In this document: positions 1-64,000 of the stretch, piece after piece
Numbering within the stretch: the stretch's first letter is position 1
Layout: each line of letters opens with the position of its first letter
Origin: Altererythrobacter sp. KTW20L
GTDB lineage: Bacteria; Pseudomonadota; Alphaproteobacteria; Sphingomonadales; Sphingomonadaceae
Assembly: GCF_023501975.1 (NCBI RefSeq)
Contig: NZ_JAMFLH010000001.1
Location: 124,001 to 188,000, forward strand
Direction: 5' to 3'
Length of the DNA stretch: 64,000 bases
The notes under the pieces: model-generated
Databases searched by the model: none
Told to the model about the DNA's origin: nothing
Seen by the model: the letters and a program-made list of their open reading frames with translations, nothing else
Translations under genes and position numbers: made by a program

Positions 1-1
1 C

Positions 2-547
2 AACCTTGATGGTTCGCCTGCGGCAGGAAATCCCTTTGCCGACCAGCCCAGCCCGACCAACCAGATCTGGTCCTATGGCCACCGCAACATCTATGGCCTG
101 GAGTTCGATGCAGGCGGCCAGTTGTGGGACGTGGAGCACGGCCCGCGCGGGGGTGACGAGCTGAACATGGTGGAACCTGGCAACAACTATGGCTGGCCCG
201 ACCGGTCATTCGGCGTCAACTACAATGGCGATCCGATCCCCGATCATTCGGCAGATGACGGCTTTGTAAAGCCTGCCATCTTCTGGACCCCGGTGATCGC
301 GCCGGGCGGAATGATCTTTTATCGCGGCAACATGTTCGCCGACTGGCGCGGGCAACTGCTCATCGCCAACCTCGGCACCCAGACGCTTGTGCGGCTGTCC
401 ACCGATGCCGCCACCGGCACCGCGACCGAGGAAGCGCGCTATGCCTTCCCACGCCGCCTGCGCGATATCGAGCAGGCCGCCGACGGTTCACTTTGGGTGG
501 TCGAGGATGGCGGCAACGGCCGCCTGCTGCGGCTGACCCCGCGGTAA
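2..547 (+). CDS. PQQ-dependent aldose sugar dehydrogenase (GSDH family), 3' part
   Basis: This is the C-terminal part of a soluble-type glucose/sorbosone dehydrogenase, a periplasmic beta-propeller that oxidises aldoses with PQQ. The frame is open from base 2, so the start lies outside the window. Visible family motifs are SYGHRNIYGLEF, WDVEHGPRGGDELN and EPGNNYGWP, which form the conserved calcium/PQQ-side blades, and the end reads EDGGNGRLLRLTPR. The family is usually about 370-400 residues; 181 are seen here. The signal peptide and upstream partners are not visible. The family call is firm; the substrate is not determined. Confidence 0.9.
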   Translation, partial: NLDGSPAAGNPFADQPSPTNQIWSYGHRNIYGLEFDAGGQLWDVEHGPRGGDELNMVEPGNNYGWPDRSFGVNYNGDPIPDHSADDGFVKPAIFWTPVIAPGGMIFYRGNMFADWRGQLLIANLGTQTLVRLSTDAATGTATEEARYAFPRRLRDIEQAADGSLWVVEDGGNGRLLRLTPR

Positions 548-612
548 TCTGTTCGGCGGTATCGCCTGAAACAATTGCATGGCGGCGCGCCCCTCTCTAT
601 CGGCGCGCCTCC

Positions 613-1134
613 ATGACCCGCCTTGCCCCTGCCCTGATTCCGCTCGACGCGGTGGACCCTGCGATGGTCGAGCAATTGCTCGACCGCGCTTTCGGCACCG
701 GGCGCCGGGCGCGCACTGCCTACAAGGTGCGCGGCGATGCCGAGGCCCTGCCCGCGCTGAGCTTTGCCATGGTGGATGAAGACGAACTTCTGGTCGCCAC
801 GATCCAGGCTTGGCCTGTGGCATTGACCGACAAGGCTGGCCGCGCGCACCCGCTGATCATGGTTGGACCGGTAGCTGTCCTGCCCGAACGGCAGGGTGAA
901 GGTTTCGGCAGCGCGCTGATGCTGGCCCAGGCACAGGCGCTCGGGCCGCAGGCCCCGCTGCCGCAGGTGCTGATCGGCGATGCGCCCTATTACGGCCGCT
1001 TCGGTTTCTCGGACGAACACACCGGCGGATGGACCCTGCCCGGCCCGTGGGAGCCGACCCGCCTGCTGGTCCGCTGCACCAACCCGGCAATCCTTCCGCA
1101 GGAAGGTTCGCTGGGCCCTTGGAAGAACGGCTAG
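613..1134 (+). CDS. GNAT-family N-acetyltransferase (YhbS-like)
   Basis: A 173-residue single-domain acetyltransferase of the COG3153/YhbS type. The acetyl-CoA loop is seen as VLPERQGEGFGSALM, followed by a C-terminal GDAPYYGRFGF motif typical of this subgroup. The frame is open further upstream into the preceding gene, but ATG 613 follows its stop and gives the family N-terminus (MTRLAPALIPLDAVD), so I chose it. The acceptor substrate is unknown. It lies between the sugar dehydrogenase and the Nudix gene on the same strand and could be first in a short operon with nudix-cca. Confidence 0.85.
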   Translation: MTRLAPALIPLDAVDPAMVEQLLDRAFGTGRRARTAYKVRGDAEALPALSFAMVDEDELLVATIQAWPVALTDKAGRAHPLIMVGPVAVLPERQGEGFGSALMLAQAQALGPQAPLPQVLIGDAPYYGRFGFSDEHTGGWTLPGPWEPTRLLVRCTNPAILPQEGSLGPWKNG

Positions 1135-1154
1135 TTCCTGCCAAGTGACTGGCC

Positions 1155-1784
1155 ATGCACGGCCGCCAGCCTCCTTCTGACCAGACAAGCGAACTGTTCG
1201 ACCGCCTGGCCGATCACTTCGAACGCGGCCACTCCCGCGCGGTCGAGGTGCAGGCGGGCTTTGCCACCACCGTGCCCGAAACGCTGAAACCGGCGGCAGT
1301 CCTCATTGCCATTACCGAACGGGCGGAACCCGGCGTACTGCTCACCCACCGCCGCGCGGACCTGCGGCAGCATGCGGGCCAGGTCGCCTTTCCCGGCGGC
1401 AAGCTCGATCCCGGCGAACACGCCGTGGGGGCGGCCCTGCGCGAAGCCTATGAGGAGCTGGCGATCGACCCGGCACAGGTGCGGGTGATCGGCACCAGCG
1501 ATACCTTCATCACCGGCACCGGCTATGACATTACCCCGGTCCTCGCCATGGTCCCGCCGGACCTACCGCTGGTGTGCAACCCGGATGAAGTGTCCGCCTG
1601 GTTCGAAGCGCCGCTGTCCTTCGTGCTCGACACTGCCAACCACGCAGACCGCGAAACCATGTTCGAAGGGCGGATGCGGCCCTATATCGAGATCATGTGG
1701 CAGGAACACCGGATATGGGGCGTGACGGCAGCGATCATCGCCAACCTCGCCCGGCGGCTCGACTGGCTGGAGCGGAGGCAATGA
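1155..1784 (+). CDS. CoA-type Nudix hydrolase (NudL-like)
   Basis: A 209-residue Nudix hydrolase. The Nudix box is complete from about G82 to E101 (GEHAVGAALREAYEEL region, with the REAYEE core). Just upstream is the LTHRRADLRQHAGQVAFPGG signature that marks the CoA-pyrophosphatase subgroup, which cleaves CoA to 4'-phosphopantetheine and 3',5'-ADP. The stop codon overlaps the next gene's start as ATGA, so it is probably co-translated with cca. Substrate is inferred from the subgroup signature, not shown. Confidence 0.88.
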   Translation: MHGRQPPSDQTSELFDRLADHFERGHSRAVEVQAGFATTVPETLKPAAVLIAITERAEPGVLLTHRRADLRQHAGQVAFPGGKLDPGEHAVGAALREAYEELAIDPAQVRVIGTSDTFITGTGYDITPVLAMVPPDLPLVCNPDEVSAWFEAPLSFVLDTANHADRETMFEGRMRPYIEIMWQEHRIWGVTAAIIANLARRLDWLERRQ

Positions 1785-3064
1785 CCGTGCTGCCGCCTGC
1801 CGACTGGACCGGCCGCGAAGACCTTGCCGCGCTGGTGACTGCGCTGGGCGAAGGCACTGTCCGCTGGGTCGGCGGTGCGGTGCGCGATACCATGCTCGGC
1901 CTGCCGGTGGCCGATATCGATGCCGCCACCACCCTGCGGCCCGAGGAGGTCGTCGAACGCTGTAAGGCCGCCGGCATCCGCACTGTGCCAACCGGCATCG
2001 CCCACGGCACCGTCACCGCGCTGCTGGCGCAGGGCACGGTCGAAATCACCACGCTGCGCCACGATGTCAGCACCGATGGCCGCCGCGCCACCGTGGCCTT
2101 CGCCAGCGACTGGCGCGAGGATGCCGCGCGGCGCGATTTCACCATCAACGCGCTTTATGCCGATCCTGTCACCCTGGAAGTCACCGACTTCTTCGGCGGC
2201 ATCGAGGACCTTGCCCTGCGCCGCGTCCGCTTCATCGGCGATGCCCGCCAGCGCATCGCCGAGGACCACCTGCGCATCCTGCGCTACTTCCGCTTCCAGG
2301 CCCGCTTCGGCGACGTGGTGGACGAGGAGGCCGAAGTCGCCTGCCGCGACATGGCCGCCACCCTGAAGGGCCTGTCGCGCGAACGGGTAGCGAGCGAGCT
2401 GCTCGCCATTCTCGCCCTGCCTGATCCGTCCCCCACCGTGTTGCGGATGAGCGAGTTGGGCGTGCTGCAAGTGGTCCTGCCCGAAGCCGATCCCACCCTC
2501 CTGGCAGCGCTGGTCGCGGCGGAACAACGGTTCGGCATCCCGTCCCTGGCCCTGCGCCGCATGGCCGCCCTGCTGCCGCCCGATCCGCTGGTGGCCGACA
2601 AGGTTGCAGCGCGGCTCAAGCTGTCCACCGCCCAGCGCAAGCGGCTGACCACGGCGGCAGGGCGCAGCGCGACCCTCCCCGGCACGGATAGGGGGACCAG
2701 CGAAGCTGGCGGAGGGAGCTCGCCGCCCAAACGGCCTTCGTTCGATAGCCCCCTCCACCATCCTGCGGACGGTCCCCCTCCCCGTTCCGGGGAGGATTTG
2801 GTGGCACGTGCCCTCGCCTATCGCCACGGCCCCGAAAGCGCGATCGATGTGCTGCTGCTGACCGGCCGCGATCCGTCGCCGGTCATCGGCTGGACCGTGC
2901 CGCAACTACCATTGAAGGGCGGCGAGATCGTGCAGCGCGGCGTTGGCGCTGGGCCGGACGTGGCGCGCATCCTGCGAGCCGTCGAACGCCGCTGGATTGC
3001 CGAGGGCTTCCCCGATCGGGCAAGGGTTGAGCAGATGCTGGCGGAGGAACTGACGGCAAAATAG
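1781..3064 (+). CDS. cca: CCA tRNA nucleotidyltransferase with in-frame palindromic insert
   Basis: Class II nucleotidyltransferase that builds or repairs the tRNA 3' CCA end. N-terminal motifs are GGAVRDTMLG (residues 31-40) and the metal-binding DID at 45-47; the RRDFTINAL block and RNA-binding helical region follow. It is 427 residues, about 40 more than usual for the family in this group. The excess is residues 298-339, a Gly/Pro/Ser stretch encoded by a palindromic repeat lying between TTAAGR and LVARALAYRHG, in the helical C-terminal part away from the catalytic head. The reading frame is intact, so function is probably kept. ATG 1781 overlaps the Nudix stop by 4 bp. Confidence 0.93.
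   Translation: MTVLPPADWTGREDLAALVTALGEGTVRWVGGAVRDTMLGLPVADIDAATTLRPEEVVERCKAAGIRTVPTGIAHGTVTALLAQGTVEITTLRHDVSTDGRRATVAFASDWREDAARRDFTINALYADPVTLEVTDFFGGIEDLALRRVRFIGDARQRIAEDHLRILRYFRFQARFGDVVDEEAEVACRDMAATLKGLSRERVASELLAILALPDPSPTVLRMSELGVLQVVLPEADPTLLAALVAAEQRFGIPSLALRRMAALLPPDPLVADKVAARLKLSTAQRKRLTTAAGRSATLPGTDRGTSEAGGGSSPPKRPSFDSPLHHPADGPPPRSGEDLVARALAYRHGPESAIDVLLLTGRDPSPVIGWTVPQLPLKGGEIVQRGVGAGPDVARILRAVERRWIAEGFPDRARVEQMLAEELTAK
2674..2796. repeat. Palindromic repeat element inserted in frame within cca
   Basis: The ends form a near-perfect inverted repeat: CCTCCCCGGcACGG at the left and its complement ending TTCCGGGGAGG at the right, each about 25 bp. The right half (2750-2783) matches 31 of 34 bases with 48730-48763, which lies in an intergenic element of the same design. 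The insert is 123 bp, exactly 41 codons, and has no stop in the gene's frame. Confidence 0.85.
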
Positions 3065-3105
3065 CCGTTGTTCCTTCCGAGACCCTCGCCACCCTCGCCA
3101 ACACC

Positions 3106-3243
3106 GTCATCCTGAACTTGTTTCAGGATCCATTGCGCCGATTGCACGGATGGATCGGATCATTCACCGCCTGGCCCCGCTGCGTTTCCCCGAAGGACTC
3201 CCCGCAAACCGAAGGATGGATCCTGAAACAAGTTCAGGATGAC
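3106..3243. repeat. 28-bp perfect inverted repeat flanking an 82-bp spacer
   Basis: Bases 3106-3133 (GTCATCCTGAACTTG then TTTCAGGATCCAT) are the exact reverse complement of 3216-3243. Each arm is itself a small hairpin, TCCTGAA-5 nt-TTCAGGA. It sits in the 451-bp gap between cca and the helicase gene. No gene is seen in this gap; the rest (3244-3515) has no coding signal I trust. The arms resemble dispersed palindromes common in sphingomonad intergenic DNA. Confidence 0.85.
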
Positions 3244-3515
3244 GAGGTCTGTGAGTAGTTGCCCTGCACTCATCACCCTTGCTTGTTAACGAAACAACGC
3301 TATATGCCGCCTCGACCAGCGCAAATTCGTTGCGTGTCCTGATGCGAGCGTGAACCTCCCCATATCCAACAAGGGTGAGGACCGGCATCGGAAGCGGGGC
3401 AAGCCCCTCTCGGTCAATCTGCCAAAGCAACCCGCTTCACGCTTGGGTCGCCTACAAGGCGCCCATACTGCGCCCGGACTCCGTCCGGCGCACCCGTGAT
3501 GTACGAAAGATATTC

Positions 3516-4943
3516 ATGTCCTTTTTCTCTGAACTCGGCCTTGCCGAGCCTATCCTGCGCGCTCTGGAAGCCAAGGGTTACAACGACCCCACACCGATCC
3601 AGCGCCAGTCCATTCCGGCGCTGCTCGAAGGGCGCGACCTGCTCGGCATTGCCCAGACCGGCACCGGCAAGACCGCAGCCTTCTCGCTGCCCTCGCTCCA
3701 CCGTCTGGCCGCCGATCCCAAGCCGCGCGCACCGCGTAGCTGCCGCATGCTGGTGCTCTCGCCCACGCGCGAGCTGGCAGCGCAGATTGCCGACAACATG
3801 GTCGGCTATGCCAAGTTCCTCAACATGTCGGTCATGACCGTGTTCGGCGGCGTGCCGGTGGGCAAGCAGATCTCTGCGCTTGGTCGCGGTGTCGATATCC
3901 TCGTCGCCACGCCGGGCCGCCTGCTCGACCTGATCGAACAGCGCGCCCTGGTGCTCGACAAGGTCGAGATCTTCGTGCTCGATGAAGCCGACCAGATGAT
4001 GGACCTCGGTTTCATCAAGCCGCTCACCCGCATCGCCGGCCTGCTGCCGCGCCAGCGCCAGAGCCTGTTCTTCAGCGCCACCATGCCCGATGCCATCGCC
4101 CAGCTGGGCAAGCGCTTCATCACCGATCCGGTGAAGGTGGAAGTGGCCCCGCAGGCCACCACTGCCGCGCGGGTTGACCAGTATGTCACCCACGTTGACC
4201 AGAAGGAAAAGCAGGCGCTGCTGACCATCACCCTCAAGAAGGGCCTGGAAAGCGGCGAGCTGGAAAGCTGCCTGGTCTTCACCCGCACCAAGCACGGCGC
4301 CGACAAGGTCGTCCGCAGCCTGGTTGCCGCAGGGGTCGAAGCTGCCGCCATCCACGGCAACAAGAGCCAAGCCCAGCGCACCCGTGCGCTCGACGGCTTC
4401 CGCGCCGGCCGCGTGCCGGTGCTGGTGGCAACCGACATTGCCGCGCGCGGCATCGACGTGCCGGGCGTTTCGGCCGTGTTCAACTTCGAGTTGCCCAACG
4501 TGGCCGAACAGTATGTCCACCGCATCGGCCGCACCGCGCGCGCCGGCAAGGGCGGCCTTGCCATCAGCTATGTGGCGGGTGACGAGCGTCCGTTCCTGCG
4601 CGATATTGTGAAGCTTACGGGTGTCACGCCTGCTGCCATCGCGCTGCCCAAGGATTTCATCGAACAGGCCGCCAAGCTGCCCAAGGCCTCGGCCAAGCAG
4701 CTTGGTGCCGAACATTCGGATGACAACCGCAGCGGAGGCGGCAACCGCCGTTCGCGCGATGCCGAACGCAAGGCGCGCGGTCCGCGCCGCCATCCCGGTG
4801 TAGAGGTTCGCCCGCGCGGCGAAGGCGGTCGTGGCGGAAGCGGAAGCGGCGGCGGTCGCGGTCGGCCCCAGGGCCAGGGCGGCGGACAGGGTGGCGGACA
4901 ACGCCAGCAAAGCCGTTCGCGCCCCCAGACCACCTCGGCCTGA
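3516..4943 (+). CDS. DEAD-box RNA helicase (RhlE-like)
   Basis: A 475-residue ATP-dependent RNA helicase. The Q motif (PTPIQRQSIP), motif I (AQTGTGKT, residues 46-53), the DEAD box (VLDEADQM), SAT motif (FSATMP) and motif VI (HRIGRTARAG) are all present in order. The last 60 or so residues are a basic, Arg/Gly-rich tail (RGEGGRGGSGSGGGRGRP) expected to bind RNA without fixed structure. ATG 3516 is used because the family begins at FSELGL; the frame runs upstream without family sequence. Likely roles are ribosome assembly or mRNA decay, by family. Confidence 0.93.
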   Translation: MSFFSELGLAEPILRALEAKGYNDPTPIQRQSIPALLEGRDLLGIAQTGTGKTAAFSLPSLHRLAADPKPRAPRSCRMLVLSPTRELAAQIADNMVGYAKFLNMSVMTVFGGVPVGKQISALGRGVDILVATPGRLLDLIEQRALVLDKVEIFVLDEADQMMDLGFIKPLTRIAGLLPRQRQSLFFSATMPDAIAQLGKRFITDPVKVEVAPQATTAARVDQYVTHVDQKEKQALLTITLKKGLESGELESCLVFTRTKHGADKVVRSLVAAGVEAAAIHGNKSQAQRTRALDGFRAGRVPVLVATDIAARGIDVPGVSAVFNFELPNVAEQYVHRIGRTARAGKGGLAISYVAGDERPFLRDIVKLTGVTPAAIALPKDFIEQAAKLPKASAKQLGAEHSDDNRSGGGNRRSRDAERKARGPRRHPGVEVRPRGEGGRGGSGSGGGRGRPQGQGGGQGGGQRQQSRSRPQTTSA

Positions 4944-5172
4944 ATCCGTCCGGTGAAGCCGGGCCGGGGCTTTGCTCCGGCTCGGTTCACGGAAACTATG
5001 GCACGGCCTGTCCCGTTCGCCTTGCGATCCTCTGCTCCCGTGCCGAGGCTTAGCAAGCAAGGCCTCTGCGCCTTCGCATCTCTCCACTCAGGCCTGCATC
5101 GGGTCGCCTGCATCACTGCAGGCCGATAAGAGCCATGGACAATGCGATAAATCGCGAAAGGGATACACTTTG

Positions 5173-5673
5173 ATGAAGTACCAAGCAGTTCTCGCCGCCG
5201 CCGTTCTCGCGCTGGCGCCTGCCGCTGCGCTGGCTCAGGCCCAGGGCGAAACCGTAACCGGCAATGATGGCAACCCGGTCGGCACTGTCATGTCCAACGA
5301 TGGCTCCACCGTGATGGTCGATACCGGCACGCACCAGGTGCCCCTGCCTGCCGACGTCTTCGCCACCACCGACACCGGCCCCACCCTCAACACCACCAAG
5401 GCGGAACTCGATTCGCTCTACGCCGCGCAGCTGGCCGAAGCCGCTGCCGCCCGCGATGCCGCGCTGGTAGCCGGTGCAGCCGTGGTGACTGCCGATGCCC
5501 AGGCGCTGGGTTCGGTCGATACGATCGACGGCGACAACATCGTGATCCGCGAAGGCGACTTCGTGGTCACCCTGCCGCGCGACCTCTTGGCACTCAACGG
5601 CAATGGCCAGCTGATGGCCCTGGCCAACCACGCCGACATCATGGCTGCGCTCGAAGCAGCGCAGGGCGGCTGA
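5173..5673 (+). CDS. Hypothetical exported protein
   Basis: A 166-residue protein with a clear Sec signal peptide (MKYQAVLAAAVLALAPAAALAQA), so it is probably periplasmic. The mature part shows two copies of a short beta pattern, GNPVGTVMSNDGSTVMVDTG and LGSVDTIDGDNIVIREGD, which look like PRC-barrel-style repeats separated by an Ala-rich helix. I do not recognise a named family. ATG 5173 follows a purine-rich AAAGGG ribosome site. A strong terminator follows the stop, so it is transcribed as the end of its unit. Confidence 0.75.
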   Translation: MKYQAVLAAAVLALAPAAALAQAQGETVTGNDGNPVGTVMSNDGSTVMVDTGTHQVPLPADVFATTDTGPTLNTTKAELDSLYAAQLAEAAAARDAALVAGAAVVTADAQALGSVDTIDGDNIVIREGDFVVTLPRDLLALNGNGQLMALANHADIMAALEAAQGG

Positions 5674-5702
5674 TAGCTACGAAACAACCCATGGACGGGT
5701 GC

Positions 5703-5735
5703 AGGGCCGGGGGAGCAATCCTCCGGCCCTTTTCG
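5703..5735 (+). terminator. Rho-independent terminator after the exported protein gene
   Basis: AGGGCCGG and CCGGCCCT pair around a short GC-rich/CAAT loop and are followed by TTTT on the + strand. It separates the + strand gene from convergent parC, whose stop is at 5744. Confidence 0.85.
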
Positions 5736-5743
5736 TTCAGCAC

Positions 5744-8041
5744 CTAGAACTTGTTGTCTTTCGGAAAGCCCGTCGGCGGCATCCGGCCAGCGGCACCGCG
5801 CGCCACCTTCCACATGTGGATTTCGCCCTCTGTGCGGACCCGGCCGGTATCGCCGCCCATCGTCCAGCTCAGGCCAACTGCCAGCGTGAACGTGGTCGCG
5901 TCGGCCAGCCCGCCATCGCGATAGCGTTGCAGCGTCACCCCCTGCCCGCGTGACATCACCGGCACTTCGTCCAGTGCGAAGACCACCAGCTTGCGGTTGT
6001 CGCCCACCACCGCGACATGGTCGTGCGCGGAGGCGATCTGGCGCACCACCAGCAGCCTTGCGCTGTCCTTCAGGTTCACCACCTGCCGCCCCTTGCGCGT
6101 TTCGGCGAGCAGTTCGTCGGTTACTGCCGCGAAACCTTTGCCGAGGGTGGAGGCGAGCAGCAGCTGCCGGTCCTTGTGGTGGACCACCACGGCGACCACG
6201 TTGGCCGTGCTGTCGATATCCAGCGTGTTGCGCACCGGTTCACCGAAGCCGCGCGCCGATGGCAGCTTGTCGGCGCCCAGGGTGAAGAACCGCCCGTCAT
6301 CGCAGGCCAGCAGCAGCTTGTCGGTCGTCTGGCAGTGGACGGCGAAGGCCGCCTCGTCGCCTTCCTTGTACTTGAAATCGCCGCAGCCATCCTTGCCCAG
6401 ATCCACATGGCCGCGGGCCGCGCGGATCCAGCCCTTCTTCGACAGGACCACGGTGACCGGTTCCTTCTCGATCATCGCGTCCATGCTGAATTCCACGACC
6501 GGGGATGCTTCGGCAATGGTCGTGCGGCGGCGGCCGATGGCGGTATCGGGCGCATATTCGGCGCGCATGGCGGCAAGGTCGCGCTTCAGGCGGGTGCGCT
6601 GGCGGGCGGGGCTGTCGAGCAGCTTCTGCAGCTCCTCGCGCTCGGCCTCCAGCTCGTCCTTCTCGCGGCGGAGCTCCATTTCCTCCAGCTTGCGCAAGGA
6701 CCGCAGCCGCATGTTGAGGATTGCCTCGGCCTGACGGTCGGTCAGGGCAAATTCGGCCATCAGCATGGGCTTGGGCTCGTCCTCGGCGCGGATGATAGCG
6801 ATCACCCGGTCGAGGTTGAGGAAGGCGATGATATAGCCTTCGACCAGTTCCAGCCGGCTGGCGATCTTGTCCAGCCGGTGGCGGGTGCGGCGCTGGAGGA
6901 TGTCGATCTGGCTGACCAGCCAGTGCTCCAGCAGTTCCTTCAGCCCCATGACCAGCGGTGTGCGGGTGGCATCGAGGACGTTGAGGTTCAGGCTAAACCG
7001 CGTCTCCATGTCGGTCAGCTTGTAGAGCGATTCCTTGAGCAGTTCGGGATCGACGTTGCGGCTTTTCGGGATCAGCACGATGCGGATCTGTTCGTCGCTC
7101 TCGTCGCGCACATCCTCCAGGATCGGCAGCTTCTTGTCGTTGATGGCCGCAGCGATCTGTTCGATCAGCTTGCCCTTGGCCACCTGGTAGGGGATTTCGG
7201 AAATGACCAGCTGCCACCCCCCGCCCTTCGACCGTTCGATCCCGGCCTCGCGGTCTTCCTCGGTCGCCGCTTCGGCGGCATGGAACCGCCCGCGCACCCG
7301 GAAAGACCCGCGCCCGGTTTCATAGGCGTTGGAGATCGACGCGGGGCTATCCACCACCACGCCGCCGGTGGCAAAGTCCGGGCCGTGGAACACCTGCATC
7401 AGTTCGGTGTGGGTCACATCGCGGTTGAACAGCACCAGTTCGGCAGCGTCGATGATCTCGGCCACGTTGTGGCTGGGGATGCTGGTCGCCATGCCCACTG
7501 CGATGCCGGCCGCGCCGTTGGCCAGCAGGTTGGGGAACAGGCCGGGGAAGATCTCGGGCTCTTCCTCCTCGCCATTGTAGGTCGGGATGAAATCGACCGT
7601 GCCTTCGTCCAGCCCGGCCATCAGGCTCATCGCCGTGCGGGTCAGGCGGCATTCGGTATAGCGGTAGGCGGCGGCGTTATCGCCATCGACGTTGCCGAAG
7701 TTGCCCTGCCCTTCGACCAGCGGATAACGCAGGGTGAAGTCCTGGGCGAGGCGGACCATGGCATCGTAAACCGCCACGTCGCCGTGCGGGTGATACTTGC
7801 CGATCACGTCGCCCACCACGCGGGCGCTCTTCTTGAAGGCGCTGCCGGGGTCCAGCTTGAGGCTGCGCATGGCCCACAACAGGCGGCGGTGGACCGGCTT
7901 CAGCCCGTCGCGCAGATCGGGCAGGCTGCGGGCCGTGATGGTGGACAGGGCATAGACCAGATAGCGTTCGGACAGCGCGCTATCGAACGGCGCATCGACG
8001 ATGGCGTCGAAGGGATCTTTCTCGGCATCGGTAATGGACAT
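5744..8041 (-). CDS. parC: DNA topoisomerase IV subunit A
   Basis: A 765-residue type IIA topoisomerase A subunit that cleaves and rejoins DNA for chromosome decatenation. The catalytic tyrosine is Y128 in [12 protein letters not shown], and the DNA-gate motif [13 protein letters not shown] is at 81-93. The short, poorly repeated C-terminal domain and overall length fit ParC rather than GyrA. The position equivalent to E. coli ParC Ser80/GyrA Ser83 is V89, not Ser, with D93 at the second quinolone position. It converges on the exported-protein gene and is divergent from the PfpI gene. parE is not in the window. Confidence 0.93.
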
Positions 8042-8142
8042 GCGCCCTGCCCTAGCAGCGGCTCGGCCCGTGGGACAGCGCGGAACCAGCGCCTTTCCCC
8101 ATGTGTTGCGGCCTTATCCCCCACACACAAAGGAATTTCCCG

Positions 8143-8691
8143 ATGAGTAAACCCGTCATGATCCTCGCCACCAACGGCTTCGAGCAATCCGAACTGGAAC
8201 AGCCGGTCAAGCGGCTGAACGATGCAGGCTTCAAGACCCTGGTGGTCAGCCCGGAAGAGGGCGAAATCCGCGGCTGGGACGGCGGCGACTGGGGCAACAC
8301 GGTGAAGGTCGATCGCGCCCTGTCCGATGCCCAAGCCGCCGACTATGCCGCGCTGGTCCTGCCGGGCGGGCAAATCAATCCCGATATCCTGCGGATGGAG
8401 GACAAGGCCGTGCAACTGGTGCGGGACTTCTGCGAGGCCGGAAAGCCCGTCGCCGCCATCTGCCACGGCCCGTGGCTGCTGGCCGAAGCCGACGTGATCG
8501 ATGGCAAGCGCGTAACCAGCTGGCCCTCGATCCGCACCGACCTCGCCAATGCCGGGGCCGAGGTGGAAGATGCCGAAGTGGTGACCGACGGCAACCTCAT
8601 CACTAGCCGCAATCCCACTGATATCCCGGCGTTCTGCGATGCGCTGATTTCGGCGTTGAATGACGCGGCGCGGATGGACGACGCGGCCTGA
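8143..8691 (+). CDS. DJ-1/PfpI family protein (YhbO-like type 1 glutamine amidotransferase fold)
   Basis: A 182-residue PfpI/DJ-1 superfamily protein. The nucleophile elbow is AAICHGPWLL with C107 and H108, and the acidic partner is in the N-terminal NGFEQSELEQ segment (E14 region). These proteins act as stress-related hydrolases or have been described as deglycases/glyoxalases; the exact activity cannot be read from sequence. ATG 8143 follows AAAGGAA at proper spacing. It is divergent from parC. Confidence 0.9.
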   Translation: MSKPVMILATNGFEQSELEQPVKRLNDAGFKTLVVSPEEGEIRGWDGGDWGNTVKVDRALSDAQAADYAALVLPGGQINPDILRMEDKAVQLVRDFCEAGKPVAAICHGPWLLAEADVIDGKRVTSWPSIRTDLANAGAEVEDAEVVTDGNLITSRNPTDIPAFCDALISALNDAARMDDAA

Positions 8692-8766
8692 TCCGAAAGC
8701 CCGAATAGGAAAGCCCGCTGCAGGGCGTGCGTAAGGCCAGCACCTCAAGTCAGGCATAAGGGGCGC

Positions 8767-8803
8767 GATCAAGGTGTCGGGTTCGAGACCCGGCACCTTG
8801 GTC
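8767..8803 (+). other. Stable hairpin resembling a tRNA acceptor-TPsiC minihelix
   Basis: CAAGGTG pairs with CACCTTG and TCGGG pairs with CCCGG, giving 7 + 5 stacked pairs closed by a 7-nt loop TTCGAGA that matches the tRNA T-loop consensus. The stem extends further through GAT/GTC. There is no anticodon or D arm upstream and no CCA, so it is not a tRNA gene. It is in the 163-bp gap after the PfpI gene, beside a low-GC gene. It may be a terminator without a U tract, or a scar of integration. Confidence 0.5.
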
Positions 8804-8854
8804 ACACTGTGATCACTCTGTGCGCCAGTCGAAGTCAGGCGCGCCGAGGCCACG

Positions 8855-9073
8855 TTATGGACAGGCGTTGGTGTAGAACCAGAGAATATTGTTGGTGACT
8901 TCTCCGTACGACTGAACCGTAACCCCTTGGCAGTTCAGTTCGTAGCCGACGATGTTTCCATAATCGTCGAGATAGATGATGTCGAATCCGGGCGCTGCGT
9001 AGGCAGGGGTTGCAGCAAGAAGCCCAGTAATAACACCTAAAACACCCAACCACTTTTTTGCAGTCTTAATCAT
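8855..9073 (-). CDS. Small secreted protein, DUF6289-like
   Basis: A 72-residue protein with a signal peptide (MIKTAKKWLGVLGVITGLLA, cleaved after AYA-A) and a mature part of about 43 residues rich in Tyr and Gly with two cysteines (ELNCQG and NACP end). The layout resembles small DUF6289 proteins, but I cannot confirm that. ATG 9073 follows GAGGAGAG; the frame is open upstream but without coding character. Its base composition is visibly more AT-rich than its neighbours, which hints at recent acquisition. It is divergent from the DUF4349 gene. Confidence 0.65.
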   Translation of the reverse strand: MIKTAKKWLGVLGVITGLLAATPAYAAPGFDIIYLDDYGNIVGYELNCQGVTVQSYGEVTNNILWFYTNACP

Positions 9074-9258
9074 CAGTCCTCTCCTCATAGTCGGAGCGAC
9101 TCGATATTTGGAGTCGCCTCCGGAAGTCATGCTATCGACTCGAAAAGGCACCGCAACAACTATATCATTCATATTTGTATCGAAGGCAGACCGCGAGCCG
9201 TGCTCTTGCTTGACACGGTTCCAGCGCATCATCAGTCTCGTCCGCGAGGAGACGGGGG

Positions 9259-10257
9259 ATGCGGAAGGCCACTCTATTTGCGGGCGTGCTGTCCCTGCTG
9301 GCCAGCGGGTGCAGCGACACGAGGCAATCCCCCCGAGAAGATCGCGTCCACACCGAACCTGCTGGAGGTGCGCCGCAGAATCAGTTCGGCTTCATGGAGG
9401 CTACAGCAAGTCCCAGCCTGTTCCGATCGGGCGGCGATGCGGTGCGATCCGCGGCACAGGTGTCCCTGTCAAATGCCCACTCCGAACCGGGTGCCCCCCG
9501 CCCCCAGGCCGCCCCCGTCACGACACCGATGATCGCCTACAACTATTCCTGGGGTTATCAGGTCGATGCCAACGACCTGCCCACCCTCCAGCAGCGCCAC
9601 CGAGAGCTGTGCGAAGGCATGGGCGAGAGATGCCGAGTACTGGAGGTCTCGCAGTCGGGGAACGACGATTACGGCTATGGCGAGATGCGGCTGCAGGTTG
9701 CCGCCGGCGATGCCAACGGGTTTGCAGAACAATTGGAATCAGCAACCGACGGTCTCGATGCCAAGCAGATCTCATCGGCGGTCACCGGCGAAGACCTGAC
9801 CGAGGACATCATTGATACCGAAGCCCGCGTGGCGGCCCGAACCGCCCTGCGTGATCGCTTGATGGATGTTCTTCGCAACCGGCAGGGGTCGGTGGGCGAC
9901 CTTGTCGAGGCCGAGCGCGGCGTAGCCGAGGTCAACGAGGAACTCGACGCGGCCACCAACCTCCTAGCCCACATGCGCAACCGCATCGCCTATAGCGATG
10001 TAAACATCGTCTATGATCCGGAGATGGGCCGCTACAATGTCGGCTTCCTGGCGCCAATCGCCTATGCCTTCGATGCCATCGGATCGACACTGGGCGTCGT
10101 CATCGCAGGGCTGATCTATCTGACCGTAGCACTTATTCCCATCACCCTGTTCCTGCTGGCGTTTCGATGGGTGTGGCGCAAGACGCGGTTTCGTCTCAGC
10201 TTCAGGCGCGAGGAAAAGACGGGGAGTCTGGCGGGGACCGAAGGAGAGTCTGCCTAA
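9259..10257 (+). CDS. DUF4349 domain lipoprotein
   Basis: A 332-residue membrane-anchored protein. A lipobox (LLASGC, lipidation at C18) opens it, and a hydrophobic segment near 270-300 (GVVIAGLIYLTVALIPITLF) followed by a basic tail puts the C-terminus across the inner membrane. The middle carries the DUF4349 pattern: EMRLQVAAGDANGFAEQL, then a helical coiled-coil stretch (VGDLVEAERGVAEVNEEL) and an anti-sigma-like end. Function is unknown. ATG 9259 follows GAGGAGACGGGGG. Confidence 0.85.
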   Translation: MRKATLFAGVLSLLASGCSDTRQSPREDRVHTEPAGGAPQNQFGFMEATASPSLFRSGGDAVRSAAQVSLSNAHSEPGAPRPQAAPVTTPMIAYNYSWGYQVDANDLPTLQQRHRELCEGMGERCRVLEVSQSGNDDYGYGEMRLQVAAGDANGFAEQLESATDGLDAKQISSAVTGEDLTEDIIDTEARVAARTALRDRLMDVLRNRQGSVGDLVEAERGVAEVNEELDAATNLLAHMRNRIAYSDVNIVYDPEMGRYNVGFLAPIAYAFDAIGSTLGVVIAGLIYLTVALIPITLFLLAFRWVWRKTRFRLSFRREEKTGSLAGTEGESA

Positions 10258-10616
10258 GACCCCTGCATATCGTGGCTGTCGCGCGGGATGCGCACTTCCA
10301 TGCCGTCCAGTTCCTCGGTCAGCAGGATCTGGCAGGACAGGCGGCTGGTAGCGGCGAGGTCTGCGGCGAGGTCGAGCATGTCTTCCTCGTCCTCGCTGGC
10401 AGGCGGCAGTTTGGCGAACCAGTCACGCCCCACGATAACGTGGCAGGTGGAGCAGGCCATCTGGCCCTCGCAGGTGCCTTCCAGCGGCATGGCGGCGGCC
10501 TGGGCCACTTCCAACAGGCGGTCGCCCGGCTGGCCCTCGGCCTCTACCCTGTCGCCGTCGCGCGTGATGAAGGTGATCTTGATCGGTCTTATCCCGTTAT
10601 TGCTGCGACGCAGCAC
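10254..10616 (-). CDS. [2Fe-2S] ferredoxin (adrenodoxin type)
   Basis: A plant/vertebrate-type 2Fe-2S ferredoxin. The cluster ligands are in CEGQMACSTC and the distal SRLSCQILLTEELDG motif, and a CHVIV segment follows the third Cys as in adrenodoxin-type ferredoxins that serve Fe-S assembly. Homologues begin near KITFITRDG. The nearest ordinary start in frame is GTG 10616, inside the upstream desulfurase gene and adding a non-homologous tail. A non-standard ATC at 10583 would give exactly MKITFI. I give the GTG start but doubt it. It is last in the operon with two cysteine desulfurases and likely supplies electrons or takes part in cluster assembly. Confidence 0.85.
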   Translation of the reverse strand: MLRRSNNGIRPIKITFITRDGDRVEAEGQPGDRLLEVAQAAAMPLEGTCEGQMACSTCHVIVGRDWFAKLPPASEDEEDMLDLAADLAATSRLSCQILLTEELDGMEVRIPRDSHDMQGS

Positions 10617-11673
10617 GAATAAGCTTTTCGGCGGCGGCTTCAAGGTCTTCCAGCGTGGTATAGCGCCCGAAACCGAGGCGGATCGATGATTTCGCTTGCG
10701 GCTCGGTCAGGCCCAGGGCGCGCAGCACGTGGCTGGGGCGCCCTGATCCGCTGGCGCAGGCCGACCCGGCAGAGAACATCACATCGCGGCAATCGCTCAT
10801 CAGGCGGGCGACATCGAGGCCTTCGAGCCTCAAGTTGAGGTTGCCGTGCCAGCGCTGCTCAGCGCTGCCGTTGAGCGTCCACCCGGCGAACAGGTCGCGC
10901 GCGCGGGTCCACAGTATTTCGACATGGGCCGCGTCTTCCTCCCGCCGCTCCACCGCCAGTTTCGCCGCCGCGCCGAACCCGGCGCAGAGTGCGGGGCTGA
11001 GGGTGCCGGAACGCAAGCCCTGTTCCTGCCCGCCGCCGTGGATGAACGGGCGCAATTCCACGCCGTCCCGGATCCACAGCGCGCCGACGCCCTTGGGGCC
11101 GTGCAACTTGTGGGCCGAGACCGCGATCATATCCGCAAAGGCAGGCGGGGCCAGCTTGCCCGCACCTTGCACCGCATCGCACAGGCACAGCGCGCCGGCC
11201 TCGCGCAATCGCGCGAACAGGGCATCGACCGGCTGGATAGTGCCAATCTCGTTGTTGACCTGCATCACCGCCACAAGCTGGCGGCGATCGGGCAACGGTG
11301 CGGCGGCATCAATCAGGCCTTCGGAATTGACCGGCAGGATCGTCGCGTTGGGATCCCACTCCTGCATCGTGGCATCGAGCACTGCAGCGTGTTCGATCGC
11401 CGATACAGCCATCATCCGGGCATTGCTGCCGAAAATCGCCATGTTGATCGCCTCGGTCGCGCTGCCGGTGAATACCACGCGCCCGCCTGCCGGAAACAGC
11501 ATGGCCACCCGCTCGCGCGCCAGTTCCACCGCCGCCACTGCGCTTCGGCCCATGCGGTGGGGACTGTGCGGGTTGCCGAATGTGTCGCTGTCCGGCCCGC
11601 CCAGCCAGCGCAGCATCTCCTCCCGCGCTTCGGGTGCGAGAGGGGTGGTGGCCTGGTAATCGAGGTAGGTCAT
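10597..11673 (-). CDS. Cysteine desulfurase (NifS/IscS family), second copy
   Basis: A 358-residue PLP enzyme that takes sulfur from cysteine. It shows the PLP-lysine motif SAHKLHGPKGVGAL, the N-terminal YLDYQATTPL and the mobile loop with catalytic cysteine SAGSACASGSGRPSHVL. ATG 11673 overlaps the upstream desulfurase stop as ATGA, so the two are translationally coupled. Its 3' end overlaps the open frame of the ferredoxin gene. Sequence differs clearly from the first copy, so this is an old duplication, not a recent one. Confidence 0.92.
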   Translation of the reverse strand: MTYLDYQATTPLAPEAREEMLRWLGGPDSDTFGNPHSPHRMGRSAVAAVELARERVAMLFPAGGRVVFTGSATEAINMAIFGSNARMMAVSAIEHAAVLDATMQEWDPNATILPVNSEGLIDAAAPLPDRRQLVAVMQVNNEIGTIQPVDALFARLREAGALCLCDAVQGAGKLAPPAFADMIAVSAHKLHGPKGVGALWIRDGVELRPFIHGGGQEQGLRSGTLSPALCAGFGAAAKLAVERREEDAAHVEILWTRARDLFAGWTLNGSAEQRWHGNLNLRLEGLDVARLMSDCRDVMFSAGSACASGSGRPSHVLRALGLTEPQAKSSIRLGFGRYTTLEDLEAAAEKLIRAASQQ

Positions 11674-12695
11674 GGGATCGACTTCCACGCCGCCATGAAG
11701 GCATCGAGGTCGGCGGGCGTGGTGTTCCAGCCCAGGCTGACGCGGATCGTGCGCTGCGCCTCGCCCGCTGCCATGCCCATGGCGGAAAGCACGCGGCTGG
11801 GCTTGAGCGAGCCGGAGGAGCACGCACTGCCGGCCGACACGGCAAAGCCCATCGCATCCAGCTTGATGACCATCACCTGCGCGCTCAACTGTGCGTGGGT
11901 GAGCGCGAGGATATGGTCGGCGCGACGCTCTATCGGCAGCAGGCTTTCGGCCAGCCCGGCGGCGAATTCGGCCCGCTGCGCCGGTGTGGTTGCCCAGTCG
12001 CCAGCTTCAAGCGCAGCGGCAAAGCCCATGGCAGCAGGCAGGTTCTCGGTCCCCCGGCGATAGCCGCGCTCATGACCGCCGCTCGGCTCCAGCAGGGCAT
12101 AGTCGCGCAGCAGCAGCGCGCCGATTCCCACCGGGCCGCCCAGCTTGTGCGCCGATACCACGACCATGTCGGCAGCAGGCAGCGCTATCCTCCCCGCGCT
12201 TTGCGAGGCATCGGCCAGCCACAGTCCGCCTGCGCGGTGGACGGTTTCAGCCAGGACAGCCTCGTCCTGCATGGCGCCGGTTTCGGAATTGACCGTCTGC
12301 ACGGCCACCAGCGGGTTCTCACGTTGGACAGCTTCGGCCAGGACGTCGCGATCCAGCACTCCGCTCGACAGGACCGACAAGCGCTCGGCATCGGGCGCGG
12401 CGGCCAGCACTGCATCATGCTCGACTGCACTTATGAGGCGTGCACCGGCCTTCGCCCGGCCCAGCGCAATGGCCAGAGCCTCGCTCGCGCCGCTGGTGAA
12501 GATGACCTCGCCCTGCCAGCCGAGTGCCGCTTTCACCCGCGCCCGCGCGTCCTCCAGTGCCGCCTTGGCCCTCCTGCCTTCAGCGTGCGGGCTGGACGGG
12601 TTGGCCCAGATCGCAAAGCCCTCCTCCATCGCCGCGCGGGCTTCGGGGCGCAGCGGGCTGGTGGCGGCGTGGTCGAGATATATGCGCTGGGAGAT
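11670..12695 (-). CDS. Cysteine desulfurase (NifS/IscS family), first copy, probable AUC start
   Basis: A PLP-dependent cysteine desulfurase with PLP lysine in SAHKLGGPVGIGAL and catalytic cysteine in SAGSACSSGSLKPSRVL. The conserved N-terminus RIYLDHAATSPLRPEA is encoded, but no ATG, GTG or TTG lies between it and the in-frame stop at 12705-12707. The first ATG (12629) would remove that conserved segment. An ATC at 12695 sits 6 nt after a GAGGT ribosome site and gives M-SQRIYLDHAATSPL, so I infer an AUC start. It heads an operon with the second desulfurase and the ferredoxin, and is divergent from the hydrolase gene. Confidence 0.85.
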   Translation of the reverse strand: MSQRIYLDHAATSPLRPEARAAMEEGFAIWANPSSPHAEGRRAKAALEDARARVKAALGWQGEVIFTSGASEALAIALGRAKAGARLISAVEHDAVLAAAPDAERLSVLSSGVLDRDVLAEAVQRENPLVAVQTVNSETGAMQDEAVLAETVHRAGGLWLADASQSAGRIALPAADMVVVSAHKLGGPVGIGALLLRDYALLEPSGGHERGYRRGTENLPAAMGFAAALEAGDWATTPAQRAEFAAGLAESLLPIERRADHILALTHAQLSAQVMVIKLDAMGFAVSAGSACSSGSLKPSRVLSAMGMAAGEAQRTIRVSLGWNTTPADLDAFMAAWKSIP

Positions 12696-12701
12696 TGGGC
12701 T

Positions 12702-12706
12702 ACCTC
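12702..12706 (-). promoter_or_regulatory. Shine-Dalgarno GAGGT placing a non-AUG start
   Basis: On the minus strand GAGGT is followed by 6 nt and then ATC at 12695-12693. No standard start codon is within reach. This spacing is the main evidence for the AUC start of the first desulfurase. Confidence 0.5.
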
Positions 12707-12805
12707 AGGGAATAATTGCGAAATGGCGGTGACTTCCTATATAGCCCCCCTCTTCCGCCGCGCCACCCGCACGGCCAAACCCATTGCATATAGAGCCCTG
12801 ACACC

Positions 12806-13462
12806 ATGCCCCACGTGATCTTTCCCGGCCCCGAAGGCCGCCTCGAAGGACGTTTCTCCCCCGGCCCGCGTCCGCGCGCACCCGTGGCGATGATCCTGCA
12901 CCCGCACAGCCAGGGCGGCGGCACGATGAACGATCGCATCGTGCAGATGATGTATCGCAATTTCGTCGATCGCGGCTTTGCCACCCTGCGCTTCAACTTC
13001 CGCGGCGTGGGCCGCAGCCAGGGCAGCTTCGACAACGGCATCGGCGAACTGTCCGATGCGGCGGCCGCGCTCGACTGGGTGCAGTCGATCCATCCGGAGG
13101 CTTCGGTCACCTGGATCGGCGGCGTGTCCTTCGGCGCGCTGATCGGCATGCAATTGCTGATGCGCCGCCCGGAAATCCGCGGCTTCATCTCGGTCGCCCC
13201 GCCGGCCAACATGTATGATTTCAGCTTCCTGGCCCCCTGCCCCGCCAGCGGCATCTTCATCCAGGGCACGGCCGATACCGTGGTCCAGCCGGTCAGCGTG
13301 ACCAAGCTGGTCGAAAAGCTCCGCACGCAGAAGCACATCACCATCCACCACGACGAGATCCCGCGCGCCAACCACTTCTTCGAGAACGAGCTGGATGAAC
13401 TGCGCGCCTCGATGGACAAATACCTGGATTTCCGGCTCAACCCGTCCTGCCCGATCACCTGA
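12806..13462 (+). CDS. Alpha/beta hydrolase (COG2945 type)
   Basis: A 218-residue small alpha/beta hydrolase. The nucleophile elbow is IGGVSFGALIG, with an HPHSQGGGTMND oxyanion region and a GTADTVVQP acid and PRANHFF histidine segment. This subgroup is often beside Fe-S (suf) genes in sphingomonads, which matches the divergent desulfurase operon here. Substrate unknown. ATG 12806 is the start that gives the family N-terminus (PHVIFPGPEGRLEG). Confidence 0.88.
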   Translation: MPHVIFPGPEGRLEGRFSPGPRPRAPVAMILHPHSQGGGTMNDRIVQMMYRNFVDRGFATLRFNFRGVGRSQGSFDNGIGELSDAAAALDWVQSIHPEASVTWIGGVSFGALIGMQLLMRRPEIRGFISVAPPANMYDFSFLAPCPASGIFIQGTADTVVQPVSVTKLVEKLRTQKHITIHHDEIPRANHFFENELDELRASMDKYLDFRLNPSCPIT

Positions 13463-13475
13463 TTTACCGGCCAGA

Positions 13476-13527
13476 TTGATACAAGTGCGATCCGCCCCGC
13501 AGGCGGGAAAGAAGACGCTTGTATCAA
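13476..13527. promoter_or_regulatory. Inverted repeat upstream of tonB (operator or hairpin)
   Basis: TTGATACAAG (13476-13485) and CTTGTATCAA (13518-13527) are exact inverted copies, with a second GC-rich pair (CCGCC/GGCGG) inside. It lies just after the hydrolase stop and 86 bp before the tonB start. It has no T tract, so it may be an operator rather than a terminator. Confidence 0.5.
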
Positions 13528-13612
13528 ATTGTAGCAAGATGTAATGTTACACTATCACGCGGAAGACTCGCACTCAATGACGGGTCTCCGACCGGGAAAG
13601 GAGTGTAGCAGA

Positions 13613-14287
13613 ATGGCTTATCTCGACGACCACACGCACAACCACAAGCGGATCGCCGGCCTGTCGGGCGTGGCGGCAGTCCACCTCGTCCTGGCCTTCG
13701 GGCTGGCGACGGGCCTTACCATCACCGGCTTCAAGAAGGAGAAGGACGAGCCGATCCCCACGGTCTTCATCGACATGCCCACCCCGACACCCACGCGCAC
13801 GCCGGAGGCGCAGCCGACCGAAAGTGTGACGCGCACCCTGCCGACCGTGCCCGACAGGGCGATCGACATCACCCGGAACCACCCGTTCGAAACCACCATC
13901 GACTTCCCTGATCGCGATATCGTCGAACTGGTTGTCCCCAGCGTGCCGGATATCGGGCCGATCACCATGCCCACCACCATGCCCACGGTCGCGCCAAAGT
14001 CAGCGGTCCCGCGCAATGGGCCAACCGGATGGGTGACCAACGCCGACTATCCGCGCCGCGGCATCACGCAGGGGCTGGAGGGCGATGTCACCTATATGCT
14101 GGACGTGGGCCTCAACGGCCGCGCCACGGCCTGCCGCATCGTGAGTTCCAGCGGGCACAGCGTGCTTGACCAAGCAACCTGCCGCCTGATCGAACGGCGC
14201 GCACGGTTCGATCCGGCCACCGACCGCACCGGAGCACAGGTGGCGGGCACCTATCGCGGCGCGGTAAGCTGGACGATACCCGACTGA
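13613..14287 (+). CDS. TonB-family energy transducer
   Basis: A 224-residue TonB-like protein: a short cytoplasmic N-terminus, one membrane segment (GVAAVHLVLAFGLATGLTIT), a Pro/Thr-rich periplasmic spacer (TPTPTRTPEAQPTES), and a TonB C-terminal domain with the NADYPRRG, LEGDVTYMLDVGLNGR and CRIVSSSGHSVLD motifs. It transmits proton-motive energy to outer-membrane receptors. exbB and exbD are not next to it. ATG 13613 follows AAAGGAG. An inverted repeat upstream may carry its control. Confidence 0.9.
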   Translation: MAYLDDHTHNHKRIAGLSGVAAVHLVLAFGLATGLTITGFKKEKDEPIPTVFIDMPTPTPTRTPEAQPTESVTRTLPTVPDRAIDITRNHPFETTIDFPDRDIVELVVPSVPDIGPITMPTTMPTVAPKSAVPRNGPTGWVTNADYPRRGITQGLEGDVTYMLDVGLNGRATACRIVSSSGHSVLDQATCRLIERRARFDPATDRTGAQVAGTYRGAVSWTIPD

Positions 14288-14292
14288 TCCGC

Positions 14293-14526
14293 TCAGCCGG
14301 TGGCGCTGCCTGTCGCAGTGTCACCGGCCCCCTCACCGGCAGTCTCACCGGCAGCAGGCTCGGGCACAGGGATGGTCCAGATCACCACATTGGCCAGCAT
14401 GATAAAGGCCAGCAGCGCCATCAGCAGCGCCTGCTTGGTCGCCTTCTGCTTGCGCCACAGGTAGAATGCGCCGGCCAGCAGGGCCAGGGCGGCAAGCATG
14501 GTGATCGAAGGGACGAAACCGGACAT
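14293..14526 (-). CDS. Small hypothetical membrane protein
   Basis: A 77-residue protein with two predicted membrane helices (MLAALALLAGAFYLW and ALLMALLAFIMLANVVIW) joined by a basic loop (RKQKATKQ), and an acidic Gly/Ala/Thr tail (GETAGEGAGDTATG). It converges with tonB, 5 bp from its stop. I recognise no family. Confidence 0.65.
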   Translation of the reverse strand: MSGFVPSITMLAALALLAGAFYLWRKQKATKQALLMALLAFIMLANVVIWTIPVPEPAAGETAGEGAGDTATGSATG

Positions 14527-14636
14527 AGCCGCACCTTAGGGCCGGGTGATAAATCCCGCCAGTGCCTTTCAAGAGGCAGGTCATCCAAATTGGTTACATT
14601 CGGGCTTCCGGAAAACCAAACCGGTGCCTTATAGAC

Positions 14637-14667
14637 AAAAGGCGTCAGATCGTTCCGACGCCTTTTG
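14637..14667 (-). terminator. Rho-independent terminator after the YidB-like gene
   Basis: GGCGTC (14641-14646) pairs with GACGCC (14657-14662). On the minus strand it is followed by TTTT. It ends the transcript of the YidB-like gene. Confidence 0.8.
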
Positions 14668-14704
14668 CTTGCCATCGCACGGGAACAGCGTTCCCCGTTC
14701 GTGG

Positions 14705-15067
14705 TTATTTCTTGCCGAACAGCCCGCTTGCGAAGCCGGCGATGTCGTTCAGCGGATTGCCGTCGCCGTCGCGGTCGAGCATGTCGAGCAGGCCCTTGGC
14801 CTGGGGGTTGTTCTCCAGCATCGAGGCGAAACTGGTCAGCGACCCCTCGCCGCCGATCTGGCTGACGATCTGGTTTAGCACCGAGGTATCGAGCCCGGTC
14901 TGCGCCGAGGCCAGCTCCACCGTATCGCCCTGCATCTGGTGCGAGCGGCCCAGCGCGGCGATGGCCTTTTCGGCCATGGCGGGCGAGATACCGACCTTTT
15001 CGGCCAGGTTCACCACGTCATCCGGCGAGCCGGCGATGCCTTTGAGAATGCCATCAAAAATACCCAT
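14705..15067 (-). CDS. YidB/DUF937-like protein
   Basis: A 120-residue soluble helical protein resembling the YidB family of unknown function. Features are the N-terminal MGIFDGILKGIAGS, an internal LNQIVSQIGGEG, and a C-terminal LDRDGDGNPLNDIAG that looks like a calcium-loop pattern, ending in GLFGKK. ATG 15067 gives the family start; the upstream open frame has no coding character. It is downstream of pckA on the same strand but 157 bp away. Confidence 0.75.
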   Translation of the reverse strand: MGIFDGILKGIAGSPDDVVNLAEKVGISPAMAEKAIAALGRSHQMQGDTVELASAQTGLDTSVLNQIVSQIGGEGSLTSFASMLENNPQAKGLLDMLDRDGDGNPLNDIAGFASGLFGKK

Positions 15068-15224
15068 GCCCGTTCTCCCTTGTGCGATCCTGTGCGGTCG
15101 CGACTCCGCTTCTGCCGATGATGGACCCTGCGCGCGTTGGCGCAAGTCAAAACGCCGCGCCGGCGCAACGAAAAAGGGACGGCAACCTTTCGGCGCCGCC
15201 CCCTTGCACTCAAGTCCGTTAAGG

Positions 15225-16820
15225 TCAGGCCGTCTGCGGGGCTGCCTGGCGCACGCCTTCATCGACATAGTCGGTAAACTGCACGAAGTTGTCCACGAAC
15301 AGCTGGACCAGCTTTTGTGCGGTGACATCGTATTCGGCCGGGTCCGCCCAGGTCGTACGCGGATCGAGGATGGCCGTGTCCACGCCGGGCACTGCCACGG
15401 GAACGTCGAAGCCGAAGTTCTCGTCCTTGCGGAATTCGACATTGTTCAGCGATCCGTCGAGCGCTGCATTGAGCAGGGCGCGGGTGGCCTTGATCGGCAT
15501 GCGCTTGCCCACGCCGTACTTGCCGCCGGTCCAGCCAGTGTTGACCAGCCAGCACTGGGCATTGCCTTCGGCGATGCGCTTTTTCAGGAGGTTGCCATAG
15601 ACGCTGGGGTGGCGCGGCATGAAGGCGGCACCAAAGCAGGTGGAGAAGGTGGCTTCCGGCTCGGTCACGCCTATTTCGGTGCCGGCGACCTTGGCGGTAT
15701 AGCCCGACAGGAAGTAGTACATCGCCTGGTCGGCGGTCAGCCGCGCGATGGGAGGCAGAACGCCAAAGGCATCGGCGGTCAGCATGATTACGTTCGACGG
15801 GGCCGGGCCGAGGTTCTTCTCGCTGGTATTGGGGATGAACTCGATCGGATAGGCCCCGCGGGTGTTCTCGGTCTTGCTCTTGTCGGTGAAGTCCAGCTCG
15901 CGCGTGTCCGCATCCATCGCCACGTTCTCGAGGATGGTGCCGAACATCTTGGTGGTGGCGTAGATTTCCGGCTCGCCCTCGGCCGACAGGTCGATCATCT
16001 TGGCGTAGCAGCCGCCTTCGAAATTGAACACGGCCTGGTCCGACCAGCCATGCTCGTCATCGCCGATCAGCGTGCGGCTGGCATCGGCCGACAGTGTGGT
16101 CTTGCCGGTGCCCGACAGGCCGAAGAAGATCGCGCTCTTGCCGTCGGCGCCGATGTTGGCCGAACAGTGCATCGGCATCACGCCCTGGGCCGGAAGCAGG
16201 AAATTCAGCAGGCCGAACACGCCCTTCTTCATCTCGCCCGAATATTCGGTGTTGCCGATAAGGATCAGCTTGTCGGTGAAGTTTACCGCGATCACCGTGT
16301 CGCTGCGGCAGCCGTGGCGCGCCGGATCGGCCTTGAAGCTTGGCAGGTTGATGATGGTATATTCGGGATCGAACGACGCCACCTCGTCAGCCGTGGGGCG
16401 CACCAGCAGGGTGCGCACGAAAAGGCTGTGCCAGGCCATCTGGGTGATCACGCGCACGTTGACGCGATATTCCGGCTGGCTGCCGCCGAACAGGTCGGCC
16501 ACGTAAAGCTCGTCCTTGTCCTTCACTGCGGCGAGGAAATCGGCCTTGAGGTTGGCCCAGTGCTCGGGCGTCATCGGCTGGTTGATTGCGCCCCAGTTGA
16601 TCGTGTCCTCGGTGATCGCATCGCGAACGACAAACTTGTCCTTCACGCTGCGGCCGGTGAACCTGCCAGTATCGACCAACAACGCGCCGTCCTTCGTCAG
16701 CTTGCCCTCGCCCTTGACCAGGGCCTGTTCGACAAGTGCCGCAGTACCCAGGTTGGCGTGGATTGTTGCAGCGGTCACGATGCCTTGGTCGGCAAGTGAA
16801 ACGGAAAGCGTCTTGGACAC
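15225..16820 (-). CDS. pckA: Phosphoenolpyruvate carboxykinase (ATP)
   Basis: A 531-residue ATP-type PEPCK that makes PEP from oxaloacetate, the entry step of gluconeogenesis. The P-loop [13 protein letters not shown] is at 234-241 and the metal/nucleotide motif LIGDDEHGW follows; [14 protein letters not shown] and the [15 protein letters not shown] segment are intact. GTG 16820 is chosen because it gives SKTLSVSL after GGGAG, and a more upstream ATG adds non-family residues. It is divergent from chvI, and this neighbourhood is conserved in alphaproteobacteria where ChvI influences pckA. Confidence 0.95.
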
Positions 16821-16926
16821 TGGACGGATCTCCCGGCGGGATGTTGTGAGGGTGCAGCAAAACACGCTGGCCCCCGGTTAGGCAAGTGCCCTTAGATGGG
16901 CTAACCGCGTGCGTCAATTTACAGGG

Positions 16927-17007
16927 TTGCGACAGACCAGCCGAAAATTGCGACCAGTGCTATCGACAGCTTCGATGGTGCAGGATCAACTGCCCATTGT
17001 CTCGCAA
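16927..17007. promoter_or_regulatory. Candidate operator repeats between pckA and chvI
   Basis: TTGCGAC occurs at 16927-16933 and 16948-16954 with a 21-bp period, two helical turns, and TTGCGA occurs once more in the opposite sense at 17002-17007. This is the 247-bp shared upstream region of pckA and chvI, so repeated sites on one DNA face suit an OmpR-type dimer such as ChvI. Confidence 0.4.
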
Positions 17008-17067
17008 CCGGCTAGGCGATAGGTCCATACGGGCGGGGTATTTTGTGCGAACAGGAAGTGCGGCTTC

Positions 17068-17868
17068 ATGGCTGAAATCAGGCCGGCGGATCAGGATAAC
17101 ATCGAAGTGACCGATAACGCACGGATCGAAAGCGACCAGCCGGACCATGACCGTCAGCGCACCATCGCGCTGGTCGATGATGACCGCAACATCCTGGCCA
17201 CCCTGTCAATCGCCCTGCAGGCCGAAGGCTATGCCACGCGGCTCTATTCCGATGGCGAGACCGCACTGAAAGCGCTGCGCGACAATCCGCCAGACCTTGC
17301 CGTGTTCGACATCAAGATGCCGCGGATGGATGGCTTGGAATTGCTGCGCCGCCTGCGCGAGACGTCAGACCTGCCGGTGATCTTCCTGACCAGCAAGGAC
17401 GAGGAGCAGGACGAGGAAGCCGGCCTTGCCATGGGGGCCGACGATTACATTGCCAAGCCGTTCAGCCAGCGCCTGCTGCTCGCCCGGATCCGCGTGATCC
17501 TGCGCCGCGCCGGACCGGGGCACGAAACCCAGCCCGACCTCGCCAGCGCCAGGCCGGGCGACAGCGCCATCATCGAGCGCGGGCGCCTGCGGATGGACCC
17601 GGCGCGCCACCAGGTAACGTGGGACGGGCGGGTGGTGTCGCTGACCGTCACCGAATTCCTCATCCTCGAAGCTCTCGCCACCCGCCCCGGTGTTATCAAA
17701 AGCCGCAACATGCTGATGGATGCCGCCTATCCCGATGACGTGTTCGTGGACGATCGCACGGTGGACAGCCACATCAAGCGCCTGCGCCGCAAATTCCGCG
17801 CCGCCGATCCCCAGTTCGGCGCGATCGAGACGCTCTACGGCGCGGGCTATTCCTTCGCGGATGGCTGA
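17068..17868 (+). CDS. chvI: Response regulator ChvI
   Basis: A 266-residue OmpR-type regulator. The receiver has the acidic pocket at D37-D39 (LVDDDR), phospho-acceptor D81 ([11 protein letters not shown]) and K130 (IAKPF). The winged-helix DNA-binding domain follows, with [11 protein letters not shown] and a [13 protein letters not shown] recognition helix. The 30-residue N-terminal extension is acidic and not part of the receiver. In alphaproteobacteria ChvI-ChvG responds to acid or envelope stress and controls envelope and central carbon genes. It overlaps chvG and is divergent from pckA. Confidence 0.93.
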
Positions 17869-19438
17869 GGGCGACCAATCAGGCGCGCAGGACCAGTTGC
17901 GCGCCGGGCGGCTGGAACGGCTGGCCTTCCCGCTCGGCGCATCGCTCACCACGCGGATCCTGGCGGTCAACCTGATCCCGCTGCTGGTGCTGGCGGGCGG
18001 GTTGTTCTTCCTCGATTCCTATCGCCGCCAGTTGCTCGATGAACGCTACAAGCTGGCGCGGATTGAAGCCCAGATCACCGCCGAGGCGCTGGCCGGGGCG
18101 ACCCGCCAGCGGCAGGAGGCGCTGCTGATCCAGATCGGCAAGGAACAGCGCATGCGGCTGCGGATGTACGATGCCGAAGGCGAACTGTGGGCCGACAGTT
18201 TCGTGCTGGCCGAACCCAGCTTCCGGTTCGACGATCCGGTGGCCGAACCATTTGTGGAAGACTTTGCCCGCTGGACCGACAAGGCGGTAAACTTCGCCGT
18301 CGGGGCCCCGGCTGCCCCGCGCTATGTCGAACCCGACGTGCAGGATGCCAGCGCCTGGCCCGAACTGGTGCGCGCGCGTGAACAGGGCCGTACGCAGATC
18401 GAGCTGCGCCTTGCTCCCGACGACACCCCCGTCATCAACGCTGCCGCGCCGGTCGGCCTCAACGGCGTGACCCTGCTGACCACGCGCAACGCGGTGGATA
18501 TCACCCAGTCGGTGCGCAACGCGCGCACCAGCCTGCTCAACATCATCGCCGCTGCCCTGCTCGTGTCGATCGTCCTGTCGCTCTATCTTGCCAGCACCAT
18601 CATCCAGCCCCTGCGCCGCCTGGTGCGGGCTGCCGTGCTGGTGCGCAGCGGGCGCGAGCGCGATGTCGAAGTGCCGCGCATGGCGGAACGCAGCGACGAG
18701 ATCGGCGTGCTGGCCCGCGCGGTGTCGGATATGACCGCTACCCTGCGCCTGCGGATTGATGCGGTCGAAAGCTTCGCGGCCGATGTCGCGCACGAAATCA
18801 AGAATCCGCTCGCGTCCTTGCGCAGCGCCACCGAAAGCCTGCCCCGCGTCAAGGACCCCGCCCTCGCCCGCCAGCTGGTGGAGATTGCCGCCCACGACGT
18901 GCAGCGAATCGACCGCTTGGTGTCGGAAATCTCCGAAGCAAGCCGGGTCGATGCCGAGATCAGCCGCACCCGGTTCGAACTGGTGGACATGGCGCAACTG
19001 TTCGCCAACATCATCGCCGCGCGCGAGGATCGCGGAGAGAACGCGGGGTGCAGCGTCCAGCTGGTCCACGGCGATGGCGGGTACGGGGTGATGGGCGTGC
19101 CGCTGCGGCTGGAACGGATCGCCGAAAACCTGCTGGACAATGCCGTGTCCTTCTCGCCGCCAGGTGGCGAGGTGCTGGTCACGGTAGGGCATCACGGGGG
19201 CAGCGTGGTCACTGCCGTCAGCGACCAGGGTCCGGGCATCCCGGCAGAGGCGCGCGAACTGGTGTTCCGCCGGTTCCATTCCGACCGGCCCGATGCCGAC
19301 GGGTTCGGCAACCACTCGGGCCTCGGCCTCGCTATCGCCCGGACCATCGCCGAGGCGCACAACGGCTCGCTGGTGGTGGAAGACCGCGCCGATGGCCATC
19401 CCGGCGCGCGGCTGGTGCTGGACCTGCCTGCCGCATGA
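17861..19438 (+). CDS. chvG: Sensor histidine kinase ChvG
   Basis: A 525-residue inner-membrane kinase. Membrane segments are near 31-52 and 225-246 and flank a periplasmic sensor of about 170 residues. HAMP follows, then the phospho-acceptor H311 in [13 protein letters not shown], and an ATPase domain with [21 protein letters not shown] and [17 protein letters not shown] 17861 overlaps the chvI stop by 8 bp, and its own stop overlaps hprK as ATGA, so the block is translationally coupled. Confidence 0.93.
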
Positions 19439-19866
19439 GTATTTCCCATAGCGCCAGCTGCGTTATCATCGATGGCCGCGCCGTGCTGATCGAGGGGCCA
19501 CCGGGCAGCGGAAAGTCCAGCCTCGCCCTGGCTCTGATCGATCGCGGGGCAACGCTGGTGGGTGACGATGGCGTGATACTCGAACAGCGCGACGGGCACC
19601 TGTGGGCCAGCCCCCCGCCCGCCATCGCCGGACTGCTGGAAGTGCGGAACGTGGGCCTGGTCGAATTCCCGACAGCAGATGGCCCGGTCGGCCTGGTCCT
19701 GCGGCTCGATCCCGCCGCCCCGCGCTATGTCGAAGAAGCGGACCGCGAGGTGATGCTGGGTGCCGAGGTGCCCGTCATCACGCTCTATCCCGATAGTCCC
19801 GCCCTGTTCCTGCGGGCCGAATGGGCAGTGCGCAAGCACGCCAGTTCCGACACAGCGGCGCGCTAG
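19435..19866 (+). CDS. hprK: HPr kinase/phosphorylase, kinase domain only
   Basis: A 143-residue truncated HprK as usual in alphaproteobacteria: only the C-terminal P-loop domain, with GPPGSGKS at 21-28 and LVGDDG following. It lacks the N-terminal domain of Gram-positive HprK. It would phosphorylate HPr on serine, and the HPr encoded downstream keeps that serine. ATG 19435 overlaps chvG by 4 bp. Confidence 0.9.
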   Translation: MSISHSASCVIIDGRAVLIEGPPGSGKSSLALALIDRGATLVGDDGVILEQRDGHLWASPPPAIAGLLEVRNVGLVEFPTADGPVGLVLRLDPAAPRYVEEADREVMLGAEVPVITLYPDSPALFLRAEWAVRKHASSDTAAR

Positions 19867-19906
19867 GGACTTTCCTTTTCTCCCCCAAAGGAGCATTGGC
19901 GCGGTG

Positions 19907-20839
19907 ATGGCCAGCGCTTCGACCGAGAGTCGTTCCAAGGATCGGCAACGCATCCTGCTTGTCACCGGCATGCTCGGTGCCGGCAAGACGACCGCGCTGC
20001 GCGAACTGGAAGACCTCGGCTGGGAAGCGATCGACAACCTGCCGATCCAGTTGATCGAGCGCCTGCTGGATCCCGACAATGGCTCCAGCGGCCAGCCCTA
20101 TCCGATGGCTTTCGGCTTCGATTGCCGCACCCGCGGTTTCGTCCCGCAGGAAATCATCGATCTGGTCAAGCACCTGGCCGCGCGCGGCGATTTCGAGATT
20201 ACCACCCTGTTCCTCGACTGCGCCGGGGCTGAACTCGCCCGCCGGTTCGACGAGACCCGCCGCCGCCATTTTCTGGCGCAGGACATGCCGGTGCCCCAGG
20301 GCATCAAGGCCGAACGCGAGCTGGTGGGTCCACTGCGACGCTGGGCCGACGTGCTGATCGACACGACCGACTTTTCCGTCAACGACCTGAAGCAACGCAT
20401 CCGCGAACAGTTCGGCCAGACCGCGCCGCGCGGACTGACCGTGATCGTTTCCAGCTTCGGTTATTCGCGCGGCATGCCGCCGGCCACCGACCTGGTGTTC
20501 GACATGCGCTTCCTCGACAATCCGCACTGGCAGCCGGGCCTGAAGGACCTGACCGGGCTGGATGAGCCGGTGGCCGAACATATTGCCGGCAATCCGCAAT
20601 TCGCCTCGGCCTTTGCCAAGATGCGCGACCTCGTGCTCGAACTGCTTCCGCAATATGCGGCGCAGGGCAAGACCTACGTCAACATCGCCTTCGGCTGCAC
20701 CGGCGGACGGCATCGCTCGGTCTTTAGCGCCGAGCAGATGGCCGGGGTCTTGCGCGAGGCGGGCTTTTCGCCCACTGTGCTGCACCGCAACCTGGCGTCG
20801 CGGGCGGCTGAACTGGTCGAAGGATCGCAGGCGCAATAA
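19907..20839 (+). CDS. rapZ: RNase adapter protein RapZ
   Basis: A 310-residue P-loop protein of the RapZ/YvcJ family. Walker A is GMLGAGKT (21-28), and GWEAIDNLP, AFGFDCRTRGF and the C-terminal FGCTGGRHRSV motif are intact. In enterobacteria it guides RNase E to sRNA GlmZ; in alphaproteobacteria the target is not established. ATG 19907 is used, with GTG 19904 as an alternative; both follow AAAGGAGC. Confidence 0.92.
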   Translation: MASASTESRSKDRQRILLVTGMLGAGKTTALRELEDLGWEAIDNLPIQLIERLLDPDNGSSGQPYPMAFGFDCRTRGFVPQEIIDLVKHLAARGDFEITTLFLDCAGAELARRFDETRRRHFLAQDMPVPQGIKAERELVGPLRRWADVLIDTTDFSVNDLKQRIREQFGQTAPRGLTVIVSSFGYSRGMPPATDLVFDMRFLDNPHWQPGLKDLTGLDEPVAEHIAGNPQFASAFAKMRDLVLELLPQYAAQGKTYVNIAFGCTGGRHRSVFSAEQMAGVLREAGFSPTVLHRNLASRAAELVEGSQAQ

Positions 20840-20911
20840 TGCCGGTATTCAGACGCCCTCAATGATCAAAGGCCTATCCCCCCTTTCCCCATTTGCGAGT
20901 TTGCAGCACCC

Positions 20912-21316
20912 ATGATCGGCATGATTCTGGTTACCCATGGCCGCCTGGCCGAGGAATTCGTCCACGCGATGGAACACGTGGTCGGCGCGCAAGTGGACGT
21001 GGCGACCGTCTGCATCGGTCCGCATGACGACATGGAGCAGCGGCGCGAGGAAATCGCCGCCGCGATTGAGGCGGTTGATACCGGCGCGGGCGCGGTGATC
21101 CTGACCGACCTGTTCGGCGGCACTCCGTCAAACCTCGCCATCTCGCTGCTCGAACGCGGGCGGACCGAAGTGATCGCCGGCATCAACCTGCCGATGCTGA
21201 TTCGGCTGGCCGGTGCCCGCAAGGAGCTGGACCTCGCCCATGCCGCTTGCGCCGCGCGCGATGCCGGGCGTAACTACATCACCCTGGCTTCGGAATTCCT
21301 GGGCCAGGATGCATAG
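20912..21316 (+). CDS. PTS EIIA component, mannose family
   Basis: A 134-residue EIIA-Man protein that takes phosphate from HPr at H9 (GMILVTHGRLAEEF). LTDLFGGTPSN, a family signature, is in the middle. No transport components EIIB/EIIC are nearby, so it is probably regulatory, as in the incomplete PTS of alphaproteobacteria. Its stop overlaps the HPr start. Confidence 0.92.
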   Translation: MIGMILVTHGRLAEEFVHAMEHVVGAQVDVATVCIGPHDDMEQRREEIAAAIEAVDTGAGAVILTDLFGGTPSNLAISLLERGRTEVIAGINLPMLIRLAGARKELDLAHAACAARDAGRNYITLASEFLGQDA

Positions 21317-21635
21317 TTCGATCGCCACACATGGCGACGCACCGGGGGAGGTCAGGCTGGCAGAGGCAAGCAAGCAGGTCGTCATCGTCAACAAGCGCGG
21401 GCTGCATGCACGGGCGAGTGCGAAATTCGTGGGCGCAGTGGCGCAGATGAGCGATGTGGCGGTGACCGTATCGCGTGACGGGCATTCTGCTGCCGGGGGC
21501 TCGATCCTTGGCCTGATGATGCTGGGCGCTGCCAAGGGCGATACGGTCGAAATTAGCGTGACCGGCGACAATGCCGAAGCGCGGCTGGCCGAACTCGTGT
21601 TCATGGTCGAAGACGGTTTCGGCGAGGACCGGTAG
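21309..21635 (+). CDS. Phosphocarrier protein HPr
   Basis: A 108-residue HPr with an N-terminal extension of about 20 residues. The active histidine is H33 (NKRGLHARASAKF) and the regulatory serine is S65 in AAGGSILGLMMLG, the HprK target. Its start overlaps the EIIA gene. Enzyme I is not in the window. Confidence 0.92.
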   Translation: MHSSIATHGDAPGEVRLAEASKQVVIVNKRGLHARASAKFVGAVAQMSDVAVTVSRDGHSAAGGSILGLMMLGAAKGDTVEISVTGDNAEARLAELVFMVEDGFGEDR

Positions 21636-21641
21636 GACTTC

Positions 21642-22442
21642 ATGCGCCGCCAGATCACCGGCTTTTCCAATCCTGTCGTCAAGGAGCTGCGCGCCCTGCG
21701 CGAGAAGAAGCACCGCAAGGCTGCGGGCAGGTTCCTGGCCGAAGGGCTGCGGCTGCTGACCGATGCTCTGGCTTGCGGGCATGTGCCTGAAGTGCTGGTG
21801 ATGAGCACCGCGCGCGATCCGCACCCGCTGGTCGATGCGCTGGAAGCAGCGGTCAACGCCAGCGGCGGCGAGGTGATCGAGACCGCGCCCGATATCCTCT
21901 CCAAGATCACTGGCAAGGACAATGCCCAGAGTGTCGCTGGAGTGTTTGCCGAATTCGATACCTCGCTGACCGGGCTGGACCTGTCGGCCGCGCCAATCTG
22001 GCTGGTGGCCCAGGCGCTGCGCGATCCGGGTAACCTTGGCACGATGCTGCGCACCGGCGATGCGGTGGGCGCTGGCGGACTGATCCTGATCGACGATTGC
22101 GCCGATCCGTTCAGCGTCGAAGCCGTGCGCGCTTCAATGGGCGCGGTATTCACCCAGAAGATCGCGCGAGGCACGTGGGAGGAGTTCCTGCCGTGGCTGC
22201 GCGCCAGGCCGGGGCAACTGGTGGCGGCGAGCCTGCGCGATGCCGTGCCCTATCGCGGCGCACCCTATGCCGCCCCCTGCTTCGTTATGGTCGGCAACGA
22301 ATCGCGCGGCCTGCCCGAGGAATACGAGGCGGCCTGCGACCTGCGCGTGACCATGCCGATGAAGGGGCGGGCCGACAGTCTGAACGCTGCCGTGGCTGCT
22401 GCGGTGCTGGCTTACGAGGTGCTGGCGACGCTGGAGGGCTAG
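21642..22442 (+). CDS. TrmH/SpoU family RNA 2'-O-methyltransferase
   Basis: A 266-residue SPOUT methyltransferase. An N-terminal substrate-binding domain (SNPVVKELRALREKKHRKAAGRFLAEG) precedes the knotted catalytic domain with ALRDPGNLGTMLRT, FVMVGNESRGLP and PMKGRADSLNAAVAAAV. It is 6 bp behind HPr, likely in the same transcript. RNA target not resolved. Confidence 0.9.
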   Translation: MRRQITGFSNPVVKELRALREKKHRKAAGRFLAEGLRLLTDALACGHVPEVLVMSTARDPHPLVDALEAAVNASGGEVIETAPDILSKITGKDNAQSVAGVFAEFDTSLTGLDLSAAPIWLVAQALRDPGNLGTMLRTGDAVGAGGLILIDDCADPFSVEAVRASMGAVFTQKIARGTWEEFLPWLRARPGQLVAASLRDAVPYRGAPYAAPCFVMVGNESRGLPEEYEAACDLRVTMPMKGRADSLNAAVAAAVLAYEVLATLEG

Positions 22443-22490
22443 AAAGTAGCGTTCAGCCCCGCGCAAGCCTGCCTGAACGAAAAGCGTCGC

Positions 22491-22886
22491 ATGAACCGCA
22501 AACCCTTCTTTGTCGCCATTGCCCTGGCTTTGCTGGCCACGGGCTGTGCCACGACTGCCGCTCCGCCTGCGGGCCTTGCCGGAACCTCCTGGCGGATCGC
22601 CACCATAGACGGCGCGCGGGCGGCAGAAGGATCGATGCTGGCCTTTACCGCCAACAGCCTGTCCGCCAGCGCCGGGTGCAACCGGCTTGGCGGGACCTAC
22701 TCCGTGGCCGGTGGCAAGCTAACCGCAGGACCGCTCGCGGCAACGCGCATGTATTGCGACGGACGGATGGAGCATGAAGAGGCGCTCGGCACGCTGTTGC
22801 AAGGTGGCGCGACAATCTCGATGGAAGGCGGCCGACTGGCGTTGGAGGGTACCGGACACCGGTTAGTGGCCGTGCGTCAGCCCTGA
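22491..22886 (+). CDS. META-domain lipoprotein (HslJ-like)
   Basis: A 131-residue lipoprotein: lipobox LLATGC (C19), then one META domain with LAGTSWRIATIDG, AGCNRLGGTYSV and ATRMYCDG. Relatives of HslJ are envelope stress proteins of unclear action. It converges with the lipoprotein gene at 22900. Confidence 0.88.
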   Translation: MNRKPFFVAIALALLATGCATTAAPPAGLAGTSWRIATIDGARAAEGSMLAFTANSLSASAGCNRLGGTYSVAGGKLTAGPLAATRMYCDGRMEHEEALGTLLQGGATISMEGGRLALEGTGHRLVAVRQP

Positions 22887-22899
22887 GAACTTGGCCCCG

Positions 22900-23649
22900 T
22901 CAATCCCCCGCCAATAGCGCGCTGATCTTCCACCGGCCATCGCCGTCGTGTGCCAGCAGGCGGTAATCGACCAGGCTGCGCAAGGCATCTGCGGGCATGT
23001 AACCTTCCACTGGATCGGCCCCCGCTCCGCCCCCTGCGGGCAGGCGCACGCGGCGCCAGCCATTGTTGTCGTCCGGTCCACCGAATTCGATGACGTTCGA
23101 TCCCGGTTCGAGCACAAGTTGCACCGCTTCCCACGACACCGTGGCGAGAGGCGGACTGGTGAGCGCGGCGGCTTCATGGATCGCCACGTCCTCGCCGGTG
23201 ACAATCATTGTCTCGAACGGATCGCCGGTCATGTCCTGCGCGAAGTACCACGGCAGGGTGATGGTGGTGAATTCCCCGCCCTCGGTCACAGCGCAGCCCA
23301 TGACCATCAGAGTGGCGATCTCGTCCCACATGCCACCGTCGTTTGCTTCAAACGACTGACGCAGGTTGGCCGCGCCATCCTCGCCGCCGAAGCCCAGCCG
23401 CACATGGACATCGGCCAAATTGACGAAGGCATCGACATCGCGCGCGGCGACAGCAGCGTTCACCTCGTCGAGGAAAGCCTGCGCTCCTGCCACCTCGGCG
23501 CAATCGTTGCGCGGGGCGTATTGGCCGGACGGATCGGCGGCGGTGACTTGCGCTTCGGCAGCGGGATCGGCCTCCACCGGCTCGGCATCGTTACCGCAGG
23601 CGGCCAGCACCGCCATAAACGGCAGCGCCAGGAAGTGGGCAGATTTCAT
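22900..23649 (-). CDS. Hypothetical lipoprotein
   Basis: A 249-residue lipoprotein with lipobox VLAACG (C18) and an acidic linker (EPVEADPAAEAQ). The next 100 residues (FLDEVNAAVAARDVDAFVNLADVHVRLGFGGEDG) resemble a tetrahelical or NTF2-like region, and the end (EGYMPADALRSLVDYRLL) is SH3-like. I recognise no named family. Its start overlaps the rmuC stop, so the two are coupled. Confidence 0.75.
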   Translation of the reverse strand: MKSAHFLALPFMAVLAACGNDAEPVEADPAAEAQVTAADPSGQYAPRNDCAEVAGAQAFLDEVNAAVAARDVDAFVNLADVHVRLGFGGEDGAANLRQSFEANDGGMWDEIATLMVMGCAVTEGGEFTTITLPWYFAQDMTGDPFETMIVTGEDVAIHEAAALTSPPLATVSWEAVQLVLEPGSNVIEFGGPDDNNGWRRVRLPAGGGAGADPVEGYMPADALRSLVDYRLLAHDGDGRWKISALLAGD

Positions 23650-25079
23650 CAGGGTGTCTCCTGTTCCTGTCCGCCCTCAACCGAAGGCAGTGCCGCCGGT
23701 TCCTCTGCATCGAGTGCGCCATAGCGCGGCAGGGCCTCGACCAGCGGCACGTCCTCGATCTCGGCGGCGATCTCCAGCCCCTTGTCGGCCATGCGCTTGC
23801 CCGAAGACAGGACATTGCGCTCAAAACTGCCGACGAACTTGTTGTAATTCGTCACCGCAGATTCCAGCCCGCCGCCCACACGCTTGAGGTGATCGGCGGC
23901 CGTCTTGAGGCGACCATACAATTCCGCCCCCATGCGGCCGATTTCCTTGGCCTCGGTTGCCATTTTGTCCTGCCGCCAGACCTGCGCCACGGTGCGGGCA
24001 ATGGCGACGAGGTTGGTCGGCGTCGCCAGCAGCACGCCATTGCGGAAGGCGAAATCCCACAGTTCGGGATCATGTTCGAGCGCCGCGGCCACGAAATGCT
24101 CGCCCGGCACGAACATCACCACATAGTCGGGCGCTTCCTCGAACTGGCTCTGGTAGCTTTTGGCACCCAGCGTCTGGACATGGGTTCGCATCGACTTGGC
24201 GTGGAGATCGAGGTTGCGCTTGCGGTCCGCATCGTTGTCCGCCTCGAACGCGGCCTGGTAGGCGTTCAGCGAGACCTTGGCGTCGATCACCAGCATCTTG
24301 TTGCCCGGCACCCGGACGATGGCATCGGGCCGCAGCCGCCCGCCGTCCGTTTCCAGCGAGTGCTCCAGCGTGAAATCGGTGTGCTGCGACAGGCCGCATT
24401 GCTCCAGCACGTTCTGCAGCGCGCGTTCGCCCCAGCGGCCGCGGGCCTTGGGAGCGTTGGTCAGCGAGTTGCCCAGCCGCTGCGCCTCGCGCTTCACATC
24501 CTCCTGCCCCTTGCGCATCTCCTCGATCACGCCGGCGAGCTGGCCGAAGGCATCGACGCGCTTGCTCTCTAGCGCCAGCACCTGTTCCTCATAGCTTTTC
24601 AGCCGCTCGCCCACCGGGCTGAGCAGGGCCTTCAGCTTCTCCTCGCCCTTCTCCTCCGACTGGCGGAACCGTTCGTCGGCGCGGCGGAGGAAATCCTCCT
24701 GCGCCTTGCCCAGCACGGCACTGCCGGCATTCTGGAATTCCTTGAGCAGGCCCTCTTTCGCTTCGATCAGCAGGCGCTGTTGCTCCTCGAAATTGGCAGC
24801 ATTGGCTCTCAACGTGGCGAGTTCGGCCCGCAGACCCTCCCGCTCACCCCGTGCCTGATCCAGCGCCTGCGCCAGCCCGTCCGCCCGCGCCGCGCGTTCG
24901 CTCATCGTTGCGAGTTCCGGCGTCATCCGCGCCAGAGCATCGGCCCGCTCTCGCGCATCCTCCTCTGCCCTGGCAAGGCTCGCGCGCAGGCCCGCGACCG
25001 GTTGCTTGCCGAACAACCAGCCGAGCACGCCCGCGATCAGTGCGAAGACGAGGGCAACGATGATGACGAGGGGATCCAT
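23649..25079 (-). CDS. rmuC: DNA recombination protein RmuC
   Basis: A 476-residue RmuC. An N-terminal membrane anchor (LVIIVALVFALIAGVLGWLFG) is followed by a long coiled coil (about 30-200) and the nuclease-like core with RGRWGERALQNVLE, LRPDAIVRVPGNKMLVIDAKVSL and YVVMFVPGEHF. RmuC limits inversion at short repeats, which is of note in a genome with many palindromes. Confidence 0.93.
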   Translation of the reverse strand: MDPLVIIVALVFALIAGVLGWLFGKQPVAGLRASLARAEEDARERADALARMTPELATMSERAARADGLAQALDQARGEREGLRAELATLRANAANFEEQQRLLIEAKEGLLKEFQNAGSAVLGKAQEDFLRRADERFRQSEEKGEEKLKALLSPVGERLKSYEEQVLALESKRVDAFGQLAGVIEEMRKGQEDVKREAQRLGNSLTNAPKARGRWGERALQNVLEQCGLSQHTDFTLEHSLETDGGRLRPDAIVRVPGNKMLVIDAKVSLNAYQAAFEADNDADRKRNLDLHAKSMRTHVQTLGAKSYQSQFEEAPDYVVMFVPGEHFVAAALEHDPELWDFAFRNGVLLATPTNLVAIARTVAQVWRQDKMATEAKEIGRMGAELYGRLKTAADHLKRVGGGLESAVTNYNKFVGSFERNVLSSGKRMADKGLEIAAEIEDVPLVEALPRYGALDAEEPAALPSVEGGQEQETP

Positions 25080-25251
25080 GGCGCACTCAACAGTTAGAAC
25101 GAAGAGAGAACATATCCTACAACGCCCAACCGCACAAGCCGCCCCGCCCGGTCATCCCCCGCCGACCCGCCGCAAGGCAGGCCCCCGATATGCGAAACCC
25201 CTTGAGAAAACCCCCGGCAAAATTGTATGGGGTGCTTACAAATTCAGATTC

Positions 25252-25264
25252 GCGAAAATTTCGC
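25252..25264. promoter_or_regulatory. 13-bp perfect palindrome upstream of fhs
   Basis: GCGAAA-A-TTTCGC lies 55 bp before the fhs start in an AT-rich stretch of the 239-bp gap. A weak -35-like TTGAGA is at 25202. It may be an operator. The rest of the gap shows no gene. Confidence 0.4.
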
Positions 25265-25318
25265 AGCTATGAAACTTTGCAGTCTCCAGCGGCGGATTAA
25301 TCAGGAGAGGACGCCCCC

Positions 25319-26983
25319 ATGCTGACCGACATCGAAATCGCTCGTCAAGCCACGCTTATCCCGATCACCGAGGTCGCCAAGAATGCCGGCGTGCCCGATG
25401 AAGCGCTGATCCCCTATGGCAAGTACAAGGCCAAGGTCGATACGGCCACCCTGCCCACCACCAGCAACGGCAAGCTGATCCTCGTCACCGCGGTGAACCC
25501 CACCCCGGCAGGCGAAGGCAAGACCACCACCTCTGTCGGCCTGTCGGACGCGCTGCACCGCATCGGCAAGAAGACCATGCTGTGCCTGCGCGAGCCGAGC
25601 CTTGGCCCCTGCTTCGGCGTCAAGGGCGGCGGCGCCGGCGGCGGCAAGAGCCAGGTCATGCCGATGGACGAGATCAACCTGCACTTCACGGGTGACTTCC
25701 ACGCCATCACCAGCGCGCACAACCTGCTGTCGGCCATGCTCGACAACCACATCTACTGGGGCAACGGCCTCGAAATTGACCTGCGCCGCGTGACCTGGCG
25801 CCGTGTGCTCGACATGAACGACCGCGCGCTGCGCCAGATCGTCGGCCCGCTGGGCGGCGTATCGAACGGCTTCCCGCGTGAAACCGGCTTCGACATCACC
25901 GTGGCTTCGGAAATCATGGCCATCCTGTGCCTCGCGGCCGACCTCGAAGACCTCGAAAAGCGCCTGGGCGACATCATCGTAGCCTATCGCCGCGACAAGA
26001 CCCCGGTGTTCTGCCGCGACATCAAGGCCGAGAAGGCCATGGCCGTGCTGCTGAAGGATGCCATCCTGCCCAACCTGGTGCAGACGCTGGAAAACCGCCC
26101 GGCCTTCCTTCACGGCGGGCCCTTCGCCAACATCGCCCACGGCTGTAACAGCGTGATCGCCACCAAGACCGCGCTGCGCATGGCCGACTATGTCGTGACC
26201 GAAGCGGGCTTCGGTGCCGACCTTGGCGCCGAAAAGTTCATGGACATCAAGTGCCGCCTGGCGGGCCTCACGCCCGACGCCGTGGTGCTGGTTGCCACTG
26301 TCCGCGCGCTCAAGATGAATGGCGGCGTGGCTAAGAAGGACCTCACCACCGGCGAGAACGTGGAAGCGGTGCGCAAGGGTTCGGTCAACCTGCGCCGCCA
26401 CATCGAGAACGTGAAGAAGTTCGGCATCACCCCGACCATCGCGATCAACCACTTCTACCTCGACACCGATGCCGAAATCGCAGTGATCATCGAGATGGCC
26501 AAGGAATACGGCGCCGAAGCCGTGATCTGCAAGCACTGGGCCGATGGTTCGGCAGGCGCGGAAGAACTGGCGTACATCGTGGCGGCCAAGGCCGACAAGG
26601 GCGCGCCCGATTTCAACCAGCTCTACCCCAGCGAAATGAAGCTGGCCGACAAGATCACCACGGTCTGCACCGAGATCTATCGTGCCGGTTCGGTGACTAT
26701 CTCGCCTGCCGTCCGCAGCCAGCTCAAGGCATGGGAAGACATGGGCTATGGCCACTTCCCGGTCTGCATGGCCAAGACGCAGTATTCGTTCTCCACCGAT
26801 CCAACAGCGCTGGGCGCGCCTGTCGATCATGACGTGACCATCCGCGAAGTGCGCCTGTCGGCAGGCGCGGGCTTTGTGGTCGCCATCGCCGGCGAGATCA
26901 TGACCATGCCCGGGCTGCCCAAGGTGCCTTCGGCCGAGAACATCTATCTGGATGAGAACGGCCAGATCGAAGGGCTGTTCTAA
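25319..26983 (+). CDS. fhs: Formate-tetrahydrofolate ligase
   Basis: A 554-residue ligase that makes 10-formyl-THF from formate, THF and ATP. The P-loop [15 protein letters not shown] is at 61-75, and [20 protein letters not shown] and [17 protein letters not shown] are conserved active-site segments. ATG 25319 follows AGGAGAGGA. A terminator follows the gene. It supplies one-carbon units, including those fmt uses. Confidence 0.96.
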
Positions 26984-27010
26984 GCCTTACGGTTCAGGAC
27001 TGAATATCAA

Positions 27011-27042
27011 GGGGCCGCTTCCGCAAGGAGGCGGCCCTTTTC
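27011..27042 (+). terminator. Rho-independent terminator after fhs
   Basis: GGGCCGC pairs with GCGGCCC around CTTCCGCAAGGAG-type loop sequence, followed by TTTTC. Confidence 0.85.
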
Positions 27043-27052
27043 GCTACGCCGC

Positions 27053-27439
27053 CTATTCCTTGGCGTCAGCCTTGCGCCACGGAAGGCGGCCTTCGATCTC
27101 GATCTCCAGGCTCACCGACAGGAAAGTGCGGATCAGCACGATCGCGCCCAGTACCAGCACGCTGTCCCAGGTCGGCCGCACCGCCACGGTCAGGATGATG
27201 TCGGCGGCGACCAGCAGCTCCAGCCCGATCAGGATCGACCGCCCCAGCGAACGGCGGAAGGCGGCGATAATGTCGCGCTCGCCCGCCAGCTCGGGTGGCC
27301 TGCCGATGCCAAGACTGCGCTTCACGAACAGCGTGAGGGCGATCAGCGTGCCCGTCACGATCGCCGCGATGCCCGCCAGTTCGAACCCGCGCGCGGTCCA
27401 GCGGGCAATTTCCAGCATGAAGTCTTCGGGTGTGGACAT
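27053..27439 (-). CDS. DUF1622 membrane protein
   Basis: A 128-residue membrane protein of the DUF1622 type with three predicted helices (ELAGIAAIVTGTLIALTLFV, SILIGLELLVAADIILTVAV, SVLVLGAIVLIRTFLSVSLEIE). ERDIIAAFRRSLGRSILIGLE-like cytosolic loop and final LEIEIEGRLPW are family features. ATG 27439 is chosen over an upstream one that adds a non-family leader. Function unknown. Confidence 0.85.
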   Translation of the reverse strand: MSTPEDFMLEIARWTARGFELAGIAAIVTGTLIALTLFVKRSLGIGRPPELAGERDIIAAFRRSLGRSILIGLELLVAADIILTVAVRPTWDSVLVLGAIVLIRTFLSVSLEIEIEGRLPWRKADAKE

Positions 27440-27530
27440 GTGCAGGCAACCCGCAGAACTGCGAGGCTGTTCCCTCCATGCCGGAACCATCCCAGCCCCC
27501 ACCCGTCAGTCACCCGAAAGGAGGCGACCC

Positions 27531-27929
27531 ATGTCCATCAAGGAAATGATCCGCGAGCATCCCCATGTGGGAAGCGATTTCAACGAGGAGCTGGCCGAGG
27601 CCGTGCGCCATGCAATGTATTGCGCGGCGATCTGCAATTCCTGCGCTGATGCCTGCAGCGCCGAGGACATGGACATGGCCGCCTGCATCCGCCTGTGCAT
27701 GGATTGCGCGGACATTTGCACCGCGACCTACCGCGTGGCCAGCCGCCGCACATCGGGCAACGTCCGCGTCATCGAGGCGCAGTTGCGCACCTGCATCCCG
27801 GCGTGCGAGGCCTGCGCGATCGAATGCGAAAAGCACGACCACCCCCACTGCCGCCGCTGCGCCAAGATGTGCCGAGAATGCGCCCGTGACTGCCAGATTG
27901 CCCTGGAGGGGATGTTCGCGGCGGGTTAA
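27531..27929 (+). CDS. Cysteine-rich four-helix copper-binding protein (Csp-like)
   Basis: A 132-residue cytosolic four-helix-bundle protein with 17 cysteines, many in CxxxC-type spacing along helices (MYCAAICNSCADAC, CIRLCMDCADIC, CRRCAKMCRECARDC). In characterised Csp proteins these inward thiols store Cu(I). No signal peptide is seen, so it would be the cytosolic Csp3-like form. ATG 27531 follows AAAGGAGG. It is divergent from DUF1622. Confidence 0.88.
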   Translation: MSIKEMIREHPHVGSDFNEELAEAVRHAMYCAAICNSCADACSAEDMDMAACIRLCMDCADICTATYRVASRRTSGNVRVIEAQLRTCIPACEACAIECEKHDHPHCRRCAKMCRECARDCQIALEGMFAAG

Positions 27930-28474
27930 TTCTCCATGGTCGCCAGGCCACGCCGCTGCAACTCAGCGACCCATTCCTCGGCTGTAGGCATGACAGTGTG
28001 ATCGACCCGTTCGGCGATCCTCCATTCCCCATCCACACGTACGAGCCGGTCATGATACTGGCCCGACAGCTCCGGCGTGGGCGATCCGCCCTCGCCGCGC
28101 ATGACGAAAACGAAGCGGGACTTGGCCGTGGCCGTGTCGCCATCAACGTCGATCTCGAAATTGGAGATCTGGTGGAAGCTCGACAGGTTGACGAAATCGG
28201 GATCGGTTTCGCCGAACAGCCCGGTCAGCATTTCGCGGATTTCCACCCGACCCTCGCGCCGGGTTGACCCGTTGGCCCAGACGCCGTCTTCGGTAAACAG
28301 GCCGACATAGCCATCGTAGTCGCGCGCATCGAGATGGGCGGAATAGTCCGTGATAACCCGCTGGATCGCGGCGGTGTCTTCCAGCGCCTGGACCCGCGCT
28401 TCGAGCGCAGAGCTATCGCTGCACCCGGCCAAGGTAAATGATGCCGTCAGCACAGCAGCAATGGCGAATTTCAT
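27926..28474 (-). CDS. SnoaL/NTF2-like lipoprotein
   Basis: A 182-residue lipoprotein (lipobox LAGCSD, C18) with a short coiled coil (LEARVQALEDTAAIQRVI) and a SnoaL-like NTF2 fold: YSAHLDARDYDGYVGLFTEDGVW and YHDRLVRVDGEWRIAERV. Catalytic role not certain. ATG 28474 follows GGGAGGGAA. Its stop overlaps the Csp stop by 4 bp, convergent. Confidence 0.82.
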   Translation of the reverse strand: MKFAIAAVLTASFTLAGCSDSSALEARVQALEDTAAIQRVITDYSAHLDARDYDGYVGLFTEDGVWANGSTRREGRVEIREMLTGLFGETDPDFVNLSSFHQISNFEIDVDGDTATAKSRFVFVMRGEGGSPTPELSGQYHDRLVRVDGEWRIAERVDHTVMPTAEEWVAELQRRGLATMEN

Positions 28475-28519
28475 GGCAATTCCCTCCCGAATCATCCCAC
28501 CGGGCGGGAGCTTAGCGCG

Positions 28520-29086
28520 TCACGCCGCCTTGCGCGCCTTTTCCAGTTTCTTGAGCGCCATCGAACGCTTGAGTCGGCTGAGGTGATCGATGAACAGCAC
28601 GCCGTTGAGGTGATCCATCTCGTGCTGAATGCAGACGGCCATCAGCTCGTCCATTTCCTGCTCGTGCTGGTTGCCCTGCAAATCCTGCCAGCGGACGCGG
28701 CAGGCGGACGGGCGTTCGACATCGGCATAGATGTCGGGCACCGACAGGCAACCTTCCTGGTAGCTCTTGGTTTCCGCCGAGGGATCGAGGATTTCCGGGT
28801 TGATGAAAATCTGCGGTTCGCGCTTGGTCGGCTGGTGATGGTGGTGCGTGCCATCGTGATCGCACTCTTCGGGCTCGGCATCGGGATCATCGGGCTGCAG
28901 GTCGATCACCAGCACGCGCAGCGGAATGCCCACCTGGATCGCGGCGAGGCCAATGCCATGGGCGGCATACATCGTCTCGAACATGTCATCGACGAGGGTC
29001 TTCAGCTGGTCGTCGAAGGTATCGACGGGCTTGGAGACGGTTTTCAGGCGCGGATCGGGCGCTTCGATGATTTCTAGGATGGCCAT
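28520..29086 (-). CDS. def: Peptide deformylase
   Basis: A 188-residue metalloenzyme that removes the formyl group from nascent proteins. Motifs: GIGLAAIQVG (44-53), EGCLSVP with metal ligand C113, and QHEMDH with H155, E156 and H159. Between motifs 1 and 2 is an unusual His/Asp/Glu-rich loop (ECDHDGTHHHHQPTK, 74-88). ATG 29086 gives the family start. It pairs functionally with fmt on the opposite strand nearby. Confidence 0.95.
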   Translation of the reverse strand: MAILEIIEAPDPRLKTVSKPVDTFDDQLKTLVDDMFETMYAAHGIGLAAIQVGIPLRVLVIDLQPDDPDAEPEECDHDGTHHHHQPTKREPQIFINPEILDPSAETKSYQEGCLSVPDIYADVERPSACRVRWQDLQGNQHEQEMDELMAVCIQHEMDHLNGVLFIDHLSRLKRSMALKKLEKARKAA

Positions 29087-29124
29087 GGGGCGCATTTAGT
29101 AGCGCTTGGCCCTGCTCGCAAGGC

Positions 29125-29721
29125 TCAACCCACCGGTCTTCTTGCCCGCAGCGCCTGGGCCAGTGTCCCCTCATCGAGATAATCCAGCTCGCCCCCCACC
29201 GGCAGGCCATGCGCCAACTGGGTGATGCGCAGCGGATAGCCTTCCAGCTTTTCGGCGATGTAGTGGGCGGTGGTCTGGCCTTCCAGGGTGGCGTTCATGG
29301 CGAGCACCACCTCGTCCACCCCGCCCGCGTCGACGCGCGCCACCAGCCGGTCGATCGTCAGGTCTTCGGGTCGCACACCGTCCATCGCCGAAAGCCTGCC
29401 GCCCAGCACGTGGTACCGCCCGGTAAACAGCTTGGCGCGATCGAGCGCCCAGAGGTCCGCCACGTCTTCCACCACGCACAGCTGCCGCGCATCGCGGCGC
29501 GGATCGGTGCAGATTGGGCACGGGTTGCTGGTATCGACATTGCCGCAGGTGTCGCACTCGACCAGCCGCTCTTTCACCGCACTGAGCGCCTCGATCACCT
29601 GGACCAGCGCGGTTTCGCGCCGCTTGACCAGCCACAGCACCGCGCGGCGCGCCGAACGCGGGCCGAGCCCGGGAAGCTTGGCCAATGCGCCTGCCAGCGC
29701 CTCGATCTCTTGCGATGCCAT
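29125..29721 (-). CDS. recR: Recombination mediator RecR
   Basis: A 198-residue RecR. Helix-hairpin-helix ([20 protein letters not shown]), four-Cys zinc finger (C56, C59, C68, C71), then a TOPRIM domain ([13 protein letters not shown]) and the [18 protein letters not shown] end. It helps load RecA with RecF/RecO. It is 39 bp upstream of def on the same strand and divergent from fmt. Confidence 0.95.
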
Positions 29722-29764
29722 GTTGTGGAAGATAGGGCCGCCCTGAGGAAAGGCAAAGCCCCAC

Positions 29765-30685
29765 ATGCGGATCATCTACATGGGAACCCCGGAATTCGCT
29801 GTCCCGGCGCTGAAGGCGCTGGTGGCGGCGGGGCATGAAGTGGTTGCCGCCTATACCCAGCCCCCGCGTCCCGGCGGTCGGCGCGGCAAGGAACTGACGC
29901 CGACGCCGGTTCACCGGGCGGCAGAGGAACTGGGGATTCCCGTGCGCCATCCTGCCTCGCTGAAGGGTGCAGAGGAGCAGGCGGAGTTTGCCGCGCTCCA
30001 GGCCGACATCGCCGTGGTTGCCGCCTATGGCCTGATCCTGCCGCAGGCCGTGCTCGATGCGCCGCGCCTCGGCTGCATCAACCTCCACGCCAGCCTGCTG
30101 CCGCGCTGGCGCGGGGCGGCGCCGATCCAGCGGGCGATCCTGGCGGGGGACAAGGAAACCGGCGTGGGCGTAATGCAGATGGAAGCGGGCCTCGATACCG
30201 GACCGGTGCGGACTGAGGTGCGGACGGCGGTGGATGGCAAGACTACCGGCGAACTGACCGACGAGCTGGCGCAGATGGGCGCGACGCTGGCGGTCGAGGT
30301 GCTGGGCGATATCGACGCCTATCCCCCCGTGCCGCAGCCTGACGAGGGCGTGACCTACGCCTACAAGATCGACAAGACCGAAACGCGGCTCGATTTCAGC
30401 AAGAGCGCAGAACAGGTCGAGCGTAAGGTCCGTGCCTTCGCTCCTGCACCGGGTGCTTGGTTCGAGTTGGAAGGAGAACGATACCGGGTTCTCGCGGCTG
30501 AGCTTGCGAGGTTCCCCGGCCTCGCGGCTTATGGGGAAGGCTTCACCATTGACGACAGGCTCACCGTCGCCTGCGCCACCGGAGCGATCCGCCCTACTCA
30601 GGTCCAGCGCGCCGGTCGCCCCGCGATGGCGACAGCCGACCTGTTGCGCGGCCGTCCGATCCCCGCCGGAACGCACCTTTCATGA
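29765..30685 (+). CDS. fmt: Methionyl-tRNA formyltransferase
   Basis: A 306-residue enzyme that formylates initiator Met-tRNA with 10-formyl-THF. [16 protein letters not shown], the catalytic [18 protein letters not shown] segment and the C-terminal OB-like domain are present. Its stop overlaps truA as ATGA. The substrate donor is produced by fhs at 25.3 kb. Confidence 0.96.
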
Positions 30686-31425
30686 CCCGCTTCGCCCTCA
30701 CCCTGGAATTCGACGGCGGCCCGTTCATGGGCCTCCAGCGGCAGGATCACGGCCCGTCTATCCAGCAGGCGGTGGAAGATGCCGCGCGAGCCGTGACCGG
30801 CGAGGACGTGCGGATGCATGCGGCGGGCCGGACCGATAGCGGGGTCCATGCGCTGGGCATGGTGGCCCATGTGGAGATTGCCAAGCCCTTCGAGCCATCG
30901 CGCCTGATGGCCGCACTCAATGCCCTGCTGCGGCCAGATCCTATCGCGGTGATCGCCTGCGAGGCCAGGCCGGATGACTGGCACGCCCGCTTTTCCTGCA
31001 TCGGGCGCGCCTACGAATACCGCATCGTCAACCGCCGCGCGCCGCTGACGCTGGAACGCGGCAAGGCCTGGGCTATCACCCGGCCACTCGATGCAGGCGC
31101 CATGCACGAAGCCGCACAGCACCTTGTCGGCCGGCACGATTTCACCACATTCCGCAGCGTTCACTGCCAGTCGCAAAGCCCGGAAAAGACGCTCGACCGG
31201 CTCGATATCAGCCGCGAGGGCGAGCATGTGATCGTGCGGGCCGAAGCGCGCAGTTTCCTCCACCACCAGGTGCGATCGATGGTTGGCACGCTGTCGCTGG
31301 TGGGCCTCGGCCAATGGCGGGTGGATCAGGTGCGCGAGGCGCTGGAGGCAAAGGACCGCGCGGCACTGGGCCTCAACGCGCCGCCAGACGGGTTGTATTT
31401 CGTGCGGGCGGTCTATCCGGACTAA
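30682..31425 (+). CDS. truA: tRNA pseudouridine(38-40) synthase TruA
   Basis: A 247-residue pseudouridine synthase. The catalytic Asp is in [17 protein letters not shown], and RAYEYRI and [16 protein letters not shown] are conserved. ATG 30682 overlaps fmt. It converges with the PBP gene with a 4-bp overlap. Confidence 0.95.
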
Positions 31426-33575
31426 CCCGGCGGCTCTCCGCTCGGCGTGACCCGCAGGCCCTGCTGGTCCAGCCGGATGTCGAGCGGCACGCCTTCCACA
31501 TCGGTCCTGATTGTCGCGCCCTGCTGGTCGATCGACAGCGTCGTGGCGCCATCTTCGGTCAGCGGGATATCGTCCAACCCTTCCACGTCGAGCGGCTGGA
31601 CCGGTCCTCCGGGATCGGCCGATGCGGTCGGGCGCGGCGCGGGTGCGGTGCGTTCGCCCAGCGCCGCCGCCATGAAATCGCGCCAGATACGCGCCGGGAC
31701 CGTGCCGCCCGAGACGCGGCCCAAGGGCGAGTTGTCATCGTTGCCAACCCATACGCCGACCACCAGCCGGTCCTCTCCCTCGCCCGCATAGCCGACGAAC
31801 AGGGCGTCGCGGTTGTCCTGCGTGGTGCCGGTCTTGCCGAAGTTGGCGCTGCGCAGAACTGCCGCGCGCCCGGTGCCACGGTTGATCGCCTGGCGCAGCA
31901 GGGCCTCGATGTTTTCGTGCGTGCGGCCCGAGAAGCTGTCCGGCCCGTTCCACAGCCAGTCCCACCAGCCCTGTTCCGGCCGGGCGAAAGCGTGCGGTTC
32001 CACCGGGTACTGGTTGCCCGCCACCCCGGCATAGGCAGCGACGAGTTCCACCAGCGTCATGGTCGATGTGCCCAGCGCAAGGCTGGGATCGCCCCGGTCG
32101 AGCGGTGCGGTGATGCCCAGCGCGCGGGCCATGTCGATCACCGCTTCGTCCCCCACCTCCTGCTGCAAGCGCACGGCGGCCACGTTGGAGCTTTGGGCAA
32201 AGGCATCGGCCAGGGTGATCGTGTCGGAATAGGTGCCGTTGGAATTGCGCGGGCGGTATGATCCGGCGGTGAATTCGGCGTTGGAAATGGGATCGTCCGG
32301 CTCCCACCCCGCCTCCAGCGCGGCGAGATAGACGAACAGTTTGAAGGTCGAACCCACCTGCCTTTGAGCCTGGGTCGCGCGGTTGAACGGGCTTGTGGCA
32401 TAGTCCCGCCCGCCGATCATCGCCACCACCTCGCCGTTGGGGCGCATGGCCACCAGCGCCACCTGCGCCCCACCCAGGCTGGCCCGCTGCACCGCCTGCC
32501 GGGCAATGTTCTGCAACCGCGAATCGAGCGTGGTGGTCAGCGTCTGGCTGATATAGCCGACCTCGCTGCGCAGGCGGGCTTCGGGCAGCGCCCAGTCGGC
32601 GAAATAGGTACCGGTCGGCAGGTTGTCGCGCTGGCGGCGCACGTCGAGGCCCGTCACCGGCATGGCATCGGCCTGTTCCTGCGTCAGGTAGCCGGCGGCC
32701 ACCATGGCGTTGCGCACCAGCCGCATCCGCTCGGCCGCGCCTTCGGGGTTGCGGGTGGGCGCGAGGCGGCTGGGGGCCTGCAACAGCCCTGCCAGCATGG
32801 CCGCCTGTTCGGGCCGCAGGTTCTCCGGCTGGCGGTAGAAATAGTGCAGGGACGCGGCACGCAGACCGTAGGTGTTGTCGCCGAAATAGGCGTTCGACAG
32901 GTAACGTTCGAGGATCTCGTCCTTGCTCAGCCATGCTTCCAGCCAGAAGGCGATCAGCGCCTCGCGCGCCTTGCGGGTCAGCGTCTGCTCGGGGGTCAGG
33001 AAGGTGAACTTAGCGAGCTGCTGGGTGATGGTGGAGCCCCCGCCCACCCCGGTGAACAGCGCGCGCGCCACACCACGCGGATCGACGCCCCAGTGGCTAT
33101 AGAACCGCCGGTCCTCGATCGCCAGGAACGGCTGGATCACATGGTCCGGCAGGTCCGCCACCAGCACCGGATCGTCCACCACCGCCCCGTTGCGGGCAAT
33201 CGGCGTGCCGTCGCTCGCTAGCAGGGTGATCTGCGGGGGGGCAATCGGCTGGAGCGATTTGGACAGCGGCGCGGTGATCGCCAGATAGCCGACCAGCAGG
33301 ATGAAAGTGAACAGCGCGCCTGCCACCCCTCGAATCGTCCACCACCAGCGGGTGCGTTTCGGCTTGGCGGGTGAAGAAGCGATGGCGGCCGACAGGCCGT
33401 CGTCCGCACCGCCGTCGGCAAAGGCGCCGGGATAAGTCGTCGTCGTCGGCGGCGGCGGGTCTTTTCCCTCACCCTGGAACAGCGGATGCCACGGCGCGGT
33501 TTCCAGCACCGAGCTTACCTCGCCCGGCGCCCAATAGCCGTCTTTCCCGCTTCGCTTGGACCGCAACCAGTTCAT
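31422..33575 (-). CDS. Class A penicillin-binding protein (PBP1 type)
   Basis: A 717-residue bifunctional peptidoglycan synthase: a cytoplasmic Pro/Thr-rich N-terminus, one membrane helix near 80-100, a glycosyltransferase domain ([45 protein letters not shown]), and a transpeptidase domain with the SxxK serine in GSTFK, SSN (FAQSSNVAA) and KTGTT ([12 protein letters not shown]). A C-terminal tail of about 80 residues is Pro-rich then beta-like. It acts in the periplasm to build the cell wall. Confidence 0.93.
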
Positions 33576-33730
33576 CGTGTCACTGTGTTATCCATTTAAT
33601 ACAGCGTTGGGTAGCCCCATTCCGCAGCCCCATTCAGTCTGGCGAAATCGATTTGCACTGATGACGGCACCAAAGTTATTTGCCATGCTCAATATTAACA
33701 AGGCCGGACACAACCGGCCAGGAGAGGACA

Positions 33731-34108
33731 ATGCGCAGAAGAACTACCGCCCTTGTGGCGCTGGTGGGGGCATCCGTTGTCGCCACCGGAGCGGTCGCCC
33801 ACCATTCCTTCGCCATGTTCGATCGCACGCGCACCACCACGGTCAGCGGCACGGTGCGGGAATTCCAGTGGACCAATCCCCACGCCTATATCCAGCTCAC
33901 CAGCCGCGACAGTGCCGGGCGCGAAGTGGAATACAGCCTGGAGATGGGCGCGCCGATGTATCTCTACGCCCGCGGCTGGCGCCCGCGCACGCTGCGCCCC
34001 GGCTCGCAGATTTCGGTCGAACTGCACCCCTTGCGCAGTGGAGCGCCCGGCGGGGTCGTGCTCGAGGTCAACGATCTCCAGGGCAACCCGATTGGAACCA
34101 ACCAGTGA
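33731..34108 (+). CDS. DUF6152 family periplasmic protein
   Basis: A 125-residue exported protein with a signal peptide (MRRRTTALVALVGASVVATGAVA) and the DUF6152 pattern HHSFAMFD, GTVREFQWTNPHAYIQL. Two adjacent His after cleavage may bind metal. ATG 33731 follows AGGAGAGGA. It overlaps the next gene start (GTGA) and is first in a three-gene operon. Function unknown. Confidence 0.88.
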   Translation: MRRRTTALVALVGASVVATGAVAHHSFAMFDRTRTTTVSGTVREFQWTNPHAYIQLTSRDSAGREVEYSLEMGAPMYLYARGWRPRTLRPGSQISVELHPLRSGAPGGVVLEVNDLQGNPIGTNQ

Positions 34109-34914
34109 GGGCCGCCCGGATCCTTGGTGCTGGAGCCCTTGCAGCGCTTTTCTGCTTGGCCCTTTCTCCATCGGCCATTGCCCAGGCCGATCCATCGCCG
34201 GAGGCCAGGACGGAAGCCTTTGCCGCACTGCCCTACTGGCCCGGTTACTGGGTATCGGAGTACCAGGCCGGGACCACGATCACCGGCCAGGCACCCATCG
34301 TCCGCGATCCGGAAGCCAATGCAACGGCGATTGCCAACATGATGAACCTGCGCGGCGACCAGGCTCCGTGGAACGAAGAGGGTCGCGCCCGCGTGGCGCA
34401 GGTGCGCGCCATCTCGGGCGGCAGAAAGGCCAGCGGCTGGGGCTACCCGATGATGATGAATGCGGCGACGCCCCTGCGTTTCCTCATCACGCCCGAAGAA
34501 ACCATCATCATCAACGCGTACAACGAGGCGCGCTACATCTACACCGATGGCCGCCCCATGCCCGACGAAATGGACATGTGGGCGACCACCTACGGCACGT
34601 CGGTGGGGCGCTGGGAAGGCGATACACTGGTGGTGGAAACGGTGATGGTAACCAACCCATCCGACTATTTCCACGGTTCTCCGCCCTTGTCGGAAGAAGC
34701 CCGCTATGTCGAACGGATCCGCATGGATGGCGACCGGCTGGTTGCCGATTTCACCATCACTGATCCTGTCACCCTCACAGAGCCGTGGAACGTTTCGGTA
34801 AGCTGGGTGCGCGACGAAGGGTTCGACCGGATGATCGTGCTCGACTGGACCAACGACCGCACCGGCAACGAAGACGGCCTGAACACCATCGAACTCGCCC
34901 CAGTGGAGCAATAA
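34105..34914 (+). CDS. Exported protein with WEGDTLVVET motif (DUF6152-associated)
   Basis: A 269-residue protein with a signal peptide (RILGAGALAALFCLALS, cleaved near AIAQA). The signature is GRWEGDTLVVETVM, common in proteins found beside DUF6152, along with YIYTDGRPMPDEMD. GTG 34105 overlaps the DUF6152 stop and gives the signal peptide, so I chose it over upstream in-frame ATGs. Function not established; the beta-rich body suggests a binding or lyase-like fold. Confidence 0.82.
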   Translation: MRAARILGAGALAALFCLALSPSAIAQADPSPEARTEAFAALPYWPGYWVSEYQAGTTITGQAPIVRDPEANATAIANMMNLRGDQAPWNEEGRARVAQVRAISGGRKASGWGYPMMMNAATPLRFLITPEETIIINAYNEARYIYTDGRPMPDEMDMWATTYGTSVGRWEGDTLVVETVMVTNPSDYFHGSPPLSEEARYVERIRMDGDRLVADFTITDPVTLTEPWNVSVSWVRDEGFDRMIVLDWTNDRTGNEDGLNTIELAPVEQ

Positions 34915-34917
34915 GCC

Positions 34918-35901
34918 ATGAAAACCGCCCTCACCGCGCTCGCCCTGCTGGTCCTTGCCTCGCCTGCCGCTGCGCAAGGCCTGCAGCCGGGCGAAGTGGC
35001 GACCGATATTCCCGCGATTGCCGGGGTCGTCTCGGGCGATGCCGCGTGGGAAACGGTGTGGACGGGTCCGATGACGGCCGACGGCATGTCGGTGTCGCCC
35101 GATGGCCTGCTGCTGTTCGCGCAGGAACAGAGCAATGCCATCTGGAAGCTGTGGCCCGACGGGCGCACCTTTGCCGAATACCCCTATGTGCTGGGCGCGG
35201 GCGCCGTGTCAGTGGACCGCACCGGCCGCGTGCTGGCGATCGAACGCGGTTGCACCGATCCGGGGCTCAACTCGCTCACCTGTTCGCAACCCAGCCGCGT
35301 TGTCGAACTGGGCGAGACGCGCCGGGTGATCGCGGAAACTTTCGCCGATGGGACAACGCTCGGTCGGTTGAACGACCTGCATTCCGATGGCCGCGGCGGG
35401 GCGTGGATCACGCAGGGCGAGCTATACCACGTGGCAGGCGATGGCACGGTGCGGATCGTGGTCGATGTCGAAGCCTTTTCCAACGGTGTCGCCACCAGCC
35501 CCGATGGCGGCACGCTCTATGTCACCGACCGCACCAACATTATCGCGGTCGATCTGGATGAAGACCTGCTGCCATCGAACCAGCGCCTGTTCGCCACCCT
35601 GTCGCGCGATACGCAGGGTTTCGGCGGCGATGGCATGGCGGTGGACGCCGATGGCCGGGTCTATGTCACCGGCGATGCGGGCGTTTACGTGTTCGCGGCC
35701 GACGGCAGCGAACTGGGCGTGATCCCCGCCCCGCGCCGCACCATCACGCTGGCCTTTGCCGGGCCCGACCGCGACCAGCTCTATGTCGGCGCGATGGGTG
35801 CGTCCGATCCCGCAGGCACGGCCTGGGCCCCGCCCGAAGGCGTGCGCAACGTGGCGATGACGATCTACCGCCTGCCGATGCTGGCGACGGGGCTGCGCTA
35901 G
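34918..35901 (+). CDS. SMP-30/gluconolactonase-like beta-propeller, exported
   Basis: A 327-residue protein with a signal peptide (MKTALTALALLVLASPAAAQ) and six-bladed propeller repeats: DGMSVSPDGLLLF, LNDLHSDGRGGAWIT, SNGVATSPDGGTLYVTD and DGMAVDADGRVYVTG. Conserved Asn/Asp metal sites of the SMP-30 family are seen (LNDLH, SNGVA). It starts 3 bp after the preceding gene. Probably a periplasmic lactonase; substrate unknown. Confidence 0.9.
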   Translation: MKTALTALALLVLASPAAAQGLQPGEVATDIPAIAGVVSGDAAWETVWTGPMTADGMSVSPDGLLLFAQEQSNAIWKLWPDGRTFAEYPYVLGAGAVSVDRTGRVLAIERGCTDPGLNSLTCSQPSRVVELGETRRVIAETFADGTTLGRLNDLHSDGRGGAWITQGELYHVAGDGTVRIVVDVEAFSNGVATSPDGGTLYVTDRTNIIAVDLDEDLLPSNQRLFATLSRDTQGFGGDGMAVDADGRVYVTGDAGVYVFAADGSELGVIPAPRRTITLAFAGPDRDQLYVGAMGASDPAGTAWAPPEGVRNVAMTIYRLPMLATGLR

Positions 35902-35906
35902 TAAAC

Positions 35907-36212
35907 TCAGGCCGCTTTGGGAGAGGCCGAAAGTGTCTGCCACAGGTGTTCGAGCACGGCTTCGTGCAACGGCTGTTCGAAGGCGATCCCGGCGCGTTCG
36001 TCCTCCACCCACACCACCTCGCCCGCCTGCGAGGCAAGGCCCGGCAGTTTGACCAACACCCGTGCGCCCGGATCGGCATTGGCCCGCTTGCGATCGATCA
36101 TGCAGCCGCCGTGCGACAGGTCCAGCACCTCAAGGTCCGAGGTCGAACCCGAAGAAAACCGGCACTTGGCCAGCAGTTTCGACGGCAGATCGGCAATTCG
36201 CCTGACGGGCAT
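35907..36212 (-). CDS. PilZ domain protein
   Basis: A 101-residue single PilZ domain. The c-di-GMP motif is reduced: CRFSSGS in place of RxxxR, then LDLSHGGCMID, which matches the (D/N)xSxxG part. Binding is therefore uncertain. ATG 36212 gives a domain-only protein; longer upstream frame is not coding-like. Two PilZ/GGDEF-type genes occur in the window (see 60763). Confidence 0.78.
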   Translation of the reverse strand: MPVRRIADLPSKLLAKCRFSSGSTSDLEVLDLSHGGCMIDRKRANADPGARVLVKLPGLASQAGEVVWVEDERAGIAFEQPLHEAVLEHLWQTLSASPKAA

Positions 36213-36574
36213 GGAGGGCTTCCTGTGCAGGATCGCGGACGGGATTGTCCGCAGTTCCCCCGCCTTAAGCCCGACCGCCCAAGCAAATCCTGACAAGCAC
36301 CGTTTACGCCGTTTTAACCAGAATAAATCTGTTCGGGTAGCATGGATCCCGACGTAGGGCTGGATCGCTGGGCTGTCGATGTCCTGCGCAGCGGCTGGCA
36401 CGGCAGCAATTATTCAGGGCACCGCCGTAAGGCGCGAGGGTAAGACGGTTCAATCACGTGCGCGAGCCATCCCGTTTCCCATGAAAGGGACGATCTATGC
36501 GTGCCCGTTCGGGCAAAGGGCTGTTCGCCGAGGCTTTGCCATGACCTGCGGTCTGGAAAGCACGAACCGGTAAT
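36213..36574. other. 362-bp gap without a gene
   Basis: I see no convincing gene here. A small GCCCG-TTC-GGGC-type hairpin is near 36501-36514 and the area near 36310-36340 is AT-rich, which suits a promoter for the PilZ gene on the minus strand. Confidence 0.5.
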
Positions 36575-37495
36575 TCAATACGAAAGATAGGTGACAATCT
36601 GCTGCCAGCGGTCCGGAATGGAAGGGTAACGTTCCGCATCGACTTCGGTGGGGAATTCCAAGGTGACGCTGCCGGCGGAGACATTATGTTCCACAAGCCG
36701 CAAATCCATGCCGTAAATGCGCCAAGAGCGGGTGGCATCGGCCGATGCGTCAAAAGGCAATTGCCGTGATGTGCCGTAATTGCCGTCAGTCACCGTATCG
36801 AAGTTTCGGCTTTTGCCTTGCTGCACCAAATCCACGAGGAAATGCACGCTGTTTCGCCGGACTGTGCGAAGCGTCACCACCACGGCGTCATCTTCCTCCG
36901 ATACCGGCACATTCTCGCGGATCTGAAAAGCAATCGGGGTCAGCGACGGTCCGAGCAAGTAATCGTTATTCCCTTCGCCGACCACCAGCGTCCGATCGAA
37001 CAACCCATCGCCGTCACTGTCCTGCAGACATCTTTGACTATCCGTCAGGCTGCGAACCAAGGCCCGCGTGGCAACGCCGCCGAACATGGCCCCCATCATG
37101 CCGCCCTCTAACGCGCGTTCGCCAGCTCGGCGCGGAGTGCAAAAGATATCCACCACATCGCTGCCGTCGCCGACGATTGAAAACTTGACCAGAGGCAAGA
37201 CCGTACCTCGCGCCAAGGTACCGATTTCGCCGCCGACGGCAAAATCAACATCGCGGTCAAGCTCTACGGCATGCTCCCACAGCAGGGGCAAGCGCACCAC
37301 TTCCTGTCCACGAGTAAAGGTTCTTTCGCCTCGCGGTGCCGCATTTGCCGCAAACACTTGGGCCGCCTCGCGCCACTTTGCGCCCGCCAATGCACTGCCA
37401 GAAGGAACTGTCAGCGCAACTACTCCAGTCAGCAAGCTTGCAATAATTCGAGCCTGCGGGAACACGCGCCACACCGGGCGGGTGGAGCACGGCAT
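36575..37495 (-). CDS. Hypothetical exported protein downstream of cobS
   Basis: A 306-residue protein with a signal-like N-terminus (IIASLLTGVVALTVPSGSALA). The mature part is beta-rich with an acidic motif DSDGDGLFDRTLVVGEGN, which resembles a calcium loop, and a Gly/Met-rich helix (LEGGMMGAMFGGVATRAL) that could be membrane-associated. ATG 37495 overlaps the cobS stop (TGATG), implying coupling. I recognise no family. Confidence 0.75.
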   Translation of the reverse strand: MPCSTRPVWRVFPQARIIASLLTGVVALTVPSGSALAGAKWREAAQVFAANAAPRGERTFTRGQEVVRLPLLWEHAVELDRDVDFAVGGEIGTLARGTVLPLVKFSIVGDGSDVVDIFCTPRRAGERALEGGMMGAMFGGVATRALVRSLTDSQRCLQDSDGDGLFDRTLVVGEGNNDYLLGPSLTPIAFQIRENVPVSEEDDAVVVTLRTVRRNSVHFLVDLVQQGKSRNFDTVTDGNYGTSRQLPFDASADATRSWRIYGMDLRLVEHNVSAGSVTLEFPTEVDAERYPSIPDRWQQIVTYLSY

Positions 37496-38478
37496 CACGC
37501 CTTGGCCACCACGCTCTCGGGCAGTTCCACGCCGAACACGCGCTGGTAGTATTCGGCCACCAGCGTGCGTTCCGCCTCGTCGCACTTGTTGAGGAAGGTG
37601 AGGCGGAAGGCGAAGCCGGGATCCTTGAAGATCTTGGTGTTTTCCGCCCAGGATATCACCGTGCGCGGGCTCATCACGGTGGAAATGTCGCCGTTGATGA
37701 AGCCCTGCCGCGTCAGGTCCGCCACGCGGATCATGTCGGCCACCAGCTTCTTGTCGAGATCGGTCTTGCTGCCGATAATCTCCCGCTCGGTTTCTTCCGG
37801 CAGGTAGTTCAGCGTGGTGACGATGTTCCAGCGGTCCATCTGGCCCTGGTTGATCGCCTGGGTCCCATGATACAGCCCGCTGGTATCGCCCAGGCCCACC
37901 GTGTTGGCGGTGGAGAACAGGCGGAACCACGGGTTCGGCCGGATCACGCGGTTCTGGTCCAGCAGGGTCAGCTTGCCCGCCTGTTCCAGCACGCGCTGGA
38001 TGACGAACATCACGTCCGGGCGGCCGGCGTCGTATTCGTCGAACACCAGGGCGACCGGGTGCTGCAAGGCCCAGGGCAGCAGCCCTTCGCGGAACTCGGT
38101 CACCTGCAGGCCATCGCGCAGGACGATGGCATCGCGGCCGACCAGGTCGATACGGCTGATATGGGCATCGAGGTTGATGCGGATGCACGGCCAGTTAAGG
38201 CGGGCTGCCACCTGCTCGATATGGGTGCTCTTGCCGGTGCCGTGATAGCCTTGCACCATCACGCGCCGGTTGAAGGCAAAGCCCGCCAGGATCGCCAGCG
38301 TGGTGTCCGGATCGAACACATAGCTCGGGTCAAGGTCGGGCACGCGCTCGTCAGCCTGGCTGAAGGCGGGCACTTTCATGTCGATATCGACGCCGAAAGT
38401 CTCGCGCACGTCCACTTCGGTATCGGGGGCAGCCATCAGCGTGCCGTCGGATTCGGGGTTCAATGTGATCTCGTTCAT
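37495..38478 (-). CDS. cobS: Cobaltochelatase subunit CobS (AAA+ ATPase)
   Basis: A 327-residue MoxR-type AAA+ protein. Walker A is GYHGTGKST, Walker [13 protein letters not shown], and the [19 protein letters not shown] and [17 protein letters not shown] stretches are hallmarks of CobS. With CobT and CobN it inserts cobalt into the corrin ring aerobically. Neither partner is in the window, and the downstream gene is unrelated. ATG 38478 gives the family start (NEITLNPES). Confidence 0.92.
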
Positions 38479-38695
38479 TTCGCCCGATTGACTAGGGGGA
38501 GAGCCCGCAAGCCGCAAGGGCAAAGGGCGGCGATCCGGCCAACATGGCTGCTAGGGCACCCGCAAAGCCCGCGAAACCTGCCGGTTTGCGTCGCAGTGCA
38601 ACAAGAAACAGCAAGATGAGACATCGTGCCCGCTGGTCGGCAACAAGCCCAAACCATAGGATTTGCGCCACTTCTTGGGGCAAGGAACCATCGCC

Positions 38696-39661
38696 ATGCG
38701 CATACTTTTCAAGACCGGTGTCAGTCTGACGGTCATCACACTCGTCTGTCCCGTGGCCTCGCTCAGCGCCGAGGAAATCACGTTCAGCATCGAAGGCATG
38801 GGCGGCATTTCCGATGATGACGGCCTGACCACCGCCGGTTCTTCCGACTTCACCGGAGGTGCGCTGGGCAGCGTCAACTTTGACGGACCGGTGGAAATCC
38901 AGGTGGATGCTATGGGATTCAGCCATCGCGATGGCACGGCCATCGGCGGGGCGCTGCACACGGGCTTCCGCACCGCGGGCCAGACCTATCTCGGCATCTA
39001 CGGTTCGCTGTCGGATGTCGGCCGGACCGGCGGGCTCGTGACCATCCGCGCGGGCGGCGAGGTCGAGCATGATTTCGGCGACTGGACGCTCAGCATGGTG
39101 GCCGGTTACGAGGACATCGACGATGTCACCACGCTGGTTTCGGCGACACCGACCCGCCTGACCTCCGAGACCTACGGCAGGCGTGGCCTGTTCGCCTTCA
39201 GCGACCTGATCCTCCAGCCGGGTAGCGACGGGGCGGCCTTTTCGGTTGGCCACCGCTATACCGGCGGCAGGCACGCCCTGGCGGTCGGCACGGCGCTGCC
39301 GGTCACCCGCGGGCTGTCGGTGACGGGCCAGGCCCGGCTGGGTGGCGGGGACTACACCGCCGGCCTGCTTGGCCTGAGGCTTGTCTTCGGCGGCGAGAAC
39401 CCCGATCCCGGCAGGCTGCTGCAGAACCGCCTGATCGAAGACCTGTTCACGCCCGGCAACACCCGCCGCGTGACCACCGAGGACATTGTGCCGCCACCGC
39501 CACCTCCGCCACCGCCACCGCCTCCTCCTCCGCCTCCTCCGCCTCCTCCGCCTCCTCCGCCTCCGCCTCCGCCGCCTCCGCCTCCTCCTCCTCCGCCGCC
39601 GCCGCCGCCGGATGACGGGTGTGGTAGCTGTGGTGGATGTGGCGGCTATTGCAGCGCCTGA
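38696..39661 (+). CDS. Envelope protein with 40-proline tract and Cys/Gly tail
   Basis: A 321-residue exported protein. A signal peptide (LFKTGVSLTVITLVCPVASLSA) leads to about 220 residues of amphipathic beta strands (FTGGALGSVNF, VEIQVDAMGFSHRDG, YLGIYGSLSDVG, AFSVGHRYTGGRHALAVG) like a small outer-membrane barrel. Then come 40 uninterrupted prolines and a tail DDGCGSCGGCGGYCSA with four Cys. The tract would form a rigid helix of about 12 nm and needs EF-P to translate. ATG 38696 follows CAAGGAA. No family recognised. Confidence 0.75.
   Translation: MRILFKTGVSLTVITLVCPVASLSAEEITFSIEGMGGISDDDGLTTAGSSDFTGGALGSVNFDGPVEIQVDAMGFSHRDGTAIGGALHTGFRTAGQTYLGIYGSLSDVGRTGGLVTIRAGGEVEHDFGDWTLSMVAGYEDIDDVTTLVSATPTRLTSETYGRRGLFAFSDLILQPGSDGAAFSVGHRYTGGRHALAVGTALPVTRGLSVTGQARLGGGDYTAGLLGLRLVFGGENPDPGRLLQNRLIEDLFTPGNTRRVTTEDIVPPPPPPPPPPPPPPPPPPPPPPPPPPPPPPPPPPPPPPPPDDGCGSCGGCGGYCSA
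39491..39610 (+). repeat. Polyproline codon tract (40 codons)
   Basis: There are 19 CCG, 17 CCT, 4 CCA and no CCC codons. Part of it is a 9-bp tandem unit CCTCCTCCG. Mixed codons mean the tract is held as protein sequence, yet the tandem part could change length by slippage. Confidence 0.9.
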
Positions 39662-39710
39662 CAGGTCCCGCCATTCCCGGCCCCTTGCCGACAGGTGAAG
39701 GGGCCGGGAC

Positions 39711-40889
39711 GTGATTCGCATCTTGCTGGCATGGGAGGCGGGCGCCGGGCGCGGCCATGTGGTGACGCTGGCCCGCATCGCCCGCGCGCTCGAAGGTCTG
39801 GCGGTCTGCGATGCCTCTCTGGGCTGGATGGACCACGCGGCCGAAATCGCGCCCCATGTGGATCTTGCCTATCACGGCGCGCGGCTGCCCTATGATTTCG
39901 ACGGGCATCGCGCCCGGCAGGCCCCGCCCAATGCCACCTGGGCCGACTACCTGCTCGATTGCCACTTTGCCGATCCGGAGAAGCTGCGCACCAACGTCGC
40001 CTGGTGGCTGGAAACGATGCAAGTGCGGCAGATCGACCTGGTTGTGGCCGACTATGCCCCGCGTGCCCTGATGGCGGCGCGGATCCTCGGCCTGCCGGCG
40101 CTTGCCATCGGCACCGGCTACGGTATCCCGCCCGCCACGCTGGAGAGTTTCCCGGTGTTCCTGCCGGAATACCCGCAGCGCGAGGCAGACGAGGCAGGGA
40201 TGGTGGCGGCGATCAACCAGTCGCTCGCGCCGCTGGGCTACCAGCCAATCCGCTTCCTGCCCGAAATCTACGCCCGTAGCGGCGACCTGCTGCGCACCCT
40301 GCCCATGCTCGATCCCTATCGCGACTGGCGCGATCCCGCCGACTACCTGCCGCCGGTGGCAGACTATGCCGGGACGGCACCGGGCACGGGCCAGGAGATG
40401 TTCTGCTATTTTTCCAGTTACGAGCTGGAAAACCCTGCCCTGGTCGAGGCGCTGGAGACCAGCGGACTGCCGACATTCGGCTACCTGCCGGGTGCCAGCG
40501 ACGCGGTACGCGCGCGGCTGGTACAAGCCGGTCTGGCGATCAGCGACCGTCCGCTACCCGTGGCAGAGATTAACGCCCGCGCGCGGGTGATGTTCACCAG
40601 CGGGCAGCACGGCATCCTGTCGCTCGGCATGGCAGCGGGCCTGCGGCAGGTGTTCCTGCCGCAACATCTCGAACACCTCTATATGTCGCGCAAGGCCGAG
40701 GAGCGGGGCGTTGGCCGCACGATCTGGCCGCGCAACCTGCCTGCAGCAGAGATCCTCGCCACCTTGCGGACCGCGTGGGACGATGCCGCGATGGAACGCA
40801 AGGCACGAGATCTGGCAGGCGAGCTCGCCGGAACATTCGTGACCGACGATGCTGCCCTGCTCCGCCAGCGGCTGGCGCCCTACCTTTAG
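39711..40889 (+). CDS. Glycosyltransferase (MGT/YjiC-like, GT-B fold)
   Basis: A 392-residue GT-B glycosyltransferase of the MGT/UGT kind. The N-terminal GAGRGHVVTLARIARAL acceptor-site motif and the C-terminal FTSGQHGILSLGMAAGLRQVFLPQHLEH donor-binding loop are present. There is no membrane segment, so it acts in the cytoplasm. GTG 39711 follows AGGTGAAGGGG. It starts 49 bp after the polyproline gene and is very likely co-transcribed, suggesting a linked task. The sugar and acceptor are not known. Confidence 0.85.
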   Translation: MIRILLAWEAGAGRGHVVTLARIARALEGLAVCDASLGWMDHAAEIAPHVDLAYHGARLPYDFDGHRARQAPPNATWADYLLDCHFADPEKLRTNVAWWLETMQVRQIDLVVADYAPRALMAARILGLPALAIGTGYGIPPATLESFPVFLPEYPQREADEAGMVAAINQSLAPLGYQPIRFLPEIYARSGDLLRTLPMLDPYRDWRDPADYLPPVADYAGTAPGTGQEMFCYFSSYELENPALVEALETSGLPTFGYLPGASDAVRARLVQAGLAISDRPLPVAEINARARVMFTSGQHGILSLGMAAGLRQVFLPQHLEHLYMSRKAEERGVGRTIWPRNLPAAEILATLRTAWDDAAMERKARDLAGELAGTFVTDDAALLRQRLAPYL

Positions 40890-40892
40890 CCG

Positions 40893-41582
40893 CTAGCCGT
40901 CCGCCTTGGGCGGCAGGTGGAACAGGTCCACGAAGCGCGCCGCCAGCTCCGCATCGCCACTGAACTCCATGCCCAGCACTTCGCTCACCGGCATTTTGCG
41001 ATAGAAGTGCGCGGCAAACGGCATGGCTTCGGATGCACCGAACACCGCCTGCGCCCCTTCAATCCCTTCGCGCACAATCGGCATCGTGCCACCTGAAAGC
41101 CGCGCGCGGAAAGTCTGGCTGCCGACAACAAAGCCGACATCCGCCTCGACCTCATGCGCGCGCTCGCGGTCCAGCATGGTGCGAAACGACATCATCAGCG
41201 AGACCGGCGACAGCGGCAGGGTGGGATCGTGCCGCACTGATCGCGCAGCCCAGCGGCCCAGCTCCTGGATTACCGGTTCGGCCATATAGCCCCACGGCGT
41301 GAGCCCGTAGAGCTGCACCCGGGCGGGCGGCGGGAGCGCCGTGCGCTCTACCACGCCCGCCTGCTCCAGCCCCGCCAGCCGCTCTGTCAGCACCTTGGCC
41401 GATATGCCCGGCAGCGCCTGGCGCAGGTCGGTGAAGCGCACCGGGCCCAGCATCAGTTCTCGAACGACCAGCAGAGACCACCGCTCGCCGATCAGTTCCA
41501 TGGCAAAGGCCGTGCCGCAGGCATCGTCATACCATCTGCCGTGTTCCGCTTGCGACGAGCTGGTTTCTTTTTGTAACTTCAT
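40893..41582 (-). CDS. HxlR-family transcriptional regulator
   Basis: A 229-residue regulator. The winged helix is MELIGERWSLLVVRELMLGPVRFTDLRQALPGISAKVLTERL-type (MELIGERW, LPGISAKVLTERLAGLE), with an extra C-terminal domain of about 110 residues that may bind ligand (SCP2/sterol-carrier-like). It is divergent from a GST/VOC operon, which it likely controls, and it converges with the glycosyltransferase gene, 4 bp away. Confidence 0.9.
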   Translation of the reverse strand: MKLQKETSSSQAEHGRWYDDACGTAFAMELIGERWSLLVVRELMLGPVRFTDLRQALPGISAKVLTERLAGLEQAGVVERTALPPPARVQLYGLTPWGYMAEPVIQELGRWAARSVRHDPTLPLSPVSLMMSFRTMLDRERAHEVEADVGFVVGSQTFRARLSGGTMPIVREGIEGAQAVFGASEAMPFAAHFYRKMPVSEVLGMEFSGDAELAARFVDLFHLPPKADG

Positions 41583-41600
41583 GGTTGCTTTCAGTAACTG
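41573..41600. promoter_or_regulatory. Candidate HxlR operator
   Basis: GTAACT occurs at 41573 and 41594, 21 bp (two turns) apart, and the second lies in a 9-bp palindrome CAGTAACTG. It spans the start of the regulator gene and the 5' leader of the GST operon, upstream of an AT-rich AATATCAAT stretch. Confidence 0.4.
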
Positions 41601-41665
41601 TCCGCTTCACAAATATCAATACGGCGATTCGGTCAGGGGTCGCCGCCATGCAGGAGGATCAACCC

Positions 41666-42340
41666 GTGCCAGCCCAACCACTCCCCACCGTTACCGCTTT
41701 CGACTGGGTGCCCGATTTCGCCCGCGGGCTGGTGCGCGATATCAAGGTCCGCTGGGCCATGGAGGAACTGGGCCTGCGCTATGGTGTCGAAATACTGCCC
41801 GCATTTGGCGAGCGGTCGGCAGACTATCTCGCGCGCCAGCCGTTCGACCAGGTGCCCGCCTTTTCCGATGGCCCTCTGGACCTGTTCGAAAGCGGGGCGA
41901 TCCTGCTCTATCTGGCGCAGAAGCACCCCGGCCTGCTGCCCGCCGACGAAGGCGCGGCGTGGAAGGCAAGGTGCTGGCTGTTTGCCGCCTATGCCAGCGT
42001 CGAACCCTTCATCACCCGGCTGATCATCTATGACCTGTTCCATGCCGACAAGGCCTGGGCCAAGGAAGCGCGCGAACCCGCCGTGGCGCTGGTCCGCCAG
42101 AAGCTGAAGCGCGTGGCCGATGCATTGGGCGATGCCGAGTGGCTGGCGGGCATCTTCTCCGTGGCCGATATCGCCATGGTCACCACGCTGGAAAACCTGC
42201 GCGGCACCGCTCTTGTGGCAGAGCAGCCAGGGCTGGTGCGTTACATGCAGCGGGCCAAGGATCGCCCGGCCTTCCAGCGCGCACTCGATGCGCAGCTGGC
42301 CGACTTCACCGGTTCGCCCCCCGAAGGATGGGACAACTGA
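41666..42340 (+). CDS. Glutathione S-transferase family protein 1
   Basis: A 224-residue GST with an N-terminal thioredoxin-like domain (AFDWVPDFARGLVRDIKVRW, QVPAFSDGPLDLFESGAILLYL) and a helical C-terminal domain (SVADIAMVTTLENL). I chose GTG 41666 because AGGAGG lies 8 nt upstream; ATG 41648 lies before that site and has no ribosome site. First gene of the HxlR-linked operon. Confidence 0.88.
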   Translation: MPAQPLPTVTAFDWVPDFARGLVRDIKVRWAMEELGLRYGVEILPAFGERSADYLARQPFDQVPAFSDGPLDLFESGAILLYLAQKHPGLLPADEGAAWKARCWLFAAYASVEPFITRLIIYDLFHADKAWAKEAREPAVALVRQKLKRVADALGDAEWLAGIFSVADIAMVTTLENLRGTALVAEQPGLVRYMQRAKDRPAFQRALDAQLADFTGSPPEGWDN

Positions 42341-42367
42341 CAGGATCGAACAGCAAGGAGGATTGCG

Positions 42368-42718
42368 ATGTATATCCAGGGTTTCGTCGTGCCCGTTCCG
42401 GCCGACAAGAAGGAAGAATACCGCAAGGTCGCCCAGACTTTCGTCGATCTGATGAAGCCTCACGGCCTGGTCGAAGTGGTCGAGGCGTGGGAGGCCGACG
42501 TGCCCGACGGCAAGGTCACCGATTTCCGCCGCGCGGTGAAATTGGAGGAAGGCGAGAAGGTAGTGATCTCGTGGGTCATCTGGCCCGACAAGGCCACCAG
42601 CGATGCCGCGCACGAACAGATGACACACAACATGGGCATGGACATGGAAATGCCGTTCGATGGCAAGCGCATGATCTGGGGCGGGTTCGAGCCGCTCGTC
42701 GTTTACGGGAGGGACTGA
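42368..42718 (+). CDS. DUF1428 family protein
   Basis: A 116-residue dimeric alpha-beta barrel protein (DUF1428): MYIQGFVVPVPADKKEEYRKVA at the start, then DGKVTDFRRAVKLEEGEKVVISW and the FDGKRMIWGGFE end. No catalytic role established. ATG follows AAGGAGG. Second gene of the operon. Confidence 0.92.
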   Translation: MYIQGFVVPVPADKKEEYRKVAQTFVDLMKPHGLVEVVEAWEADVPDGKVTDFRRAVKLEEGEKVVISWVIWPDKATSDAAHEQMTHNMGMDMEMPFDGKRMIWGGFEPLVVYGRD

Positions 42719-42721
42719 CCC

Positions 42722-43504
42722 ATGGCAGGTGAATTCATCTGGTACGAACTGATGACGCCCGACCCCGCCGGGGCCGCCGCCTTCTATGGCGCCGTGGTGC
42801 ACTGGACAATACCTGCCACCGGCGATGCCATGCCCAATGGTTCGAACTATCGCCTGATCACGCGGCCCGATGGCGGCACGGCAGGCGGTATGCTCGAACT
42901 GACCCCGCCGATGGTGGAGCACGGCGCGCGGCCCTTGTGGCTCCCCTATCTCCATACGCCCGATATCGAGGCCACGATCAACAAGGCCGTTGCCCTGGGT
43001 GCCAGCGTGCATATGGGACTGCAGGAACTGCCCGCAGGCCGCATGGCGATGCTGGGCGATCCCGGTGGGGCGCCGTTCTATGTGATGGATCCCACCCCGC
43101 CCGAAGGCCAGCCCGACGCCAAGAGCGACGTTTTCTCCGAAACCGCCACCCATCGCTGCGGCTGGAACGAGCTAGCCGCGCCCGATGAGCAGGCCGCGCG
43201 CGATTTCTACTCCGGCCTGTTCGGCTGGGAGAGCCCCGACGGGATGGATATGGGGCCGCAGGGCCGATATCACTTCGTTGCGCATGGCGGGCAGACACTG
43301 GGGGCGATCTATCGGCAGGGCAACGAAGAGGCGGGCTGGCGGTTCTACTTCCGCGTGCCCGACATCGATGCCGCCATTTCGCGGGTAACCGGCAACGGCG
43401 GTACCGTTATCGATGGCCCGCACGATGTTCCCGGTAACGACCGGGTGATCCTCGCCAGGGATCCGCAGGGGGCAACCTTTGGCCTGGCAGGAGCGATAGA
43501 ATGA
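42722..43504 (+). CDS. VOC family protein with two glyoxalase-fold domains
   Basis: A 260-residue protein with two VOC repeats: IWYELMTPDPAGAAAFYGAVV (residues 5-25) and CGWNELAAPDEQAARDFYSGLF (about 141-162), each followed by a predicted metal-side FYVMDP or FGLAGA end. VOC proteins include glyoxalases and antibiotic-binding proteins. It overlaps the next gene by 4 bp. Confidence 0.9.
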   Translation: MAGEFIWYELMTPDPAGAAAFYGAVVHWTIPATGDAMPNGSNYRLITRPDGGTAGGMLELTPPMVEHGARPLWLPYLHTPDIEATINKAVALGASVHMGLQELPAGRMAMLGDPGGAPFYVMDPTPPEGQPDAKSDVFSETATHRCGWNELAAPDEQAARDFYSGLFGWESPDGMDMGPQGRYHFVAHGGQTLGAIYRQGNEEAGWRFYFRVPDIDAAISRVTGNGGTVIDGPHDVPGNDRVILARDPQGATFGLAGAIE

Positions 43505-43986
43505 GCACAGCAAACCCCGCAACCATCTGCCTGTGGTTCCACAGCGGCGCAGGCGAAGCCGCGCGGTTCTATGCCGCCACCTTCCCCGACAGCTCGGTAG
43601 GGGTGGTGACCACGGCCCCCACCAATTTTCCCGGTGGCAAGGCGGGCCAGGAATTGACCGTGGACTTCACCGTGATGGGTATTCCCTGCATGGGCCTCAA
43701 CGGCGGCGACGCCTTTACCCAGAGCGAGGCGTTCTCGTTTCAGGTCCATACCGACACGCAGGAGGAAACCGACCGCTACTGGAATGCCATCGTCGGCAAT
43801 GGCGGCGAGGAAAGCGCCTGCGGCTGGTGCAAGGACAAATGGGGCCTGTCATGGCAGATCACGCCGCGCGTGCTGAGCAAGGCCCTGTCCAGCCCCGACG
43901 AAGCAACCCGTGCCCGCGTATTCCAGGCGATGATGACCATGCGCAGGATCGATATTGCCGCAATCGAGGAGGCGCTCGATGGTTGA
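43501..43986 (+). CDS. PhnB-like VOC protein (3-demethylubiquinone methyltransferase fold)
   Basis: A 161-residue single VOC protein of the PhnB/YjdN type: TICLWFHSGAGEAARFYAATFP, MGLNGGDAFTQSEAFSF and a CGWCKDKWGLSWQITPRVL block are characteristic. Despite its common database name it is not a methyltransferase. It overlaps the next GST gene by 8 bp. Confidence 0.9.
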   Translation: MSTANPATICLWFHSGAGEAARFYAATFPDSSVGVVTTAPTNFPGGKAGQELTVDFTVMGIPCMGLNGGDAFTQSEAFSFQVHTDTQEETDRYWNAIVGNGGEESACGWCKDKWGLSWQITPRVLSKALSSPDEATRARVFQAMMTMRRIDIAAIEEALDG

Positions 43987-44632
43987 GCCAGTATTCGAAA
44001 TCTACGGCCATCCCTTCTCGTCCTACACGTGGAAGGCGCTGATCCCGTTCTATGCGCTGGATATCCCGTTCACCTTCCACGAGGTGATGCCCGGCGGGGA
44101 CGACCTGGTTTCGTCGGCCAGTCCGCTGGGCAAATTCCCGCTATTGGTCGACGGCAATTCGGTGTTGTTCGAAGCCACGGTGATCATCGAACACCTGGCC
44201 GCCACCCTCCCGCAAGCGCGCAGCCTGATCCCGGCCGATCCGGCAGCGGCAGTCGAAGCTCGCATGTTGGACCGGGTGTTCGACCTGTCGATCCAGGGCA
44301 GTTCTTTTCCGGTGGTGGCTGCCTATATGGCAAGCCCGGATAACCCCGATCAGGCGGTAATCGTCAAGGCCAGGGCCGACCTCTTGCGCGCCTATGCCTG
44401 GCTGGAACGCTATCTGGAACGAAAGCCGATCCCCGCCGAAATCACCCTGGTCACCTGCGCGGCGGCACCGGCGCTGTTCTATGCCGACTGGATCGAGGAG
44501 ATACCAGCCAGCGCCCCCAAGCTGCGCCAGTTCCGCGCCGACCTGCTGGCCTTGCCCGCCGTGGCCCGCTGCGTGGATGATGCGCGGCCGTTTCGCGGCT
44601 GGTTTCCGCCGGGTGCCCCCGACCGAGATTAG
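43979..44632 (+). CDS. Glutathione S-transferase family protein 2
   Basis: A 217-residue GST: FEIYGHPFSSYTWKALIPFYAL and GKFPLLVDGNSVLFEATVIIEHL form the thioredoxin-like domain; the C-terminal helical domain follows (LLRAYAWLERYLERK). ATG 43979 lies inside the preceding gene after GAGGAGG. Fifth gene of the operon. Confidence 0.88.
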   Translation: MVEPVFEIYGHPFSSYTWKALIPFYALDIPFTFHEVMPGGDDLVSSASPLGKFPLLVDGNSVLFEATVIIEHLAATLPQARSLIPADPAAAVEARMLDRVFDLSIQGSSFPVVAAYMASPDNPDQAVIVKARADLLRAYAWLERYLERKPIPAEITLVTCAAAPALFYADWIEEIPASAPKLRQFRADLLALPAVARCVDDARPFRGWFPPGAPDRD

Positions 44633-44649
44633 GTCTAAGGATCAAATAG

Positions 44650-45093
44650 ATGACTGCCGAACTTGTCATTACCCGCCATATCGAAGCCGCGCCTGAAAAG
44701 GTTTGGGATGTCATGGCCAACCGCAAGGCCGAATGGTGGTGCCCCAAGCCCTGGCGCGCCGAATTCGATGTGGATGAACAGTGCCCGATGGGCCGCACTG
44801 AGGTGACCATGTATGGCCCCGATGGCGAAGTTCATCCGCACAACGGCATCTACCTCGCATTTGATCCGGGCAAGCGCTTTGCCTCGACCGATGCGATCGT
44901 GGGCGATCTCCAACCCGCCGGGCCGTTCATGATCGGCATCTGGGAAATCGAGCCCGAAGGCAGCGGAACCCGCTACACCGCCCGCGCCGGCCACTGGAAG
45001 GAAGCGGACGCCCAGAGCCACAAGGACATGGGCTTCGAGCATGGCTGGGGCGCCTGTGCGGACCAGTTGAAGGCTCTGTGCGAAGCGGATTGA
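44650..45093 (+). CDS. SRPBCC/AHSA1-like protein
   Basis: A 147-residue START-like domain protein: LVITRHIEAAPEKVWDVMANRK at the start, IWEIEPEGSGTRYTARAGH and FEHGWGACADQLKALCE at the end. AHSA1-type proteins bind hydrophobic ligands. ATG 44650 is 17 bp after the GST stop, in the same operon. Confidence 0.9.
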   Translation: MTAELVITRHIEAAPEKVWDVMANRKAEWWCPKPWRAEFDVDEQCPMGRTEVTMYGPDGEVHPHNGIYLAFDPGKRFASTDAIVGDLQPAGPFMIGIWEIEPEGSGTRYTARAGHWKEADAQSHKDMGFEHGWGACADQLKALCEAD

Positions 45094-45148
45094 CCACCGC
45101 CAATGTTCCTGTATTGTTCTGATCAGACGCGAACCCGGAGTGCCTGCG

Positions 45149-45778
45149 ATGGCGGACTATACCTTCTTCTTCAATCCGATGAGCCGGGCACGGATTGCCC
45201 GCTGGGCATTGCACGAAGTCAATGCCGATTATGAAGCGGTGTTGGTGGACTGGGGCCAGAAGCCTGCCGGCCTGCTCGCTGCCAATCCGATGGGCAAGCT
45301 GCCGACCATCATCCACCACACTGCCAGCGGCGACCATGTGGTGAGCGAAGGCGCGGCGGTTTGCCATTACCTGGCCGAGGCGGAAGGATCGGACCTGCTG
45401 CCCACGGCTGCCGAGAAGGCCAGCTATTTCCGCTGGCTGTTCTTCGCTGCCGGGCCGATCGAAGCCGCCACCACGGCACGCGCGATGGGCTGGGAAGTGC
45501 CGGAAGGGCAGGAAGGGACGGCCGGCTTCGGTACCTACGATCGCATGGTCGATACTCTCGACTGGTGGCTGTCGGGCAACCATTTTGCCTGCGGCGAGCG
45601 CTTCACCATGGCCGATGTCTATCTGGGCAGCCAGGTCAACTGGGGCGTGGAGTTCAAATCGCTGCCCGATCGGTCCAGCTTCGCCGCCTATGCGGAACGG
45701 GTCTGCGCCCGGCCCGCCTATCGCGAGGCGCTGGCAATTGATTTGGCCATGGTCGGCGAAGTGCAGCCGGAAGCCTGA
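45149..45778 (+). CDS. Glutathione S-transferase family protein 3
   Basis: A 209-residue GST: YTFFFNPMSRARIARWALHEV and ANPMGKLPTIIHHTASGDHVVSEGAAVCHYL-type substrate (GKLPTIIH, SEGAAVCHYL) with helical domain FTMADVYLGSQVNWG. ATG 45149 is 11 nt after GGAG. Last gene of the likely operon; the 55-bp gap before it could hold a promoter. Confidence 0.9.
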   Translation: MADYTFFFNPMSRARIARWALHEVNADYEAVLVDWGQKPAGLLAANPMGKLPTIIHHTASGDHVVSEGAAVCHYLAEAEGSDLLPTAAEKASYFRWLFFAAGPIEAATTARAMGWEVPEGQEGTAGFGTYDRMVDTLDWWLSGNHFACGERFTMADVYLGSQVNWGVEFKSLPDRSSFAAYAERVCARPAYREALAIDLAMVGEVQPEA

Positions 45779-45782
45779 CCGG

Positions 45783-46379
45783 TCACGCGAAGGCGGCCGC
45801 CTTGCGCAGCAACTGGTAGGCTTCGACCACGCGCTGTAGTCGGTCCTCGTGCCGCCGGTCGCCGCCATTGCGATCCGGGTGGTACTTGCGCACCAGCTCG
45901 GAATAGCGGCGGCGAAGGCCCTGCCGGTCAGCCTCGGAACCCAGCCCCATGACCAGAAGCGCCTCGCGTTCGCGCGCGGTGAAGCGGACCACGTGGACGT
46001 GCTCTGCCGCCCGGCCCGCCGCCGCCCGGCGGATCTGGCCCGCCCGCGCGCCGATGGCATCCAGCGGATCGGTGAAATCGGACCAGCGCGGAACGCCGTC
46101 GATCCCGGCAGTGGGGCGAAAGGCGCGCACTTCGGTCTGCCAGCCGGCCACCGGCGATTGCGCGGCGATGATCTCCTCGCTGTCCATGCCTTCGAAGAAA
46201 TTGTAACCTGCATTGAAGGCGCGCACATGGTCGAGGCAGAACCAGCGCCATTGCCCCGGACCGTCAAACCCGTGGCGGCGTTCACCCGGAGCCCGGAATT
46301 CGCCTTCCTCTTGGCAACCCGGCGCTTCGCAAGCGCGCCCCTGGCTGTCATACCGTCCGTGAAACCGTGCTTCGCCCAT
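45783..46379 (-). CDS. J-domain protein with N-terminal Cys motif
   Basis: A 198-residue protein whose last 65 residues are a J domain with HPD at 167-169 (KYHPDRNGGDRR). The N-terminal part has ACEAPGCQEEG and FCLDHVRAFNAGYNFFEGM, perhaps a zinc site with C17, C22 and C48. It would stimulate a DnaK-type chaperone. ATG 46379 gives the conserved MGEARFHGRYD start. Divergent from bolA. Confidence 0.88.
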   Translation of the reverse strand: MGEARFHGRYDSQGRACEAPGCQEEGEFRAPGERRHGFDGPGQWRWFCLDHVRAFNAGYNFFEGMDSEEIIAAQSPVAGWQTEVRAFRPTAGIDGVPRWSDFTDPLDAIGARAGQIRRAAAGRAAEHVHVVRFTAREREALLVMGLGSEADRQGLRRRYSELVRKYHPDRNGGDRRHEDRLQRVVEAYQLLRKAAAFA

Positions 46380-46434
46380 CCGCTTGAAAATGGGCCATGG
46401 GGCCCCAGATGAAAACCCCCACAGGAGTGAAAAT

Positions 46435-46713
46435 ATGCCCGGACCGCTGCAAACCGAGATGGAAATGCTGCTCAACCGCAAGCTCGGCCCCTCTCACCTT
46501 GAGGTGATCAACGACACTGCCAACCACCTTGGCCATGCAGGCGACGACGGCAGCGGCGAATCGCATTTCACCGTGGTGATCGAAAGCGCGGAATTTGCCG
46601 GCAAGAGCAGGCTGGAACGCCAGCGCATGGTCAACAGCGCACTGGGTGACATCCCCGGCACCCGCGTCCACGCCTTGGCGATCAAGGCGCGTGCTCCGGG
46701 AGAAGCCGCGTGA
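46435..46713 (+). CDS. bolA: BolA family protein
   Basis: A 92-residue BolA: LQTEMEMLLNRKLGPSHLEVIND, GSGESHFTVVIESAEFAGKSRLERQRMVN core and the conserved histidine in HFTVV and in RVHALAIKA. BolA proteins work with monothiol glutaredoxins in Fe-S handling. ATG 46435 follows ACAGGAG. It overlaps the pirin start by 4 bp. Confidence 0.92.
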   Translation: MPGPLQTEMEMLLNRKLGPSHLEVINDTANHLGHAGDDGSGESHFTVVIESAEFAGKSRLERQRMVNSALGDIPGTRVHALAIKARAPGEAA

Positions 46714-47603
46714 TTACCGAGACCATAAACCCCGTCACCCACGACCTCGGCCAGTTCCAGGTGCGCCGCGTTCTGCCCAGCCGCAGCCGCACGATGGTGG
46801 GGCCGTTTATCTTCGTGGACCAGTTCGGCCCGGCCACGATGGACCTTGGCGCAGGCATGGACGTGCGCCCGCACCCGCACATCAACCTCGCCACGGTCAC
46901 CTGGCTGTTTGGCGGCGAGCACGCGGGCGCGATCGAGCATCGCGACAGTCTTGGCACCTTTTCCACCATCCGCCCAGGCACGGTGAACCTGATGACGGCC
47001 GGCAAGGGCATCGTCCATTCGGAGCGATCCCCCGCCGACGAGCGGGACAAGGGCGCGCGGCTCTATGGCATGCAGACCTGGCTGGCCCTGCCCGATGGTC
47101 AGGAGGAGATCGACCCCGCGTTCGAGGCGGTGAGCGACCTCCCGCTGATTGAGGATGGCGGAACCCGCGCCACGATCATCATGGGCAGCTTGTGGGGTGC
47201 GAGCGCGCCGACCACAACTCACGCCCAGACGATCTACGCCGAAATCAACCTCGCCCCCGGCGGCAGCCTGCCAATCGACAACAGCGCCGACGAACGCGCG
47301 GTCATGCTGGTGGGCGGTGAAGCCACGCTCGATGGCACGGCACTGGAACCCTACACCCTCCACATCCTCGCGCCCGGCGCTACGATGCGGCTATCATCGG
47401 CCAGTGGCGGCAAGGTGATGCTGCTGGGCGGCGAGGCTTTTGCTACCAAGCGCCACGTGTGGTGGAACTTCGTCTCGTCCGATCGCGAACGGATCAATCA
47501 GGCCAAGCATGACTGGAGCGAAGGCCGCTTCCCGGTGGTGCCGGGCGATGCAGAGGAATTCATCCCGCTGCCCGAAGTCGCCAAGACGGTGAGCTACCTC
47601 TAG
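46710..47603 (+). CDS. Pirin family protein
   Basis: A 297-residue bicupin. The N-terminal metal site is RPHPHINLATVTW with GEHAGAIEHRDS and E/H ligands (IVHSERS); the second cupin is degraded. Some bacterial pirins are quercetinases; function here unknown. Overlaps bolA. Confidence 0.9.
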   Translation: MITETINPVTHDLGQFQVRRVLPSRSRTMVGPFIFVDQFGPATMDLGAGMDVRPHPHINLATVTWLFGGEHAGAIEHRDSLGTFSTIRPGTVNLMTAGKGIVHSERSPADERDKGARLYGMQTWLALPDGQEEIDPAFEAVSDLPLIEDGGTRATIIMGSLWGASAPTTTHAQTIYAEINLAPGGSLPIDNSADERAVMLVGGEATLDGTALEPYTLHILAPGATMRLSSASGGKVMLLGGEAFATKRHVWWNFVSSDRERINQAKHDWSEGRFPVVPGDAEEFIPLPEVAKTVSYL

Positions 47604-47989
47604 TTGCGGGTAGCCGCCGGACCCGAGCGGATGGATGAGTAGTCTTCCTCCGCGCGGCGCATCTGGGCGGTTCCATCGGCAATCAGGCGCTCTCCGGCAA
47701 TCCGCGATGCATCGGCTTCGCGCAGCCGGGTTTCCTCTCTCGTGAGGTCGGTGCGGGCCTTGGCGATGCGGCTGCGGGCCTGTTCGGCCTGGCGGTTGCC
47801 CTGCTCGACCATGCGCGTACCGCGGTTGACGCTGTCCTGGCCCGATGACCAGGCATCGCCATAGTCGGCAATGGCAGCGCCGCGTTCGGAAATGCGCTCG
47901 CCTGCTGTCATCGGGGCCGAGCCACCGGTAGCGCAGCCTGCAAGCAGGAGCGCGGAAAGGGCGGAAAGCGAAAGGATTGAACGGGTCAT
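47600..47989 (-). CDS. Hypothetical coiled-coil lipoprotein
   Basis: A 129-residue lipoprotein (lipobox LLAGCA, C19) with a charged alpha-helical body (MVEQGNRQAEQARSRIAKAR, LTREETRLREADASR) that should form a coiled coil in the periplasm. I know no family. It converges with pirin, overlapping by 4 bp. Confidence 0.75.
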   Translation of the reverse strand: MTRSILSLSALSALLLAGCATGGSAPMTAGERISERGAAIADYGDAWSSGQDSVNRGTRMVEQGNRQAEQARSRIAKARTDLTREETRLREADASRIAGERLIADGTAQMRRAEEDYSSIRSGPAATRN

Positions 47990-48154
47990 GATGGAATTCC
48001 TGCAGGATTGGTCGAATGAATACGAACCACCCTGTTGGATCCATATAATCACGATAGAATTTTCGGTGACGCGGATTAACGGACGGTACGCTATCCGGTT
48101 CCCGATAAAAGTCATGGATGACGGCGCCCTCGGGTGCCGCTAGGTAGCGTCGCC

Positions 48155-48646
48155 ATGAAGCACATTGCATTTGCTGCGGCTCTCGCTGCAACCCTCGCCG
48201 CCGCTCCCTCAGCTGCCCAGCAGCGGCAGGACGTCACCCAATCCTCGGCATGGTTCAACCGCCAGCAATCGGCGCTGGCCGAGCTTTCGCCGGATGATGG
48301 CTGGGCGGTGCTGGAAGGCGGCGTGCGTTTTCGCCGCGTGGCAGGCGAAGGCACCGGCCCTGCCCCCACCCTGCGCGATATCGTCAGCGTGCATTACAGC
48401 GGCAGGCTGACTAACGGCGCGGTGTTCGATTCCACCGATGGCGGCGATCCGGCCACTTTCCCGCTGGGGCAGCTGGTGCGCGGTTGGCAGGTGGCGATCC
48501 CCTATATGGGCGTGGGCGACACGGCGGAAATCGCCCTGCCCGCCGAACTGGGATATGGCCCGCGCGGCGCAGGCCCGATCCCGCCGGGCGCGACCTTGTT
48601 TTTCACCATCGAGCTGGTGGACATGATGGTGCCGCCGGGGCGGTGA
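48155..48646 (+). CDS. FKBP-type peptidyl-prolyl isomerase, exported
   Basis: A 163-residue protein with a signal peptide (MKHIAFAAALAATLAAAPSAA) and an FKBP domain: VSVHYSGRLTNGAVFDST, GWQVAIPYMGVGDTAEIALPAELGYGPRGAG and the IPPGATLFFTIELVDM end. Acts as a periplasmic folding helper. ATG 48155 gives the signal peptide. Downstream is a palindromic repeat. Confidence 0.93.
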   Translation: MKHIAFAAALAATLAAAPSAAQQRQDVTQSSAWFNRQQSALAELSPDDGWAVLEGGVRFRRVAGEGTGPAPTLRDIVSVHYSGRLTNGAVFDSTDGGDPATFPLGQLVRGWQVAIPYMGVGDTAEIALPAELGYGPRGAGPIPPGATLFFTIELVDMMVPPGR

Positions 48647-48654
48647 GTTCCAGA

Positions 48655-48790
48655 TCCTCCCTGTCGCGAAGCGATGGGGAGGTGGCAGCGCGTAGCGCTG
48701 ACGGAGGGGTGTTCAGGCGGTTGCGCCCACCCCTCCACCACCCTTCGGGCGGTCCCCCTCCCCATTTGCGCCTCGCGAAAACAGGGAGGA
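48655..48790. repeat. Intergenic palindromic repeat, same family as in cca
   Basis: It starts with TCCTCCCTG and ends with CAGGGAGGA, complementary ends; the internal arms pair GGGGAGGTGG and CTGACGGAGGGG with CCCCTCCACC and GGTCCCCCTCCCC. The right half matches 31 of 34 bases with 2750-2783. Confidence 0.85.
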
Positions 48791-48793
48791 ATA

Positions 48794-49864
48794 TTAGCCC
48801 ATCCACTCCACCCAGGCGCCATGCGGGTGCGCTTGGGCCAGTTGCACCACTTGCTCGCCATCGGGCCAGTACTTTACCGTCAATTCGTGGCGGAAGGTGG
48901 TGCGGTTGGTCTCCACCCTGATCCACGCCAGCGGCTTTTCCGCAGTCGCCCGCTTGCCCGCCGCATTCATCATGTCACGGATCGCATCGCGGGTGGCTTG
49001 CGGCAGGTATTGCCACATCACGGTGTGGAACAGCACGCGGGTGACGCCCGCCTCCTGATCTTCTGCCAAGCGCTGCGCCACGAATTCCGCCGCGTCCATC
49101 TGCACGAGGTCGGGTGCCTCTTCGGTCGCCAGCGCAATTGCCACGTCCATCCGCGTCATCCGCTCGGTGGCGTCGGCCCAGATATAGGCCTTGAGCCTTT
49201 GCGCCTGATCCACATCGGTCAGGTCCACCGGCGCGATATCGCAGCCTTTTACGCTGACGATCTCCACCGGATAGGCGGGCGGCGGCCAGCCGCGCCATTC
49301 GGGCACGATCTGCATGGGCGAGCCATGCGGGCCAGCTTTCACCCCGCCAAGATCATAGCCATAGCGCGCCATCATCGTGTTGATACCGGCGCTGGCACCA
49401 ATCTCGATCAGTTCGAACCGTGGCGCAAGGTGACCGGACAGCCACATCAGCCCCGCCATCACACAGGACGATCGACCGGCCTCGTTCGTCTGCGGCGGGC
49501 CGTCGAGCCACGGCAGCAGCGCATCATCAAATTGCAGCGCCACCTCGCGCACCAGGGCATCGACCTGCTCCTGCCTGGTCACCTTTCCGGCATAGACCGG
49601 GACGAGCAGGTCGGTCTGGCCGGTCAGGTGGAGGAAGTGCAGCCCGCCCGCCATGCGCAGCGGCATGGCGTCTTCCAAGCTGAGGCCGGGCCAGTTTGCC
49701 ATCCGCTGGCCGGTCTTCGTGCCCGCCGCAATCATCGCCAGTTCTCCGCGAATGATCCGGGCGTTGATCGGGGCGCCTGCTTCCTCCGAATGACGCGCCT
49801 GCCATTCGATCGCCTCGGCCACGTCGGCGATTTCCATCACTCTGGGCAGATCATTGTTCGCCAA
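48794..49864 (-). CDS. DUF2332 family protein
   Basis: A 356-residue DUF2332 protein. [23 protein letters not shown] resembles an SAM-binding loop, and [10 protein letters not shown] follows near the end of the fold, so a methyltransferase-like fold is plausible but not proven. It is divergent from hisG with 42 bp between. Confidence 0.85.
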
Positions 49865-49906
49865 TTGCGTTGCCCTTTCGGCCTGTTGAAACTACATCGC
49901 GCGGCC

Positions 49907-50575
49907 ATGACCGACACGCACAGCCGCCCCCTGACTTTCGCCGTGCCCAAGGGCCGCATCCTCGACGAGGCGCTGCCGGTGATGGCGCGCGCCGGCGTGG
50001 TGCCGGATTCCAGCTTCCACGACAAGGCCGACCGCTCGCTCAGTTTTGCCTGCGAGGGTTCGGATATGCGGGTGATCCGCGTGCGCGCCTTTGACGTGGC
50101 GACATTCGTGGCCTTCGGCGCAGCGCAGGCCGGGATCGTGGGATCGGACGTGATCGAGGAGTTCAACTATTCCGAGCTCTACGCCCCGGTCGATCTCGAC
50201 ATCGGCCATTGCCGCCTGTCTGTGGCCGAGCCTGCGCAGGGCTCCAGCTATGCCCCCGGCGTGGCCAGCCACTTGCGCGTGGCGACCAAGTATCCCGGCA
50301 TCACCAAGCGCTGGTTCGAGGCCAAGGGCGTGCAGGCCGAATGCGTCAAGCTGAACGGTGCGATGGAACTGGCCCCCTCGCTGGGCCTTGCGGGCCGGAT
50401 CGTGGACCTTGTCTCCACCGGCAAGACACTGGCGCAGAACGGACTGATCGAGACCGAAATCATGATGCAGGTCAGCGCCCGGCTGATCGTCAACCGCGTG
50501 GCGCTGAAAACCGATCCGCGCGTGGCGGCGCTGGTCGAGCGGTTCCGCGCCGATGCCGAGCAGGCGTCCACCTGA
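49907..50575 (+). CDS. hisG: ATP phosphoribosyltransferase, short form
   Basis: A 222-residue HisG of the short form, which normally needs His[27 protein letters not shown] and [18 protein letters not shown] are the PRPP/ATP sites. It starts histidine synthesis. ATG 49907 is used; the long upstream open frame is non-coding. Stop overlaps hisD by 1 bp. hisZ is not in the window. Confidence 0.94.
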
Positions 50576-51864
50576 TGCAGATGCTCCGCACCTCGCAGCC
50601 CGATTTCGCCAAGCTGTTCGCCCGCGTGGTCAATGACCGGCGCGAGAGCGACAAGGACGTCGGCCATGTCGTGCAGCAAATCATCACCCGCGTGCGCGCC
50701 GAAGGCGATGCCGCGCTGGTGGACCTGACGCGGCGCTATGACGGGTTCGAACTGGCGCAGGATGGCTGGCAGATCGGCAAGGACGTCTGCGCCGCCGCCT
50801 TTGCCGACCTCGATCCCGGCCTGCGCACCGCGCTCGAAACCGCCGCCAATCGCATCCGCGCCTACCACGAATCTCAGATGCCAGCCGACCGCGACTATAC
50901 CGACGAGCAGGGCGTGCGCCTCGGCGCGCGGTGGACCGCAGTCGAGGCCGCGGGCCTTTATGTCCCTGGCGGGCGGGCGAGCTATCCTTCCAGCCTGCTG
51001 ATGAACGCAATCCCTGCGCGGGTGGCGGGCGTCGAGCGGCTGGTCGTCGCCACGCCCACACCGAAGGGCGAGGTCAACCCGCTGGTGCTGGCTGCCGCCC
51101 ACCTTGCAGGCGTGGACGAAGTCTGGCGCATTGGCGGCGCCCAGGCCATTGCCGCGCTCGCCTATGGCACCGACAGCATCGCGCCGGTCGATGTCATCAC
51201 CGGCCCTGGCAATGCCTTCGTGGCCGAAGCCAAGCGCCAGCTATACGGCGTCGTCGGCATCGACATGGTGGCCGGGCCGAGCGAGATCCTGGTTATCTCC
51301 GACAACAAGTCCGATCCCGACTGGATCGCCGCCGACCTGCTGAGCCAGGCCGAGCACGATCCCACCTCGCAATCGATCCTGATTACCGACGACCTGGCCT
51401 TTGCCCGGCTGGTGGAAGATGCGGTGGACGTGATGTGCGCCAGCCTTTCCACCAACCGCACCGCCCGTGCATCGTGGGAAGATTACGGCGTGATCATCGT
51501 AGTGGACGACCTTTTGGCAGAGGCCCCGGCACTGGCAAACCGGCTGGCGGCGGAACACGTCGAACTGGCCGTGGACGATCCCGAAGCGCTGTTTGCAAAC
51601 ATCCGCCACGCGGGCAGCGTGTTCCTTGGCCGCCATACGCCCGAGGCCGTGGGCGACTATGTTGCCGGGCCGAACCACGTGCTGCCAACCGGTCGCCGCG
51701 CGCGGTTTTCCAGCGGGCTGTCGGTGCTCGATTTCATCAAGCGCACCAGCTTCATCCAGCTCGACGAAGCGGCCTTGGCGGCAATCGGCCCCGCCGCCGT
51801 GGCGCTGGCCGGTGCGGAAGGGCTTCCCGCCCACGCCAAATCGGTGCAGGTGCGCCTGCCATGA
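50575..51864 (+). CDS. hisD: Histidinol dehydrogenase
   Basis: A 429-residue zinc enzyme carrying out the last two steps of histidine synthesis. YVPGGRASYPSSLLMNAIPA, the ITGPGNAFVAEAKRQLYG motif and AEHDPTSQSILIT zinc site are intact. It overlaps hisG and nusB. Confidence 0.95.
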   Translation: MQMLRTSQPDFAKLFARVVNDRRESDKDVGHVVQQIITRVRAEGDAALVDLTRRYDGFELAQDGWQIGKDVCAAAFADLDPGLRTALETAANRIRAYHESQMPADRDYTDEQGVRLGARWTAVEAAGLYVPGGRASYPSSLLMNAIPARVAGVERLVVATPTPKGEVNPLVLAAAHLAGVDEVWRIGGAQAIAALAYGTDSIAPVDVITGPGNAFVAEAKRQLYGVVGIDMVAGPSEILVISDNKSDPDWIAADLLSQAEHDPTSQSILITDDLAFARLVEDAVDVMCASLSTNRTARASWEDYGVIIVVDDLLAEAPALANRLAAEHVELAVDDPEALFANIRHAGSVFLGRHTPEAVGDYVAGPNHVLPTGRRARFSSGLSVLDFIKRTSFIQLDEAALAAIGPAAVALAGAEGLPAHAKSVQVRLP

Positions 51865-52313
51865 GCAAACCTGCAAAATCCACCGCCCGCTCCGCCGCCC
51901 GGCTCGCCGCCGTCCAGGCCCTGTACCAGTACCACATGGAAAAGACGCCGCCCGCCCGGCTGCTCAACGAATTCCACCAGCACCGCCTGGGCCGGGAAAT
52001 CGAGGATGAGCAATATGCCGAGGCCGAGGTGGCCTTCTTCGACGACCTTGTCAGCGGCACCATCGCCCGCGCGGAAGAAATCGACGCGCTGGTTGCGTCC
52101 AAGCTGTCCGAAGGCTGGAGCCTGACGCGGCTCGACAAGACCATGGTCCAGATCCTACGCGTGGGCACTTACGAACTGCTCGCCCGCGCCGACGTGCCGA
52201 CGGGCGCTGCGATCAGCGAATATGTCGACGTGGCCCACGCCTTCTTCGAGGAGCGCGAGGCGAAATTCGTCAACGGGCTGCTCGATGCGGTCGCCAAAGA
52301 GGTGCGGCAATAG
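51861..52313 (+). CDS. nusB: Transcription antitermination factor NusB
   Basis: A 150-residue NusB: ARLAAVQALYQYHM at the N-terminus, RLDKTMVQILRVGTYELL and AISEYVDVAHAFFEEREAKFVNGLLD-type end (EYVDVAHAFF, FVNGLLD). It supports rRNA antitermination. ATG 51861 overlaps hisD as ATGA. Confidence 0.94.
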   Translation: MSKPAKSTARSAARLAAVQALYQYHMEKTPPARLLNEFHQHRLGREIEDEQYAEAEVAFFDDLVSGTIARAEEIDALVASKLSEGWSLTRLDKTMVQILRVGTYELLARADVPTGAAISEYVDVAHAFFEEREAKFVNGLLDAVAKEVRQ

Positions 52314-52321
52314 TCCTGCAT

Positions 52322-52430
52322 CCGTTCGTGTCGAGCCCATCGACTTCGCTCAGGATAAACTTCGGACCTGAATGGCCCGAAGTCGAGACACCTGCTGCAA
52401 ACGGTTCTCGACTTCGCTCGAACCGAACGG
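52322..52430. repeat. Mosaic inverted repeat between nusB and thiL
   Basis: CCGTTCG...TCGAG at the left and CTCGAACCGAACGG at the right are inverted copies; the unit TCGACTTCGCTC occurs twice (near 52339 and 52408). It fills the 129-bp gap. Confidence 0.7.
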
Positions 52431-52442
52431 CAGGTAGGGAAT

Positions 52443-53315
52443 ATGGTTGAAGTCGATTTCATCCAATCCCTGCGCGCGCTGGCCCGCCATCCGGCTGCAC
52501 GCGGTCTTGATGACGACTGCGCCGTGCTGGAACTGGGCGGCGAAACGCTGATCCTGACTCACGACATGATGGTCGAAGGCACACACTACCTTGCGGGTGC
52601 CGACATGGCCGATGTGGCCTGGAAGCTGGTCGCCACCAACCTGTCTGACCTCGCTGCCAAAGGGGCAGAGCCGCTTGGCGTGCTGCTGGGCCACATGCTG
52701 GGCGCAGGCGACGAGCGGTTCGTTGCCGGGATGGCAGAGGTACTGTCCCAATATGATGTCCCGCTGCTGGGCGGCGATACGACCGCGGGCAATGGAACCC
52801 GCAGCCACGGCCTCACCGCCATCGGCCGCGCCACGTTTACCCCTGTTCCTTCGCGCAGCGGCGCACAGCCGGGCGACGGTCTCTGGGTCACAGGATCGCT
52901 CGGCGCGGCAATGCCGGGCTACGAAGCTCTGCGCGACGGAACCGGCGGCGACCACGCGGCTTACTCGCGTCCAACGGCGCTGGTGGCCGAGGGCCGAGCG
53001 CTGGCGCCGCATGTCAGCGCGATGATGGACGTGTCCGACGGCCTGCTGCTCGATGCCTTCCGCATGGCGCAGGCCAGCGGCGTGTCGATCGCCATCGACG
53101 GCGGTTCAGTGCCCGTTGCCGACGCCTCGAGGCGTCTGGAATGCCTGACCTGGGGCGATGATTACCAGCTCCTGTTCACCCTTCCCCCCGGTGTCGAACT
53201 GCCCGTTCCGGCCACCCAGATCGGCCAGGTGGAGGTGCCCGGTTTCGCCCCGCTGTACCTTGATGGCGAGCCTTTGGTGAACGCGGCGGGGCTCGGTTAC
53301 TCCCACTCGGCATAG
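52443..53315 (+). CDS. thiL: Thiamine-monophosphate kinase
   Basis: A 290-residue ThiL that makes thiamine diphosphate. GLDDDCAVLEL, THDMMVEGTHY, WKLVATNLSDLAAKGA and LLGGDTTAG are ATP/metal motifs; MMDVSDGLLLDAFRM follows. Starts after the repeat. No other thiamine genes nearby. It is probably separate from nusB. Confidence 0.94.
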   Translation: MVEVDFIQSLRALARHPAARGLDDDCAVLELGGETLILTHDMMVEGTHYLAGADMADVAWKLVATNLSDLAAKGAEPLGVLLGHMLGAGDERFVAGMAEVLSQYDVPLLGGDTTAGNGTRSHGLTAIGRATFTPVPSRSGAQPGDGLWVTGSLGAAMPGYEALRDGTGGDHAAYSRPTALVAEGRALAPHVSAMMDVSDGLLLDAFRMAQASGVSIAIDGGSVPVADASRRLECLTWGDDYQLLFTLPPGVELPVPATQIGQVEVPGFAPLYLDGEPLVNAAGLGYSHSA

Positions 53316-53434
53316 TCCCTCCGGAAAGCCCGGACCTTTTGCGCTTGCGCACCTAGGCGGGGCAAACTAGCCATAAGGTCTTGCGGACCCGGAAACCCGG
53401 GCCGTTTTCATATTGGAGAGGGGGAATCTTGGTC

Positions 53435-55516
53435 ATGGACCTTGTAATTCTATCTATTTTTCTTGGCGGACTTGCCATCATCTATGGCATCTTCACCAGC
53501 AAGCAGGTGCTCAGCGCCAGCCCGGGCAATGCCCGGATGCAGGAAATCGCCGCCGCCATCCAGGAAGGCGCACAAGCCTACCTGAAGCGCCAGTACACCA
53601 CCATTGCCGTGGTCGGCGTGGTCGTTGCCATACTTGTCTATCTGTTCCTTGGAACCGTGCCGACCACCGGCTTCGTTATCGGTGCGATCCTGTCGGGCGT
53701 GGCGGGCTTCATCGGGATGAACATCTCGGTGCGCGCCAATGTCCGCACGGCAGAAGCGGCCAGCAAGGGCCTGCAACAGGGCCTGACCCTGGCCTTCCGC
53801 GCAGGTGCCATAACCGGCATGCTGGTGGCGGGCCTCGCTCTCCTCGCGATTGCCGTGTTCTACTGGTACCTGACCGGCCCGGCCGGTTTTGCCGTCAATA
53901 GCCGCACCGTGATCGACGGGCTGGTGGGCCTGGCCTTCGGCGCCTCGCTGATCTCCATCTTCGCGCGCCTAGGCGGCGGCATCTTCACCAAGGCGGCCGA
54001 CGTGGGCGCGGACCTTGTGGGCAAGGTCGAAGCCGGTATCCCGGAAGATGACCCCCGCAACCCCGCCGTGATCGCCGATAACGTGGGCGACAACGTGGGC
54101 GACTGCGCCGGCATGGCCGCCGACCTGTTCGAAACCTATGTCGTCACCGTGGGTGCCACCATGGTCCTCACCGCCCTGCTGCTGAGCGGCGCGGGCGATC
54201 TGCTCGAACCGCTGATGGCCCTGCCGCTGCTGATCGGCGGCGTGTGTATCGTCACCTGCATCATCGGCACCTATTGCGTCCGCCTGGGAGGCGGGACCAA
54301 CGTAATGGGCGCGATGTACAAGGGCTTCCTTGTCAGCGCAGTGCTGGCGGTCCCCGCGATCTGGTTTGCCACCGATTATGCCATCGGCACCGCAACCGTG
54401 ATCCCGGGCACCGACTTTACCGGCCGGTCGCTGTTCTACTGTTCGCTGCTTGGCCTGGTCGTCACCGGGCTCATTATCTGGATCACCGAATACTACACCG
54501 GCACGGCCTATCGCCCTGTCCGCTCGATCGCCAAGGCTTCGGAAACGGGCCACGGCACCAATGTGATCCAGGGCCTCGCCATAAGCCTGGAATCGACCGC
54601 CCTTCCGACGCTGGTGATCGTTACCGGCATCGTGGTGGCCTTCCAGCTCGCCGGCGTCCTGGGCATTGCCTATGCCGCTACCGCGATGCTGGCGCTGGCG
54701 GGCATGGTCGTGGCGCTCGATGCCTATGGACCGGTCACCGACAATGCCGGCGGCATTGCCGAAATGGCCGGGCTGGATGACAGCGTGCGCGAGAAGACCG
54801 ACCTGCTCGACGCTGTCGGCAACACCACCAAGGCTGTGACCAAGGGTTATGCCATCGGTTCGGCCGGGCTTGCCGCCCTGGTGCTGTTTGCCGCCTATAC
54901 GGCCGATCTGAGGGAGTATTTCCCCGAACAGACGGTCAACTTCAGTCTCGAAAACCCCTACGTTATCGTCGGCCTGTTCCTCGGCGCGCTGCTCCCGTAC
55001 CTGTTCGGTGCGATGGGCATGACCGCCGTGGGCCGCGCTGCCGGTGACGTTGTGATCGACGTGCGCAACCAGTTCCGCGAGAACCCGGGCATCATGGCCG
55101 GGACCAGCAAGCCGGACTATGCCCGCACGGTGGACCTTGTCACCAAGGCCGCGATCAAGGAGATGATCATCCCCTCGCTGCTGCCGGTGCTGGCACCGAT
55201 CGTGGTCTATTTCGTGATCACCGCCGTGGCCGGTCAGGAGAACGGCTTTGCCGCGCTTGGTGCCCTGCTGCTGGGTGTGATCGTGGGCGGCCTGTTCGTG
55301 GCCCTGTCGATGACTGCCGGTGGCGGTGCATGGGACAATGCCAAGAAGTACATCGAGGACGGCAACCACGGCGGCAAGGGCAGTGAAGCCCACAAGGCTG
55401 CGGTGACCGGCGATACGGTGGGCGATCCCTACAAGGATACTGCCGGTCCTGCCGTCAACCCGATGATCAAGATCACCAATATCGTGGCCCTGCTGCTCCT
55501 GGCCGCACTCGCCTGA
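53435..55516 (+). CDS. hppA: Proton-translocating membrane pyrophosphatase, K+-independent
   Basis: A 693-residue integral membrane pump that uses pyrophosphate to move H+. Around 16 hydrophobic segments, the [20 protein letters not shown] site and [19 protein letters not shown] are present. The GNTTKA motif at 462-467 has K466, the mark of the K+-independent class (GNTTAA in the K+-dependent). ATG 53435 follows GGAGAGGGGG. A terminator follows. Confidence 0.96.
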
Positions 55517-55578
55517 CAAACGGCCCATTACAAACGGCCGGGTCCCGGTTCGGGACACACGACCGAAAAAGCGCCTGA

Positions 55579-55613
55579 ACCCTGCCCGGCATGTGTCGGG
55601 CAGGGTTTTCTTT
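55579..55613 (+). terminator. Rho-independent terminator after hppA
   Basis: ACCCTGCCCG pairs with CGGGCAGGGT over a GCATGTGT loop, then TTTCTTT. Confidence 0.88.
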
Positions 55614-55700
55614 ACCCTTTCAATTAATCTTTCGTTCCGTCCGCCGTCCTAGAGGTTAACGGCGGATTGCTTGGGGCGTCCGTAGAAAGGTTAACGCTTC

Positions 55701-56885
55701 TTGGCTGCCTATGCGCATGTTTCTGCGACAATCCTTACCGAGCGCACATCAATTCCTAACGATGCGCGAGTGGAGTTGGTGACCCTGCGGCTGGATGCCC
55801 GCCACTGGCGTGACTGCCAGGCCGCGACCATTATCGCCCGGTGGGATGCGCTGGCTGCAAAGGCAGTTGAACCCAACCCGTTCTACGAAAGCTGGTACCT
55901 CCTCCCCTCGCTCCGCGCGCTCGATACGGCAGACCGGGTCGAGCTGTTGTGGCTGGAGGAAGATGGCCGCCTGGTCGGTCTAATGCCGGTCCGCCGCCAC
56001 CCTGCCTACTATGGCTACCCGGTGCCCCACCTGCGCAACTGGGTGCACGACAACTGCTTTTGTGGCCTGCCGCTGGTTGCGCCGGGCAGGGAACGCCAGT
56101 TCTGGCGCGCCGTACTGGACTGGTGCGACAGCAATGCCGGTAGCAGCCTGTTCCTGCACCTGATGCAGATGCCGGGCACCGGCCCGCTCCACCTTGCTCT
56201 CAAGGCCGAGCTGGAAGCCCAGCAACGCGGCGCGACCACCGTGCTGGCGGAAGACCGCGCCCTCCTTGCCAGCGAGCTTGCCCCGGAAGCCTATTTCGAA
56301 GCATCGCTCGGCGGCAAGAAGCGCAAGGAACTGCGCCGCCAATACCGCCGCCTTGCCGAAGAAGGTGTGCTGCAAGTCGAACGGTCGCGAGGTGCCGAAG
56401 GTATCGTACAGTGGACCGCGCAGTTCCTCGAACTCGAAACTCGGGGCTGGAAAGGCCGGGCGGGCTCTTCGCTGGCGGCTGACCCGGCCACGACCGCCCT
56501 GTTCCGCGCCAGTCTGGGAGGCGCTGCCGAGCGTGGAAAGCTCGAACGGCTGGCGCTCACCCTGGATGGGCGCCCCATCGCCATGCTGGCGACATTCCTC
56601 GCCCCGCCCGGTGCCTTTTCCTACAAGACCGCTTTCGACGAGGCCTTTGCCCGCTTCTCGCCCGGCGTCCTGCTGCAGCACGAGGCCCTGCAAATGTTGG
56701 CCGATAGCGAGGTGCAGTGGGTGGATAGCTGCGCTGCGCCCGATCACGCGATGATCGACCACATCTGGCGCGAACGCCGACGCATCGCCCGTCACTCGAT
56801 CGCCATTGGCGGCCGGATGCGGCGTCACATCTTCACCCTGCTCGCCCGGCGCGAGACAGGTCGCGTTCCGGGGGGAATTGCATGA
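55701..56885 (+). CDS. CelD/BcsL-like GNAT acyltransferase
   Basis: A 394-residue protein with the CelD/FemAB-like double GNAT fold: WYLLPSLRAL, LMPVRRHPAYYGYPVPHLRNW, KKRKELRRQYRRLAEEG and the C-terminal FDEAFARFSPGVLLQHEALQML. These transfer acyl or aminoacyl groups in envelope polysaccharide or secondary pathways. The start is TTG 55701 after AGAAAGG; GTG 55770 is an alternative. Its stop overlaps the oxygenase gene by 4 bp. Confidence 0.85.
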   Translation: MAAYAHVSATILTERTSIPNDARVELVTLRLDARHWRDCQAATIIARWDALAAKAVEPNPFYESWYLLPSLRALDTADRVELLWLEEDGRLVGLMPVRRHPAYYGYPVPHLRNWVHDNCFCGLPLVAPGRERQFWRAVLDWCDSNAGSSLFLHLMQMPGTGPLHLALKAELEAQQRGATTVLAEDRALLASELAPEAYFEASLGGKKRKELRRQYRRLAEEGVLQVERSRGAEGIVQWTAQFLELETRGWKGRAGSSLAADPATTALFRASLGGAAERGKLERLALTLDGRPIAMLATFLAPPGAFSYKTAFDEAFARFSPGVLLQHEALQMLADSEVQWVDSCAAPDHAMIDHIWRERRRIARHSIAIGGRMRRHIFTLLARRETGRVPGGIA

Positions 56886-57766
56886 TCGAGCCCAAACACA
56901 GTCGCCAGCGCCAGCCCATGCCCGTGCCGCGCTTCTTCGGCGGTCATTCGCGCGCCGATTTTGCCGCGTCCTATCCCGAAGGCGCGCACAAGCTGGGCCA
57001 CGAACTGGTCGAGCATCCGATGCTGGAGCTGGAAGCCCTGGCCCAGTTGGCCGAACTGCTTCCCGCGTCGTCGATCGAGTACAATCGCGGCGATGTGCCG
57101 GTGGGCCTGGAAGGCAAGGCCAAGACGACCGGACTGACGATCGGCGAGACCATCCGCGGGATCGATACCAGCAACAGCTGGGCCGTGCTCAAGCGTGTCG
57201 AACAGGTGCCCACCTATCGGGCGCTAATGGACGAATTGCTGGGCGAACTGCGGCCGATCATCGAACACCGCACCGGCCGCCTGATGAAGCCGCAGGGGTT
57301 CATCTTCATCTCCAGCCCAGATGCGGTCACCCCCTATCACTTTGATCCGGAACACAACATCCTGCTGCAGCTGCGCGGCGAGAAGACCATGACGATCTTC
57401 CCGGCCGGTTCCGCCCGCTTTGCGCCGGATGAAGTGCACGAAACCTATCACCGCGGCGGCAAGCGCGAATTGGCCTGGCAGGAGAGCTTCGTGCGTGACG
57501 GCGTGCCCTTCCGCATCACGGCCGGCGAGGCGATCTATGTCCCGGTCATGGCACCGCATTTCGTGCGCAATGGCCCCAAGGTCTCGATATCGCTGTCGAT
57601 AACCTGGCGCAGCGACTGGAGCTTTGCCGAGGCTGATGCGCGTGCTTTCAATGGTTTGTTGCGTCGCTGGGGCATAAACCCCAAGCCGCCCAAGCGGTGG
57701 CCGGCAAGCAACAGTGCCAAGGCGCTGGCCTGGCGGATTGTCCGCAAGATGCCCTGGAGCGATTGA
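56882..57766 (+). CDS. JmjC/cupin-type Fe(II) oxygenase-like protein
   Basis: A 294-residue cupin-8/JmjC protein. The iron triad is H153, D155 (TPYHFDPEHNILLQ) and H226 (PVMAPHFVRNG). Such enzymes hydroxylate amino acids, proteins or small molecules with 2-oxoglutarate. Coupling with the CelD-like gene through a 4-bp overlap points to a joint modification path of unknown substrate. Confidence 0.87.
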   Translation: MIEPKHSRQRQPMPVPRFFGGHSRADFAASYPEGAHKLGHELVEHPMLELEALAQLAELLPASSIEYNRGDVPVGLEGKAKTTGLTIGETIRGIDTSNSWAVLKRVEQVPTYRALMDELLGELRPIIEHRTGRLMKPQGFIFISSPDAVTPYHFDPEHNILLQLRGEKTMTIFPAGSARFAPDEVHETYHRGGKRELAWQESFVRDGVPFRITAGEAIYVPVMAPHFVRNGPKVSISLSITWRSDWSFAEADARAFNGLLRRWGINPKPPKRWPASNSAKALAWRIVRKMPWSD

Positions 57767-57798
57767 CGAACGCGCCCGTGCCGCCCATGGGCATCGCG

Positions 57799-58698
57799 AT
57801 GTCATCTGCCCAACGCCCGAATCCGACTCCGGAAGAGCTGGTCGCCGATCTCATGCTGCTGCTCGACCTTGAGCAGCGCGGCGGAGACCTGTTTGTCGGC
57901 CGCCGCCATCCCGAAGGCATGGGGCGCGTATTTGGTGGCCAGGCTGTGGCCCAGGCACTGGGCGCGGCGCGGCGCACCGTTCCGGCCGAACGCTTCACCC
58001 ATTCGCTCCACGCCTACTTCCTCCGCCCGGGGACCGACGAGCATCCGATCGAATTCCGCGTAAAGCGGGATCTCGATGGCCGCAGCTTCTCCAACCGCCG
58101 GGTGGTCGCCAGCCAGAAAGGGGAGCCGATCCTCAACCTGACGGCGAGCTTTCACCTGCCGCAGGAGGGGTTGGAGCACCAACTGGCGCAGATGCCCGAC
58201 GTACCGCCGCCGGAAAGCCTGCGCCCCGATTCCGAAATCCGCCGTGAAGTGGCCGAGACCCTGCCGGACAGCCCGATCAGGCGTCTGCTGCTGCGCCCGC
58301 GCGCGATCGACTTCCGCTCGGTGGAGCCGCGCGACTGGCTCGATCCGCATGTGCGCGAACCAAAGGCGCATTGCTGGTTCCGCACTGTCGCCAGCCTGCC
58401 CGATTACCGCCCGATCCACCGCGCGGTGCTCGCCTACACTTCCGATTTCCAGCTGCTTTCCACCGCCATGCAGCCGCACGGCGTGTCGATGCACCTGGGC
58501 CAGGTGAAAGGTGCCAGCATCGACCATGCGATCTGGTTCCACGACGACTTCCGCGCCGATGACTGGCTGCTCTATGTCACCGACAGCCCCTGGTCGGGCC
58601 GGTCGCGCGGATTCGGGCGCGGGCAGATTTTTTCCCGCGATGGCCGCCTTGTCGCCAGCGTGGCGCAGGAAGGCATGATGCGGCCGACCGGAGCCTGA
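57799..58698 (+). CDS. tesB: Acyl-CoA thioesterase II
   Basis: A 299-residue double-hotdog thioesterase. LQFGGQAVAQA-type motif is VFGGQAVAQALGAA, with HSLHAYFLRPG and the C-terminal ASIDHAIWFHDDFRADDWLLY, which holds the catalytic Asp/Thr/Gln region. Start may be 57787 or 57799; neither has a good ribosome site. Confidence 0.92.
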   Translation: MSSAQRPNPTPEELVADLMLLLDLEQRGGDLFVGRRHPEGMGRVFGGQAVAQALGAARRTVPAERFTHSLHAYFLRPGTDEHPIEFRVKRDLDGRSFSNRRVVASQKGEPILNLTASFHLPQEGLEHQLAQMPDVPPPESLRPDSEIRREVAETLPDSPIRRLLLRPRAIDFRSVEPRDWLDPHVREPKAHCWFRTVASLPDYRPIHRAVLAYTSDFQLLSTAMQPHGVSMHLGQVKGASIDHAIWFHDDFRADDWLLYVTDSPWSGRSRGFGRGQIFSRDGRLVASVAQEGMMRPTGA

Positions 58699-58707
58699 GT
58701 TCTCTCG

Positions 58708-60654
58708 CTACCCTGCGGGGTGGTAGAAGTCATAGATCAGCTGCGCCACGCTCTCGCTGACACCGGGCACCTTCTTCAGGTCATCCAGCGCCGCTGCCCG
58801 CACCTTGCCCGCCGTGCCGAAGGCCAGCAGCAGTGCGCGCTTCCTCGCCGGACCGATGCCGGGTATCTCGTCGAGCGGGCTGGCTGAAATGGCCCGGCTG
58901 CGTTTGTCCCGATGGGCGCCGATGACATAGCGATGGACCTCGTCGCGCAGGCGCTGGGCCAGGAACAGCACCGGCGAAGAGGTAGGCAGCATCTTCTCGC
59001 GCCCGTCGGGAAAGTGGAACACCTCGCGCCCCTCGCGTCCGTGGTGCGGGCCCTTGGCAATGGCGATCAGCGGAACGTCCTCGATCCCCAGCTCCTCCAG
59101 CGTGTCGCGAACCGTGCTCATCTGGCCCTTGCCGCCATCAATCAGCACCAGATCGGGCCACATGCCGCTGGTGCGCTCCGGATCTTCCTCCATCGCACGT
59201 GAAAAGCGCCGCTGCATGACTTCGCGCATCATGGCGAAATCGTCATTCGTCTGCGCGGTCTTGATGTTGAACTTGCGGTACTGGTTCTTGATGAAGCCTT
59301 CCGGCCCCGCCACGATCATGGCGCCAACCGCCTTGGTACCCTGAATATGGCTGTTGTCATAGACTTCGATCCGCCGCGGAATGTCGGGCAATTCGAGGAA
59401 TTCGGCCAGTTCACGCAGGGTGCGCGCCTGGGTGCCGCTCTCGGCCAGCCGCCGGTCGAGCGCTTCGGCCGCATTACGGCTGGCCTGCTCCATCAGCCGC
59501 CGCCGGTCACCCCGCTGCGGCACCGAGATCTCGACCTTGCGATCGGCCAGAACGCCCAGCGCCTGGGCCAGTAGCTCGCTTTCGGGCAAGTCGCGATCCA
59601 CCAGCACCATGCGTGGCGGCGGCACTTCTTCATAGAATTGCGCCAGCACGCGGGCCAGCACCTCGTCTTCGGCTACGTCCTGGATGTGGCTGGGGAAGAA
59701 GGCGCGGTGCCCCCAGTTCTGCCCACCCCGGATGAAGAACCCCTGGATGGCGATCTGTCCGCCCTTGGCCGCCAGGGCGAAGACATCGGCATCGCCCACC
59801 CCTTCGGCATTGATCGCCTGGGTGCCCTGGATAAATTGGGCTGCACGCAGCCGGTCGCGCAGCATGGCGGCAGTCTCGAAATCGAGCGCTTCGGCGGCTG
59901 CCGCCATCTGCACTTCGATCTTGCGCTGCACCGCGTCGCTCTTGCCCGACAGGAACTGCTTGGCTTCGCCCACCAGCTCGGCATAGCCCGCTTCGTCGAT
60001 CCGGCCCACGCAGGGCGCGGAACAGCGCTTGATCTGGTAGAGCAGGCACGGCCGGTCGCGGCGCGAGAAGAAGCTGTCGGTGCAAGACCGCAGCAGAAAC
60101 AGCTTCTGCAGCGCATTGATCGTGGTGTTGACGCTGCCCGCACTGGCGAAAGGCCCGTAATAGGCGCCCTTGGCCTTGCGCGCCCCGCGATGCTTCATGA
60201 TGCGGGGGAAATCGTGGCCTTCGCGCAGCAGGATGAAGGGGAAGCTTTTGTCGTCGCGCAGCAGCACGTTGTAGGGCGGACGGAAGCGCTTGATGAACTG
60301 CGCTTCCAGCAGCAGCGCCTCGGCTTCGGAATTGGTGGTGACGATCTCCATCGTCCGCGTCTGGCTGACCATGCGCTGGAGGCGGTTGGTGAGGTTGCCC
60401 ACCTGGACATAGTTTGCCACCCGGTTCTTCAGCGCCCGCGCCTTGCCGACATAGAGCACGTCGCCGCGCGCATCGAGCATCCGATAGACGCCAGGCTTGG
60501 GCTTCAACGTCTTCACCACCTGCCGGATCGCTTCCACCCCTGCCGCCAGGTCCGGCTGTGAGGATGAGCCGCGCACGGTCGAAGTGGCGCGCTCCTCGTT
60601 GAAGCGCTCCTTCCCTCGGGGATCGTGCGGAGTTCCTGCCGGTGTGCGAGCCAT
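58708..60654 (-). CDS. uvrC: Excinuclease ABC subunit C
   Basis: A 648-residue UvrC. GIY-YIG domain (PGVYRMLDARGDVLYVGKARALKNRV), Cys cluster (CLLYQIKRCSAPC), UVR helix (LDFETAAMLRDRLRAA), RNase H-like endonuclease (IEVYDNSHIQGTKAVGAMI, DLVLIDGGKGQ) and C-terminal helix-hairpin-helix pair (LDEIPGIGPARKRALLLAFG). The first 30 residues are a variable basic leader. It makes both incisions in nucleotide excision repair. Confidence 0.95.
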   Translation of the reverse strand: MARTPAGTPHDPRGKERFNEERATSTVRGSSSQPDLAAGVEAIRQVVKTLKPKPGVYRMLDARGDVLYVGKARALKNRVANYVQVGNLTNRLQRMVSQTRTMEIVTTNSEAEALLLEAQFIKRFRPPYNVLLRDDKSFPFILLREGHDFPRIMKHRGARKAKGAYYGPFASAGSVNTTINALQKLFLLRSCTDSFFSRRDRPCLLYQIKRCSAPCVGRIDEAGYAELVGEAKQFLSGKSDAVQRKIEVQMAAAAEALDFETAAMLRDRLRAAQFIQGTQAINAEGVGDADVFALAAKGGQIAIQGFFIRGGQNWGHRAFFPSHIQDVAEDEVLARVLAQFYEEVPPPRMVLVDRDLPESELLAQALGVLADRKVEISVPQRGDRRRLMEQASRNAAEALDRRLAESGTQARTLRELAEFLELPDIPRRIEVYDNSHIQGTKAVGAMIVAGPEGFIKNQYRKFNIKTAQTNDDFAMMREVMQRRFSRAMEEDPERTSGMWPDLVLIDGGKGQMSTVRDTLEELGIEDVPLIAIAKGPHHGREGREVFHFPDGREKMLPTSSPVLFLAQRLRDEVHRYVIGAHRDKRSRAISASPLDEIPGIGPARKRALLLAFGTAGKVRAAALDDLKKVPGVSESVAQLIYDFYHPAG

Positions 60655-60762
60655 GGCTGCGAGAGATAGGGAGGTCCGCAAGCCGGCACAACTGCGGCAT
60701 GAAAAGGCCGCTAGGTAATCGTCCGCGGTTCAACCTAGACGCCCTTGTCCGTCCCTAGTGCC

Positions 60763-61887
60763 ATGGAAACACAGCCGCGCCCCGCTTCGCCCTATCCTTC
60801 AACCGGCCTGCTCGGCTGGCTGCGCTTCGGCCGCCCGGAAGGGTCTGCGCCTGACGAAGCGCCCGCCCCCCGCGAGGATCCCACACGGCATGCTAGGCGC
60901 TACCTGATCGAGCAGATCGGCCTGTTCCTGATCGACAACGGGCTCGAGATTACCCAGCAGAACCTGGCAACCGCCCTCAGCATCTATTCGGGCCTCAATC
61001 CGCGGCTGAGGCGCGAGGTGGACCAGTTGCGCGAACAGGGTAGCCCGATCACCCAGGCATGGCTTGATCGTGCCACGGCCAGCGAAGCCCAGGGCGAGGA
61101 TGCATCGGTGAAGAAGCTGGTCCACCAGCTCGAACAGGGCATCGCCGATTTCTCGCGCTCGACCAGCGATGCGCGTACTGTCACGCGGCGTTATGGTGAT
61201 GCGCTGGCCGAACACGTTGAACAGTTGGATGCCTCGCCCGATCCTGGCGAGATCATTACCGAACTGGCAAACTATGCCCGCTCGATGCTTGAACGCTCGC
61301 GCAAGGCCGAAGCCGAACTGCGCCATAGCGAGCAGGAAGCCGCATCGCTGCGGCGCAATCTCGACCGCGCGCGGCGCGATGCCGAAGTCGATTTCCTCAC
61401 CGGCCTGCCCAACCGCCGCGCCTTCGAAGTGGCGCTGGAACGGCAATATACCGAGGCCCAGGCGGCAGGCGATGCGCTGAGTGTAGCGTTCTGCGACATC
61501 GACCACTTCAAGCTGGTCAACGATACCCACGGGCACGAGGCAGGCGACCGCATCCTGTGCGTGGTGGCCAAGACCCTGTCGCAGATATCCGGCGAGAAAT
61601 GCCACATCGCCCGCCATGGCGGAGAGGAATTCGTCATGCTGTTTCGCGGGTCAACGCCGGAGGAAGCCTTTGCCATGCTGGACCAGGCGCGCATCGAACT
61701 GGCTTCGCGCAAGCTGGTCAACCGGCGGACAGAACAACCGTTCGGCCAGATCACCTTTTCCGGTGGCATCGCCGATGTCTTTGCCCATGCCAACCCGCGC
61801 AGCGCTCTCGCCGCAGCGGACGAGGCGCTTTACCGCGCCAAGGAAGGCGGTCGCAACCAGATCAGGCTGGCCGGACAGGCAGACTGA
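60763..61887 (+). CDS. Diguanylate cyclase (GGDEF)
   Basis: A 374-residue cytosolic protein: a helical sensor region of about 190 residues, a coiled coil (190-215) and a GGDEF domain with GGEEF at 286-290 (RHGGEEFVML). An inhibitory RxxD I-site is absent at the expected place (EKCHIAR). Makes c-di-GMP. Start ATG 60763; TTG 60745 is possible. Confidence 0.9.
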   Translation: METQPRPASPYPSTGLLGWLRFGRPEGSAPDEAPAPREDPTRHARRYLIEQIGLFLIDNGLEITQQNLATALSIYSGLNPRLRREVDQLREQGSPITQAWLDRATASEAQGEDASVKKLVHQLEQGIADFSRSTSDARTVTRRYGDALAEHVEQLDASPDPGEIITELANYARSMLERSRKAEAELRHSEQEAASLRRNLDRARRDAEVDFLTGLPNRRAFEVALERQYTEAQAAGDALSVAFCDIDHFKLVNDTHGHEAGDRILCVVAKTLSQISGEKCHIARHGGEEFVMLFRGSTPEEAFAMLDQARIELASRKLVNRRTEQPFGQITFSGGIADVFAHANPRSALAAADEALYRAKEGGRNQIRLAGQAD

Positions 61888-61929
61888 CGACACTTGGAAG
61901 CCTGGCAATTCACCCCTATCGCGCATGGC

Positions 61930-63111
61930 ATGGACCACACCTTCGATGCGATCATCCTTGGCGGCGGCGCAGCCGGCCTGTTCTGCGCAGCCGTTGCCAG
62001 CCAGCGCGGACGGCGGGTGCTGGTACTCGAACGGGCGGCAAAGGTCGGCGCCAAGATCCTGATTTCGGGCGGCGGACGGTGCAATTTTACCAACGTGGGC
62101 GCTGGCCCCGCCAATTACCTGTCAGCCAACCCGCACTTCGCCAAGTCAGCGCTCAGCCGCTATAATCCCGCCGATTTCGTCGCGCTGGTCGAAAAGCATG
62201 GCATCGCGTGGCATGAAAAGACGCTGGGGCAACTGTTCTGCGATGGCAGCGCGCGGCAGATCGTGGATATGCTGCTGGCCGAATGCGCCGCCGGACCTGG
62301 CACGGTCACGATCCGCTATGACGAAGAGGCGGGATCGGTAAGCCACGCTGACGGCAGCTTCACGGTCACGACCCGCAGCGGACAATTCACCGCGCCCGCG
62401 CTGGTCATCGCCACCGGCGGGCCATCAATACCCAAGATGGGTGCGAGCGATTTCGCCTACCGCCTGGCGCGGCAGTTCGGGCTCAAGGTGGTGGAGCCCC
62501 GCCCCGCCCTGGTGCCGCTGACCCTGGGCGGCGAGGAGGTGCTGTTTCGCGATCTTTCGGGTGTGGCTGCTCCGGTTGCAGCCAGCGCGAACAAGGCCAC
62601 GTTCCGCGAGGCGGCGCTGTTTACCCATCGCGGGCTGTCCGGCCCGGCGATTCTTCAGGTTTCGAGCTACTGGAAATCAGGCGATCCGGTGGACATCTGC
62701 TTTGTGCCAGATGCGCCTGCCGGGTGGCTGCTCGATGCCAAGCGCGCGCGCCCCTCCGCCACCTTGCGGACTATCATGCGCGAAAGGCTGCCCCAGCGCC
62801 TGGCCGACGTGCTGGATGACCAGCTCCGCCTCCCCGGCGATCTCGGCAACATGCCCGACAAGGCCTTGCGCGCGGCGGAGGAACGGCTGGCGCGCTGGCA
62901 GTTCCACCCCAACGGCACGGAAGGGTTCGCCAAGGCCGAGGTGACTGCGGGCGGCATCTCCACCGCCGAACTGTCATCGAAAACCATGGAGGCAAGCAAG
63001 ATTCCCGGCCTCTACGCCATTGGCGAGGCCGTGGACGTGACCGGCTGGCTGGGCGGCTACAACTTCCAATGGGCCTGGGCGAGCGGATATGCCGCTGCCC
63101 AGGCTCTCTAG
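61930..63111 (+). CDS. HI0933/YhiN-like FAD-dependent oxidoreductase
   Basis: A 393-residue flavoprotein. FAD-binding DAIILGGGAAGLFCA (residues 5-19), LERAAKVGAKILISGGGRCNFTN, and C-terminal YAIGEAVDVTGWLGGYNFQWAWASGYAA are hallmark motifs of the family. Substrate unknown. ATG 61930 gives the family start; TTG 61894 is a weaker option. Confidence 0.9.
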   Translation: MDHTFDAIILGGGAAGLFCAAVASQRGRRVLVLERAAKVGAKILISGGGRCNFTNVGAGPANYLSANPHFAKSALSRYNPADFVALVEKHGIAWHEKTLGQLFCDGSARQIVDMLLAECAAGPGTVTIRYDEEAGSVSHADGSFTVTTRSGQFTAPALVIATGGPSIPKMGASDFAYRLARQFGLKVVEPRPALVPLTLGGEEVLFRDLSGVAAPVAASANKATFREAALFTHRGLSGPAILQVSSYWKSGDPVDICFVPDAPAGWLLDAKRARPSATLRTIMRERLPQRLADVLDDQLRLPGDLGNMPDKALRAAEERLARWQFHPNGTEGFAKAEVTAGGISTAELSSKTMEASKIPGLYAIGEAVDVTGWLGGYNFQWAWASGYAAAQAL

Positions 63112-63112
63112 A

Positions 63113-64000
63113 TCAGAACAACTTCCGGAACTCGATTTCGAAGCTGCGGCCGACCGGATCGATCAGGAACGGCTGGTAGCGTAGCGGCACCAGGCCCGCG
63201 CTGTCGGTCACCCGCTGGCGCGTGTCGAAAATGTTGTCCACGTTGAACCCGATGCGCGACCCTTCGAAGAAGGGCACCGCGCTCACCAGGCTGGCACGCT
63301 GGCCAAGATCGGCGAAGGCGCGCACGTTGATCGTGACATAATCGTTGAACTTCAGATCGGTACTGCCGGGCAAGCCGGAGCCATTGATCGTGGAATTACC
63401 GGTGTAGCGGGCATTCCAGATCATGCCAAAACCGTTGTAAAACGTTCCGACCCGCAAGGATCCGCCGTGCTTGGTGCCGCCGCCGCCTGACAATGCATCA
63501 CCGTCGAGCAGGTCGAGCACCGGAAGTCCGGGTGCGATCAGGACTTCGTCCTGCAGGGCCAGGTTGTATTGCAGGTTGACGAACCAGCGCCCCGAAGAGC
63601 CGCCCTGTCCACCGCCACCGAACGGCATACCACCGCCGCCGAAGCCTCCGCCTCCGCCGCCTCCACCAGGGGGACGACCGCCGCCACCAAAGCCGCCTGG
63701 AGGGGGTCCACCGGCAAAGCCGCCGGGAGGTCCACCCTGGGGTCCACCCTGCTGCCCGCCTGCGGCACCGGGCTGGCCGGCCGAACAGATGCGGCTGCGC
63801 ATGGTCTCGAATTCGGTCGCATCGATCACGCCGTCATCGCCCGCCAAACGCTCCAGCATCTGCGGCGGAATGGCGAGCGGCTGGCCATCCTCGCCAACCG
63901 GCGGGGCTTCGCCCGCTGCCGCAGCGGCAATGGCGCGGTTCAACTGAGTGCGCAGGCCATCGGGATCGGCCTCGCAGAAGGTCGCGCGCATCTGGGCAAA
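63113..64000 (-). CDS. TonB-dependent receptor, 3' part, with Gly/Pro-rich insert
   Basis: This is the C-terminal end of an outer-membrane receptor; it runs past the window end. The last strands (GSRIGFNVDNIFDTRQRV, PFLIDPVGRSFEIEFRKLF) form the closing part of the barrel with a terminal Phe as needed for insertion. Before them is a Gly/Pro-rich stretch of about 60 residues (63590-63778) between CSAGQPG and GRWFVNLQYN, probably an extracellular loop. Substrate not known. Confidence 0.9.
   Translation of the reverse strand, partial: FAQMRATFCEADPDGLRTQLNRAIAAAAAGEAPPVGEDGQPLAIPPQMLERLAGDDGVIDATEFETMRSRICSAGQPGAAGGQQGGPQGGPPGGFAGGPPPGGFGGGGRPPGGGGGGGGFGGGGMPFGGGGQGGSSGRWFVNLQYNLALQDEVLIAPGLPVLDLLDGDALSGGGGTKHGGSLRVGTFYNGFGMIWNARYTGNSTINGSGLPGSTDLKFNDYVTINVRAFADLGQRASLVSAVPFFEGSRIGFNVDNIFDTRQRVTDSAGLVPLRYQPFLIDPVGRSFEIEFRKLF

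Follow-up and report, generated by a model that had tools for sequence, protein, structure and literature searches.

An in-frame palindromic element in the cca gene of Altererythrobacter sp. KTW20L belongs to a repeat family whose units also flank DUF559 nuclease genes

The cca insert and its repeat family

The stretch of DNA analysed here (the window, 64,000 nucleotides; window coordinates equal contig coordinates minus 124000) carries the gene of a CCA-adding enzyme, cca, which holds a palindromic element in frame, and a second element of the same design at an intergenic position. The features are listed below.

1781..3064, + strand: cca, insert-bearing gene of the CCA-adding enzyme (427 aa), matching Pfam PolyA_pol and PolyA_pol_RNAbd and solved CCA-adding enzymes
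2672..2797, no strand: palindromic element of 126 bp (42 codons) in frame in cca, identified by its arms, repeat copies and folding
2672..2718, + strand (contig 126672-126718): left unit of the inverted pair of the cca element, decayed, 32.9 bits against covariance model R1
2749..2797, - strand (contig 126749-126797): right unit of the cca element, near consensus, 77.1 bits against model R1
48654..48791, no strand: second element of the same design, intergenic, its right unit assigned to the R1 type by the model and its left unit to the GACGG type by eye

The reading frame of cca is open across the whole insert. The initial annotation had described a stop-free element of 123 bp and 41 codons with complementary ends; presence, open frame and complementary ends were all found again, but the range 2674-2796 misses the outer bases, and the element measures 126 bp and 42 codons. 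Its arms (2674-2698 and 2771-2795) are complementary over 25 nt (88%), and as single-stranded DNA the insert folds better than 200 of 200 shuffles (z -5.0). The ends of the family read ATCC...GGAT, the left end of the cca copy being altered to ACCC. A 34-bp core of the element is matched at 48730-48763 with 3 mismatches (31/34; shuffle expectation 0.00), which bears out the second copy previously placed at 48655-48790, its extent being 48654-48791 here. This second element looks mixed, as though GACGG-type and R1-type units had joined. Directly 3' of the cca stop codon, an inverted pair of identical 28-nt CGTC-type REPs was observed (3105-3132, + strand; 3217-3244, - strand), which belongs to a different palindrome class from the cca insert. 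No Rfam family scored above its cut-off in the window at 2500-3000, and MIR1144, a candidate in the cca region, was rejected (22.9 bits against a cut-off of 90).

A DNA search of the genome that contains the window (the own genome; 3.09 Mb, 35 contigs) gave 52 element matches at E<=10, the last ~10 of them near chance level. Twenty-six units were aligned, and two hairpins were drawn by eye and then tested. The unit is about 49 bp long with two hairpins of 15 pairs, and 98.4% of the cells in the 26 units were paired. Thirty-six cells had changed on both sides, compared with 10.4 after shuffling, a value reached by 0/500 shuffles; by the number of pairs changed and by pair types, the shuffles were not clearly exceeded (70 and 128 of 500, respectively). 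With covariance model R1, the own genome gave 42 units (E<1e-4), which were grouped by hand into 23 elements, namely 17 inverted pairs (105-142 bp), 3 wider pairs and 3 single units; in one of the 17 inverted pairs, the second element of the window, the left unit was assigned by eye. When the best 40 matches per genome were considered across the taxonomic family, R1 was present in 80/149 genomes and 56/96 genera. At one locus (L275, G066:C9:138600-139900) R1 units occur three times in the same orientation with 310-bp spacing, perhaps as part of a larger tandem repeat.

The elements are short and multi-copy with terminal inverted repeats, as in MITEs, and the arrangement of two hairpin-forming palindromic units in inverted order is that of REPINs. 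The R1 consensus ATCCTCCCC...GGAGGGGC holds no GTAG tag, and the marks of CGTC REPs (CGTC tag, 8-9 bp stem starting with AT, CCA tail) are absent from it. The Y1 transposase PF01797 (RAYT type) gave 0 matches in the own genome, while 5 of 14 control genomes matched; since the own genome has no Y1_Tnp match, a mover of the RAYT type was rejected.

For the placement of the 23 elements, open frames and flanking proteins were read and Pfam was run on 8 frames. Five elements lie in frame inside genes, namely cca, ligA, a SAM methyltransferase gene, uup and smr; a genome-wide search for further copies in coding genes had been suggested, and about 23 elements with four in-frame ones besides cca were obtained. 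At the insert position LigA has 44 residues, compared with 3 in the solved ligase 2owo, and the methyltransferase has 37, compared with 6 in 2igt. The uup copy (the gene name is our own assignment) is a single unit in the linker before ABC_tran_CTD (Pfam), and in smr two units flank a linker stretch. DUF559 genes lie within two of the 23 elements, a further element of ambiguous placement stands at the start of an amidohydrolase gene, and the remaining 15 look intergenic or are not placeable (E10 and E22 are among these 15). Several copies adjoin stop codons.

Relative to the same-genus genome G329, the extra piece in LigA is 36 residues by eye. Matches run through the ligA insert stretch in 5 of 39 other same-genus LigA (G327, G320, G308, G314 and G328), and when these five were read out, none held the element. 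G320 has a shorter piece at this site, and in G327, G314, G328 and G308 (loci L393, L395, L396 and L402) other, non-element-like sequence was observed there. At the ligA copy, the sole place looked at, comparison with G329 by eye gave no sign of a target-site duplication.

DUF559 genes between inverted units

Two R1 pairs of the own genome, with units 348 and 384 bp apart, hold an open frame matching Pfam DUF559 (E 3e-25 and 3e-26, respectively), and both frames run through both flanking units. Near the frame end one of them reads SPLHHPADGPPP, like the cca and ligA inserts, and the other reads SPLHRPVDGPPP; DUF559-bearing elements and short elements have ends in common. DUF559 was found in 53 of 59 genomes of the family. 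From 136 DUF559 rows in the 59 genomes, 114 were placed, 22 weak or partial ones were left out and 3 at contig ends were dropped, giving 111 loci. An inverted repeat between the 170-bp flanks (score >=15) was present at 77 of these loci, the other 34 having none at this threshold; in the controls, it was present in 0/59 shifted windows of the same loci, 0/164 Cca ORF flanks and 62/555 cross-genome pairs. The flanked loci were all among those with an HMM score above 65 bits (77/98, compared with 0/13 below). An active-site-like motif around the presumed catalytic E, which we defined by analogy, was kept at 66/77 flanked loci, 14/21 unflanked loci above 65 bits and 0/13 loci below 65 bits. Outside the taxonomic family but within the class, 13/20 tested DUF559 loci were flanked, compared with 0/74 shifted windows.

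Three further observations concern single DUF559 loci. The locus G000:C12:260170-260472 (L315) and 12 similar low-scoring ones are unflanked and without the motif (13/13), and perhaps represent a domesticated branch. A DUF559 gene outside the taxonomic family (L420) has an AT-rich inverted repeat at its flanks (score 65). In G044 (L342:178-1473) the DUF559 frame continues into an apparent RimM, a possible fusion. With regard to an intein-like placement of DUF559 elements in host proteins, the majority of the long frames resemble chance open frames in GC-rich DNA, the G044 frame being a possible exception.

Of the 111 DUF559 loci, 24 have R1 units at their flanks, 16 of them on both sides; by pattern, 10 loci were assigned to the CCCTCTCCC type, and inspection by eye showed CCCCTCCCC-like units beside L298 and L309. 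Units of the CGTC type stood at 1/111 loci, and because the tag and tail are also absent from R1, membership in the CGTC REPs was rejected. At 23/111 loci no unit flanks were labelled. The unit families differ between the DUF559 loci of one genome. R1 copies were more numerous in the 17 genomes with an R1-flanked DUF559 gene than in the 32 genomes without (p 2.9e-4); by the tested loci, several of these 32 are nevertheless rich in R1, three having at least 40 units.

The DUF559 tree has few columns and many weak forks; on it, 8 changes account for the R1 label, compared with 22.0 for shuffled labels (0/500). When the label was shuffled inside genomes, of which 15 hold both R1-flanked and other DUF559 genes, 20.1 changes were needed with a lowest value of 16 (0/300 reaching 8). 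Nuclease lineages and unit families match each other, and since the within-genome shuffles lie far above 8, this match is not explained by host descent alone. With regard to fixed-site homing of full-length DUF559 elements, the results are mixed: the same-site copy was the nearest relative for 6/6 loci at two intergenic sites (one before a pntAB-like gene, the other a site of four genomes) but for only 1/12 at five others (lpd, aroC, dnaG, mcc and trp), the gene names being read by eye.

We infer that the cca insert is a short, non-autonomous member of a mobile family with the structure unit, spacer, inverted unit, in whose longer members the same pair of units encloses the gene of a DUF559 nuclease (Vsr-like, PD-(D/E)XK-type). 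The nuclease would act on the hairpins and move long and short copies alike, as RAYT is thought to do for REPINs. We know of no transposase activity of DUF559, and no movement of any copy was observed in these sequence comparisons.

It is possible, although we consider it doubtful, that the palindromes are mobile but are moved in trans by another enzyme, DUF559 being a passenger or a gene captured between two flanking insertions. The CGTC-type REPs were reported as of 2013 to have no dedicated transposase (PMC3733652), which would suit such a mover, as would the 23 loci without labelled unit flanks. However, the inverted repeats hug the DUF559 gene at 77/111 loci, the nuclease lineage tracks the unit family within genomes, which is unexpected of passengers, and the only transposase type searched, Y1, has no match in the own genome. 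It is highly improbable that the palindromes owe their retention to a role in, for example, transcription termination or mRNA stability and flank DUF559 as insulation of the gene. Most copies look intergenic, several adjoin stop codons, and REPs are often found downstream of genes (PMC3733652), but the in-frame copies in cca, ligA, uup, smr and the methyltransferase gene would be harmful as terminators, and the unit families around DUF559 differ within one genome.

The cca site in relatives and the Cca protein

A cca match was obtained in 39 of 40 same-genus genomes. Thirty-six of the 38 other than the own genome are without the insert, of which 29 were aligned residue by residue and 7 were judged by match positions; the other two genes (G322 and G328) are cut by contig ends at the insert site. 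The insert is thus missing, as had been predicted for Cca of relatives, from 36/36 judgeable same-genus genes. The two outcomes named beforehand as contrary to an inserted repeat, conservation in most relatives and a lack of further genomic copies, were both looked for and neither was found. In the cca of G329, a short stretch similar to the two ends of the element is kept, so that the insertion in the own genome may not be entirely recent. G329 and the own Cca were grouped in two of three trees (support 94/71 and 87/91), the third tree (48 rows) being unresolved here.

Among the matches listed for 298 genomes of the family, only those of the own genome and G255 run through the insert. In Novosphingobium (195 genomes), 191 genomes gave a Cca match, and at least 11 matches run through an in-frame insert. 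A twelfth case is G349, in which the cca sequence starts at a contig end, within a right unit of R1 type at the corresponding position, and at least 12/195 genomes therefore carry palindromes at this site. All 11 inserts that could be read out are in frame between 'AAGR' (AAKR in G385) and 'ALAY' (TLAY in G385). The 12 cases comprise R1 (4, the window being a further one), GACGG (4), the CCCTCTCCC type (3) and the CCCCTCCCC type (1); three of these four families, R1, CCCTCTCCC and CCCCTCCCC, also have units around DUF559 genes.

On the tree of 48 Cca rows, the presence of an insert needs 7 changes, 4 of which are forced by supported branches, three unit families occur in one five-member clade (support 99/96), and insert-free Novosphingobium are interspersed among the carriers. 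The site has therefore been filled more than once, with loss or exchange. The insertion is no isolated event; at this site of cca, palindromes from four unit families have come, gone or replaced one another repeatedly. A Novosphingobium clade with an insert in every row proved to be a sampling effect, as 16 of 17 added genomes had no insert (one of the 17, G574, was not readable at the cca site).

One ancient insertion in the common ancestor of both genera, lost in most species, has a very small chance of being the explanation. The position is identical across genera, and G329, near the own Cca in two of three trees, keeps its element-end-like stretch, but the site is shared among four unit families, and the five-member clade alone contains three of these. 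The identity between inserts of different families is 48-60%, compared with 79-88% within the GACGG family, an argument that is weakened by the two R1-type inserts compared (own and L130), which are only 63% identical. A reading of the insert as an ordinary variable part of the protein that is not a repeat and is GC-rich by chance is of negligible probability. Loop length does vary in relatives, and in an uncultured sphingomonad (L119) the same cca site is extended by ~16 residues of no palindromic appearance, but the multi-copy family in the genome refutes this reading, and the hairpin covariation and the 36/36 insert-free same-genus sequences speak against it.

In an AlphaFold2 model from an alignment of 44 sequences (mean pLDDT 90.6), residues 302-330 are the only segment with a pLDDT below 50 and lie between two confident helices. 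By this prediction the insert most likely forms a disordered surface loop, in line with the surface loop that had been suggested. Survival of genic copies may be limited to places where the added length preserves the reading frame and a disordered loop can be accommodated by the protein, and the cca loop after the 'AAGR' helix would be such a tolerant place, filled repeatedly. ARAGORN, run around 44 Rfam tRNA matches of the own genome, gave 43 distinct tRNA genes, and 43/43 end in an encoded CCA. Cca is therefore probably a repair enzyme here, and its description as an essential tRNA enzyme was not supported. The initial interpretation as a whole stood in so far as a member of a repeat family is inserted in frame; the essential role, the one-off status and the type of the unit had to be corrected.

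Proposed mobile family and known systems

The whole proposal, in which short palindromes and nuclease-bearing long forms would both be moved by DUF559, appears to us probable, though well short of certain. We incline only slightly towards its wider form, in which DUF559 nucleases would move REPIN-like palindromes widely in Alphaproteobacteria, each lineage with its own hairpin unit, and short nuclease-free copies would repeatedly enter the same tolerant loops of housekeeping proteins, a single protein site such as that in Cca thereby acting as a rotating dock for unrelated palindromes. No DUF559-linked REPIN-like family was found among the titles and abstract openings listed from the open literature on DUF559, Vsr-like nucleases and sphingomonad palindromes. 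A nuclease gene between the same inverted units is a concrete and testable candidate for the mover of a palindrome class neighbouring the CGTC REPs, and hints at what DUF559, so far a domain of unknown function, might do. With its four palindrome families in a single genus, the cca site offers a natural experiment on how working enzymes gain peptide from mobile DNA.

CGTC-tagged REPs are described as mainly alphaproteobacterial palindromes that form inverted dimers and lie in part inside genes (Di Nocera 2013; PMC3733652). By the same source, REPs form in-frame palindromes within genes of many bacteria. The genes reported with internal REPs include those for tRNA synthetase and pseudouridine synthase in E. 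lithoralis and S. alaskensis and one for DNA ligase in O. terrae; in two Xanthomonas species, recB contains different REPs at roughly one and the same site, the CGTC or GTAG type being unspecified for each case (PMC3733652). The copies in E. lithoralis and S. alaskensis genes and in Xanthomonas recB are therefore precedents for sphingomonad in-frame copies and for repeated use of one site. The window family likewise consists of alphaproteobacterial palindromes in inverted pairs, some in genes, but its unit is without the CGTC tag and CCA tail, and CGTC units stand at a single one of the DUF559 loci.

REPINs are inverted REP doublets predicted to form hairpins, occur in many short copies and are tied to RAYTs (PMC3116915). 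The window family shares the inverted hairpin doublets, the many short copies and the link to a specific enzyme gene; however, the partner here is DUF559, a Vsr-like nuclease, and not a Y1 transposase, and the unit has no GTAG tag. Bacterial MITE-like repeats (ERIC, NEMIS, RUP) are reported as short and mobile, with intergenic and intragenic copies of open frame (PMC2759123, PMC10969869). Short repeats with intergenic and open-frame intragenic copies are also found here, whereas the candidate parent element carries a nuclease gene and not a known transposase, and target duplication was not seen at the ligA copy, the only site looked at, by eye.

Caulobacter VsrA has a DUF559 domain, is placed with Vsr in the PD-(D/E)XK superfamily, is needed for the DNA damage response of cells without the methyltransferase ScmA, and was proposed as a mismatch-repair nuclease (PMC12907096). 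The domain is common to VsrA and the DUF559 proteins of the own genome; the flanking palindromes are not described for VsrA in the available text of that article (PMC12907096).

The initial annotation had likened the cca insert to Rickettsia palindromic elements (RPEs), and this likeness held, in-frame insertion in genes working alike. Some RPE families have been assigned to the CGTC type. The unit described here is not of that type, and its relatives enclose DUF559 nuclease genes. RPEs are reported as palindromes of ~150 bp that lie in frame in unrelated genes and are translated as extra peptide (PMC10969869). The window element is also palindromic and in frame inside protein genes, a likeness of design; it differs in its host group, in the nuclease-bearing long form and in the repeated use of one cca site. 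Judged from sequence, the window element would be a further example of the known in-frame palindromes, and the DUF559-linked family a new variant of REPINs with putative mobility.
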